The translations under genes were made by a program, and so were the position numbers. Positions 1-45,627 of a DNA stretch of 45,627 nt are shown piece after piece. The number at the start of each line of letters is the position of its first letter. Position 1 is the stretch's first letter. Source of the stretch: Haloparvum sedimenti (GTDB taxonomy: Archaea; Halobacteriota; Halobacteria; Halobacteriales; Haloferacaceae); assembly GCF_001462205.1 (NCBI RefSeq), contig NZ_LKIR01000142.1, forward strand, positions 69,966 through 115,592, written 5' to 3'. The notes under the pieces were generated by a model that was not told where the DNA came from, did no database searches, and saw nothing but the letters and a program-made list of their open reading frames with translations.

Positions 1-109
1 CGACGACGAAAAAGGTGGGGCTGAAAACCGGCTGCACGCACAGAAGGCGTTGCTGGTGGAACTGCTGGCGTAGCTGGTCGACGCGAACGTCGTCGCCCGC
101 GAGGTTCAC
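1..109 (-). CDS. N-terminal fragment of an unrecognised protein, cut by the window edge
   Basis: Reading the minus strand from a GTG at 109-107 gives an open frame of 36 codons to the window edge, with G or C at about five sixths of third positions. A clear TATA-like stretch (TTATAAATTTT, plus coordinates 123-133) lies about 20 bp before the GTG, which fits a leaderless transcript. I do not recognise the visible peptide, which begins MNLAGDDVRV. The plus strand over the same bases also has an open frame ending at 73, but it has poorer third-position bias, so the minus reading is preferred. Function cannot be assigned from so few residues. Confidence 0.4.
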   Translation of the reverse strand, partial: MNLAGDDVRVDQLRQQFHQQRLLCVQPVFSPTFFVV

Positions 110-305
110 AGTCCTCTGAAACAAAATTTATAACCCACAACCGAAGTGTGCCCATGCGGGCGACGGCATCCACCGCACGCTCCCCACGTTCGCCCGCTTT
201 CCCGCGCGACCGCCCGATGCTGGTCGGCTCGGCCGGTCGCGCGGGGCGTTCCACTTCCGCCGAGCCACCCGACCCCTTTTAGGCGATGGGGGAGTATCCA
301 CGCCC

Positions 306-2495
306 GTGTCAGAGTCGGCGCACCTGCGGTTCTTCCCGTACGAGGAGCCCTACCCGAACCAGCGCGAGGCGATGGACAGGGTCGCCAACGCGCTGGACCG
401 GGGACAGGACGTGCTGTTCGAGGGCGCGCCCGGGACGGGGAAGACGCTCTCAGCGCTCGTGCCCGCCTTAGAGCACGCCCGCGAGCACGACCGGACGGTC
501 GTCATCACGACGAACGTCCACCAGCAGATGCGCCAGTTCGTCGAGGACGCCCGCGCGATCACCCGCACGGAACCGATCCGCGCGGTCGTCTTCAAGGGGA
601 AGTCGTCGATGTGCCACATCGGCGTGGACTATCAGGAGTGCCAGACCCTCCGGGACGCGACGCGGTCCGTCGTGGAGACGGAGGGCGACAGGCGGGAGCT
701 GGAGCAGCGCCAGCGCGAGCTGCTCGCGGAGAGCCGCGAAGGGGACGCCTCGGCCGCGGAGGCCCGCGAGGCGGTGATGGAGGAGCTCGACGACATCGAG
801 GAGGAACTCGACGAAATGGACGACGCGACCGTCTGCGAGCGCTACTACAACAACCTCACGCGGGACACCGACGCGTTCTTCGAGTGGCTGTTCGACGACG
901 TGCGGACGCCCGACGACGTGTACGACTACGCCGAGGAGCGGGAGCTGTGCGGCTACGAGCTGCTGAAGGAGGGGATGGAGGGCGTCGACCTCGTGGTCTG
1001 TAACTACCACCACCTGCTGGACCCGAACATCCGCGAGCAGTTCTTCCGCTGGATCGACCGCGATCCCGCCGAGATAATCACCGTCTTCGACGAGGCGCAC
1101 AACGTCGAGGACGCCGCCCGCGACCACGCGAGCCGCGAGCTCACTGAGCAGACGCTCGACGCCGCGTTAGAGGAGCTCGCGGAGGCGGACGACTCGCGGG
1201 CGGACGCCGCCGAGAACGTGATCCGCGCCTTCCGGGACGCGCTGGCTGAGACCTACGACGAGAGCCTCGGCTTCGGCGCCCGGGAGGCGGTCGGCGACGA
1301 CTGGGAGGACGTGACGGTCGCCAACGAGGACCGCCGCGACGACCTCACGCTGGCGTTCCTCGACCGCTACGAGGGGCGCGGCATCGACACCGAGACCGAG
1401 CTCGCGGTCCAGCTCGGCGGCGCGCTCGACGAGGAGTACGAGCGGCGATACCGGGACGGCGAGACGGAGAGCCGCAAGGAGTGCCGGGTCCTACAGGCCG
1501 CGCGGTTCATCGAGGCGTGGATGGACGAGGGCGCGGAGCTGGGACAGTACCCCGTCGTCTCGGTGCGGCGCGACGCCGGCACCGACGAGGTGTACGGCCG
1601 CGCGGAGCTGTACACCTGCATCCCGCGGGCGGTCACCAGCGAGCTGTTCGACGAGGTGGCGGCGTCGGTGCTGATGAGCGCGACGCTGCGGCCCTTCGAC
1701 GTGACCCGCGAGGTGCTCGGCGTCGAGAACGCGGCGGAGCTGGCCTACGAGATGGCCTACCCGGAGGCGAACCGGCGGACGTTCGCGGTGGACACGCCGC
1801 CGCTTTTCGCCTCCGAGCGCGACGACGAGGAGACTCAGCAGAAGGTCGCGGACACCCTCCGCGACGCGGTCCGGTTCACGCCGGGGAACACGCTGGTCTT
1901 CTTCCCCTCCTACGCGGAGGCCGAGCGGTACGACGACCTCCTCGGCGGTGCCGGGAGCCTCGCGGATGCCGACTTGGGGACGCGCTATCTCGACGGCCCG
2001 GGCGTCGATACCGAGGCGATCAGACGCAAGTTCGTCGACGCCGAGGACGCGACGCTTTTCACCTCGCTGTGGGGTACGCTCGCGGAGGGCGTCAGCTTCG
2101 ACGGCGACGACGCCCGGACGGTGGTGGTCGTCGGCGTCCCCTATCCGCACCTCTCCGACCGCATGGAGGCCGTCCAGGAGGCGTACGGCCGCGCGTTCTC
2201 GGACACCGGCCGGGCCCGCGACCCGGGATGGGCCTACGCGGTCGAGGTCCCGACGATCCGCAAGACCCGGCAGGCGGTCGGCCGCGTCATCCGAGGACCG
2301 GACGACTTCGGCGTGCGGATCCTCGCCGACCGCCGGTACACATCGGCGGACATGGGGAAGTACTCCGTCCGGGGGGCGTTCCCGCCGGAAGAGCGCGAGG
2401 AGCTTCTGGACCTCCCGCCCGAGAAGCTGAAGTTCGCGATGCTGAACTTCTACACCGACCACGACGCCTACCACGGGCCGCCGCCGGAGCCGTGA
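306..2495 (+). CDS. ATP-dependent DNA helicase of the XPD/Rad3 (DEAD_2) type
   Basis: This superfamily 2 helicase of 729 residues should unwind DNA 5' to 3', probably in repair. Walker A is GAPGTGKT at residues 40-47 and the Walker B box is DEAH at 262-265. A QAVGRVIRG motif VI lies near the C-terminus. Four cysteines (C103, C112, C177, C215) fall where XPD and DinG helicases bind a 4Fe-4S cluster. Between them is an acidic, predicted helical stretch (about 120-175). The start is a GTG at 306, with a TATA-like CCCTTTTA at 274-281, about 28 bp upstream, so the mRNA is probably leaderless. Haloarchaea usually have several such helicases and I cannot say which paralogue this is. The serB gene follows on the same strand after 80 bp. 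Confidence 0.92.
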   Translation: MSESAHLRFFPYEEPYPNQREAMDRVANALDRGQDVLFEGAPGTGKTLSALVPALEHAREHDRTVVITTNVHQQMRQFVEDARAITRTEPIRAVVFKGKSSMCHIGVDYQECQTLRDATRSVVETEGDRRELEQRQRELLAESREGDASAAEAREAVMEELDDIEEELDEMDDATVCERYYNNLTRDTDAFFEWLFDDVRTPDDVYDYAEERELCGYELLKEGMEGVDLVVCNYHHLLDPNIREQFFRWIDRDPAEIITVFDEAHNVEDAARDHASRELTEQTLDAALEELAEADDSRADAAENVIRAFRDALAETYDESLGFGAREAVGDDWEDVTVANEDRRDDLTLAFLDRYEGRGIDTETELAVQLGGALDEEYERRYRDGETESRKECRVLQAARFIEAWMDEGAELGQYPVVSVRRDAGTDEVYGRAELYTCIPRAVTSELFDEVAASVLMSATLRPFDVTREVLGVENAAELAYEMAYPEANRRTFAVDTPPLFASERDDEETQQKVADTLRDAVRFTPGNTLVFFPSYAEAERYDDLLGGAGSLADADLGTRYLDGPGVDTEAIRRKFVDAEDATLFTSLWGTLAEGVSFDGDDARTVVVVGVPYPHLSDRMEAVQEAYGRAFSDTGRARDPGWAYAVEVPTIRKTRQAVGRVIRGPDDFGVRILADRRYTSADMGKYSVRGAFPPEEREELLDLPPEKLKFAMLNFYTDHDAYHGPPPEP

Positions 2496-2575
2496 GGAAA
2501 GCGGAGCGTCGCGACCGACCGGCCCGATTCGCCCGAACCACCGCGGTTTAACCGGCCGCCCGCGAATCCCCGCGC

Positions 2576-3226
2576 ATGAAGCTGATCGCGTTCGACTTCG
2601 ACGGGACCCTCTCGGACTCGGAGATGACGGTCCTGCTCGCGGAGCGGGCCGGCGTGGCCGACGAGGTGGCCGACATCACCGAGCGGGCGATGAACGACGA
2701 GTTGAGCTACGCGGAGAGCCTCTACCGGCGCGCGGAACTGCTACAGGGGCTCTCCGCCGCGGACGTGGAGGCGGCGTTCGACGAGGTGCGGATCCGGCCG
2801 GGCGCGGCAGCCCTGATCGAGCGCCTGCAGGCGGAGGGTCACCACGTCGCGGTGCTCACGGGCGGCTTCGAACGCGGCGTCGCCGCGGCGCTCGAAAAGG
2901 AGGGCGTCGAGGTCGACACCATCGTCGCGAACCGGCTCCCGACGGACGCCGCTGGCGCGCTGACCGGCGAGGCGGACGGACCGCTCATCGAGGGGACGAA
3001 GGACGACGCGCTCGCGGACCTGGCCGACGAGGTGGGCGTGCCGCTGGCGTCGACGGTCGCGGTCGGCGACGGCGCCAACGACCTGCCGATGCTGGAGGTC
3101 GCCGGGCTGTCCGTCGGCTTCGCGCCGAAGCGGGCGGTGCGGCCCGTCTGTGACGCGGTCGTCGCCTCCATGTTCCGGCTTGGCAAGGTGTTCGAGGGGT
3201 ACCGAGTGCTTCCGAAGGAGGACTGA
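2576..3226 (+). CDS. serB: phosphoserine phosphatase (HAD superfamily)
   Basis: SerB dephosphorylates O-phosphoserine in the last step of serine synthesis. The 216-residue protein has HAD motif I at the N-terminus (DFDGTLSD, nucleophile D7 and acid D9), motif II TGG at 95-97, a motif III lysine near K142 and motif IV GDGAND at 164-169. The length fits a minimal SerB without the ACT-type N-terminal extension. The DNA before the start (CGGTTTAACC, about 25 bp upstream) looks like a leaderless promoter. Related HAD phosphatases use other small substrates, so substrate specificity is inferred from overall resemblance. Downstream is a 616-bp convergent gap filled by repeat copy A. Confidence 0.88.
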   Translation: MKLIAFDFDGTLSDSEMTVLLAERAGVADEVADITERAMNDELSYAESLYRRAELLQGLSAADVEAAFDEVRIRPGAAALIERLQAEGHHVAVLTGGFERGVAAALEKEGVEVDTIVANRLPTDAAGALTGEADGPLIEGTKDDALADLADEVGVPLASTVAVGDGANDLPMLEVAGLSVGFAPKRAVRPVCDAVVASMFRLGKVFEGYRVLPKED

Positions 3227-3292
3227 TTATACTCATGCGCCGACTTCTCGGTCGCGAGCGTCTCAGACGAGAAACTTCGGAGTCGTGACTGT

Positions 3293-3653
3293 CTGGACAG
3301 CACCGTCCAGAAAGCCCTAGCCGGCTCTTCCTACTACTGATTTGGGTCTGGTGGAGATCCTGCTGCTCTGGACAGCAACACCCAGAAAGCCCCAGCCGGC
3401 TCGACCGGCCGCGACACGCTCTGCGCTCCTCGCTCTCAGCACAACCCGCTGCGGTGCTTGAGGCGTCGGGGCCGGATCGAGCCGGCTGCCCCTTTCAGTC
3501 CCACCCCGTACCGCGACCGCACGGCAACCGCCCCCACCGCAACCGCTCCGCACAGCAGCCTCGTACCTCCCCAGCCTCGGCCGCGGACCGGCCGCGAAAC
3601 CGCAACGCAGGCGGCCGGCCCGCGACCTCCCTCGCGCGCGTTTCTCGCGCGCG
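3293..3653 (+). repeat. composite structured repeat element, copy A
   Basis: This fills most of the gap between serB and uvrA, which are convergent. In order it shows two degenerate copies of a CTGG...CCAG hairpin module (3293 and 3368, spacing 75 bp). Next is a long stem-loop H1 with arms 3394-3410 and 3470-3487. A C-rich linker follows, with the conserved block CCCCTTTCAGTCCCACCC near 3488. Stem H2 has arms 3583-3595 and 3611-3623 with one mismatch. Stem H3 is CGCGCGCG around a TTTCT loop (3633-3653). The same layout recurs as copy B near 22.5 kb. Short open frames exist on both strands but none looks like a gene. The rest of the gap (3654-3842) shows no further feature to me. Confidence 0.75.
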
Positions 3654-3842
3654 CCGACAGCACGGCACCGCTCCGCATCGGTCCCACACCGCACCGCTCC
3701 GGACGTTTTTCAGCGATCGGGCGCGACTCCCGCCGTGAGTGCAGTTCGATCGTCGCGTCCGCAGGCATCGCCTCGCGGGCCGTCGAGATGCGGGTTCTGT
3801 GGGGTTGGCTCGCGTTGGACTGACTCTCGGCGTGGAGCCCGA

Positions 3843-6845
<3,003 letters not shown>

Positions 6846-7008
6846 CTTGGAGCACACGTTGTCCGCGCGCGCGGGAATACCCGTCGGTTCCGGCGGTGAG
6901 TCCACCGCGTCTGCCCCGCGATCGGTGCGCGGACGACGCCGGAGACCGGTCTGACCGGGGGCCTCACGCCCGCTCGCGTCCGCCGAGCGTCAGACGCCGA
7001 CGGGGACG

Positions 7009-7018
7009 TTTTTTACGT
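7009..7018 (+). promoter_or_regulatory. TATA-like promoter element
   Basis: GTTTTTTACG lies about 27 bp before the ATG at 7041. In a GC-rich background this T-run fits the TATA position for a leaderless transcript. Confidence 0.5.
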
Positions 7019-7040
7019 TCGGACCGCGGACACCCTACAA

Positions 7041-8378
7041 ATGGGACTCAGGTGTCTGCTCGGGCACGACTTCGGCGAACCCGAACTCGAGCGCGAGCGC
7101 GAGGAGGAGGGCGACGAGGTCGTCATCACCGTCCGCGAGGTGAAGACCTGTGACCGCTGCGGCGAGCGGCAGGTCGTCAGCGAGAACAAGGAGGTCACCT
7201 CGATCGAACAGCTCGCCGACGCCGCCGACACGGCGGCCGACGCGCCCGCGGACGCGACCGACGCCGAGCCGGCCGAGCCGACCGTGTCGAGCGGGGACGA
7301 CGACCCCGCCGAGCCGGAGGCCGCCGTCGCCGAGGCCGAGGAGCCCGTCCAGCCGGACGAGCCGGGCGCCGAGCCCTCGGTGGAGCCGTCCCCCGCGGAT
7401 GCGGAAGTCGAGGACGAGGACGACGCCGTCTTCATCGACGAGGGGCCCGACGGGGCCGATGAGCCGGAGACCGTGGACGGACCCGCACCGGACCTGAGCG
7501 GCATCGAGAACGAGCCCGCGGACGCCGACGCGCCCGCCGGCGGAGCAAGCCGCGCGTCCGATCCCGAGACCGACTCGGCGCCCCGGAACGCGGACGAAGA
7601 AGACGCGGAGATCCTCGACGATAGTCCCGGTGGGCAGCGACAGGACCCCCACGTCGACGCCGAGCCGGACGCGGACGGCGCGACCGGCCACGGCGACTGG
7701 CCCGATGCCGGCCCGGGCGGGGACGCCGAGCGCGGCGACGAGGTCGACGCCGAAAGCGGCGACGAGGTCGACGCCGAGAGCGACGACGGCGTCATTCTCG
7801 ACGAGGAGCCCGACACCGACCCCGAGCGCGAGTACGGCGAATGGCCGGAGCCGGACGAGGAGGCCGAGGCGGCCGCCGACGAGCCCACCCCGTGGCCCGA
7901 ACACCGCGGCGACGACGAGGGGTACGACGCGACCGTCGACGAGGGCGAAAGCGAGGAGGCCGGCGTCAGCTTCGGCGGCGGGCTCACCCCCGAGGTGGAC
8001 GACGACGCGGTCGACGGCGAGGCGGTCGACGACGACGCGGAGTTTATCGAGAACGAGCCGGTGGAGGCGACGCCGGAGCCCGCTGCGGACCGAGAGCCGA
8101 CCGACGGACCGGGGGCGACCGACGCGGAGGCAACGACCGACGCGGACGCGGTGGACGACGCCGCCGCAACCGGCCCCGCGGACGGCGCGACGCCCGCGGC
8201 CGGTCGGGATTTCTCCGACACGGAGGGCGCCGAACTCACGACGACGATGAACGAGGCGGACACCGAGTACTACTGTCCGGAGTGCGGGATGAGCCGCCCG
8301 GCCGACGGGAACTCGATCCGCGCGGGCGACAGCTGTCCGGAGTGTAAGATCGGGTGGGTGGAGGAACGACCGCTGTGA
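7041..8378 (+). CDS. acidic protein with a zinc ribbon at each end (DUF7093-like)
   Basis: This 445-residue protein has an N-terminal module (MGLRCLLGHDFGEPELE) with a treble-clef-like pair of cysteines (CDRCGERQV, near residue 39). At the C-terminus is a classic zinc ribbon with CPECG and CPECK. About 350 residues between them are extremely rich in Asp, Glu and Ala, with repeated EVDAES units, and are predicted to be disordered. It looks like a protein that ties two small zinc domains together by a long acidic tether. I recall similar haloarchaeal proteins being annotated as DUF7093, but the function is unknown to me. It lies divergently from uvrA and has its own promoter. Confidence 0.75.
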   Translation: MGLRCLLGHDFGEPELEREREEEGDEVVITVREVKTCDRCGERQVVSENKEVTSIEQLADAADTAADAPADATDAEPAEPTVSSGDDDPAEPEAAVAEAEEPVQPDEPGAEPSVEPSPADAEVEDEDDAVFIDEGPDGADEPETVDGPAPDLSGIENEPADADAPAGGASRASDPETDSAPRNADEEDAEILDDSPGGQRQDPHVDAEPDADGATGHGDWPDAGPGGDAERGDEVDAESGDEVDAESDDGVILDEEPDTDPEREYGEWPEPDEEAEAAADEPTPWPEHRGDDEGYDATVDEGESEEAGVSFGGGLTPEVDDDAVDGEAVDDDAEFIENEPVEATPEPAADREPTDGPGATDAEATTDADAVDDAAATGPADGATPAAGRDFSDTEGAELTTTMNEADTEYYCPECGMSRPADGNSIRAGDSCPECKIGWVEERPL

Positions 8379-8460
8379 CGCGGCCCCCCTCGCCTGCCGC
8401 TCCCACCCGGCCGCCCCGCTGACGAAACAGGTTTACCGTCCCCTGCCGAACGCGTTGCCA

Positions 8461-8844
8461 ATGAAGGAGTACAAGATGCGACGCGGCGAGCATCTGGACG
8501 ACCGGATGCCCGACCTGAAAGCCTCCATCGAGGAGTACTTCGGCGAAGTGACCGGAACCGAGGAGACGAACGGCCAGGAGCTGTACGTCGTCGAGGACCC
8601 CGACAACCCCGTCTTCGAGCGCATCCTCGCGGGCGCCGCCGAGTACAGCGGCAAGAAGGACAAGCTGATGGTCCACTTCGAGGAGCGCGACGCCGAAGAC
8701 GTCATCGCCGAGGGCAACGCCGACGCCGCCGCCGACGCGGTCGACGCCAAGAACGACTTCCTGCTCGAAGCGACCGGCCGCGACGCCAAGTCCCGCCGCG
8801 ACTCCATGAAGCGCGCCGTCGAGGACGAAGCGCCGGATTACTAA
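8461..8844 (+). CDS. small conserved haloarchaeal protein, DUF5611-like
   Basis: The 127-residue soluble protein begins MKEYKMRRGEHLDDR and is acidic throughout, with no signal peptide or membrane segment. The ATG at 8461 is preferred to one two codons upstream because homologues start at MKEYK and because a TATA-like TTTACC lies about 25 bp before it. I recognise the N-terminus as that of a conserved haloarchaeal family (DUF5611, from memory) whose function is unknown. A T-tract follows the stop codon directly. Confidence 0.75.
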   Translation: MKEYKMRRGEHLDDRMPDLKASIEEYFGEVTGTEETNGQELYVVEDPDNPVFERILAGAAEYSGKKDKLMVHFEERDAEDVIAEGNADAAADAVDAKNDFLLEATGRDAKSRRDSMKRAVEDEAPDY

Positions 8845-8851
8845 CGACCGA

Positions 8852-8896
8852 CCTTTTTCTGCGTCGGGTCGCGGCGGCGCAGGCGCCGCCGCGACC
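8852..8896 (+). terminator. T-tract followed by a 14-bp perfect hairpin
   Basis: CTTTTTCT at 8852-8859 lies 8 bp after the stop codon and fits an archaeal T-tract terminator. It is followed by a perfect inverted repeat with arms 8867-8880 and 8883-8896 (GGTCGCGGCGGCGC and its complement). The gap to 9115 also holds GGGCGC-TTC-GCGCCC at 8943-8957 and nothing that looks like a gene. Confidence 0.45.
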
Positions 8897-9115
8897 GCTC
8901 CTTGAAAAATGTCGATCAAAAAGGGGCCGCGGTCGGCGCTGCGGGCGCTTCGCGCCCTCGCGCCGCCGCGGTTCCACAACCTCGACAGAAACAGCACCGC
9001 ACCAGCACCGCCACGGCACTGGGTCCGTAGTTACAGAAACCGCACGGCAGCGCGGTCGTGAGGGGAACGCCGCGAGCCACCACGGGGACGGAAAAGCCGA
9101 CTCGTGCGGCGGAAC

Positions 9116-10609
9116 TCAGAGCGCGTTTTCGAGCGCGCTCGCGACCGCCCGAGCCTTCTCGGCCAGTTCGGTCGGGACGTCGCCGGCCGCGACCGCGGCG
9201 TCGAGCTCGTCGTCGTCCACGCGCCGGACGGTGCCGTCGGCCGCCTTCACCACGTCGACGTGGAGGTCGACGTACCGGATCGCGTCCGGGAACGCCTCGA
9301 CCGGCGTACAAACGTTGACGTAGGTCCCCTTCGTGGCCCCCTCCGCGTCGCGGTAGACCGTCGGGTACCACCAGCGCCCCTCCTTGAACGAGGTGTGCGC
9401 CGTGTCGCCCGCCTCCCGGCGCGCGTCGAGCTCGTCGTAGCTCCCGCCGGGCGTCATCTCGCGGCGCACCGACACCGAACCGTCCGGCTCGACCTCCGTG
9501 ACGGTGCCCTCTCCGAGAACGATCCGGTGGCCCGCGGGCTTGCCGTGCTCGATGCGGACGGCGTCGCCCTCGTGGGGACCGAACTGCTCGGTCACCACGT
9601 CAAAGGGGAACGCCGCCTCGGGGTCCTCGCCCGGCATGGGTTCCGTCAGCGCCTCCGCGAAGTCGACGCCCGCGCGGGCGCTCGCGGAGCCGGCCTTGAT
9701 CCGATGGTGGCCGAGCATCGTGGGCGCGACCGCGCCGCGCTCGCGGTCGAGCGCGAACCGCGACTCGCGGCCGAACCAGACCCACGCGCCGGCCCGCGGC
9801 GCGACGAGACGACCCGGTTCGCCGACGGGGTCGTCGGTCGCGGCCTCCACCGCCTCCGCGCGGTCGACCGCGCTATCGAGCGCCTCCCGGAGCGCGTCCA
9901 TCCCGGCGTCGACCGCGGGGGCGTGCCAGACGATTCCCCAGTCGTCGGGCGGGTGGAGGTCCAGCAGGTCGGCCATGCCGGCGAGTTCGCGGCCCGCGGC
10001 CTCGTCGTACGACTCCACGCGCGTCCCGCCGCCGGGGACCAGCGAGGCGAGCTCGCCGACGACCCTGATCTCGGCGTCGAGCACCGGCCGGTCGTCGTCC
10101 CACGGCGCCGCCGTCTCGCGGACCTGCACGCGCACCGCGTCCCCGACCTCGACGCGGTCGTCGACGTTCCCGTAGGGGAGGTACCCCTCGACGGTCGCCC
10201 CCGAACCCTCGGCCCCGGGCGGCGACCCGAGGTCGACCACCGCGCCGCCGCCGAGCGTCTCCGTCACCTCGCCGTCGAAGACCGAGCCCGATGGCGCGGG
10301 GTCCGTCCACGCGAGCGCGTCGCGAGCGACCCCCCGAAGCCGGTCGGTGACCGCCTCGACCGCCGCCGAACCCCCGGCGACGCCGACGCCCTGTCTGTCG
10401 TCCGTCGTGACGACCTCGGCCGCGGGGGCACCGCCTTCCTGAACCCGGTCGGCGAGCGAGGAGTCGGCGAACCGTCGCCGGATCGGCGGCGAGGCGTCCG
10501 CCACGTCGTGGCCGGCGTCCGCCAGCAGCCGGGTGAGCGCCGTGGCGTAGATGCCGCGGACCCGGACCGGCGGCGTCCCGAGAGCACCCCCGTCCTCTTC
10601 CTCCGACAC
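9116..10609 (-). CDS. FAU-1 / RNase E/G-like protein with DUF402 domain
   Basis: This 497-residue protein resembles archaeal FAU-1, an RNA-binding protein related to the S1 domain of RNase E/G and implicated in rRNA maturation. An S1-like segment (GSVFDGEVTETLGG to YLPYGNVDDRVEVGD) lies in the first third. The C-terminal part (WWYPTVYRDAEG, YVNVCTPVEAFPD, YVDLHVDVVK) is a DUF402-type domain. I chose the GTG at 10609 (V-S-E-E-E-D) because the upstream gene stops at 10612, which leaves a 2-bp gap and suggests an operon. The frame upstream of this GTG runs through the neighbouring gene. The catalytic role is inferred from the family, not shown here. Confidence 0.82.
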   Translation of the reverse strand: MSEEEDGGALGTPPVRVRGIYATALTRLLADAGHDVADASPPIRRRFADSSLADRVQEGGAPAAEVVTTDDRQGVGVAGGSAAVEAVTDRLRGVARDALAWTDPAPSGSVFDGEVTETLGGGAVVDLGSPPGAEGSGATVEGYLPYGNVDDRVEVGDAVRVQVRETAAPWDDDRPVLDAEIRVVGELASLVPGGGTRVESYDEAAGRELAGMADLLDLHPPDDWGIVWHAPAVDAGMDALREALDSAVDRAEAVEAATDDPVGEPGRLVAPRAGAWVWFGRESRFALDRERGAVAPTMLGHHRIKAGSASARAGVDFAEALTEPMPGEDPEAAFPFDVVTEQFGPHEGDAVRIEHGKPAGHRIVLGEGTVTEVEPDGSVSVRREMTPGGSYDELDARREAGDTAHTSFKEGRWWYPTVYRDAEGATKGTYVNVCTPVEAFPDAIRYVDLHVDVVKAADGTVRRVDDDELDAAVAAGDVPTELAEKARAVASALENAL

Positions 10610-10611
10610 GG

Positions 10612-10986
10612 CTACAGGTCCTCCGGGTCGCGCGCGAAGCGCACGCGGTCGTGAACGGTCGGGCCCAGGGTCAACTCGACGACATCCTCGGAGAGCGTGC
10701 GGCCGTCCTCGACGTACGCGCCCCACGACCCGAACGAGACGTACCCGCGCAGGTCGCCGCCGTGCGTGTACAGGTCGACGGCGCAGTCGGGGTGTTCCTG
10801 CGGACCGTCCGGGCCGTGGGCCGTCTCGAGGTCCGAGTGGAGCGTCTCCGCGTCGGCGACGAACGACTCGATGGCCGCCGCATCCGCGGCCACGAGCTCG
10901 GCCGCGCGGTCGCTCGCGGCCCGGATCTCCTCGGTGTCGAGGCCGGCCTCCCGGAGCGCCTGCTGCGTGCGCGGGTCGAAGTGCAT
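10612..10986 (-). CDS. conserved haloarchaeal hypothetical protein upstream of FAU-1
   Basis: A 124-residue soluble acidic protein beginning MHFDPRTQQALREAGLD. The first half is predicted helical; the second half has alternating strand-like segments (DLRGYVSFGSWGAYVEDG, VELTLGPTVHDRVRF). It has no cysteines, signal or membrane segment. It ends 2 bp before the GTG of the FAU-1 gene, so the two are almost certainly co-transcribed, and a role in RNA processing or translation is possible by association only. I do not recognise a characterised domain. Confidence 0.75.
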   Translation of the reverse strand: MHFDPRTQQALREAGLDTEEIRAASDRAAELVAADAAAIESFVADAETLHSDLETAHGPDGPQEHPDCAVDLYTHGGDLRGYVSFGSWGAYVEDGRTLSEDVVELTLGPTVHDRVRFARDPEDL

Positions 10987-11138
10987 ACCTCGCCTACGGG
11001 CGAGGGGGTCTCAAGGCTCACGGTCGGGCGGCCCGTGCCGCGTCCGGCGCGGGGCCGACGAGCGCCCGTCGCTCGCCGCCCGGACTCGCGGCCCCCGCCG
11101 CCACCAGAGCTTAATTTGTGGCGGGCGACCGGTGATCC

Positions 11139-12146
11139 ATGACGGACAGAAAGGATCCGATAGAGACCGCCTCCGACGGCTCGCGGGACCTCTACGACGT
11201 GGCGACGTGGGAGCCGCGGACGGCGCTCGACCGCGTCGCCGTCTCGGGGTACTGGCTGCTGACGCGGGGCGCGAAGGTCGCGGTGGTGCTCCTCGCGTTC
11301 CTGATCTTGCTTTCGCTGGGGATCCTCGGGGCGCTCTCGGAACCGGAGATCGGCCTCCTGACCGCCTTCTCCGCGCTCCCGGCGCTCGGGCTGGCGGCGT
11401 ACGTCCGGTACTCGGACGTGACCGAGGCGGAACCGCTCTCGCTTTTGGTCGCGACGTTCCTGCTCGCGGTTCTGACCGCCACCTTCGCCGCGGTCGTCAA
11501 CAGCCTCGTACAGGGAGTGTTCGGCCCGTTCGAGGGGCTCAGCATGGTGGTCTTCTTCTTCCTCGTGGTGGGGCCGGGCGAGGAGGCGGTGAAGCTGCTC
11601 GCGGTCCGGCTGTACGCGTACACCGACGACCGCTTCGACGCGGTGATAGACGGCGCGGTGTACGGCGCCGTCGCGGGGCTCGGCTTCGCCACCATCGAGA
11701 ACGCGCTCTACATCGCGCGCAACGTCGATGCCGCGGAGCTCGGCGCCGGGGTCGGGCTGGCGATCCTCGGCGCCGGCGACGGCATCGCCGCGCTCCGGGC
11801 GCTCGCGGGGCCGGGCCACGTCATCTACTCCGCGTTCGCCGGGTACTACCTCGGGCTCGCGAAGTTCAACCCCGAACACCGCGGCCCCATCGTCGTGAAA
11901 GGCGTCGTGATCGCGGCGCTGATCCACGCCACCTACAACTCGACGGTCGGTCTCGGCTCCGGGATCATCGGCGCCGTCACGGGGCTGTCGTCTCTCCCGG
12001 CGTTCCTGATGTACGTCCTGCTCTTCGACGGGGTGTTCGGCTTCGTCCTGCTCCGGAAGATCTGGCGCTACCGCGAGACGCACCTCGAGGTCCACGACGA
12101 GATCGAGGAGGACGCGGCCCCGGAGATGACCGAGTTCGAGGAGTGA
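11139..12146 (+). CDS. PrsW-family intramembrane metalloprotease
   Basis: PrsW proteases cleave membrane proteins within the bilayer; in Bacillus the target is an anti-sigma factor. This 335-residue protein has about eight hydrophobic segments. The family motifs are present: EEAVK at 148-152, an ATIENALY motif with E187, and two membrane histidines (H227 in GPGHVIYS and H263 in LIHATYNS). Both ends are hydrophilic, the C-terminal tail being acidic. A TATA-like TTAATTT lies about 25 bp before the ATG. The archaeal substrate is unknown. The gene stands alone on the plus strand, divergent from the FAU-1 pair. Confidence 0.88.
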   Translation: MTDRKDPIETASDGSRDLYDVATWEPRTALDRVAVSGYWLLTRGAKVAVVLLAFLILLSLGILGALSEPEIGLLTAFSALPALGLAAYVRYSDVTEAEPLSLLVATFLLAVLTATFAAVVNSLVQGVFGPFEGLSMVVFFFLVVGPGEEAVKLLAVRLYAYTDDRFDAVIDGAVYGAVAGLGFATIENALYIARNVDAAELGAGVGLAILGAGDGIAALRALAGPGHVIYSAFAGYYLGLAKFNPEHRGPIVVKGVVIAALIHATYNSTVGLGSGIIGAVTGLSSLPAFLMYVLLFDGVFGFVLLRKIWRYRETHLEVHDEIEEDAAPEMTEFEE

Positions 12147-12251
12147 TCCCCGGAGCGGGAACGGCGGCGAGCCGACCCGCAGTCGGTCCGTAGCCGGTCC
12201 GTATCCGGGGTCCGTGCCGGCTAACAAACCCGCCCGCGACGGAGTGCGTCC

Positions 12252-12509
12252 ATGGTCAGACTTCCCCGTCGCGGCCGGACGGTCCGCTTCCTCGTGGTCG
12301 TCGGTCTCCTGCAGGCGGTCGCGCTCGCGGTCTTCCTCGCGTACCTGCTGGGACTGGCGTTCGCGGTCGGCGGCGAGCTCGTCGTCGACATGCGCCGGTT
12401 CGGGGAGGACCTCGCGGAGTTCTGGCTGATGGTGTTTCTGGTGCCCGTGCTGGCGGTGACGCTGTTCTACGCGCTGGAGGCGCTGCCGCCGGCCGACGAG
12501 TTCGAGTGA
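12252..12509 (+). CDS. small two-helix membrane protein
   Basis: An 85-residue protein with two predicted transmembrane helices (about residues 11-38 and 53-75) joined by a short acidic loop. It has a basic N-terminus (RLPRRGRTVR) and an acidic C-terminus. Its ATG follows an AT-rich stretch (CTAACAAAC) about 30 bp upstream. I do not recognise the family. Its third-position GC bias and typical spacing support it as a real gene. Confidence 0.65.
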   Translation: MVRLPRRGRTVRFLVVVGLLQAVALAVFLAYLLGLAFAVGGELVVDMRRFGEDLAEFWLMVFLVPVLAVTLFYALEALPPADEFE

Positions 12510-12620
12510 CGGTGCAGCCGCTCTCGGTTCGAGCGTCGAAAAAGCGTGAGGTCCTCGGTTCGCGGGCGATGCGACGGCGAAAGCGGTCGGCGGTGAGTGA
12601 GGTGTCCTATCGGGGGACGC

Positions 12621-14303
12621 TCACATTGCGCCGCCCATACCGCCCATGCCGCCCATACCGCCCATGCCGCCGGCGCCGCCGGGCGCGCCGCCCTCGTCGC
12701 CGCCGTCGTCGGAGCTGCCGCCCTTGAGGTCGCCGGCCGCGATGACGTCGTCGATGCGGAGGATCATCGTGGCCGCCTCGGTCGCGGACTCGATGGCCTG
12801 CGTCTTGACGCGGAGCGGCTCGACGACGCCCTCGGCCTCCATGTCGATCACGTCGCCCGTGTAGGCGTCGAGACCGGCGCCGAACTCGCCGCCGTCGTGG
12901 CGGGCGCGGAGGTCGACCAGCGAGTCGATGGGGTCGAGGCCCGCGTTCTCGGCGAGCGTGCGCGGGATGACTTCCAGCGCGTCGGCGAACGCCTCGACGG
13001 CGAGCTGCTCGCGGCCGCCGACGGAGTCGGCGAAGTCGCGGAGCTGCAGCGCGAGTTCCGTCTCGGGGGCGCCGCCGCCGGGCAGCACCTTCCCGTCGAG
13101 CAGCGTCGTGCGGACGACGCCGAGCGAGTCCTCGATGGCGCGCTCGATCTCGTCGACGACGTGCTCGGTGCCGCCGCGCAGGATGAGCGTGACGGACTTG
13201 GCCTCCTCGACGTCCTCGACGAAGATGCGCTCGTCGCCGCCGACGTCCTTCTGGGCGACGGAGCCGGCGAAGCCGAGGTCGTCGCTCTCGATGTCGTCGA
13301 GGTTGGAGACGACGCGGCCGCCCGTCGCGCGGGCGAGGCGCTTGAGGTCGCCGGACTTGGCGCGGCGCACCGCGAGGATGCCCTCGCTGGCGAGGTAGTG
13401 CTGTGCCATGTCGTCGATGCCGTCACCGACGAAGACCACGTCGGCGCCGACCGCTTTCAGGTGGTCGACCATCTCGCGGAGCTGCTCCTCCTCCTGGTCG
13501 AGGAACTGCTGGAGCTGGTCGGGGTCGGTGACGTTGACCTCGGCGTCGATCTCCGTCTCCTTCACCTCGAGGGCGCCGTCGAACAGCGCGACGTTCGCGT
13601 CCTCGACCGCGTAGGGCATGTTCTCGTCGACGCGCTCCTTGTCGACGATGACGCCCTCGACGAGCTCGGACTCGTCGACGGAGCCGCCGACGACCTTCTC
13701 GACGGAGACGTTGTCGGTGTCGATGCCGTCGTCGTCGGCGACCGCGGTGACCGCGTCGACGACGAGCTCGGAGAGCAGGTCCTTCGAGGACTCCGCGCCC
13801 TTGCCGGTCATCGCCGTCGCGGCGATCTGCGTGAGGGTCTCGCGGTCCTCCTCGGAGACGTCGATCGCCTCGTTCTCGAGGATCTCCTTGGCCTTCGCGG
13901 CGGCCTGGCGGTACCCCTGTGCGAGGGTGGTCGCGTGGATGTCCTGGTCGATGAGCTCCTCGGCCTGGTCGAGGAGCTCACCGGCCACGACGACCGCGGA
14001 GGTGGTGCCGTCGCCCACTTCCTCCTCCTGGGTCTCGGACACCTCCACGATCATGTTGGCCGCGGGATGGTCGATATCCATCTCCTTCAGGATGGTCACG
14101 CCGTCGTTCGTGACGACGACGCCACCCGTCGAGTCGACGAGCATCTTGTCCATCCCTTTCGGGCCGAGCGTGGTGCGGACGGACTCCGCGACCGCCTTGC
14201 CGGCCGTGATGTTCATCGTCTGCGCGTCCTTTCCGGAGGTGCGCTGCGACTCCTCGGAAAGTACGATCATGGGCTGATTGCCCATCCGCTGTCGCTGTGC
14301 CAT
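12621..14303 (-). CDS. ths: thermosome subunit (group II chaperonin)
   Basis: The thermosome is the archaeal ATP-driven protein-folding ring, the counterpart of eukaryotic CCT. The 560-residue product begins [19 protein letters not shown]. It contains [13 protein letters not shown], the ATPase motif EVGDGTTSA near residue 84, and a C-terminal Gly-Met tail with repeated GGM units that lies inside the ring. I chose the ATG at 14303 because homologues start there and a strong TATA box (GTTTTTTATA on the minus strand, 14331-14340) lies about 30 bp upstream; the open frame continues to 14375. From memory it resembles the Haloferax CCT2-type subunit more than CCT1, so I leave the alpha/beta label open. 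Confidence 0.96.
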
Positions 14304-14330
14304 AGTACACCCACTGATTGTCTGTGGTTC

Positions 14331-14340
14331 TATAAAAAAC
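14331..14340 (-). promoter_or_regulatory. thermosome promoter TATA box
   Basis: Minus-strand GTTTTTTATA is centred about 32 bp before the thermosome ATG. It is one of the most AT-rich spots in this part of the window. Haloarchaeal chaperonin genes are known to be heat-induced; no separate heat-shock operator can be seen by eye. Confidence 0.7.
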
Positions 14341-14515
14341 CTTCGTCGGCATCGTGCGAAAACGGCACACGGCACGCCGTAGCAACAGCATGAGTGTCCT
14401 TCACAAGGTAGGTTTATACGTCAGTCGGCCGCGGTCGCCGACCGCGTACCGGCAGTTCGAAAAAGCGACGGCGTGGAACGCGGACCGAAGGCGGCTCGCG
14501 AACCGGTCGACCCTC

Positions 14516-15055
14516 TCAGGGGCTCGAAAAGGAGAGGTCGTCGCCGAGCTCGTTCGACTTCCGCTCGAGGAAGGAGTAGACCGCGCCGTGGGGTGCGCCG
14601 TCGACGAGCATCCCGACCGCGCGCCGCACGACCTCGACCTCCTCGGGGTCGCCGATGGCGCCGACCGTCGAGCCGTAGACGACCACGTTCGCGCCGGTCA
14701 GCTCCTCCAGCAGTTCGCGCGTTCGGCCGTTCTCCCCGATGACGCGGCCCTTCTTGCGCTGGAGGTCGTTGTCGTTGCGGGTGTGTTCGGACAGGTCGAT
14801 CAGCTCGAACGTCCGGAGGTCGTCGTCCAGGAGCGACAGGGCGGTCTCGGGGGTGAACCCGCGGCCGATGGCGCGGACGATGTCCGGCGCGACGAGCCCG
14901 GCGACCGGGTCGCCGACGCTCTCGATGGCGACCGAGCCGCTCTCGGAGTCCACGTCCAGTCGCACCTCAGCGCGGGACTCGACCTCCCGCATCGTCTCGC
15001 CGCCGGCGCCGATGAGGACGCCGATACGGTCCTGCGGAACCGTCACGTGATTCAT
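14516..15055 (-). CDS. KH-domain RNA-binding protein (archaeal Dim2/Krr1-like)
   Basis: A 179-residue protein with two KH domains. The first has the loop GAGG in IGVLIGAGGETMREVE near the N-terminus. The second has GENG in KGRVIGENGRTRELLEEL in the C-terminal half. Two-KH archaeal proteins of this length are related to eukaryotic Dim2 (Pno1), which acts in small-subunit rRNA processing; that role is inferred from family. The ATG at 15055 has a clear TATA box (TTTTAAAC, 15079-15086) about 28 bp upstream. The frame stays open far upstream, but that part lies under the oppositely oriented gene at 15299 and is not coding. The thermosome lies downstream on the same strand. Confidence 0.9.
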   Translation of the reverse strand: MNHVTVPQDRIGVLIGAGGETMREVESRAEVRLDVDSESGSVAIESVGDPVAGLVAPDIVRAIGRGFTPETALSLLDDDLRTFELIDLSEHTRNDNDLQRKKGRVIGENGRTRELLEELTGANVVVYGSTVGAIGDPEEVEVVRRAVGMLVDGAPHGAVYSFLERKSNELGDDLSFSSP

Positions 15056-15298
15056 ACGCTCCGGTAGCCGACGGACGGTTTTAAACGTGTTCCAGCGTCG
15101 TTCCGCCGGGAACCGGAGATTCCGGGGCGACTCCCCCGAGCGTCCCCGCGGCCCGGACTCGTCCGAGAAACCCGCCGACGGACGAGGATTATCGTTTTCG
15201 AGAACGAGAGTCGACCGAATCGTTCGCGCCGTTTTCGGCCGTGAACGGTTCGGACGGTCGACCCGGTTTATACCGGATCCGCGCGTCGAGCGCCGTGT

Positions 15299-16327
15299 AT
15301 GCAACGCAAAACTGTACTCGTGGCGCTCGTCGCGCTGCTCGTCGGCGCGACGGCCGCGGTCGGCGCGGCGTCGCTCGCGGTCGAGGTGAGCCAGTCGCCC
15401 GGCGAGGCGGCGACGGTCACGGTCACCGACAACGGCACCGCCGTCGAGAACGCGACCGTCACGGTCGCGACGACCGACGAGAACGCGAGCTACGCGGGTA
15501 ACGGTACGTACACGACCGACGCGAACGGGACGGTCGATCTGCCCGCACCCGACGAGGACGTCGAGGTCTCGGTGACGGCGGAGTACAACGGCACCACCGC
15601 CACACAGACCACGGTCCTCGAGGCCGCCGACGAGTCGTCCCTCTCCGTGGGCGTGAGCCAGACCGCCGGCGAGTTGGCGACCGTGAGCGTGACCGAGAAC
15701 GACACCGGCGTCGCGAACGCCTCGGTCGACGTGGCGCTCGCCGACTCCGAGAACGAGACGAACGTCTCGTACGCGGGCGTTGGGTCGTACACGACCGACG
15801 TCAACGGGACGGCCGAGCTCCCCGCGCCCGAGGAGAACGTCACCGTCGACGTGACGGCGACGGCGGGCAACGAGAGCGCGTCCACGACCGCGACGCTGCT
15901 GGCCGCGGCCGGCAACGAGACCGAGGAGGCGACCAGCTTCGGTCAGCGACTCCAGGAGTTCAAGCTTGAGCTCGGCGCGAACGCCACCGGGCAGGACATC
16001 GCCTCGTGGGTCGTCGCGAACAACCCCGGCAACGCGCCGGACCACGCCGGCCCCGGCGCCGCGGACGACAACCCGTCCGCGAACGCCTCCGCGAACGGCA
16101 ACGGTAACGGAGACGGCGGCCCGCCGGACCACGCGGGCGCCAACGACGAGGACGACGAGAACGGCGACGGCGGCCCGCCGGACCACGCCGGCGGGAGCGG
16201 CGACAGCGACGGCGGGAACGGCAACAGCGGGAACGGCAACGGCGGCGGCCCGCCTGACCACGCCGGCGGAAGCGATGACGGTGGCGACGAGGAGACCGAC
16301 GAAGACGACGGTGAAGGCGACGAGTAG
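15299..16327 (+). CDS. secreted Asn/Asp-rich protein with two beta-domain repeats and a PDHAG tail
   Basis: The 342-residue protein starts with a Sec-type signal (MQRKTVLVALVALLVGATAA). Two related segments of about 85 residues follow (27-109 and 117-203). Both carry ASLAVEVSQ/SLSVGVSQ, SYAGNGTYTTD/SYAGVGSYTTD and DLPAPDEDV/ELPAPEENV, so they are tandem Ig-like or carboxypeptidase-regulatory-like beta domains. About fifteen N-X-S/T sequons suggest heavy N-glycosylation. After residue 240 the chain turns into a Gly/Asn/Asp-rich tail with PDHAG motifs at 247, 276, 294 and 319. No transmembrane or PGF-CTERM anchor is visible. A TATA-like GTTTATACC lies about 30 bp upstream. The function is unknown; a surface or matrix role is inferred. 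Confidence 0.72.
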   Translation: MQRKTVLVALVALLVGATAAVGAASLAVEVSQSPGEAATVTVTDNGTAVENATVTVATTDENASYAGNGTYTTDANGTVDLPAPDEDVEVSVTAEYNGTTATQTTVLEAADESSLSVGVSQTAGELATVSVTENDTGVANASVDVALADSENETNVSYAGVGSYTTDVNGTAELPAPEENVTVDVTATAGNESASTTATLLAAAGNETEEATSFGQRLQEFKLELGANATGQDIASWVVANNPGNAPDHAGPGAADDNPSANASANGNGNGDGGPPDHAGANDEDDENGDGGPPDHAGGSGDSDGGNGNSGNGNGGGPPDHAGGSDDGGDEETDEDDGEGDE

Positions 16328-16382
16328 GACGGACCGGATCGAACCTCGTTCGCCTCACACTCCCGAAATTCGGCACGATAAA

Positions 16383-16437
16383 CGGTCTAAACGGTTCCAG
16401 TCGGTCAAAACGGCAAGGGGTCTTTATGTTTAGACCC
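16383..16437 (+). promoter_or_regulatory. AT-rich promoter with direct repeats and a palindrome over the TATA box
   Basis: The 11/12-identical sites CGGTCTAAACGG (16383-16394) and CGGTCAAAACGG (16402-16413) are spaced 19 bp apart. They precede a TATA-like TCTTTATGTT that sits inside the palindrome GGGTCT-N8-AGACCC (16418-16437). A leaderless start would fall near 16450, where an ATG opens a four-codon frame (M-R-A-T-stop). The arrangement looks like a regulated promoter whose transcript leads into the candidate RNA upstream of ahcY. Confidence 0.5.
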
Positions 16438-16462
16438 GCCTAAAGGCCGATGCGGGCAACGT

Positions 16463-16579
16463 GAGATCGGAGGCACACGACGAACCGCGCAGCGTGGGAC
16501 CGCCTCACTCTCCACCACCCACACCACCCACGCGGTTTCCACGGGCGGGGTTCGTGCGGGGCCGAAGCGGTCCGATCTC
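16463..16579 (+). ncRNA. candidate structured RNA or leader upstream of ahcY
   Basis: Three perfectly nested helices can be drawn: GAGATCGGA (16463-16471) with TCCGATCTC (16571-16579), ACGAACC (16480-16486) with GGTTCGT (16549-16555), and GCGTGGG (16492-16498) with CCCACGC (16527-16533). The region follows a TATA-like promoter at 16421, carries no convincing open frame and ends about 130 bp before the ahcY start. It could be a leader or a separate small RNA. No known family is recognised, and the call rests on pairing by eye in GC-rich DNA. Confidence 0.35.
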
Positions 16580-16709
16580 GGCCCGACACTTCTGACCGGT
16601 CACGAGACGGCCAGCGGCGGCACCGTCGGGTATTCTCTCGTCGCCTTCGAGCGAGTTCGTCCCGACCGGTGTCGGTAGCGTTTTGGGTGCGGTCGGCCAA
16701 GCCAGATCC

Positions 16710-17996
16710 ATGAGCGAACACTACGCGCCGGTGTCCGAGCACCTCTCGGACCCGGCGACGGCCCGCCGCGAGGGGCGACGGAAGATGGACTGGGCGCTGC
16801 AGCACATGCCCATCCTGCAGGAGCTTCGGGAGTCATTCACGGCCGAGCAGCCGTTCGAGGGCGAGGTCATCGCGATGGCGATGCACGTCGAGGCGAAGAC
16901 CGCGAACCTCGTGGAGCTGCTCGCGGACGGCGGCGCCGAGGTGGCGATCACCGGCTGTAACCCCCTCTCCACGCACGACGACGTGTCCGCGGCGCTCGAC
17001 GGCCACGACCGGATCACCTCCTACGCGGTCCGCGGCGTCGACGACGAGGGCTACTACGAGGCCCTGCGCTCGGTCGTCTCCCACGACCCGACCATCACCG
17101 TCGACGACGGGATGGACATGGTGAAGATCGTCCACGAGGAGTACCCGGAGCTGATCGACACCATCGTCGGCGGCGCGGAGGAGACGACCACGGGCGTCCA
17201 CCGCCTGCGCGCGATGGACGAGGAGGGGGCGCTGGAGTACCCCGTCTTCGCGGTGAACGACACGCCGATGAAGCGGCTGTTCGACAACGTCCACGGCACC
17301 GGCGAGTCCTCGCTGGCCACCATCGCGATGACGACGAACCTCTCCTTTGCCGGCAAGAACGTCGTCGTCGGCGGCTACGGCTACTGCGGGAAGGGCGTCG
17401 CCAAGAAGGCGGCGGGCCAGAACGCGAACGTCATCGTCACCGAGGTCGAGCCCCGGCGCGCGCTGGAGGCGCACATGGAGGGCTACGACGTACTGCCGAT
17501 GCAGGAGGCCGCCGAGAAAGGCGACGTGTTCGTCACGACGACGGGCAACCGCGACGTGATCACCGAGGAGCACTTCGAGGTCATGAACGACGGCGTCCTG
17601 CTCGCGAACGCCGGTCACTTCGACGTGGAGATCAACCTCGACCAGCTCGCGGACATGGCCGTGGACACCTACGAGGCCCGCGACGGCGTCGAGGCGTACG
17701 AGCTGCCCGACGGCCGCCGGCTCAACGTGCTCGCGGAGGGACGGCTCGTCAACCTCGCGGCGCCCATCGCGCTCGGCCACCCCGTCGAGGTCATGGACCA
17801 GAGCTTCGGCATTCAGGCCGTCTGCGTTCGCGAACTCGTCGAGAACGGGGACGCGTACGAGCCGGGCGTCCACGACGTCCCCGACGAGCTCGACCGCGAG
17901 GTCGCCGAGATCAAACTCTCCGCCGAGGGCGTCGACTACGACGAGCTCTCGGCCGAACAGCGCGAGTACATGGGCAGCTGGGAACACGGGACGTAA
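16710..17996 (+). CDS. ahcY: adenosylhomocysteinase (S-adenosylhomocysteine hydrolase)
   Basis: AhcY splits S-adenosylhomocysteine, the inhibitory by-product of methyltransferases, into adenosine and homocysteine, using bound NAD. The 428-residue protein has the substrate-side motif AITGCNPLSTHDD. Its Rossmann NAD-binding loop is VVGGYGYCGKGVA, preceded by the conserved GTGES segment. The C-terminal part contains LLANAGHFDVEI and LAAPIALGHPVEVMD. The ATG at 16710 is chosen because homologues begin near MSEHYAPVSEHL; a weak TATA-like CGTTTTGG lies about 25 bp before it. A second, stronger promoter and a candidate structured RNA lie further upstream. The TAA stop is only a few bases from the right-end hairpin of the TnpB element. 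Confidence 0.95.
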   Translation: MSEHYAPVSEHLSDPATARREGRRKMDWALQHMPILQELRESFTAEQPFEGEVIAMAMHVEAKTANLVELLADGGAEVAITGCNPLSTHDDVSAALDGHDRITSYAVRGVDDEGYYEALRSVVSHDPTITVDDGMDMVKIVHEEYPELIDTIVGGAEETTTGVHRLRAMDEEGALEYPVFAVNDTPMKRLFDNVHGTGESSLATIAMTTNLSFAGKNVVVGGYGYCGKGVAKKAAGQNANVIVTEVEPRRALEAHMEGYDVLPMQEAAEKGDVFVTTTGNRDVITEEHFEVMNDGVLLANAGHFDVEINLDQLADMAVDTYEARDGVEAYELPDGRRLNVLAEGRLVNLAAPIALGHPVEVMDQSFGIQAVCVRELVENGDAYEPGVHDVPDELDREVAEIKLSAEGVDYDELSAEQREYMGSWEHGT

Positions 17997-18000
17997 ACTA

Positions 18001-18050
18001 CCCCTCCCTACTCCCTCGGCGCATACGCGCCTCGGTCCTTGAGGGTGGGG
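18001..18050 (-). ncRNA. right-end hairpin of the TnpB element, probable omega-RNA 3' scaffold
   Basis: Outer arms CCCCTCCCT (18001-18009) and AGGGTGGGG (18042-18050) pair with one mismatch. An inner GGCGC-ATAC-GCGCC hairpin lies at 18018-18031. In known TnpB systems the right end of the element forms the omega-RNA scaffold, and the guide is the flanking host DNA just beyond it. Here that flank would be antisense to the last codons of ahcY. The hairpin follows the tnpB stop by about 20 bp. Confidence 0.6.
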
Positions 18051-18072
18051 CTTTGATGTGGACTCGCGGCAA

Positions 18073-19320
18073 TCAATCACCAGCAATAGGCCGGTGACTC
18101 TCGCCGTTCAACGTCCCACCATTCACACGCAGGTCTACTTCTGCGTCTCCGCTCCCCGACTTGGGCGAGGAACGGAGTCTGTGTGTCCGTTTTCGGGCGT
18201 ACCGTAACCCGATATTTTTCGCACCGTTGTAGTCCGCGTTGACCTCGTACCCGCACTTCTGGCACTCAAAGTGTTCTCCGTGGCGGTTGTCCTCGTGCGT
18301 GAATCCACAATCCATCCGAGAACAGCGGTGGGACGTGTGGTTCGGTTCGACTTGTTCCACGGAGATGCCCTGTTCAGAGGCCTTGTAGGAGACGTACTCA
18401 TAGAGGCGTCGGAACGCCCATACATGATGCCACTCCGCCTGCAATAGTCGATCTCGGATGTCGGTCAAGTCCTCGAACACAATAACGTCGCAGTCGTGTT
18501 CGACGGCTTCCGAGACGAGTTCGTTGGCGATCGTATGGATGTACTGTTTGCGCCAGGCCTCTTCACGCTTCCCGAGGCGAAGCAGGGCCTTGTGTGCGGC
18601 CTGCGTGCCGCGCCGTTGCATCTCTCCACGTCGCTTCTCGAACTCACGACACCAGTGGTCGTAGTCGTCCCCCTGCCAAAACGTGCCGGTTGAGGACACA
18701 GCGAGGCTGTTGACGCCGAGGTCGATGCCGAGGACCGTTTGGTCGGAGTGCCCGGTATCTGCCGAAACCTCTGCGTCACCGTCTACCCGCTGCGTTGAGA
18801 TGTTGAGGTAGAACTCGTCGGTTGCCGCGTCGTACCGAAGCGTACTCTCGCGGAACTCGTAGTCCTCGGAGAGTACGTACCGCTCGTAGGGCGTCGGGCT
18901 GTCCGCCGGGAGAACGAACGATGGTTCGATCCGCCCCTCGACAGTTGCCAGAGACACCTTGTTGCGATAGAAGGTGGCGCTCCGCGTGTCGTAGTCCATC
19001 GTTTCGGCGGTGAACGTCGGACAAGAGACACGCTGTCCTTTCTTCCACCGTTCGACACACGCTTTGACAGCTTCGACGGCGCGTTTGATGGCGGCTTGGA
19101 CGAGTTGTGCCTGTAGGTCCGTCTCCTCTCGAAGTTCGGAGTAGAGCGCGTCACGAACCTCTCGCTTGTTGGTGTTGCACTCGGTGTAGGAGGTGTCGGA
19201 CCAACAGTAGTCGGCGGTTCGGTTCGCGCAGTACAGGTATTGCTCGGCGGTTCGGTGGAGTGCGTCGCGTTGCTCGTCGGAAACGGCGAGTTTCACGACG
19301 GCGGTTCGACGCACCACCAT
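18073..19320 (-). CDS. tnpB: TnpB, RNA-guided transposon-associated nuclease
   Basis: TnpB is the RNA-guided DNA nuclease of IS200/IS605 elements and the ancestor of Cas12. The 415-residue protein keeps the full RuvC site: D200 in GIDLGVNSLAV, E283 in VIVFEDL and D363 in NADYNGAKNI. The zinc finger cysteines C333, C338, C353 and C356 lie between the last two. The N-terminal part (MVVRRTAVVKLAVSDEQ) is the usual wedge-type domain. The ATG at 19320 is chosen because a TATA box (CTTATATG, 19345-19352, read on the minus strand) lies about 28 bp upstream; the open frame runs on to 19467 without homologous sequence. All catalytic residues are present, so it is probably active. Confidence 0.93.
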   Translation of the reverse strand: MVVRRTAVVKLAVSDEQRDALHRTAEQYLYCANRTADYCWSDTSYTECNTNKREVRDALYSELREETDLQAQLVQAAIKRAVEAVKACVERWKKGQRVSCPTFTAETMDYDTRSATFYRNKVSLATVEGRIEPSFVLPADSPTPYERYVLSEDYEFRESTLRYDAATDEFYLNISTQRVDGDAEVSADTGHSDQTVLGIDLGVNSLAVSSTGTFWQGDDYDHWCREFEKRRGEMQRRGTQAAHKALLRLGKREEAWRKQYIHTIANELVSEAVEHDCDVIVFEDLTDIRDRLLQAEWHHVWAFRRLYEYVSYKASEQGISVEQVEPNHTSHRCSRMDCGFTHEDNRHGEHFECQKCGYEVNADYNGAKNIGLRYARKRTHRLRSSPKSGSGDAEVDLRVNGGTLNGESHRPIAGD

Positions 19321-19330
19321 GACTTCAGAG

Positions 19331-19352
19331 AGTACCCGATGGTACTTATATG
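19331..19352 (-). promoter_or_regulatory. tnpB promoter with a palindrome between TATA and start
   Basis: The TATA-like box at 19345-19352 abuts a perfect inverted repeat AGTACC-CGAT-GGTACT (19331-19346). The palindrome lies between the TATA box and the expected transcription start near 19322, a position where a bound repressor would block initiation. Confidence 0.45.
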
Positions 19353-19407
19353 TCTGGGGGTCGGCCGGTCGCAGTATGCTGGTTATGTCGTCCCATGTCG
19401 GGTTACT

Positions 19408-19460
19408 CTCCGGCCTACTCGCTCCCTTCGCTACGCTTCGGTCGCTCCTTGAGGCCGGAG
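19408..19460 (-). repeat. second right-end-like hairpin upstream of tnpB
   Basis: Arms CTCCGGCCT (19408-19416) and AGGCCGGAG (19452-19460) pair perfectly. On the minus strand the inner sequence has the same pattern as the element's own right end: a stem ending in CCT, then CAAGGA, then CGA..., then GAGTAGG. No tnpB lies before it, so it may be a remnant right end of another element or a left-end hairpin. The rest of 19461-19602 holds no gene I can support. Confidence 0.5.
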
Positions 19461-19632
19461 GCTCCACCTCGAAAACGCTGATCGGGGCGACCGGGGCAAC
19501 CTCGGCCGGTCGGTCGGGTGTTCCGACTCCTCCGCGGGCGATTCTCCGTCCTTCGCGACCGCCGACCCCGAGACAGACATTCGCATGCGCGGCAAGAGTT
19601 ACACCTAAAAGTCCGGCCGTCGAGACGCGACC

Positions 19633-19821
19633 ATGGAGAACGGCATCTACCTCGCGCTGGCGGCGGCGGCCTGTCTCGGCTTCGCGGCGACGAACTTCGC
19701 GCTCAACGACGGCGGCATCCTCCCCGGCTGGATCCTGCTGGGCGTGCTGTTCGCGGTCGCCGGGGTCGCCAGCGTCGTGCTCGGCGAGGACGACGGCGCG
19801 AGCGGCAGTACCGGAGCGTAG
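19633..19821 (+). CDS. small two-helix membrane protein
   Basis: A 62-residue protein, MENGIYLALAAAACLGF at the start, with two predicted membrane helices (about 4-24 and 32-51) and a short acidic tail. A TATA-like CACCTAAAAG lies about 27 bp before the ATG. I know of no function; small proteins of this pattern are common in haloarchaea. It lies 100 bp before hjc on the same strand but has a separate promoter from it. Confidence 0.6.
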   Translation: MENGIYLALAAAACLGFAATNFALNDGGILPGWILLGVLFAVAGVASVVLGEDDGASGSTGA

Positions 19822-19924
19822 GCGAGTCGCCGCGGGGTGGGTCGGCGGACGACGCCGCGGAGCCGAGGGCTTTTACCCTCGTCCGAGCAATCTCCGTCGA
19901 TGACGGAACCGACGGAGGGCGAGC

Positions 19925-20347
19925 ATGTCCGCGAACCGTAAGGGCGACCGCCGCGAGCGCGAGCTGGTGAACGCACTCGACGAGGCGGGCTTCGCGGTTA
20001 TGCGCGCGCCCGCGAGCGGCAGCGCGACGGAGCGCGAACTCCCCGACGTGCTCGCGGGCAACGGCGAGCGCTTCTACGCCATCGAGGCGAAGTCCTCCGC
20101 GGGCGACCCCATCTACCTCACCGGTGAGGAGGTGGAGGCACTGCTGTTCTTCTCGCGGAACTTCGGCGCGAAGGCGCGCATCGCGGTCCGGTTCGACCGC
20201 GAGGACTGGTACTTCTTCCACCCCGGCGACCTCTACACGACCGACGGCGGCAACTATCGGGTGAAAAAGGAGACGGCGCTGTCGGACGGGACGGACTTCG
20301 CGGAGTTCGTCGGCGACTCCGAGCGGACGACGCTGGACGATTTATAA
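19925..20347 (+). CDS. hjc: Holliday junction resolvase Hjc
   Basis: Hjc cuts four-way DNA junctions during archaeal recombination. The 140-residue protein has the nuclease core: basic N-terminus ([17 protein letters not shown]), LPDVLAG with the catalytic Asp, and YAIEAKSS with the E-X-K pair. The ATG at 19925 starts the only frame that matches. A TATA-like CTTTTACC near 19872 is positioned for a start at 19900, where another ATG opens an out-of-frame peptide of 13 codons that overlaps the hjc start. The hjc mRNA therefore probably has a short leader. A GGAGG sequence just before the hjc ATG may serve as a ribosome site. Confidence 0.92.
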
Positions 20348-20378
20348 GCCCTCTCGGGAGCCCGCGACGGCGACCGCG

Positions 20379-21023
20379 TCACTCCCCGCGGTCGACCGCG
20401 ACGAGCCGCGAGGCGGGGAAGCCGTACCGCTTCGCGTCGCGGACCCCCGTGGTCGGCGAGAGCGCGTCGACGTAGACGGCCTCCACCACCGGCTCGTGGG
20501 CGCCGTAGCCGGCGTTGGTCGGGTAGTCCGCGATGGGCCGCCCCTCGTCGGTCTCGCGGGCGTCGGCGCGCTCGTCGGTGACGCGGGTGACGATCAGGAG
20601 CTTGCCCGTCTCCCGGTCGCGGACCGCCGCGCCCGGTTCGGGCCGGTGGTCGGCACAGAGCTGCGGCCCGGTCGCCTCGAAGGGGACGAACGTCTCGGCG
20701 CCGCAGACCGCACAGACGCCGACGCGCTCGTCGGGACCGGGGACGCTCCCGGCGGCGACCTCGCGCTCGACGCGACGGAGGTGCTTGCAGCGCGCGCCGC
20801 GGATGGCGTGGTCGGGACAGGTGCAGGTGCCGGCGTCGAGCGCGACGACGTAGGTGCCGCCCTCGGTCTCGACGACGTACCGGCGGTCCCGAAGCGGGCG
20901 GACGGTCATCGGCTCGGTTCGGGCGCGGTCCTCGCGCGTCTCCGGCTCCGACGTTCGAGGCGAAACGGACGGGATTCGTGTCGGGTCGGCGGATGACGCG
21001 GCTGTGTTGCTGGTTTGCGTCAT
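20379..21023 (-). CDS. SWIM zinc-finger protein
   Basis: A 214-residue protein with a SWIM-type zinc motif CTCPDHAIRGARCKH (pattern C-X-C-Xn-C-X-H) in its first half; SWIM domains bind DNA or proteins. A second cysteine pair, CAVCG, lies about 35 residues later and is followed by PQLCADH, so there is probably another zinc site. The N-terminal 38 residues are Ser/Thr/Pro-rich and likely disordered; an alternative start at MTVRPLRDRRY would remove them. A good TATA box (ATTTATACG, 21078-21086) is about 58 bp upstream of the first ATG, so the transcript would have a leader of about 30 nt. In eukaryotes Sws1-type SWIM proteins help recombination; a link to hjc next door is speculation. Confidence 0.8.
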   Translation of the reverse strand: MTQTSNTAASSADPTRIPSVSPRTSEPETREDRARTEPMTVRPLRDRRYVVETEGGTYVVALDAGTCTCPDHAIRGARCKHLRRVEREVAAGSVPGPDERVGVCAVCGAETFVPFEATGPQLCADHRPEPGAAVRDRETGKLLIVTRVTDERADARETDEGRPIADYPTNAGYGAHEPVVEAVYVDALSPTTGVRDAKRYGFPASRLVAVDRGE

Positions 21024-21214
21024 GGATGGGAAGAGGGCGGGAGACCCTCACTTCGTGTGGAGAGAGGGTCCGAGCGCGTATAAATCTCCGGTCGGTCGGA
21101 GCGGATGAAGTGCCGAAACAGCGCGTTTCGGCTCGTCTCTCGCGTGTTCTCGACAGGGGGCCGGGCGTCCGCGCTTTCGAAGTCCTTTTGAGCGGGCCGG
21201 GGGTACCCGCAGGC

Positions 21215-21436
21215 ATGGATATCGACGCGGAACTCCGCCGGCAGGTCGCGGTCTCGCTGTTGGCGGCCGCGGTCTTCGTCGCGGGGCTGGTCGCGCTCGG
21301 CACCACGTTCGGCAACGGCTCCGAAGCGGGGCTCTCCGCGAGCGGTTCGCTCGCGCTGGTGGGACTGCTCGCCGGCTTCGTCCTCCTGATGGCGGGCGTC
21401 GGGGCGTACCTGATCCGAGTGAGTGACGAGGAGTAG
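21215..21436 (+). CDS. small membrane protein, DUF7472-like
   Basis: A 73-residue protein starting MDIDAELRRQVAVS with two predicted membrane helices (about 11-31 and 45-67). The layout, with a short linker and a C-terminal Arg followed by acidic residues, resembles a haloarchaeal family I recall as DUF7472. The ATG at 21215 has a TATA-like CCTTTTGA 27 bp upstream, which is why I prefer it over the longer open frame beginning at 20978 that lies under the SWIM gene. Confidence 0.68.
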   Translation: MDIDAELRRQVAVSLLAAAVFVAGLVALGTTFGNGSEAGLSASGSLALVGLLAGFVLLMAGVGAYLIRVSDEE

Positions 21437-21588
21437 ACCGACAGCCGGCCCCGTTCTGCGAGTCCCCGACCGGAGGGCGTCGCGACCCACGGCCGCGCTC
21501 GCTCCGCCGTCCGGTTCGTCGCTTTTCCGCCCGACCCGTCGCTCCACCGCCGCGCCTTTTAACGCCCCGCCGCGCGTTGCACAGGTCG

Positions 21589-22383
21589 ATGACCGAGCTT
21601 CGGGTCTGTTCGTACAACGTGCGCTACGCGAACCCGGATGAGGGCCACGACGTGTGGGAGTTCCGCCGGGAAGGGGTGACGGACCTCGTCCGGTTCCACG
21701 CGCCGGACCTCGTGGGGTTCCAGGAGCCGGTGCCGGAGCAGGTGGCGGACCTCGAGGCGGGGCTCCCGGCGCACCGCCTCGTCGGCCGCGGGCGACGGGC
21801 CGGCGGGGACGGCGAGGCGTGTCCCGTCGGCGCGCGGACCGACCGCTGGACGATAACCGACCGCGACACCTTCTGGCTCTCCGAGACGCCCGAGGAGCCC
21901 GGCGCCGCGTGGGGGGCGAACCATCCCCGGATCGTCACCTGGGCGCGCGTGGCGCACGCCGGTGATGAGGGGGCCGAAGGCGGCGGCCGCGGCCCCGCGT
22001 GCTACCTGTTCAACACCCACTTCGACCACGAGAGCGCGCGGGCCCGCCGCGAGAGCGCTCGGCTGCTCCGGGAGCGCGTGGCGGCGATAGCGACCGACGC
22101 GCCCGCGGTCGTGGTCGGCGACCTCAACTGCCGGCCGGGGAGCGAGCCGCACCGGATCCTCACCGACGGCGACCTCCGACCGGCCGCCGAGGCAGCCGAC
22201 GTGACCCACGGCCCGGACACCAGCATCACCGACTTCCGGGGGCCGATCCACGGCCGGCGCATCGACCACGTCCTCGTCGGCCCCGAGGTTGAGGTGGCGG
22301 CGTTCGCGACGCTCGCGGATCTGGACGACCGCGGGCGCCACCCCTCCGACCACCTGCCCGTGCTGGCGCGGCTTCGGATCTGA
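21589..22383 (+). CDS. endonuclease/exonuclease/phosphatase (EEP) family hydrolase
   Basis: A 264-residue member of the DNase I-like metallohydrolases, which cleave phosphodiester or phosphomonoester bonds. All family motifs can be read: CSYNVRY near residue 7, the metal-binding glutamate in GFQEPV, FNTHFDH, GDLNCRPGS, RRIDHVLV and the C-terminal PSDHLPVLA. There is no signal peptide, so it acts in the cytoplasm. The ATG at 21589 has a TATA-like CCTTTTAAC 28 bp upstream, favouring it over the ATG 12 bp earlier. The substrate (DNA, RNA, sugar phosphate or lipid) cannot be told from sequence alone. Repeat copy B follows downstream. Confidence 0.88.
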   Translation: MTELRVCSYNVRYANPDEGHDVWEFRREGVTDLVRFHAPDLVGFQEPVPEQVADLEAGLPAHRLVGRGRRAGGDGEACPVGARTDRWTITDRDTFWLSETPEEPGAAWGANHPRIVTWARVAHAGDEGAEGGGRGPACYLFNTHFDHESARARRESARLLRERVAAIATDAPAVVVGDLNCRPGSEPHRILTDGDLRPAAEAADVTHGPDTSITDFRGPIHGRRIDHVLVGPEVEVAAFATLADLDDRGRHPSDHLPVLARLRI

Positions 22384-22512
22384 CGGTGTTCCACGGAGGT
22401 TCTCGGAGGATTGAGAAGGAGTGGTGACTGGTGCGGGCGGATCGTGAAGGTCGCGTCCGGTTCGAACGTCGCATTTGGCTCTCTGAGACACCCATTCCGG
22501 TACTGTTGCAGT

Positions 22513-22713
22513 TCCTGCTGATCTGGACAGCAACACCCAGAAAGCCCCAGCCGGCTCTCCCTGCGACGTTTTTTCTGAGTCTGCTGTCGATCCTGCTGAT
22601 CTGGACAGCAACACCCAGAAAGCCCCAGCCGGCTCTCCCTGCGACGTTTTTTCTGAGTCTGCTGTCGATCCTGCTGATCTGGACAGCAACACCCAGAAAG
22701 CCCCAGCCGGCTC
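22513..22713 (+). repeat. 78-bp tandem repeat, about 2.6 copies
   Basis: Identical units begin near 22513, 22592 and 22670; the third breaks off after GGCTC at 22713 and runs into the H1 stem. Each unit contains the hairpin motif CTGG-acagcaacac-CCAG, a GCCGGC palindrome and, in the two complete units, a run of six T. Both strands are open in several frames because the period is a multiple of three. No ribosome site or start codon pattern supports a gene. Confidence 0.85.
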
Positions 22714-22970
22714 GACCGGCCGCGGCACGCTCTGCGCGCTCGCGCCTCTCAGCAACGCCCGGCGCGAGTGCTTGAGGCGCCGGGGCCGGATCGAGCCGGC
22801 TGCCCCTTTCAGTCCCACCCACAGCCCCGCCCCGTACCGCAACCGCCCAGCTCCGCAACCGCACAGCAGCCTCACGCCTCCCCAGCCTCGCCGCAGCCGC
22901 GGTCGCGCGACCGCACCGTACCGCTGCGCGACCGCGGCTGCGGGCTCCCTCGCGCGCGTTTCTCGCGCGC
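22513..22970 (+). repeat. composite structured repeat element, copy B
   Basis: The layout is the same as in copy A: hairpin modules (here tandem), then H1 with arms starting AGCCGGCTCGACCGGCC near 22704 and GGCCGGATCGAGCCGGCT near 22784. The conserved block CCCCTTTCAGTCCCACCC and a CCGCAACCGC-rich linker follow. H2 is a perfect 18-bp inverted repeat (22891-22908 with 22926-22943). H3 is CGCGCGCG-TTTCT-CGCGCGC (22951-22970). It lies between the convergent EEP and DUF1028 genes. The remaining gap parts (22384-22512 and 22971-23046) show nothing else I can name. Confidence 0.75.
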
Positions 22971-23046
22971 CGACCGCACCGCCACGACCACTGACTGAAC
23001 GGACGGCCGTTGCCGAACGCTCGAAATTCGTGGCTTGCGATGACCA

Positions 23047-23790
23047 CTACTCGGCGTCGTCGCGTTCGTCGTTCTCCTCTGGGTCTTCGGCGTCTTCGGT
23101 GTCTTCCGATTCCGCTTCGTACTTCGCCAACGCGTCCTCCCAGCCGCGCGCGGCCGTCTCGTGGGTCTCGCGCAGGTCCGCGATGGGGGTCTCGGTCGCG
23201 TCGACTCGCAGGTCGGTGTAGTAGGGGTCCCCGCCCTCGCGGTCCTCGGTGGTCTCGACGATCAGCGCGGCCGACTGAACGGGGAGGTCCTCGCGCTTGT
23301 CCCCGCCCTCCGCGTGGCCGGCTTCCAGCGCGTCGATCAGCCGTTCGGACAGCGGCGCGTCGCCGAAGGCGTCGGACTCGTAGGCGGCCGCGGTCGCCTC
23401 GATCACCGCCTCGCCGGTCAGCAGGTTACCGGCGACGGTGTAGTTCTCGCCGATCGTGTGGCCGAACCAGCCCTTGCACTCCTCGCCGGAGAACGCGAAC
23501 GTCCCGTCGGCGTCGACGCCGTGAAGCTGACGGCTCTCCTTCCCGTCGTCGGCGTTCAGCAGGGCGGGCAGGGCGTCCTCGACCGCGAGCCCGTCGTCGA
23601 GGTACGCGATCCCCTTTCGCCCGAGCTCGACGTTGACGAGCGACTGGGTGGCGACCGCGCCGCTCTCCGAGGCAAACGGACAGAGCGTCCCCACGCCGGG
23701 CAGTCGGGTGGTGACGGCGACGCCGAACCGGGTCTGTCTCTCCCCCTCGTCGTCGGTGTACTCCTCGCGGACGCAGATGCTGAAGGTCAT
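23047..23790 (-). CDS. DUF1028 (Ntn-hydrolase-like) protein
   Basis: A 247-residue protein beginning MTFSICVREEYTDDEG. It matches the DUF1028 layout: GVAVTTRLPGVGTLCPFA, then AVATQSLVNVELGRKG, then GYTVAGNLL-type VAGNLLTGEAVI, then RLIDALEAGHAEGGDKR and SAALIV. These proteins share the N-terminal nucleophile hydrolase fold; their substrates are not established. The last 35 residues are a Glu/Asp-rich tail. The ATG at 23790 is chosen because homologues begin with MTFSI and a TATA-like GTTTTTGTCC lies 26 bp upstream; the frame stays open to 23979. Confidence 0.85.
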   Translation of the reverse strand: MTFSICVREEYTDDEGERQTRFGVAVTTRLPGVGTLCPFASESGAVATQSLVNVELGRKGIAYLDDGLAVEDALPALLNADDGKESRQLHGVDADGTFAFSGEECKGWFGHTIGENYTVAGNLLTGEAVIEATAAAYESDAFGDAPLSERLIDALEAGHAEGGDKREDLPVQSAALIVETTEDREGGDPYYTDLRVDATETPIADLRETHETAARGWEDALAKYEAESEDTEDAEDPEENDERDDAE

Positions 23791-23941
23791 GGCCGAGCAT
23801 CGCCCGCGAGCGGACAAAAACCCGGGTTTCGCGGAAGGGCGGACTCCGGTCGGTCCGCGACCCTGATGTGCGGGCGCGTCCGGGAGTCGTCGCAGTGCGT
23901 CTGACGTAAGACCTAATGCGGTCTCCCCGGCATTGGGGTGT

Positions 23942-24295
23942 ATGGGCATCATGAGCAAGATCCTCGGCGGCGGGGGCAACCGGTCGGTCGACGACTACGT
24001 CGAACTCGACCTCGACGACTTCGCCGAGGCGGCCGGCGGCGCAGGGATCACGGTCCACATCGCGGAGATCGGCGACAAAAGCGACATCATCCCGATAAAG
24101 GACGCCGTCTACGACGGCGACTTCGTCATCGCGGACATCACGCGCCACTCCACCTCCGACCGCACGGTCGAGTACATCATCGACGAGCTGCGACAGGTCG
24201 CACAGGAGGTCGACGGCGACATCGTCCAGAAGGGCGACGACCAGATCATCCTCGCGCCGACCGGCGTCTCCATCTCGCGACAGAAACTGGAGTAG
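23942..24295 (+). CDS. sepF: SepF, archaeal cell division protein
   Basis: SepF anchors FtsZ filaments to the membrane at the division site in archaea that divide with FtsZ. The 117-residue protein has a short hydrophobic N-terminus (MGIMSKILGGGG) that fits the membrane-targeting peptide. A DUF552 core follows (YVELDLDDF, KSDIIPIKDAVYDGDFVIADI, QVAQEVDGDIVQKGDDQIILAP). The length is normal for archaeal SepF. The ATG at 23942 is preferred over a TTG nine bases upstream. A TATA-like GACCTAATG lies about 28 bp upstream. No FtsZ gene lies in the window. Confidence 0.9.
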   Translation: MGIMSKILGGGGNRSVDDYVELDLDDFAEAAGGAGITVHIAEIGDKSDIIPIKDAVYDGDFVIADITRHSTSDRTVEYIIDELRQVAQEVDGDIVQKGDDQIILAPTGVSISRQKLE

Positions 24296-24330
24296 CAGAG
24301 ACTCGTGTCCTCTCGGACATTCCGTGGAAC

Positions 24331-24576
24331 ATGAGCGGTGCGCCGCTTCGCGTCTCCGCCGGTGAACTCTCCGCGGACGAGATCATCGACCAGCTCCGCG
24401 ACGGGCGCCGCGTGCTCGTCACCGTCGAGGCGTACGGGAGCGAGTCCGAGGTCGCGCTCCGCCACGACGGCGAGACGTTCTACTGCGACACGCCGACGCG
24501 GCTCCACCGCCACGACGACGAGGCGGGCATGCGCGAGTGCATCGCCCACATGGGGTACGCCCGGCCGGAGAACTGA
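24331..24576 (+). CDS. small conserved haloarchaeal protein
   Basis: An 81-residue soluble protein starting MSGAPLRVSAGELSADEI, with a compact pattern of strands and helices (RRVLVTVEAYGSESEVALRHDGETFYCDTPTRLHRHDDE). The CDTPTRLH segment gives a cysteine and histidines close together, but there is no second pair, so a zinc site is uncertain. It lies 35 bp after sepF and is probably transcribed with it. I recall similar proteins annotated only as domains of unknown function. Confidence 0.7.
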   Translation: MSGAPLRVSAGELSADEIIDQLRDGRRVLVTVEAYGSESEVALRHDGETFYCDTPTRLHRHDDEAGMRECIAHMGYARPEN

Positions 24577-24606
24577 CCTTTAAGCGCGCGGTCACGTACT
24601 ACGCCC

Positions 24607-24981
24607 ATGAGCGACCCCGAGATCGAGGACCTCGTCGGTGACTCCTCGCCGAGCTTCGAGCACGTCCTCTCGTGTGTGTTCGGCGTCCGCGACCACGAGA
24701 GCCGGACGTACGTCGTCCTGCTGAACAACCCCGGAAGCACCATCGCGGAACTGGCCGAGGAGCTCGACCGCGACCGCTCGAACGTCAACCGCTCGCTGTC
24801 GACGCTGCTGGAGAAGGGCCTCGTCGAGCGGCAGCGTCGCCTGCTCGACTCGGGCGGTTACGTCTACCAGTACACCGCCGTCCCGCTGTCGGAGGCGAAA
24901 GAGCGGCTCCACGCCGCGCTCGACGAGTGGGTCGCCGACGTCCACGACGCCATCGACGGCTTCGAGCCGGGGGAGCTGTGA
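24607..24981 (+). CDS. helix-turn-helix transcriptional regulator (TrmB/MarR-like)
   Basis: A 124-residue winged-helix protein. The recognition region reads STIAELAEELDRDRSNVNRSLSTLLEKGLVERQRR (residues about 41-75), followed by a wing (LLDSGGYVYQYTAVP). An acidic C-terminal helix (SEAKERLHAALDEWV) probably mediates dimerisation. A TATA-like CCTTTAAG lies about 27 bp before the ATG. It is a single-domain haloarchaeal regulator; the target is unknown. Its neighbours suggest no pathway. Confidence 0.85.
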   Translation: MSDPEIEDLVGDSSPSFEHVLSCVFGVRDHESRTYVVLLNNPGSTIAELAEELDRDRSNVNRSLSTLLEKGLVERQRRLLDSGGYVYQYTAVPLSEAKERLHAALDEWVADVHDAIDGFEPGEL

Positions 24982-25027
24982 GCGCCCGCGGCCCTCTCCG
25001 CTCGTAGGGCCGGATCGTCCCACGGCC

Positions 25028-26230
25028 TCAAGCCGGCTCGTAGGCCACCACCGCGCCCGCGATACCGTCGACGACGAGCAGGCGCCCACCGCCGACCGCC
25101 AGCCCGCCGTGGGCCGCGAGGTGCGCGCCGTCCGCTCGGATCGCCAGCAGTTCCCGGTCGGTGAATCGCCCGAGGTCACCACGTCGGTGGGCGAGCACCT
25201 CGCTGCCGGCGATCGCGACCGCGTCGCCGACGACCGCGGGCTGGGACACCTGGATCCCGGTCCCGCCGTCCGCCGTCCAGCGCCGCGAGCCGTCCGCGGC
25301 GTCGTGAGCGGTGAGACTGCTGTCGGCGACGTAGATCGACCCAGGGGCCGCCGCGGCGCTCGTCCAGCTCCCGCGGTCGATCCGCCAGCGGCGCTCGCCG
25401 TGGGGAGTCAGCGCGACCGTCCCGCCGATCCCGGTCGCCACGACGCCGGCCTCGTCCGCGACCGGGCTCGCCATGGCGGCCTCCAGCGGCTCCCGCCAGC
25501 GAGGCTCGCCCGAGGCCCGGTCGAGCGCGAGCAGGGTCCCGTCGTCGGGGAGGTAGACGCAGTCCGCGTCGATCGCGGGCGCGATCAGCGTCGTCATGTC
25601 GTCGCCGACGGCGTTGTACTCGTCGTAGCGCAGCGGTTCGAGCGACCGGCGCCAGCGGACCCGCTCGGGACCGGCCGCGTCGCCGCCGAGGTCGACCGCG
25701 AGCGCGGCGGCGTCCGTGCGCAGGTACGCGCCGCCGTCGGCGACGCTCGGCGCGAACCCCCGCGCCTCGAGGTCGACGCGCCACAGCTCGGTCCCGGTCG
25801 CGCGGTCGAGCGCGACGAGCGCGGGCGGATCATCGGTCCGAGTCGGCGGGTCGTGGGGCACGAGCACCGCGCCGTCGGTGAGCGCGAGGCCGCCGGAGGG
25901 CCGCAGGTCGATCGGCTCCGGCCACCGCGGCGCGCCGTCGGCGGCGGCGAGCGCGAAGACGCCGTGGTCGCCGGCGGCGTAGACGGTCCCCTCGGCGACG
26001 ACCGGCTGGACGTAGGGCCAGCCGCCGACGCGGTGACGCCACGCGACGCTGACCGCCGCGGGGAGGGTCGCGTGGGGGGCGTGGTTGGCGTTCGCGGCGT
26101 CGCGTCCGACCTGCGGCCAGTCGCCCGAGAGGTCGGGCTCGCGGTCCTCGCCGAGGGCGGCGCAGCCAGCGAGCCCGGTCGTGCCGAGGGCGGCGGCGCC
26201 GGACAGGAGGTCGCGTCTGGTGGAGGGCAT
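25028..26230 (-). CDS. PQQ-type beta-propeller lipoprotein (Tat-exported)
   Basis: A 400-residue protein with a Tat signal (STRRDLLSGAAALGTTGLA) ending in a lipobox (LAGC), so it is exported folded and probably lipid-anchored outside the cell. The mature part repeats PQQ-like propeller blades, with strand patterns such as TVYAAGDHGVFALAAADGAPRW, ALVALDRATGTELWRVDL and TLLALDRASGEPRW. The propeller serves as a binding or scaffold domain; no catalytic residues are evident. The ATG at 26230 fits the twin-arginine position and a TATA-like CTTTATCC 28 bp upstream. The frame stays open further upstream under the thrC promoter. Confidence 0.88.
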   Translation of the reverse strand: MPSTRRDLLSGAAALGTTGLAGCAALGEDREPDLSGDWPQVGRDAANANHAPHATLPAAVSVAWRHRVGGWPYVQPVVAEGTVYAAGDHGVFALAAADGAPRWPEPIDLRPSGGLALTDGAVLVPHDPPTRTDDPPALVALDRATGTELWRVDLEARGFAPSVADGGAYLRTDAAALAVDLGGDAAGPERVRWRRSLEPLRYDEYNAVGDDMTTLIAPAIDADCVYLPDDGTLLALDRASGEPRWREPLEAAMASPVADEAGVVATGIGGTVALTPHGERRWRIDRGSWTSAAAAPGSIYVADSSLTAHDAADGSRRWTADGGTGIQVSQPAVVGDAVAIAGSEVLAHRRGDLGRFTDRELLAIRADGAHLAAHGGLAVGGGRLLVVDGIAGAVVAYEPA

Positions 26231-26376
26231 CGTGCGGGCGTTCCGGCGGCGCGGATAAAGGCTTTCAGGACTCCGAGGGCGGTCGGCGCCGGGCGGCGCG
26301 GGTCGGTGTCGGTCCCGCCCGGCACCATCCGCCAGCACCGCCCGCCTTTTACGGGCCGGGTACGGAGGGTTGACCA

Positions 26377-27663
26377 ATGAGTCTCGACCTCGACGCTCCG
26401 GCCCCCGAGGCCCCCGACTGCGCGGCCGACGGCGCGTGGCTCGCCTGCATCGAGTGCGGCGCGACGTTCGCCCCCTTCGAGGACGTGCGCTACACCTGCG
26501 ACGACTGCGACGGCCTGCTGGAGGTGCGGTACGCCGACCCGCCGACGTTCGACGGCTTCGGCGCGGGCGCGGACACAGAGGGTCCCGAGCGCGGCGTCTG
26601 GCGCTACCGCGAGGCGCTCCCGTTCGACCTCGGCGTCACGCTCCCCGAGGGCGACACGCCGCTCCACGAGGTCCCCCGCCTCGAGGCGGACGTGGGCGTC
26701 GACGCGCTCCGGATCAAACACGAGGGGATGAACCCCACCGGCTCGTTCAAGGACCGCGGGATGACCGTCGGCGTCCGCGTCGCCGAGGAGCTGGGCGTCG
26801 GCGCGCTCGCGTGCGCCTCCACCGGCAACACCTCCGCGGCGCTGGCGGCCTACGGCGGCCGCGCGGGCCTCGAGACGCTCGTGCTGCTCCCCGAAGGGAA
26901 GGTCGCGGCCGGCAAGATCGCGCAGGCGAGCCTCCACGGCGCCCGCATTCTGGAGGTGGATGGCAACTTCGACAGCTGTCTCGACATCGTGCAGGAGCTG
27001 GCCGCCCGCGGCGAGGCGTACCTGCTCAACTCGCTGAACCCCTTCCGGCTGGAGGGACAGAAGACGATCGGCTTCGAGATCCTGGAGGCGTTCCACGCCG
27101 ACTACGGCACCTACCCGGACCGGATCGTGCTCCCGGTCGGCAACGCCGGCAACACCGCGGCCATTTATAAGGCGTTCCGTGAGCTGGTGCAGGCCGGCGC
27201 GCTCGACCCCACCGACGTGCCGAAGATCACCGGCGTGCAGGCCGAGGGCGCGGCGCCGATGGTCGAGGCGGTCGAGGCGGGCAACGACGAGGTCCGGCGC
27301 TGGGAGGAGGTCGAGACGCGCGCGACCGCGATCCGCATCGGCAACCCCGTCAACGCGCCGAAGGCGCTCCCGGGGATCAGGAACACCGGCGGCACCGCGG
27401 TCGCCGTCTCGGACGACGAGATAACCGCGGCCCAGCGCGACCTCGCCCACGAGGGCGTCGGCGTCGAGCCGGCCTCCGCCGCCAGCGTCGCCGGGCTCAG
27501 AACACTCCGCCGCGAGGGCGTCGTGGACGACGAGGAGCAGGTGGTCTGTCTCACCACGGGCCACCTGCTGAAGGACCCCGACGCGGCCTACGCCGCCGGC
27601 GGTGACCCCGAGCCGGTCGCGAACGACGTGGACGCGGTGCTGGACCTGCTCGCGGACGAGTAG
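26377..27663 (+). CDS. thrC: threonine synthase
   Basis: ThrC turns O-phosphohomoserine into threonine using pyridoxal phosphate. The 428-residue protein has an N-terminal zinc ribbon (CIECG and CDDCD, residues about 24-48), as in many archaeal ThrC proteins. Then come the PLP lysine in NPTGSFKDRGM, CASTGNTSAALAAY, VGNAGNTAAIYKAF and TGHLLKDPD. The length is normal. A TATA-like CCTTTTACGG lies 33 bp before the ATG, leaving a very short leader. It is divergent from the propeller gene. Cysteate synthase and other fold-type II enzymes are related, but the KDRGM and zinc ribbon pattern favours ThrC. Confidence 0.92.
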   Translation: MSLDLDAPAPEAPDCAADGAWLACIECGATFAPFEDVRYTCDDCDGLLEVRYADPPTFDGFGAGADTEGPERGVWRYREALPFDLGVTLPEGDTPLHEVPRLEADVGVDALRIKHEGMNPTGSFKDRGMTVGVRVAEELGVGALACASTGNTSAALAAYGGRAGLETLVLLPEGKVAAGKIAQASLHGARILEVDGNFDSCLDIVQELAARGEAYLLNSLNPFRLEGQKTIGFEILEAFHADYGTYPDRIVLPVGNAGNTAAIYKAFRELVQAGALDPTDVPKITGVQAEGAAPMVEAVEAGNDEVRRWEEVETRATAIRIGNPVNAPKALPGIRNTGGTAVAVSDDEITAAQRDLAHEGVGVEPASAASVAGLRTLRREGVVDDEEQVVCLTTGHLLKDPDAAYAAGGDPEPVANDVDAVLDLLADE

Positions 27664-27745
27664 GGCGCGGGAATCGGAGCCGGGGCGGCCGATGCTCTCG
27701 CGATCGGCGACCGCAGCGCATCGCCTGCGCCGGGGGCTCCTCAAG

Positions 27746-27763
27746 ATCTCTCTGTTGAGAGAT
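27746..27763. terminator. 7-bp hairpin between convergent genes
   Basis: ATCTCTC-TGTT-GAGAGAT forms a perfect stem in the convergent gap between thrC and the phosphotransferase-like gene. It overlaps a TTGA-N8-TCAA motif (27755-27770) that recurs before arsR. It could act as a bidirectional terminator or as a protein-binding site. Confidence 0.35.
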
Positions 27764-27829
27764 TCTTCAACTGAACGCGAGGAACCGGACGCGTTCGGCG
27801 ACCGAGCCTCGGTCGTCGCCGGTCCCTCG

Positions 27830-28747
27830 TCACGGCAGTTCGTCCAGTATCGCGAACACTTCGTCCCGCATCATCTCGGCACGCTTCGCGGTCTCGGTCC
27901 GGCCTCGTTGCTCCTGCACGTACAGCGACTCGAAGTAGTAGACCAGATTCAGCAGGACGTACGCCGGCCGTCGCGCGTCGAATCCCGCCGGGAGCGAGCG
28001 GACGGACTCGTACCCCTCCCGGAAGCGCCGTCGCAGCTCCCCGGGCTCCGGGCCGAAGGTCGGCATGCTCGTTCGCCAGTAGTCGAACTCGCCGGGGGCC
28101 GCGACGGCGTGCTCGAAATCCACCAGACACGCGACGCGACCGTCGGCGACCGCGACGTGTTCCGGCGTCGCCCAGCCGTGACAACACACCGGCTCGTCCG
28201 CCCCGTCGAGGAGGCTCGGACGCTCGACGAGATGGTCGAGGACGGCGTTCGCGACATCGGCGTGACCGTGTCGGGCGAGGATCGGGCGGTGGCGGCGGAC
28301 GTACGCGAGCGCGGCGTCGTGCCACGAGTCGTCGCCGTCGATCGCCAGCTCGCCCCCCTCGGCATCGAACCGTCCGTATCGGTCGACCGTCCCTCTCGTC
28401 TCGGCGTGTAGCGTCGCCAGCCCTCGTCCCGCGGCGTGCGCCCACGTCTCGTCGGCGTGGTGCTGCTCGTCGGGGCCCGGCGCGTCGGAGCGCCACGCGG
28501 CGACGTAGTACCCGTCAGCAACGAGCAGCGTCTCGGGGACGGGAACGGAGGTCTCCCGTCCGACGAAGTCGATGACCCGACCCTCGATTCCCGCGTTTCC
28601 GGTCGGTCCGGTGTCGCCCTTGTACACCGCACGCCGACCGTCGACGACCACCTCGTACACCTCGTGGGGCGGGACGTCGTGTAACTGGCGAACGATTCCG
28701 TGACTGTCGAACTGACTGCTGAGCCGGTTTCGAACTCGGTGGGACAT
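27830..28747 (-). CDS. aminoglycoside phosphotransferase-like protein with altered catalytic loop
   Basis: A 305-residue protein of the APH/choline kinase fold. The N-lobe has AVYKGDTG, where K43 would be the ATP lysine. The C-lobe has CCHGWATPEHVAV followed by VACLVDFEHAVAAPGEFDYW. In active family members the first motif reads H-G-D-X4-N. Here W192 takes the place of the catalytic Asp and H197 that of the Asn, while the metal-binding D210 of the DFE motif is kept. It may be a pseudokinase or use another mechanism. The ATG at 28747 is chosen because the sequence upstream has no homologous character. Its codon use is slightly less GC-biased than its neighbours. Confidence 0.75.
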   Translation of the reverse strand: MSHRVRNRLSSQFDSHGIVRQLHDVPPHEVYEVVVDGRRAVYKGDTGPTGNAGIEGRVIDFVGRETSVPVPETLLVADGYYVAAWRSDAPGPDEQHHADETWAHAAGRGLATLHAETRGTVDRYGRFDAEGGELAIDGDDSWHDAALAYVRRHRPILARHGHADVANAVLDHLVERPSLLDGADEPVCCHGWATPEHVAVADGRVACLVDFEHAVAAPGEFDYWRTSMPTFGPEPGELRRRFREGYESVRSLPAGFDARRPAYVLLNLVYYFESLYVQEQRGRTETAKRAEMMRDEVFAILDELP

Positions 28748-28955
28748 GGTGAGCGCCGCGTTACGGGCGGCGACCGGTCGTGCCTCGCACGGTGCTGCGG
28801 CTACGACCGGGAGATTCGAACGGATCGACCGGCGGGATCGACAAAAACGTACGGATCGGCACGCCCCCCCGCCCTCGCCGGTGGTCGCCGGAGCCCGGCA
28901 CGCACCGTGCCCGAGTCCGGCCTGATCTCGAACCGCTTCGACGCCACACCGCAAC

Positions 28956-28977
28956 AATTACTTGAACAGACTCTCAA
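28956..28977 (+). promoter_or_regulatory. arsR promoter with adjacent TTGA-N8-TCAA palindrome
   Basis: The AT-rich TATA-like AATTACTT (28956-28963) is directly followed by the inverted repeat TTGA-acagactc-TCAA (28962-28977), about 11 bp before the arsR ATG. The position suits an autoregulatory ArsR operator. Confidence 0.5.
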
Positions 28978-28987
28978 CTATCTTCCG

Positions 28988-29386
28988 ATGGCTCAAGCCA
29001 CGGACCGGTTGCAACGCTATCTGGAGGACGAACTCGGGGAGTGTCGCAGCGAGGACGTCGACCGGCGGCTCGACGAGCTCGGGACGCTGGAGGCCGCGCT
29101 CGGGGCCGGACAGGTCGAGGCGGAGCTCGGCGTGCTCTCGGCGCTGGCGAACGAGACGCGCTACACGCTGGCGCGCGTGCTCGTGGCCGCCGGCGAGGAG
29201 CTGTGCGTCTGCGAGCTGCAGGCGGTCGTCGACGTGAGCGAGAGCGGGCTCAGCCACGCGCTCTCCGACCTCGCGGACGCCGGGCTCGTCGAGGGCCGCA
29301 AGGACGGCCGCTGGAAGAAGTACCGCGCGACGAACCGCGCCGTCGCGCTGGTGACGGTGCTTGACGGGAGCGTCTCGGATGAGTGA
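28988..29386 (+). CDS. arsR: ArsR-family metalloregulator
   Basis: ArsR proteins repress arsenic genes until As(III) or Sb(III) binds. The 132-residue protein has a winged helix: LSALANETRYTLARVL, then ELCVCELQAVVDVSESGLSHALSDLADAGLVEGRKDGRW. C73 and C75 in the ELCVCEL segment match the metal-sensing cysteines of ArsR/SmtB proteins. A 40-residue N-terminal extension precedes the domain. The ATG at 28988 follows a TATA box and a palindrome. The stop overlaps the acr3 start by 8 bp (ATGAGTGA), so the two are translationally coupled. Confidence 0.9.
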   Translation: MAQATDRLQRYLEDELGECRSEDVDRRLDELGTLEAALGAGQVEAELGVLSALANETRYTLARVLVAAGEELCVCELQAVVDVSESGLSHALSDLADAGLVEGRKDGRWKKYRATNRAVALVTVLDGSVSDE

Positions 29387-30554
29387 CGTGGCCCACGAGC
29401 ACGGCCCGGACTGCGGCTGTGAAGCCTGCGGCGACCCGCGCTCGATGGACTTTCTGGATAAGTACCTCACCGTCTGGATCGCGGGCGCGATGGCGCTCGG
29501 CGTCGGGCTTGGCTTCCTGGCGCCGTCGGTGACCGCGCCGATTCAGGACCTCCACCTCGTGGAGATCGGGCTGGTGCTGATGATGTACCCGCCGCTGGCG
29601 AAGGTGGACTACTCGCGGCTCCCGACCGTGTTCAGGAACTGGCGCGTCTTGGGTCTGAGCCTCGCACAGAACTGGCTGATCGGCCCGACGCTGATGTTCG
29701 GGCTGGCGGTGTTCTTCTTCAGCGGGCTGGTGCCCGGCTTCCCGGCGCGGCCGGAGTTCTTTCTCGGGCTCGTCTTCATCGGGATGGCGCGCTGTATCGC
29801 GATGGTGCTCGTCTGGAACGAGCTCGCGGAGGGGTCGACGGAGTACGTCACCGGGCTGGTCGCGTTCAACAGCCTCTTTCAGATCCTCACCTACGGCGTC
29901 TACGTCTGGTTCTTCGCGCTCGTGCTCCCGCCGCTGCTCGGGATGGACGCGCTCGTCGCAGGAATAACCACCTTCGACGTGAGCGTCGCGCAGGTGTTCG
30001 AGGCCATCGTCGTCTTCCTCGGGATCCCCTTCGCGGCCGGCTTCCTCTCGCGGTACGTCGGCACCCGCGTCAAGAGCGAGGAGTGGTACGAGACCGAGTT
30101 CGTCCCCCGGATCGACCCGCTGACGCTGCTCGCGCTGCTGTTCACCGTCGTCGTGATGTTCGCCACGCAGGGCGAGGCGATCGTCGCGGCGCCGACGGAC
30201 GTGCTGCTGCTGGCGGTCCCGCTGACGATCTACTTCGTCGTGATGTTCCTCGTCAGCTTCGGCATGGGCCGGGGGATCGGCGCGGACTACTCGACGACGA
30301 CCGCGGTCGGCTTCACCGCCGCGTCGAACAACTTCGAGCTGGCCATCGCCGTCGCAGTCGCCGTCTTCGGAGTCGGCTCCGGCGTCGCGTTCGCGACGGT
30401 CGTCGGCCCGCTCATCGAGGTCCCGGTGCTGCTCGGCTTGGTGAAGGTCGCGCTCCACTTCCAGGACCGGTTCGACTGGACCGGCTTCGACACCGGTAGC
30501 CTCGACGCCCCGGCCGCTGATACCTCGGCCACGGACGCACCGAACGACGACTGA
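29379..30554 (+). CDS. arsB: ACR3-family arsenite efflux transporter
   Basis: ACR3 pumps export arsenite from the cell. The 391-residue protein has about ten membrane helices and family motifs: MMYPPLAKVDYSRLP, MARCIAMVLVWNELA with the conserved Cys, and FTAASNNFELAIAVAVAVFG. A hydrophilic N-terminal extension (HEHGPDCGCEACGD) holds three cysteines and histidines, which may pick up arsenite or metal before transport; this is not typical of bacterial ACR3. The ATG at 29379 overlaps the arsR stop. The open frame begins a few codons earlier, but coupling to arsR decides the start. Confidence 0.93.
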   Translation: MSDVAHEHGPDCGCEACGDPRSMDFLDKYLTVWIAGAMALGVGLGFLAPSVTAPIQDLHLVEIGLVLMMYPPLAKVDYSRLPTVFRNWRVLGLSLAQNWLIGPTLMFGLAVFFFSGLVPGFPARPEFFLGLVFIGMARCIAMVLVWNELAEGSTEYVTGLVAFNSLFQILTYGVYVWFFALVLPPLLGMDALVAGITTFDVSVAQVFEAIVVFLGIPFAAGFLSRYVGTRVKSEEWYETEFVPRIDPLTLLALLFTVVVMFATQGEAIVAAPTDVLLLAVPLTIYFVVMFLVSFGMGRGIGADYSTTTAVGFTAASNNFELAIAVAVAVFGVGSGVAFATVVGPLIEVPVLLGLVKVALHFQDRFDWTGFDTGSLDAPAADTSATDAPNDD

Positions 30555-30590
30555 GACCCCGATAATCATCCACTCACACGCACTACAACC

Positions 30591-31046
30591 ATGACCCAGA
30601 ACACATCCACCGACCCGATCCGCGTCGCCTTCATGTGCGTTCAGAACGCCGGCCGCTCGCAGATGTCGACCGCCTTCGCGGAGCGCGAGCGCGAGGCGCG
30701 CGGACTGACCGACAGCGTCGAGATCCTCACCGGCGGCACCCGCCCCGCGGACGCCGTCCACGAGGAGGTCGTCGACGCGATGGCCGACCGCGGTATCGAC
30801 ATCTCGGACCGCACGCCTCGGGCGATCACCGAGGAGGAACTGCAGTCCTGCGACTACGTCGCGACGATGGGCTGTTCCACGCTCGACGTGGGGACCGTCG
30901 GCGAGGGGACGGACGTGCGCGACTGGGCGCTCACCGACCCCGACGGCGGCTCCCCCGAGGCGGTCGCCGCGATCCGCGACGAGATCGAGGAGCGCGTCTC
31001 CGACCTGTTCGACGAGATCGAGGCCGCGATCGAGACGGGGACCTGA
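30591..31046 (+). CDS. arsC: arsenate reductase, low-molecular-weight phosphatase type
   Basis: ArsC reduces arsenate to arsenite, the substrate of the ACR3 pump. The 151-residue protein has the C-X5-R signature CVQNAGRSQ with C16 and R22, and a conserved DWALTDPDG segment supplying the general acid. Cysteines further on (SCDYVATMGCS) could form the relay disulfides used by thioredoxin-linked ArsC. It lies 36 bp after acr3, and a TATA-like ATAATCA about 27 bp upstream of the ATG suggests it also has its own promoter. A protein tyrosine phosphatase role is the alternative, but the ars context favours ArsC. Confidence 0.88.
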   Translation: MTQNTSTDPIRVAFMCVQNAGRSQMSTAFAEREREARGLTDSVEILTGGTRPADAVHEEVVDAMADRGIDISDRTPRAITEEELQSCDYVATMGCSTLDVGTVGEGTDVRDWALTDPDGGSPEAVAAIRDEIEERVSDLFDEIEAAIETGT

Positions 31047-31098
31047 GTCCCCGCCCCGGACCGGACCCTTTTCCCGGCGGCCGCCCGCACGACCGGGC

Positions 31099-31800
31099 AT
31101 GAGTACGGTCGCGCTCGCGCTCGTCGCCGTCGTTCCCGTCGTCGCGTTCCTCGCGGCGACGGTCGGCCCGCTGTACGCCGCCGACCGGTTCCGCGAGACG
31201 CGGCCGCCGACCGACGCCGAGCGACGGCGCCTCGACGCCCTCCGGGAAGAAGCTGGACTCGATGTCGAGCGCGTCGCGGTGTTCTCGCCGAGCGGCGGGC
31301 AGAAACCCGACGACGCAGAGGTATCCGACGACGCAGAGGGGAGCGACGACCCCGGATCGGTCGAGATCTCCGTCCGCGGCCCGCCCGGTCGGCGCGTCCT
31401 GTTTCTCACACCGGGCGTGTTCGACCTCGAGGACGGAACCGCGACCGCCCTGCTGGCCGCGGAGGCGGGACGGCTCGTGACCTACTACAACGAGTTCCGC
31501 GCCGTCGCGACCGCCGCGGTGCTGGCGCTGCTGGCAGCGGTGGTGACGACGCTCGTCCCCTTCGAGGCGGGCTTTTCCGCGTTGGCCGCGGTCGGCTTCG
31601 TCGCCTTCTGGGCCGGTCGGCGCGTGCAGTACGCGGCGGACGCGCGGGCGGCCGACCGCGTGGGCGCGGAGACGCTCGCGGACGCCTTCGAGCGCGCGGC
31701 CGCGCTCCGCGGCGTCGAGCCCGAGACCGGGACGTGGCGGACGTGGTTCGAGGTGCAGCCGCCGCTGGGGGATCGGATCGCACGCCTGCGTGAGCGGTAG
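31099..31800 (+). CDS. M48-like membrane protein lacking the zinc protease site
   Basis: A 233-residue protein with an N-terminal membrane helix, a soluble segment, two further helices (about 134-152 and 156-173) and a C-terminal motif PPLGDRIARLRER typical of HtpX/M48 peptidases. Where those proteases have HEXXH, this one reads LLAAEAGRL (residues 118-126), with A121 and R125 in place of the zinc histidines and only E122 kept. The downstream Glu ligand also appears lost (YAADARAADRV). The product is probably an inactive relative. It follows arsC by 52 bp but has its own TATA-like CCCTTTTC. Confidence 0.72.
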   Translation: MSTVALALVAVVPVVAFLAATVGPLYAADRFRETRPPTDAERRRLDALREEAGLDVERVAVFSPSGGQKPDDAEVSDDAEGSDDPGSVEISVRGPPGRRVLFLTPGVFDLEDGTATALLAAEAGRLVTYYNEFRAVATAAVLALLAAVVTTLVPFEAGFSALAAVGFVAFWAGRRVQYAADARAADRVGAETLADAFERAAALRGVEPETGTWRTWFEVQPPLGDRIARLRER

Positions 31801-31883
31801 GCGTCGTCGTCGCGCGGCGTCGATCGTCGCCGCCCCCGTCGCGGAGCGACGGAGTTAGGGGCCGGGACGGCGGAGTCGCCGGC

Positions 31884-33182
31884 ATGGAGACGCTCGTCAT
31901 CGCGGGCGGCCGGGTCCTCCGCCCGGACGGCCGCGTCACCGAGGACGACGTACTGGTCGACGCCGACGCGGGCACGATAGAGGCGGTCGGGCCGGACCTA
32001 GAGGGCGACCGTCGGCTCGACGCCGAGGGCGGCGTGGTGATGCCGGGGCTCGTCAACGCCCACACCCACGTCGCGATGACCCTGCTCCGCGGCTACGCCG
32101 ACGACAAGGAGCTCGACGCCTGGCTCCAGGAGGATATCTGGCCGGCCGAGGCCGAGCTGACCCCCGAGGACGTGGAGGTCGGCGCGGAGCTCGGCCTGCT
32201 GGAGATGATCCGCTCGGGGACGACCGCCTTCGCGGACATGTACTTCGAGATGGACCGCGTGGCCGCGGCCGTCGACCGCGCGGGGCTTCGGGCCAGACTC
32301 GGCCACGGCGTCGTCACGGTCGGGAAAGAGGACGCGGACGCGACCGCGGACGTGGAGGAGTCGATCGCAGTGGCGACGGAGCTCGACGGCGCCGCCGACG
32401 GGCGGATACGGACGATGTTCGCGCCCCACTCGCTGACGACCGTGGGCGAAGCGTACCTCCGCGAGGGGCTGGAACTCGCGGCCGCTCACGACCTGCCAGT
32501 CCACCTCCACGCAAACGAGACGAGCGACGAGGTCGCGCCCATCGTCGAGGAGCGCGGCGAGCGCCCGATCGAGTACGCCGAGGACGCCGGCGCGCTCGGT
32601 CCGGGGAACTTCTTCGCGCACGGCGTCCACGTCGACGATGCGGAGATCGCGCGGCTCGCCGCGACCGACACCGCGGTCGTTCACTGCCCCGCATCGAACA
32701 TGAAGCTCGCGAGCGGGCTGGCCCCGGTCCAGCGCCTCCGCGACGCCGGCGTGACGGTGGGAATCGGGACGGACGGCGCCGCCTCGAACAACGACCTCGA
32801 CCTGTTCGACGAGATGCGCGACGCGGCGATGGTCGGCAAGGTCGCCGCGGACGACCCCGCGGCGGTCCCTGCTGAGGCGGTCGTGGAGATGGCGACCGCG
32901 GGCGGCGCCGCCGCGACCGGCCTCCCCGGCGGGCGGGTGGAGGCCGGCGCGGCCGCGGACCTGATCGTCGTCGACTTCGACGCGCCGCACCTCACGCCGA
33001 CCCACGATGTCGTCTCGCACCTCGCGTACGCCGCCCGCGGGTCGGACGTGCGCCACACGGTCTGTGACGGCGCGGTACTGATGGAGAACCGCGACGTGCT
33101 GACGCTGGACGCGGAGGCGGTACAGGACCGGGCCGCCGAACACGCCGCCGACCTCGTGGCGCGCGTCGACGCCGCGAAGTAG
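31884..33182 (+). CDS. amidohydrolase, SAH/MTA/5'-deoxyadenosine deaminase type
   Basis: A 432-residue metal-dependent deaminase. Metal ligands are visible in GLVNAHTHVAM (H60, H62), PVHLHANETSDE, FAHGVHVDD and GIGTDGAASNNDLD. Members of this family deaminate S-adenosylhomocysteine, methylthioadenosine or 5'-deoxyadenosine to the inosyl products. The methanogen DadD enzyme acts on all three. Together with ahcY at 16.7 kb it would help recycle the by-products of SAM chemistry; the two genes are not adjacent. Chlorohydrolases and guanine deaminases are related, but the NETSDE and TDGAASNNDLD motifs favour this subgroup. Confidence 0.85.
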   Translation: METLVIAGGRVLRPDGRVTEDDVLVDADAGTIEAVGPDLEGDRRLDAEGGVVMPGLVNAHTHVAMTLLRGYADDKELDAWLQEDIWPAEAELTPEDVEVGAELGLLEMIRSGTTAFADMYFEMDRVAAAVDRAGLRARLGHGVVTVGKEDADATADVEESIAVATELDGAADGRIRTMFAPHSLTTVGEAYLREGLELAAAHDLPVHLHANETSDEVAPIVEERGERPIEYAEDAGALGPGNFFAHGVHVDDAEIARLAATDTAVVHCPASNMKLASGLAPVQRLRDAGVTVGIGTDGAASNNDLDLFDEMRDAAMVGKVAADDPAAVPAEAVVEMATAGGAAATGLPGGRVEAGAAADLIVVDFDAPHLTPTHDVVSHLAYAARGSDVRHTVCDGAVLMENRDVLTLDAEAVQDRAAEHAADLVARVDAAK

Positions 33183-33241
33183 GCGGGGCCGAGACTGCGG
33201 AGCGGAGACCGCAAGGCGGTCGTCGACCGGATCCGCACCGC

Positions 33242-33457
33242 TCAGTCGACGATGATGTCGTCGCCGTCGACGGTCGGCTCCGGGTCGGACTGCATGTGCT
33301 CCTGATAGCGGTCGATCCAGCCGGCGAAGCAGTCGGGGCAGAGCCGCTGGGTGTCGATGTTGGCCCGGTCGACGCTGAGCCGCACCGTGCGCGCGAGCGC
33401 GTCCGCGGTCGCGTCGCCGCAGGCGTCGCAGGGGTCGTCCGGCGGGGCGTCGCTCAT
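33242..33457 (-). CDS. small zinc-ribbon protein
   Basis: A 71-residue protein with two cysteine pairs, CDACG near residue 10 and CPDC near residue 40, that can form one zinc ribbon. The rest is acidic and soluble. It is a common type of haloarchaeal zinc microprotein, possibly DUF7569-like, with no known function. It lies 69 bp downstream of the uracil phosphoribosyltransferase gene on the same strand and could share its transcript. Confidence 0.72.
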   Translation of the reverse strand: MSDAPPDDPCDACGDATADALARTVRLSVDRANIDTQRLCPDCFAGWIDRYQEHMQSDPEPTVDGDDIIVD

Positions 33458-33526
33458 ACCCCGTCGTCGGAGGGAACTGCCATAGTCGTTACGCGCGCGA
33501 CACGCCGCGTTCGAGCGCGCGCGGCG

Positions 33527-34204
33527 CTACGTCGTCCGGAACGCGCGGTCGCCGGCGTCGCCGAGGCCCGGGATGATGAACCCCTCCTCGTTGAGGTGGT
33601 CGTCGATGGCGACGGTCAGCAGGTCGGCGTCCGGGAACCCCTCGCTCACGCGGACCAGTCCGTCCGGCGCGGAGACCGCCGAGAGCACGAAGAGGTTCTC
33701 GTAGGCGTCCGCCTCCGCGAGGATGTGGTCGAGGACGGCACACATCGTCGACCCGGTCGCGAGCATCGGGTCGGCGACGATGATCGTGTCGTCGGAGCTG
33801 ATCTCGGGGAGCTTCACGTAGTCGATGGTGATGGGGAACTCGCCCGCCTCGTTCATCCCGGCTTCCTCGTCGCGGCCGGCGGAGATGACGCCCTGCTTGG
33901 CGCGCGGGAAGGCCTTCAGCAGTCCCTCCACGAACGGGGTCGCGGCGCGGAGGACGTTGATGATCACCACGTCGTCGAGCCCCTTCACGCGCTCGCCGGT
34001 GGTCTCCTCCAGCGGCGTCTCGACGGGGACGTACTCCGTCTCCATCGCGCCGTCGATGATCTCGTAGCCGCAGATCCGACCGAGCTTCACCAGCCCCTTC
34101 CGGAACGCGACCTGCTCCGTCTCCACGTCGCGGAGCCGCGAGAGCGTGTCCTTCGCCAGCGCGTGCGTGATGAGGTGCGCGTCGTCTCGGTCCTCGATGG
34201 TCAT
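33527..34204 (-). CDS. upp: uracil phosphoribosyltransferase
   Basis: Upp salvages uracil by joining it to PRPP to give UMP. The 225-residue protein has the PRPP-binding motif [14 protein letters not shown] and the uracil-site C-terminus [11 protein letters not shown]. The N-terminal part ([29 protein letters not shown]) also fits. The ATG at 34204 is chosen because [12 protein letters not shown] is the homologous start and a TATA-like GTTTTAAG lies about 28 bp upstream. The stop is followed by the small zinc-ribbon gene. Confidence 0.95.
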
Positions 34205-34310
34205 TACCCGTGAGCGGGGTCGGCTGACCCTTAAAACACCTGTATCGCCCGCGTGGGTCGTCAGCGCGGGGCATCCTGACGCCCCTCGTGCTGTCGACAT
34301 GCTCCGGCCC

Positions 34311-34586
34311 CTACTGCAACACGAGCACGTACGTCAGCGCGAACAACACGATCGCCGCGGTCGCGACGTTGACCGGGGTGTACGCCACCAGTCCGAGTAG
34401 CCCCATTCCCCAGACGGCGATCCACGCGAACGTCGCCGACAGCACCGCGTTCAGCCCCAACAGGACGAGCGGACTGCCCGACGACGACGCGACTGCGTCC
34501 TCGAACCCCGCCGGGTCCTCCCGGTCCTCACTCCCGGCGCCTTCCCCCGCCGCGTCCTCGCGGTCGCCCCCGTCCGATTCGCTCAT
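34311..34586 (-). CDS. small two-helix membrane protein with acidic N-terminus
   Basis: A 91-residue protein. The first 40 residues are Asp/Glu/Gly-rich and probably disordered. Two membrane helices follow (about 44-64 and 68-89), ending almost at the C-terminus. The ATG at 34586 has a TATA-like GGTTAAG about 28 bp upstream, so the longer open frame to 34679 is rejected. It lies directly upstream of upp on the same strand (106 bp). The family and function are not known to me. Confidence 0.65.
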
Positions 34587-34684
34587 GTCCCAGTTCGGGA
34601 GGAGCGACCACTTAACCGTTCGCCGCGTTGGAGCGTGCGAGTGACCCACACACTCATTGCGTCGCGACCCGAACCCCATCCGTC

Positions 34685-35008
34685 ATGCGCCGTCCTGCGC
34701 TCCGCAACGCGGAGGGAACGCCGGTCGACCCGGTGCCCGTGCTGGTGGTGGTCGCACTCGCGTTCATGGTCTCGGTCTCCATCGGCCCGATATACGGGCA
34801 GGCGTACGGGCTCTCGCTGGCGGCGTCGCTCGCCGTCTCCGGGGGCGCGTTCCTGCTGACCGCGGTCGGGGCGTACCGCTGGTTGGTCCGGGATGCGCAC
34901 CCGGAGGTAGCCGGTGAGGTCGACCCCGCCGACCGCTTCGCCACGCTGGTGTACCTCGCGCTGGCGCTGCTGGCGCTCTTCGTCGGATTGACGGTTCCCC
35001 TTCTGTGA
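34685..35008 (+). CDS. small membrane protein
   Basis: A 107-residue protein with three predicted membrane helices (about 18-36, 43-64 and 86-105) and a short charged loop (RDAHPEVAGEVDPADRF) between the second and third. It starts MRRPALRNAEGTPVD at the ATG at 34685; an upstream ATG in frame lies under the divergent promoter. No motif suggests a function. Confidence 0.65.
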   Translation: MRRPALRNAEGTPVDPVPVLVVVALAFMVSVSIGPIYGQAYGLSLAASLAVSGGAFLLTAVGAYRWLVRDAHPEVAGEVDPADRFATLVYLALALLALFVGLTVPLL

Positions 35009-35072
35009 CTGCCGTGCGAACAGTTCGCACGAACGGGGTGGTGTTTAGGCCCGCGGTGCCAAAGCGCTCAGC

Positions 35073-35312
35073 ATGGGAATCGTAGACACGATCACCGAGA
35101 CGCTGAAATCGTCACGGCCGAAGGCTCCGGAGGAGGGCGGCGACGACGGCTCCAGCGGCGCGTACTGGTGTGACGACTGCGGCGTCCGCGTCCGGGACGT
35201 CGAGGTGGAACCCGAGGGGCTCGACCTCTCGGACGACGGCACGCCGTTATGTCCCGACTGCGGCGAACCGCTCCGGTTCGAGCGCGCGTCCGGCACCGGA
35301 TGCGCCTGCTGA
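35073..35312 (+). CDS. small zinc-ribbon protein with a Cys-rich C-terminus
   Basis: A 79-residue protein with CDDCG and CPDCG pairs forming one zinc ribbon, and a terminal CAC motif that may add another metal ligand. The N-terminus (MGIVDTITETLKSS) is a short amphipathic helix. A TATA-like TGTTTAGG lies about 28 bp upstream. It precedes the tRNA-Arg gene by 116 bp. The function is unknown. Confidence 0.75.
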   Translation: MGIVDTITETLKSSRPKAPEEGGDDGSSGAYWCDDCGVRVRDVEVEPEGLDLSDDGTPLCPDCGEPLRFERASGTGCAC

Positions 35313-35399
35313 GGCGTCGAACGCACTCCCCTGTTGGAACGCGAGAGCGGCCGCGTGCAGTGCGGACGTAACGCACCCCGTCGCCGTACCGTAACCGTC

Positions 35400-35410
35400 T
35401 TAAGTATAAC
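35400..35410 (+). promoter_or_regulatory. promoter of tRNA-Arg
   Basis: The AT-rich TTAAGTATAAC is centred about 24 bp before the first base of the tRNA, the expected place for an archaeal TATA box. Confidence 0.75.
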
Positions 35411-35428
35411 CGCGGTACGTGTAGGTGA

Positions 35429-35501
35429 GTCCTGGTAGGGTAGTGGACTATCCTCTTGGCTTGCGGAGCCAGGGACCGGAGTTCAAATCTCCGTCAGGAC
35501 G
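35429..35501 (+). tRNA. tRNA-Arg (anticodon GCG)
   Basis: The acceptor stem is GTCCTGG at 35429-35435 with TCAGGAC at 35494-35500 and discriminator G at 35501. The anticodon arm is TTGGC-TTGCGGA-GCCAG (35456-35472) with anticodon GCG at 35463-35465. The T arm is CGGAG-TTCAAAT-CTCCG (35477-35493). The D arm is short, with GGGT pairing to ATCC. There is no intron and no encoded CCA. It reads the CGC arginine codon, much used in this GC-rich genome. Confidence 0.95.
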
Positions 35502-35634
35502 TTTCCGCTTTCTCGGACGGTCGACGCCGGAGCGACTGCGCCGCGGCCGCGGCCGGCGGTGCCCGCTCGCCGGGCCGCCCTCGTCCCCCGCTTTCGATCC
35601 CGTCGACTCCCTCAGCTACTTGTAGTGTCGTGGT

Positions 35635-37827
35635 GTGGTCTCGCACGTGTCTCGCACCGGAACCGACGGTGGTGACGACGACGGGGCGACGGAGCCCGAC
35701 GAGCGCGGCGCCGATTCCGAGGCGGTCGATGAGCGCGTTGTCCTCGCGAACGGACTGACGCTGGACAAACGCGACGAGTTCGCGGCCCGCAAACACGCCG
35801 CGTCCGACTCGGACCTCCGGCGGATCGCGCTGCTCGGTCCTGCCTTCTGGACGGCGACCTCGCTGGCGAGCCTCCTCGCCGTCGTCGCCGGGATCGTCTT
35901 CCTCGTCAGCGACGCCGCGACGAGCGCGGACGTCGCGTTGGTCCTCCGCGCGGCGCTCGGCGGCGACCTCGTCCGGCTGCTGTCGGCGTACCCGATCGCC
36001 GTCGTCGCGGGGGCGCTCCTCGTCGCGCACCTTTGGCATTACCTCGTGTCCCCCGTTCGCGGGGCAGTCACCGAGCTCGGATCGCGGGTCCGCCGCGCGT
36101 TCGACCACCTCCGGCAGTTGCTGCTCATCGCGCGCTGGGACACGCTGAAGGTCGGTAACTACTGGTTCCCGTTCACCGCGCACCTCTCCGACCGCGATCC
36201 CCTGCTGGTGTTGGGCCGCGACGACATCGCCGTCACGGGAACGTACGGCGACCGTCCACACTACCGCAACGTCTTCGTGGACGCGGTCTACGTCCGCTTT
36301 CGCGGTGGCCCGCGCCGGCTCGAACTCGAACACGCGCTGTTCGACGACCGGGTCCGGCGTTTCCGGGCGATGCTGTTGATCGGACTTGCGATCCCAGTCG
36401 CCACCGAGTCGATCACGGCCGCGCTCGGGCGACCGATGTCCCCGACGACGACCGCCGGAGTCGCCGGCGTGCTCGTCCTCGCAGCGGCGGTCGCCCCGTG
36501 GCGCGTGCCGTGGCGCGAAGCGGTCCCCGCCGCCGTCGTCGTCGGAGCGCTGTGGCTGGCCTCGAACGCGGCCCCGCTCCCGGAATTTCCGGTCCTGTGC
36601 GCGGCGGCGTTCCTCGCGGTGCTCGTGCCGCTCGCGGCGACGCGAACGCTCGGGTTCCGGTCGCGCTTCTACGGCGAGTCCGCCGCGTTCTCCCGTTCCG
36701 ACGTGGTGTTGAACGAGCCCGACACCGGAGAGGGACGCACGCGGCTCGGTAACTCGCTCCTCGGATACGGCGTCTTCTACGTGAGCGAGTACTTCCGCGA
36801 ACTGCTGGGTCCCGACCGTCGGACGCGGGTGACGGCGGGAGCGGAACTGGCCGACGCGCTCGCGGCCGATCCCGACGACCACGCGGCGGTCGCCGCGGCG
36901 GCCGGGCTGGAGACGGCGTGGGCCGGGGGCTCGTTCAGCGGTGAGGAGACCGTGGACGTGGAGGTGGTCGGCGTGGACACCCTCGTCACGACGACGGATC
37001 CCCACCGGGGACCGGTCGGACGGGTGGTGGCGGGACTGCGTCGCCTCGCCGGTGAGGGGGACGACGACGTGACGACGGATCTGGACCGAACCGGGAGCAG
37101 TCACGGGATCCGACTCCCGGTCAAGGCGTTCGCGAGCGTCGCCCATTCCCCCGAACGGCTCGACGGATCCCTGCCCGAGGAGCCGATATTCGCCGGCGTC
37201 GAGTGGCCGGAGGAGCGGGTTCACCACCTGTTCCTCGGTGGCGCCGAGCACAACGTGGGGCTCCGGAAGCTCATCCTCACGCTGAAGGCGGCGGGCTACG
37301 AGAACGTCGACCTCGCCGAGAACGCCTTCGCCGACCCCGACGGGATCCAGTTCCCCGCGGAGTACTTCGTCTCCGCGGTCGTCGAGGAGGACCTCCTGAG
37401 CCGCGACGACCCCGCATTCCTGTTGTTTCGGCACCCGATCGATGGGAGAACGGCGGAGGGAGACGACGACGCCGAGGGGGAGCAAGCCCACGCGATAGTC
37501 GGTCTCTCGGCGCTCGGGTCGAAGGCCGGCTTCCTGTTCTGGAACGACCAGCGGCGGCGGGGGTTCCCCGACCTCGATCCGGACGTCCTCTATCAGGTGA
37601 CCTACGACGACGAGGACATCGAGGACCTCGGCGATCCCTTCTTCGACGAGCGGGCGGCGGAGCGGCTCCGGATCGAGGTCGGAGACGCCGAGGTCCTCGA
37701 AGCGCCGACCGAGACCCGCCTGGGGCGTGCCGACCTCTCGATCGCGTTTCGCGACGACGGCGGGGGCGGTCCGGACACCGGGAGCGCGGAGACGGGCGAC
37801 GCGAGGCGGGGCGGTGAGAGGTCGTGA
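35635..37827 (+). CDS. large membrane protein of unknown function, coupled to a Nudix-like gene
   Basis: A 730-residue protein I do not recognise. A disordered acidic start (1-60) leads into six predicted membrane helices at about 66-92, 118-138, 246-264, 273-289, 295-313 and 318-336. A soluble region of 100 residues sits between helices 2 and 3 (YWFPFTAHLSDRDPLLVLGRDD). The C-terminal half (about 345-730) is soluble and contains LFLGGAEHNVGLRKLI (near 533) and AIVGLSALGSKAGFLFW (near 621). These two motifs could bind a ligand; that is only a guess. GTG starts at 35635 and 35647 are both possible, and a weak TATA-like CTACTT favours 35647. The stop overlaps the next gene's GTG by 4 bp. Confidence 0.72.
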   Translation: MVSHVSRTGTDGGDDDGATEPDERGADSEAVDERVVLANGLTLDKRDEFAARKHAASDSDLRRIALLGPAFWTATSLASLLAVVAGIVFLVSDAATSADVALVLRAALGGDLVRLLSAYPIAVVAGALLVAHLWHYLVSPVRGAVTELGSRVRRAFDHLRQLLLIARWDTLKVGNYWFPFTAHLSDRDPLLVLGRDDIAVTGTYGDRPHYRNVFVDAVYVRFRGGPRRLELEHALFDDRVRRFRAMLLIGLAIPVATESITAALGRPMSPTTTAGVAGVLVLAAAVAPWRVPWREAVPAAVVVGALWLASNAAPLPEFPVLCAAAFLAVLVPLAATRTLGFRSRFYGESAAFSRSDVVLNEPDTGEGRTRLGNSLLGYGVFYVSEYFRELLGPDRRTRVTAGAELADALAADPDDHAAVAAAAGLETAWAGGSFSGEETVDVEVVGVDTLVTTTDPHRGPVGRVVAGLRRLAGEGDDDVTTDLDRTGSSHGIRLPVKAFASVAHSPERLDGSLPEEPIFAGVEWPEERVHHLFLGGAEHNVGLRKLILTLKAAGYENVDLAENAFADPDGIQFPAEYFVSAVVEEDLLSRDDPAFLLFRHPIDGRTAEGDDDAEGEQAHAIVGLSALGSKAGFLFWNDQRRRGFPDLDPDVLYQVTYDDEDIEDLGDPFFDERAAERLRIEVGDAEVLEAPTETRLGRADLSIAFRDDGGGGPDTGSAETGDARRGGERS

Positions 37828-38648
37828 CCGCGGAGGACCGCGACGGGATGCACGGCCTGCTCCCCGAGGGTCACCCGGACGCGGTCTTCCTCAAGGGACG
37901 GACCGCTGTCCACGACCGGGCGCGGAACCGCTGGCTCGTCGCCGTCGACCCCCTCGATCCCGTGGTTGCGTTTCGAGACGTGCCGGGCGCATACACAACC
38001 GTCAGAGAGGTCGCGGGGTGCGACCCCAGGATGACCGCGGACGGGGAGACGGTCCGCATCGAGGGGCCGTTCCTGATCGGCGCCGGCGTCGCACTGCTTG
38101 CCGGCGACGACCTGATCTGTCTCCGGCGGTCGGGGAGAGCGAGCTTCGATCCGGGCGCGTGGACGACGCCCGCCGGTCGCCTCGACCACGCGCCCCTGGA
38201 GACCGCCTACCGCGAGCTGTACGAGGAGCTGCTCGTCACGGACGACGGCGAGCCGGCCTTCGTCGCCCCGGACCCGGGAGCGGGCGCCGAGGAAACGCTT
38301 CGGGCGGTGTACGCCGAGACGGTCGCGAACGCGGGGCTTGACCCGGACCCGACCGCCTGGGATCGGCTGCCGACGACCGTGCCGGACGCCTACGAGCCGC
38401 ATCTGGCCGCCGTCGAGACGGTCGCGGGCGACCACGTCGAGCGAGCGTCCCTGCTCGCGACGTTCGTCGAGGACGCCAACACGCTGGAGCTTCGCGCGGT
38501 CGCCCGTACTCCGGACCGTCCGGGACTGGCGTTCGCGGACGGAGAGGGGAACCGGCCGGTCCGCCGGTTTTCACCGACAGCGCTGCGTGCCGCGAGTGCG
38601 GACGAGCTCGTTCCGTTTCTGCAGTACCTCCGCGAGACGGTGTACTGA
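37824..38648 (+). CDS. Nudix-like protein
   Basis: A 274-residue protein with a core (EGPFLIGAGVALLAGDDLICLRRSG) leading into a Nudix-type box: GRLDHAPLETAYRELYEELLV, about residues 118-138. R130, E131, E134 and E135 supply the REUXEE metal-binding residues. The spacing between the first Gly and the first Glu is two residues longer than the classic box. The C-terminal half has no recognised domain. Nudix enzymes hydrolyse nucleoside diphosphate derivatives; some act only as ligand sensors. The GTG start overlaps the stop of the large membrane protein, so the two are made together and probably work together. Confidence 0.75.
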   Translation: MTAEDRDGMHGLLPEGHPDAVFLKGRTAVHDRARNRWLVAVDPLDPVVAFRDVPGAYTTVREVAGCDPRMTADGETVRIEGPFLIGAGVALLAGDDLICLRRSGRASFDPGAWTTPAGRLDHAPLETAYRELYEELLVTDDGEPAFVAPDPGAGAEETLRAVYAETVANAGLDPDPTAWDRLPTTVPDAYEPHLAAVETVAGDHVERASLLATFVEDANTLELRAVARTPDRPGLAFADGEGNRPVRRFSPTALRAASADELVPFLQYLRETVY

Positions 38649-38762
38649 TCAGCGCGGTCACACTCGACCCCGCCGACAGCCTCCCGGAACGGCGAACGCG
38701 TCCGCGGGGACGAATCTCCGACCGCCGAACCGTTTAACGGCGCGCGACTCCGACCGTTCGAC

Positions 38763-39464
38763 GTGACGCGAGACGAAGACGGAACGGACGAGGGCGTCGA
38801 GTCCGGGCGTGAGCCGGAGCCAGAGCCGGACCGCGAGCCGGTCTCTGTCGGGGCCGCGCTCGACGCCGGGCGCATGCTCCTCACTCAGGGTCACCTTCGC
38901 GCGGCTCGCGAATCGTTCGAGCGCGCGTGGCGTCCGCTGCCGACGGGGAGCGACGACGAGCGCCTGCTCCGCGGACTGATCGGTCTCCTCGACGCCGTCC
39001 GCGGTGCGCGGCGGGGCGATTCGGACGGCGTTCGGGCGGCGGCCGCCACCGCGCGGGAGTCGCTCGCGTCGGTACCGGCCGGTCACCGCGGGATCGCAGT
39101 CGGGGACCTCGGAGAGCACCTCGCGACGCTCTCGGCCACCGCGGCGGACCCGACGGTCAGCGAACGGGAGCCCCTCCCCGACCTCGCGCCCGACGCGCCC
39201 GACCCCCTCACGGAACCGGACCTGGACGCGGTGCTGCTCGCCGTCGAGTTGCTCGCGGACGCCGTCGACGGCGTCGACCCCGCGGTCGTCGCGGACGCCG
39301 CGCGCTACGCCCGCGAGGAGCGGGGGACCGGACGGACGCGCTACGCGGAGCTGCTGACCGCGTTCCTCTCCGACCCCGACCAGCGTGCGCCCGTGTACGC
39401 ACGGCTTCGGGACCGGGTCGAGCGCGAGCGTGCGAAGGAGGACGACGTGGCGGGGCTGTTCTGA
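38763..39464 (+). CDS. DUF309 protein
   Basis: A 233-residue protein with an N-terminal DUF309 helical module (GAALDAGRMLLTQGHLRAARESFERAWR, then LLRGLIGLLDAVRGARRGD, residues about 28-86). DUF309 proteins are small helical proteins of unknown function. The C-terminal half is also helical and acidic without a recognised domain. The start is a GTG at 38763 with a TATA-like CGTTTAACGG 28 bp upstream. It faces the toxin-antitoxin pair convergently, with 18 bp between the ends. Confidence 0.78.
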   Translation: MTRDEDGTDEGVESGREPEPEPDREPVSVGAALDAGRMLLTQGHLRAARESFERAWRPLPTGSDDERLLRGLIGLLDAVRGARRGDSDGVRAAAATARESLASVPAGHRGIAVGDLGEHLATLSATAADPTVSEREPLPDLAPDAPDPLTEPDLDAVLLAVELLADAVDGVDPAVVADAARYAREERGTGRTRYAELLTAFLSDPDQRAPVYARLRDRVERERAKEDDVAGLF

Positions 39465-39482
39465 GACCGGTCGGGACCGCCG

Positions 39483-39989
39483 TCACTCGGCGGCGTCGAG
39501 CGCGCTGATGAACGCCGCGTAGAGGTCAGGCCGGCCGTACCAGCCGGCGTCGAGGAGGTCGTCGAACGCGTCGAGCGCGCGGGGGGCCGGAAGGTCGCCG
39601 TTCGCGACCGCGGCCGACAGCACTCCGGGGACCGTCGTGGTCGGAACGCCTTCCGCGGCGGCGATCCGGCCGAGGTACGGCTCCTCCGCGACGAGGGCGC
39701 CGGAGACGAGGTCCGCGAGCGCGACGGCCGCGGCGTCGGCGTCGGCCAGCCGGTCGTTCGTGCGGAGCCGCTCGTACAGCGGTGCGTCCGAGACCGCGAC
39801 CGCGCGGAGGGCGTCGGCGTCGCCGAGCCGGACCAGCGCGCTCGCGGGGGGCGTCTCCGGGGCGGCGGCGGCCAGCGTGTCGAAGACGGTCTCGGGAACG
39901 AGCACCTCCTCGTCGACGCCCGCCAGAACGTCTAGCCGCTCGGCTCGGCCCAGCGCCGCCAGCGCGGAGACGGCGACCACGAGGGTCAT
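39483..39989 (-). CDS. PIN-like protein (DUF3368 type), probable toxin of a TA pair
   Basis: A 168-residue protein with the DUF3368/PIN layout: MTLVVAVSALAALGRAERLDVL, then VLVPETVFDTL, then DADAAAVALADLV, then YLGRIAAAEGVPTTTVPGVL. PIN toxins are Mg-dependent RNases. Active members start with a V-D-T/S-S motif, but here the first catalytic Asp is replaced by Ala (VVAVS), and later acidic positions also differ. RNase activity is therefore doubtful. The ATG overlaps the antitoxin stop (ATGA), a typical toxin-antitoxin arrangement. Confidence 0.78.
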   Translation of the reverse strand: MTLVVAVSALAALGRAERLDVLAGVDEEVLVPETVFDTLAAAAPETPPASALVRLGDADALRAVAVSDAPLYERLRTNDRLADADAAAVALADLVSGALVAEEPYLGRIAAAEGVPTTTVPGVLSAAVANGDLPAPRALDAFDDLLDAGWYGRPDLYAAFISALDAAE

Positions 39990-40273
39990 CCGTCCAGTTC
40001 CGCGGCGACCCGTTCGGAGTCGACCCAGGTCACCGACCGCTCTTGCAGGAGGTCGGCGAACGCCCACGGGTCCAGTTCCGCGATCTCGGCGCCGCGCGCG
40101 AACGACACCTCGCCGGCCGCGAATCGCTCCACCGCGCGGTCGCGACGCCACTCCGCGAGCGCGTCCGACAGCAGCCGCTCGGCCGCGGCGTCGCGCGGCA
40201 CGTGCTCCGTCCGTGCGTATCGTGCGAGGTCGCCCGCGAGGTCGTCGTCGAGCGCCACCTCCACCCGTTCCAT
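39986..40273 (-). CDS. UPF0175-type antitoxin partner of the PIN gene
   Basis: A 95-residue protein with an N-terminal ribbon-helix-helix-like segment (MERVEVALDDDLAGDLARYART). The UPF0175 pattern follows: FAAGEVSFARGAEIAELDPWAFADLLQERSVTW. In this family the segment forms a helix-turn-helix that binds the operon's own promoter, and the protein neutralises a neighbouring DUF3368/PIN toxin. The ATG at 40273 has a TATA-like CTTTAAC about 27 bp upstream. The stop overlaps the PIN start by 4 bp. Confidence 0.8.
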   Translation of the reverse strand: MERVEVALDDDLAGDLARYARTEHVPRDAAAERLLSDALAEWRRDRAVERFAAGEVSFARGAEIAELDPWAFADLLQERSVTWVDSERVAAELDG

Positions 40274-40358
40274 GCCTCGCTCTGACACGGGGGTGGGTGT
40301 TAAAGGATGCGTCCGGGGCCGCCCGAGCGGGACGCGGACGGTGCGGGAGCCGAACCCG

Positions 40359-40607
40359 TCAGCGGCCGTACGCGATCCGCTGTGCCGCCTCGTCGAGCCA
40401 CGCGCTCGCCTTCGAGAGCCACACGGCGGGCGACGCGCGACGGAACTCGTCCTCGTCGACCTCGATGCGTTCCCCGGCGAAGGGGTCGCTCCGGAGGCCG
40501 CCCGTTCCGCCCTCGCCGCCGTCTTCGCCGTCGATGGCGTCCAGCGCGTCGACGACCGTCGTCATCGAGCACCGGCCGCAGGTCTCGGCCTGTTTCTTCT
40601 CTCCCAT
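40359..40607 (-). CDS. small haloarchaeal protein with a CGRC motif
   Basis: An 82-residue protein beginning MGEKKQAETCGRCSMTTVVDALDAIDG. One CXXC pair lies near the N-terminus. The central part is Gly/Glu-rich, and the C-terminal WLSKASAWLDEAAQRI forms a helix. The single pair suggests a redox or shared metal site if the protein dimerises. Its stop is 86 bp upstream of the antitoxin gene on the same strand. The ATG at 40607 is preferred to one 96 bp upstream that lies beyond an AT-rich promoter (GTTTAAC). The function is unknown. Confidence 0.65.
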   Translation of the reverse strand: MGEKKQAETCGRCSMTTVVDALDAIDGEDGGEGGTGGLRSDPFAGERIEVDEDEFRRASPAVWLSKASAWLDEAAQRIAYGR

Positions 40608-40795
40608 GGGTCCGTCTACCACGCTATTGGTGCGCCGGCGTGTTAAACGCATCTCCGCGTGCGCGGCGCGCACACGACCGCTCCGCGGTCCGTCGCCGAC
40701 CACTGGGGCCGACGGCGACCGGTCGCCGCCCGCGACGCTCGACCGCTCTCGTCCGACGCCGACGGGCTTTTATCCGGGGTGTGGTATTTCCAGCC

Positions 40796-41176
40796 ATGGG
40801 ATATCGAAACGTGGACGCGGACGCGGTGGAGCCGGAGCCGGACCGGCCGAGCGAGTGCCGGAAGCTCGGCGGCCCGGCGGGGCTGGAGGCGATGGCGGTA
40901 AACCGCTTCCGCGCCGAACCGGGCGAGGAGATCCCGCTGGCGTACCACTACCACGACGAACAGGAGGAGGCGTTCTACGTCCTCGACGGGACGCTGTGGG
41001 TGGAAACGCCGGAGGGGACCCACGAGGTGCCGAGCGACCACCTGTTCGCGGTCGACCCGGGAAGCCCCCAGCGCGCGCACGTGCCGGCGGACGCGGACGA
41101 AGCCGCGACCGTCCTCGCCATCGGGGCGCCCGCGGTCTCGGGGGACGCCCACGCCTACGACCCCGACGAGGAGTAA
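40796..41176 (+). CDS. cupin-domain protein
   Basis: A 126-residue single-domain cupin. Motif 1 is YHYHDEQEEAFYVLDGTLWVE, with the metal-binding histidines and glutamate. Motif 2 (HLFAVDPGSPQRAHVP) keeps one histidine. Such small cupins bind metal or sugars, and the activity is not predictable. A TATA-like CTTTTATCC lies about 28 bp before the ATG. The next gene starts 3 bp after the stop, so the pair forms an operon. Confidence 0.85.
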   Translation: MGYRNVDADAVEPEPDRPSECRKLGGPAGLEAMAVNRFRAEPGEEIPLAYHYHDEQEEAFYVLDGTLWVETPEGTHEVPSDHLFAVDPGSPQRAHVPADADEAATVLAIGAPAVSGDAHAYDPDEE

Positions 41177-41179
41177 GCC

Positions 41180-41857
41180 ATGAGCGGCGACTCCGAGCGC
41201 GTCGACGCCGGGTCGGCGGACGCCGGGTCGAGTGGGACCGAATCGAGCGGGGCCGACCGCGTCGACCCCGACCGCCTCCCGCCGGAGATCAGGGAGGCCG
41301 TTCCGGACTGGGATGACGAGTACCTCGACCGCGTCGGCGACCGGCTGATGTACGGCTACGACCTGGAGAAGGACTACCGGCTCGACGGCGAGCGGTGGGA
41401 CCTCTACGGCGAGATGCGCGTGCGCAACGAGAAGCAGTTCCTCCACCCGGCGCTCAGCTACGCCGACCACGAGGCCGAGGAGTACCTGTTCGCGCGCCGC
41501 GAGGAAGGGGTCACGGTCCGCGAACTGGAGCGGCTCGTCGAGCGGGGCCACGACGTGGCCGACGAGCGCGTCGACCCTGACGAGGAACACTACGGCACGG
41601 ACGTGACGTTCGCGCTCGTGACCGAGGCGGTCCCGGACGACGTGCGGGCGTTCGTGGACGGGTTCCGCGACCGGACCTTGCTGAAGTTCGGCTACTACGG
41701 CCACTACGACGTGAACCTGATCGTCGTCGCCCCCGACGCGGAGGCGATCGTCGCCAGCGAGGCGGCCGACGCCGCCGAGGCGTTCACCCTCTGGGAGGAC
41801 GTGAGCGAGGAGCGCGAGGGGTTCCTCTCGCGGTTCGCCCGGCGGTTCTGGACCTGA
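41180..41857 (+). CDS. conserved haloarchaeal protein coupled to the cupin
   Basis: A 225-residue acidic soluble protein. After a Ser/Gly/Asp-rich start it reads PPEIREAVPDWDDEYLDRVGDRLMYGYDLEKDYRLDGERW and later VTFALVTEAVPDDVRAFVDGFRDRTLLKFGYYGHYDVNLIVVAPD, a mix of helices and strands. I do not recognise a characterised domain. It starts 3 bp after the cupin stop. A GTTTTTGG T-tract at about 41875 probably ends the transcript. Confidence 0.75.
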   Translation: MSGDSERVDAGSADAGSSGTESSGADRVDPDRLPPEIREAVPDWDDEYLDRVGDRLMYGYDLEKDYRLDGERWDLYGEMRVRNEKQFLHPALSYADHEAEEYLFARREEGVTVRELERLVERGHDVADERVDPDEEHYGTDVTFALVTEAVPDDVRAFVDGFRDRTLLKFGYYGHYDVNLIVVAPDAEAIVASEAADAAEAFTLWEDVSEEREGFLSRFARRFWT

Positions 41858-41961
41858 GACGGCGGGAGATAGAGGTTTTTGGCACCGAGCGCGGCCGCTC
41901 GCGAGGTGAAATGAGGAGGGCAGGAGGCCGCGGGGAACTCGCCGCGGGCACCGAACGCGTC

Positions 41962-41987
41962 CGGGACGAGCGTCCCGCAGCGGGACG
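41962..41987. terminator. alternating hairpins in the convergent gap
   Basis: CGGGACG (41962-41968), CGTCCCG (41971-41977) and CGGGACG (41981-41987) lie in a row. The middle arm can pair with either outer arm, giving two mutually exclusive 7-bp hairpins. They lie before the 3' end of cstA and after the T-tract that ends the plus-strand operon. Confidence 0.4.
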
Positions 41988-42007
41988 ATTCGCGTCGACC
42001 GATCGGG

Positions 42008-43882
42008 TCAGTCGTCCGCGGGCGCGGATCCGACCCCCTCGCGCACGTTGGCGAGGTTCTCGTAGCCGATCTTGACCAGCGAGAGCGCCAGCCAGACCAG
42101 CACGAATCCGAGGACCGCCTGCACGCCCGAGGAGATCATCGCCGCGGTGCCGTCCGCACCGCCCTGCAGGATGTTCGTGTAGATGTTCCGATACAGAGCG
42201 ATGAACGTCAGCGCCGTGACGGTGATCGCCACCATCAGCGCCATCGGGACGCCCGTGCTGAGCAGCTGCTTGGACTCGTCCCAGTTGGCGAGCCAGATGG
42301 TCGCCGTCAGCAGCGCGAGCGCCGCCAGCAGCTGGTTGGCGCTGCCGAACAGCCCCCACAGCGTCACCCACTCGCCGGAGATGACGAGCACGTAGGCGAT
42401 GACGCCCTGTAGCACGGGGTTGGTGTACCGGCCGCGGGCGAAGCCGCCGAAGTCGCCCGAGAGCCCGGTCGTCGTCTCGCCCGCGGGCGCGCCGACGATC
42501 TCCTCCATCATGTAGCGGCCCAGCCGGACCGCCGTGTCGGTGGAGGTGAGCAGGAAGCTCACGAGCACGAGTGCCATGAACACGGCACCGATCGTTTGCG
42601 GGATGCCGAGGCTCGTGAGGATGATACCGCCGCCGGCCGCGAAGTTTGGCAGCGCGCCGCCGATGCCGCCCGCGGTCGCGTCCGCGACGAAGCCGGCGAC
42701 CGCCAGCGTCGACAGCGCCAGCGCCGCGAGCAGGCCCTCACCGAGCATGCCGCCGTAGCCGATCAGGCGGGCGTCGGTCTCCTTGTTGAGCTGCTTCGAG
42801 GTCGTCCCCGAGGAGACCAGCGAGTGGAACCCGCTGACGGTCCCACAGGCGATGGTGATGAACAGCAGGGGGAACAGCGGCCAAACGCCGGCCGCCTCGG
42901 TCCCCCAGAAGCCCTCGAACGCGCCGATCGACGAGTCGATGACGAGCGGCTGCGCCGGCGTCGTGATCAGCGTGCCGACGATGATCGCGAGGATCCCCCC
43001 GCCCACGCCGGAGTACAGCAGGAACGAGGAGAGGTAGTCACGCGGCTGGAGCAGCACCCACACCGGGAGCGCACTCGCGACCCCGCCGTAGACGATGATC
43101 AGCGGGAGCCACGCCGCGACGTTCGGCTTCAGGATCGCGTCCGCCGAGACGACCGCACCGGGGATCCAGCCGCCGGCGCCGAGTCCGATCAGGTCCGCGA
43201 GGACGAGCGTCCCCTCGGGGTACGCGCCGGCCTCGACGGCCGGGAACAGCGCGAACGGGTACTGGATGCCGACCCAGACGGACGCGAACACGCCGGCGAC
43301 GAACAGCGCGGTCCCCGGGAGGAACGGTCCGTTGAGCTGGTACAGGTAGACGCCGAACAGCAGCGCCAGCGCCACGTACAGGAACGAGGTGGTCGTCACC
43401 TGCGGGAACGCGTTGAACACGATCCCCACCACGAGCGCGAACACCGCCACGACGAGGATGATCGTGAGGAACGCGAACCACAGCAGGAGGTTCTTCCCCC
43501 GCTCGCCGACGTACTCGCCGACGATGTAGCCGATACTCTTCCCCTCGTGGCGGATCGACCCGCTGAGGGAGACGAAGTCGTGGACCGACCCGATCAGCGG
43601 GTTCCCGATGGCGATCCACGCCAGCGCGGGCACCCAGCCCCAGATGGCGCCGGCCGTGATCGGACCGACGATGGGCGCGCCGCCCGCGATGCTCGAATAG
43701 TGATGCCCCAGCAGTACCGGCTTCTTGGCCGGTACGTACTCCTGCCCGTCCTCGTACTTGTGTGCCGGCGTCTCGTTGGTGTCGTCGAGTTCGACGAACC
43801 GGGAGAGGTACTTCGAATACCCCAGATACCCCACGGTGAACGTTACCAGCACAGCAAGCACGATCCAGATTACTTGCGTCAT
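42008..43882 (-). CDS. cstA: CstA-family carbon starvation / peptide transporter
   Basis: CstA proteins import peptides or pyruvate when carbon is scarce. The 624-residue protein has about fifteen membrane helices and CstA motifs: GHHYSSIAGGAPIVGPI, IGNPLIGSVHDFVSL, CGTVSGFHSLVSSGTTSKQL and LLTSTDTAVRLGRYM. The ATG at 43882 has an SD-like GAGGTAGG a few bases upstream. The TATA-like TACTTAAGTT lies about 45 bp away, so this gene has a short leader, unlike its neighbours. Specificity (peptide or pyruvate) cannot be fixed from sequence. Confidence 0.93.
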   Translation of the reverse strand: MTQVIWIVLAVLVTFTVGYLGYSKYLSRFVELDDTNETPAHKYEDGQEYVPAKKPVLLGHHYSSIAGGAPIVGPITAGAIWGWVPALAWIAIGNPLIGSVHDFVSLSGSIRHEGKSIGYIVGEYVGERGKNLLLWFAFLTIILVVAVFALVVGIVFNAFPQVTTTSFLYVALALLFGVYLYQLNGPFLPGTALFVAGVFASVWVGIQYPFALFPAVEAGAYPEGTLVLADLIGLGAGGWIPGAVVSADAILKPNVAAWLPLIIVYGGVASALPVWVLLQPRDYLSSFLLYSGVGGGILAIIVGTLITTPAQPLVIDSSIGAFEGFWGTEAAGVWPLFPLLFITIACGTVSGFHSLVSSGTTSKQLNKETDARLIGYGGMLGEGLLAALALSTLAVAGFVADATAGGIGGALPNFAAGGGIILTSLGIPQTIGAVFMALVLVSFLLTSTDTAVRLGRYMMEEIVGAPAGETTTGLSGDFGGFARGRYTNPVLQGVIAYVLVISGEWVTLWGLFGSANQLLAALALLTATIWLANWDESKQLLSTGVPMALMVAITVTALTFIALYRNIYTNILQGGADGTAAMISSGVQAVLGFVLVWLALSLVKIGYENLANVREGVGSAPADD

Positions 43883-44004
43883 TGTTACCCTACCTCACGC
43901 TAAACCATGAGGAAAAGGGAACTTAAGTATTGCCACCCAACCCCGGCGAGAAAAGCCGCCGCTGGTGCCGGTTTTCACCGGTTTCAGTCTCACCGGCTTC
44001 AGTC

Positions 44005-44994
44005 TCACTCGGCCGCGGGGTCGACCGCGGTGGGCGGCTCCGCGGCCGTCTCCACGTCGAGTTCGGCGGCCACGTCCGCGAGCAGGTCCCCCTTCACCTC
44101 GCTGGTTCTGGTCTCGATCTCCGCGACCAGCGGCGGCGCGAACTCCTCGCGCACGCGGGCGATGCGCTCGCGGTCGGTCGCGACGCGGTCCCGGAGGTAG
44201 CGGGCGCCGCGGCCCTCCTCGTCGGGGTCCGGCTCGGGGGTGAGCTTGTTGGCCACCAGCCCGCGGACCGCGAGGTCGCGCTCGCTCATCCCCTCGATGG
44301 CGCGAGCGGTCTCGTTGAGCGAGAGCTGGTCGGGGTTCAACACGAGGAAGAAGGCGGCGTCCTCGCGTAGCGCGGCGCCGGCGAACTCGAAGAATTCCTT
44401 CCGCTCCTGGAGGCGAGCCAACACCGGGTCGCCGTCCATCACGCGCCGCGGCTCGCGGTTGCCGATGGCGGCCTTCTCGAAGAGGTCGATGCTGCGCCGG
44501 CGCTTGTGAGCCAGCCGCTCGATCCAGTCCTCCAGAAACTCGGGGAGCCCGAGCAGGCGGAGCGTCGAACCGGTCGGGGCGGTGTCGAAGACCACGCGGT
44601 CGTACGGCTCCGAGGCGCGCATCACCTCCACGAACCTGTCGAACAGCGCCGACTCGTAGGCGCCCGGCGTCTGGTGAGCCATCTCCAGCTGCCGGTCGAT
44701 CTCCGAGACCATCGCCGGGGAGACCTGGTCGGAGAGGCGCTGCCTGATGTCGTCGAGGTGGGCCGCCACCTCGTCGTCGGGGTCGATCTCCATCGCGTGG
44801 AGCCCGTCGATCCCCGTCACGGGCGTCGGCTCGTCGGTGAACTCCTGATCGAACACGTCCGAGGTGGAGTGGGCCGGGTCCGTGGAGACGACGAGCGTCT
44901 CCAGCCCCGCGTCGGCGCATTTCTGTGCGTACGCACACGAGACGGTGGTCTTGCCGACCCCGCCCTTGCCGCCGAAGAAGACGAACGGCTCCAT
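44005..44994 (-). CDS. ArsA/Get3-family ATPase
   Basis: A 329-residue single-domain ATPase of the ArsA/TRC40 group. The deviant Walker A is GGKGGVGKT at residues 8-16. Switch motifs are STDPAHSTSDVF and VVFDTAPTGSTLRLL, and the adenine-site segment is LVANKLTPE. In archaea such proteins are more often Get3-like tail-anchored protein targeting factors than arsenite pumps. No cysteines of the arsenite site are visible, and the ars cluster lies far away. The ATG at 44994 overlaps the stop of the upstream gene by one base (TGATG). Confidence 0.9.
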   Translation of the reverse strand: MEPFVFFGGKGGVGKTTVSCAYAQKCADAGLETLVVSTDPAHSTSDVFDQEFTDEPTPVTGIDGLHAMEIDPDDEVAAHLDDIRQRLSDQVSPAMVSEIDRQLEMAHQTPGAYESALFDRFVEVMRASEPYDRVVFDTAPTGSTLRLLGLPEFLEDWIERLAHKRRRSIDLFEKAAIGNREPRRVMDGDPVLARLQERKEFFEFAGAALREDAAFFLVLNPDQLSLNETARAIEGMSERDLAVRGLVANKLTPEPDPDEEGRGARYLRDRVATDRERIARVREEFAPPLVAEIETRTSEVKGDLLADVAAELDVETAAEPPTAVDPAAE

Positions 44995-45290
44995 CAGAAG
45001 TGGTACTGCTGGCCCTTGCGTTCGATCAGCGTGTCGCGGTCCCACAGCCGGCGCTCCCACGCCTCGAACTCGTCTTCGAGGTACGGGAGCAGTTCGGCCG
45101 TGTAGTAGGAGACCGGCGAGGGGATCCCGAAGGCGTCCGGGAAGCACGCCAGCAGGAAGGAGTCCTCGAGGTCCTCGGCCTCCTTCTCGATCTTCTCGTA
45201 GGCCGGGTGGCTGATCATCCCGTGGTAGAGCCCGCGCGCCCACTCGTCGAGGGTCGCGAGGAACCGGTCGATGCGCTCGGCCAGTGTCAT
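44994..45290 (-). CDS. small conserved protein coupled to the ArsA/Get3 ATPase
   Basis: A 98-residue, mostly helical acidic protein starting MTLAERIDRFLATLDEWARGLYHGMI, rich in aromatic residues (Tyr, Phe, Trp). It has no cysteine pair or membrane segment. Its stop shares a base with the ATPase start, so the two proteins are translated together. A TATA-like CCTTTTACC lies about 27 bp before the ATG. It may be a partner or regulator of the ATPase; that is inference from coupling only. Confidence 0.75.
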   Translation of the reverse strand: MTLAERIDRFLATLDEWARGLYHGMISHPAYEKIEKEAEDLEDSFLLACFPDAFGIPSPVSYYTAELLPYLEDEFEAWERRLWDRDTLIERKGQQYHF

Positions 45291-45392
45291 GGATTCACAC
45301 GTAGCGGTCGGCGCGGTAAAAGGTGTCGCGGCTCGGTGCTCGCGACGCCCGCGGACCGCGGCTTCAAGGTCGTTCCCCTCCACCGCGTGGGT

Positions 45393-45627
45393 ATGAGCGA
45401 GCCGATCCCGGTGACGATCCTCTCGGGGAGTCTGGGGGCGGGCAAGACCACCCTCCTGAACCACCTGCTGCGGCACGCGGGCGACCGCGACGTGGCCGTC
45501 CTCGTCAACGACATGGGGGACGTGAACGTCGACGCCGACCTCGTGGCGGAGGGGTCCGACCTCGACGTGGAGGGCGGGGTCGCGGAGCTGTCGAACGGCT
45601 GCATCTGCTGTGAGCTACAGGACGACC
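45393..45627 (+). CDS. CobW-family GTPase, N-terminal part (cut by the window edge)
   Basis: The visible 78 residues carry the P-loop GSLGAGKTT (12-20), VLVNDMGDVNVDADL and the CICC metal motif of the CobW/COG0523 family. These GTPases deliver zinc or cobalt to client enzymes. The start at 45393 is an ATG about 30 bp after CTTCAAGG. The gene is divergent from the ArsA/Get3 pair and runs out of the window. Confidence 0.88.
   Translation, partial: MSEPIPVTILSGSLGAGKTTLLNHLLRHAGDRDVAVLVNDMGDVNVDADLVAEGSDLDVEGGVAELSNGCICCELQDD

Follow-up and report, generated by a model that had tools for sequence, protein, structure and literature searches.

A dispersed, non-coding hairpin element of Haloparvum sedimenti and other Halobacteria

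A 45,627-nt stretch of the Haloparvum sedimenti genome, hereafter called the window (contig NZ_LKIR01000142.1, positions 69,966 to 115,592, forward strand), holds two non-coding repeats of similar, composite layout. Are they parts of transcripts, structures of the host DNA, or elements that move? A first-pass annotation, made from the sequence alone, had described them as matching no known element class, and no such class was found in Rfam or in the literature. The repeats are members of a haloarchaea-wide family of scattered, non-coding structured elements. This family is previously undescribed, as neither an Rfam entry nor a paper on it was found in our searches, and judged by its sequence matches it is restricted to the class Halobacteria. 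It is thus a class-wide, high-copy element that had found no place in the collections searched, although it occupies about 1% of this genome. It appears to behave like a small non-autonomous mobile element that is acted on as a folded strand.

Layout of the two window copies

Both copies lie on the + strand and show the order of parts that had been claimed for them: first the 5' units (from one to three), which end in AACACCCAGAAAGCCC and the H1 5' arm, then H1 followed by the core CCCCTTTCAGTCCCACCC, next a C-rich linker and the block CCTCCCCAGCCTCG, and lastly the stems H2 and H3. Alignment of the copies in this genome placed the 5' boundary about 40 nt ahead of the first regular GAAAG unit, with unique DNA outside. 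The limits first proposed (3293-3653 and 22513-22970) enclosed real copies, but their 5' boundaries had to be moved, to about 3328 and 22483, and the 3' boundary was set just past H3.

In copy A, the regular element (5' unit through H3) spans 3328..3660 in the alignment of own-genome copies, and a degenerate extra 5' unit with GAAAGCCC is found 5' of it at 3310-3317. The 5' side of the hairpin frame, GAAAG followed by CCC (GAAAGCCC at 3385), occupies 3385..3392 and is invariant in all 23 seed sequences. It is followed by the hypervariable H1 5' arm CAGCCGGCTCGA (3393..3404). The H1 3' arm TCGAGCCGGCTG lies at 3477..3488 and runs into the 3' side of the frame (3489..3506), which is the core, composed of CCC, CTTTC and the tail AGTCCCACCC, and read as GGGTGGGACTGAAAGGGG on the G-strand. 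Downstream come the block of module B, CCTCCCCAGCCTCG (3566..3579), stem H2 (GCCGCGGACCGGCC ... GGCCGGCCCGCGAC, 3580..3626), and stem H3 (3631..3652), which forms the 3' end of the element.

Copy B spans 22483..22975. The modules flanked by CTGG and CCAG that had been noted upstream of H1 are present, but they are tandem copies of the unit formed by GAAAGCCC and the H1 5' arm. Copy B has three of them with a 78-nt period, at 22511..22547, 22589..22625 and 22667..22703, their GAAAGCCC starting at 22540, 22618 and 22696, respectively; the third bears the H1 frame (GAAAG at 22696-22700, CCC at 22701-22703). The H1 arms follow at 22704..22715 and 22791..22802, the core CCCCTTTCAGTCCCACCC at 22803..22820, the block CCTCCCCAGCCTCG at 22877..22890, H2 (CCGCAGCCGCGGTC ... 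GACCGCGGCTGCGG) at 22891..22943, and H3, again the 3' end, at 22949..22970.

Tandem units of GAAAGCCC and a 5' arm upstream of the hairpin were also noticed at loci L377, L385, L389 and L390 (genome G198), L393, L403 and L409 (genome G015), besides window positions 22511-22703. The period is 53-57 nt elsewhere, against 78 nt in the window, and only one 3' arm matches the units, with which any of several 5' arms could pair. A CRISPR-like array was rejected: the units follow one another in tandem, with a period of 53-57 or 78 nt, and the spacers are often near-copies of one another.

The compensatory change reported inside H1, from CGAC/GTCG in copy A to CGGC/GCCG in copy B, is indeed seen. Folding of H1 as single-stranded DNA gave z = -6.6 for copy A and -6.1 for copy B relative to dinucleotide shuffles. 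When the window was compared with Rfam, a tRNA was the sole match above the curated threshold, and nothing credible was found for the element at E up to 5; a known RNA family was therefore discarded as a candidate.

Copy number, range and placement

The 18-nt core CCCCTTTCAGTCCCACCC occurs, with at most two mismatches, at 99 sites of the 3.24-Mb genome (49 forward and 50 reverse), while the reversed core pattern, used as a control, occurs at none. Together with the H1 z-scores, this shows that the window copies are not due to chance. A BLAST search with copy B as query listed 95 matches in the same genome. The median length of the element is about 409 nt, so that some 99 copies amount to roughly the 1% mentioned above.

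The annotation had proposed a search for further copies in other haloarchaeal genomes, and rather than few, there are about 100 here and others class-wide; that the element disperses had escaped the annotation. The exact core is present in 23 of 60 relative genomes, and two other genera have about 60 copies each. With a covariance model built on the core hairpin, matches were obtained in 128 of 195 class genomes and 48 of 66 genera; these tallies are lower bounds, as the model finds only 21 of the 99 own-genome copies, an undercount that stems from the few first-look candidates scored. Depending on the genus, a genome may have no copy or as many as about 100. When 84,980 species genomes were scanned, all but one of the matches listed came from Halobacteria, including Haloarcula, Natrinema, Natronococcus, Haladaptatus and Halorussus. 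The single non-haloarchaeal exact core among the matches listed, in a contig of a Lachnospiraceae metagenome-assembled genome (L308, 2435-2452), is a matter of chance or contamination. The core was absent from 124 genomes of the phylum outside the class. The exact core was not found in any of 2.9 million viral contigs either, which argues against a virus origin.

Gene contexts, here and in other genomes, were taken from our own codon-model caller trained on acidic open reading frames, and are approximate. Both window copies lie between convergent genes, as annotated: a HAD/SerB-like gene and the UvrA gene around copy A, and EEP-family and DUF1028 genes around copy B. Among the 98 classified copies of this genome, 44 are in convergent gaps, 13 in divergent gaps, 25 have the same orientation as the neighbouring genes and 16 the opposite one. 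Convergent placement is strongly enriched relative to other gaps of at least 150 nt (44/98 versus 6/78; Fisher odds ratio 9.8, p = 3e-8). In contrast, 400-kb stretches of two other genomes exhibited no convergent bias. Placement between convergent genes therefore holds for both window copies and as a genome-wide bias, but it is a trait of this genome and not of the family. The mixed orientation and the lack of bias in the other genomes also weaken the idea of a strict 3'-end or terminator element.

Two loci revealed presence and absence at orthologous sites. The convergent EEP-DUF1028 gap measures 663 nt here, with copy B, and 3-85 nt in ten relatives, all element-free. At a second locus, in another genus, the element is present in four genomes, whereas ten have 26-33 nt instead. 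One of the four carries a tail-to-tail pair, two a single copy and one a hybrid; between two occupied genomes the homologous hairpin has opposite orientation, and hybrid arms are found. Such rearrangements are typical of extruded palindromes. The occupied genomes form no clear single clade, so that the loss of an ancestral copy is a possible history for the second locus. At the empty sites of both loci the flanks are too diverged for base-by-base placement of the junctions or recognition of a target duplication. The HAD-uvrA pair around copy A is not kept in synteny among relatives.

Tail-to-tail pairs 15-27 nt apart make up 15 cases among 80 loci. In these pairs (loci L245, L252, L256, L260, L271, L317, L321 and others), the middle between the two cores is often palindromic, and a four-way junction could form there.

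A near-invariant frame around a covarying stem

Inspection of 23 aligned sequences revealed a frame, GAAAG-CCC on one side and CCC-CTTTC-AGTCCCACCC on the other, that is nearly invariant; written as GAAAG-CCC ... CCC-CTTTC-AG[T]CCCACCC, it varies at one base only. The 12-bp stem held within it is hypervariable yet paired: 96.9% of stem cells are paired, and in every one of the 12 pairs both sides have changed. The covariation score of the stem was 0.575, versus 0.129 +/- 0.019 after shuffling and at most 0.07 with slid partners. Covariation, whose absence the annotation had named as a sign against its proposal, is thus present, and the slid controls collapse. The compensatory evolution of the element is unusually clean, and offers a natural experiment on the evolution and maintenance of palindromes.

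GAAAG and CTTTC form the closing pairs. Next to them is a 3x3 internal loop, which reads CCC/CCC on one strand and GGG/GGG on its complement. The tail AGTCCCACCC corresponds to GGGTGGGACT. When structures were sought by GAAAG, CTTTC and complementary arms, with no demand on loop or tail, 65 of the 66 had CCC/CCC as internal loop. The tail AGTCCCACCC was nearly always present, some of the loci having come from a model that included it. Within the tail, the lone A that separates the two C3 tracts varies most, being conserved in 49 of 59 sequences versus 56-59 of 59 at the tract positions. The H1 hairpin is mostly 112-139 nt long.

The second stem behaves in a similar way. The module B block was found in 96 of the 99 own-genome copies, and in 90 of these 96 H2 keeps at least 12 of 14 Watson-Crick pairs despite several distinct sets of arm sequences, versus 31 of 96 when arms were dealt at random. 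The proposal that a folded single strand is under selection, or is preserved by some mechanism, is strongly supported by H1 covariation and H2 pairing.

Is the folded strand RNA or DNA? Among H1 arms with at least 10 of 12 pairs, the stem, read on the C-strand, has 1707 Watson-Crick cells versus 40 A.C and 12 G.T. If the G-strand were the functional one, G.U would account for about 2% of the stem; a rough count of similar kind in haloarchaeal SRP RNA, limited to the 25 pairs of a partial RNAalifold structure, gave 174 G.U versus 519 Watson-Crick cells. So little G.U speaks for a hairpin of DNA, or for complementarity of the arms being maintained by a templated mechanism. Against the DNA reading, however, G.U exceeds A.C on the G-strand (36 versus 12 distinct events, a way of counting that only partly removes relatedness), which would also fit RNA. 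This asymmetry may point to the G-strand, either in the form of RNA or as single-stranded DNA that is exposed and mutates at C with a bias; a C-to-T bias on the single-stranded G-strand could be an alternative source of it.

On the G-strand, the hairpin reads GGGTGGGACTGAAAGGGG-stem-GGGGCTTTC, that is GGG-T-GGG-ACT-GAAAG-GGG-stem-GGG-CTTTC. Four G3 tracts lie on this one strand, and both GGGTGGG and the GGG/GGG loop are conserved. Two short duplexes, the GGG/GGG loop and the GGGTGGG strand could possibly make three tetrads in a quadruplex-duplex fold. The arrangement, a GGGTGGG strand and a GGG/GGG loop flanked by two duplexes, resembles known quadruplex-duplex hybrids, the fold being here a prediction. 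As the fourth G3 tract lies beyond a hairpin of about 100 nt, the usual quadruplex scanners would miss it. Haloarchaea contain molar intracellular potassium, and the element offers a test case for non-B DNA in such cells.

The element also led to a conserved non-coding region of about 580 nt, present in 161 haloarchaeal plasmid records, the left edge of which is a related hairpin. It lies directly upstream of the gene for an OB-fold, RPA-like protein. Representatives are found on a plasmid of Halobacterium sp. DL1 (L443:2440-3020) and in the H. sedimenti genome (G000:C103:106259-106752), and Halobacterium salinarum pNRC200 and PHS3 have a hairpin-less form; altogether 105 of 117 genomes of the class gave matches, H. 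sedimenti included. No credible match to the region was found in Rfam. In its predicted fold, G.U to A.C is 374:10 cells on the sense strand (36:10 distinct), versus 114:25 on the other strand (23:20 distinct), an excess that would be expected of a large structured RNA or a leader. At the head of the region, GAAAGCCC is present in 23 of 33 distinct copies, and most of these 23 have the variant tail CCCTTTCTGAGTCC, which lacks G3 tracts, so that a quadruplex is not needed there. The hairpin also forms a domain of a larger, probably functional unit.

Candidate explanations and known systems

The element has multiplied inside genomes, orthologous sites either have a copy or lack one, and one strand folds into an invariant frame around a stem of any pairing sequence. 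The explanation that we prefer, and whose chances we put at about even, is that the repeats belong to a non-autonomous DNA element that disperses in Halobacteria, its folded single strand being what is acted on. A trans-acting enzyme would recognise the frame of the folded strand when it is exposed in replication, and would copy or move the element; the stem would be needed solely as a structure. On the G-strand, GGG-T-GGG and the two GGG tracts on either side of the stem might close a quadruplex stacked between two duplexes and stabilised by potassium. Template switching in the extruded hairpin would help to keep the arms complementary, leaving intermediates nearly absent. The lineage of this genome has added module B, the C-rich linker and the repetition of the 5' units. 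A point against this explanation is the related hairpin of the plasmid region, whose long conservation at one place looks like function rather than parasitism. Further points against it are that no enzyme able to mobilise the element turned up, PF01797 transposases being undetected in four element-rich genomes, and that the own-genome copies lack terminal inverted repeats. To our knowledge, the archaeal single-strand mobile systems known so far are of the HUH/Y1 type, and if an enzyme acting in trans reads the folded strand, the element would belong to a further one. A more specific form of the proposal, which we regard as doubtful, is a novel type of mobile DNA, for which a quadruplex-duplex foot on the folded single strand would be the sole means of recognition, its stem being any self-complementary sequence and its machinery unlike HUH/Y1 and possibly linked to the RPA-like single-strand-binding protein of the plasmids.

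It is unlikely, in our estimate, that the element is a structured RNA domain, made as a small RNA or with the 3' or 5' untranslated region of a transcript, and functioning as RNA in protein binding, stability or termination. Strong stem covariation and the 36:12 ratio of G.U to A.C on the G-strand fit such a domain, as does the plasmid region, with a related hairpin at its head, its location just upstream of the RPA-like gene and its sense-strand G.U excess. Yet stem G.U is rare next to SRP RNA, orientation relative to neighbouring genes varies here and in two other genomes, and presence is lineage-specific; moreover, the C-rich strand is sense at the plasmid locus, whereas the asymmetry in dispersed copies favours the G-rich strand. 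Rather unlikely, too, is a host DNA structure, in which a cruciform or quadruplex, with an i-motif on the opposite strand, serves as a barrier or protein site, for instance by insulating convergent genes or stopping transcription between them. Absence of the element from the EEP-DUF1028 pair of close relatives, a copy number of 0 to about 100 between genera and the two genomes without convergent bias are hard to reconcile with that role. The strong convergent bias in this genome speaks for it, and so do the four G3 tracts facing C3 tracts, with the tract linker as the most variable of ten tail positions.

The palindromes might also be a mutational by-product, made and perfected by template switching during replication, with arms that covary free of selection and copies that spread by recombination. 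Few mismatch intermediates, hypervariable hairpins nested in loops as well, tandem duplication of 5' units and orientation flips are all consistent with this; we nevertheless hold it very unlikely, since it leaves the near-invariant frame, loop and tail and the class-wide spread unexplained. Membership in a described class mobilised by IS200/IS605, either PATE or REP/RAYT-like repeats, seems highly improbable. Dispersed palindromes with neither internal transposase nor terminal inverted repeats would suit it, and PATEs are common in haloarchaea (PMC3119063). However, PF01797, the IS200/IS605-type transposase, went undetected in four element-rich genomes (G015, G119, G109 and G188), so that mobilisation of REP/PATE type is not required; it has four matches in this genome and is present in several element-poor ones. 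The foot is GAAAG/CTTTC instead of the GTAG/CGTC tag of REPs (PMC3733652), and one frame is conserved class-wide, unlike the many unrelated families of PATEs.

The folded DNA element that we favour nevertheless shares traits with several known systems. Integron attC sites are recognised as folded single-stranded DNA, with short conserved foot boxes (GTTRRRY/RYYYAAC) and variable stem and tip. The present hairpin likewise combines a variable stem and tip with short conserved boxes at its foot, and it may be recognised as folded single-stranded DNA in the same manner. It differs in occurring as single dispersed copies without cassette arrays, and attC membership was dismissed, as the consensus frame has no GTTRRRY/RYYYAAC boxes at its foot. 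MITEs, too, are small, non-coding and dispersed, but the own-genome copies have no terminal inverted repeats, their ends (TTTCTGT... and ...GCGCGCGCC) being not complementary, which removes this class from consideration.

Haloarchaeal PATEs, or palindrome-associated transposable elements, are similarly dispersed, non-coding and palindromic, with strain- or species-specific insertions and no terminal inverted repeats (PMC3119063). Their palindromes are near-terminal and related to the ends of IS605-type transposons (PMC3119063), whereas the frame described here is an internal hairpin conserved class-wide; H3 lies close to the 3' end of the element, and the main palindrome is internal. Mobilisation by the IS200-type (Y1) transposase of the genome, as for PATEs, is at odds with the four element-rich genomes in which PF01797 was undetected. 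REP/BIME and REPIN sequences with their RAYT enzymes resemble the element in their roughly 100 copies, intergenic palindromes, mosaic or tail-to-tail pairs and non-autonomy (PMC2817692, PMC3116915, PMC3733652, PMC8266576). Their palindrome is 20-40 nt long with a GTAG/CGTC foot tag, in contrast to mostly 112-139 nt with GAAAG/CTTTC and CCC/CCC here, where the stem sequence is free to change under pairing. The family was not assigned to REP/RAYT, as foot tag and length differ and a RAYT-type Y1 enzyme was undetected in several element-rich genomes.

Minor variants were also seen around the hairpin. A nested insert of two hairpins, GTTCG..CGTGATGACG..CGAAC, sits in the loops of L041, L048 and L409 (G015:C1:946 kb), and its stems are likewise hypervariable and perfectly paired. 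Within the same frame, a second type of tip, GGTCGCTnnGCGACATATC...GATAGGGGTCG, occurs at L031, L040, L054 and in the G198 copies, versus the common CTCGCTGCGCTCCTC...TGCGGTGCTTGCGTCG. Immediately after the tail, G198 carries tandem repeats of about 24-29 nt (L377, L389, L390), for example CGGTGGAATGTGTCACCGGCCGATTCC.
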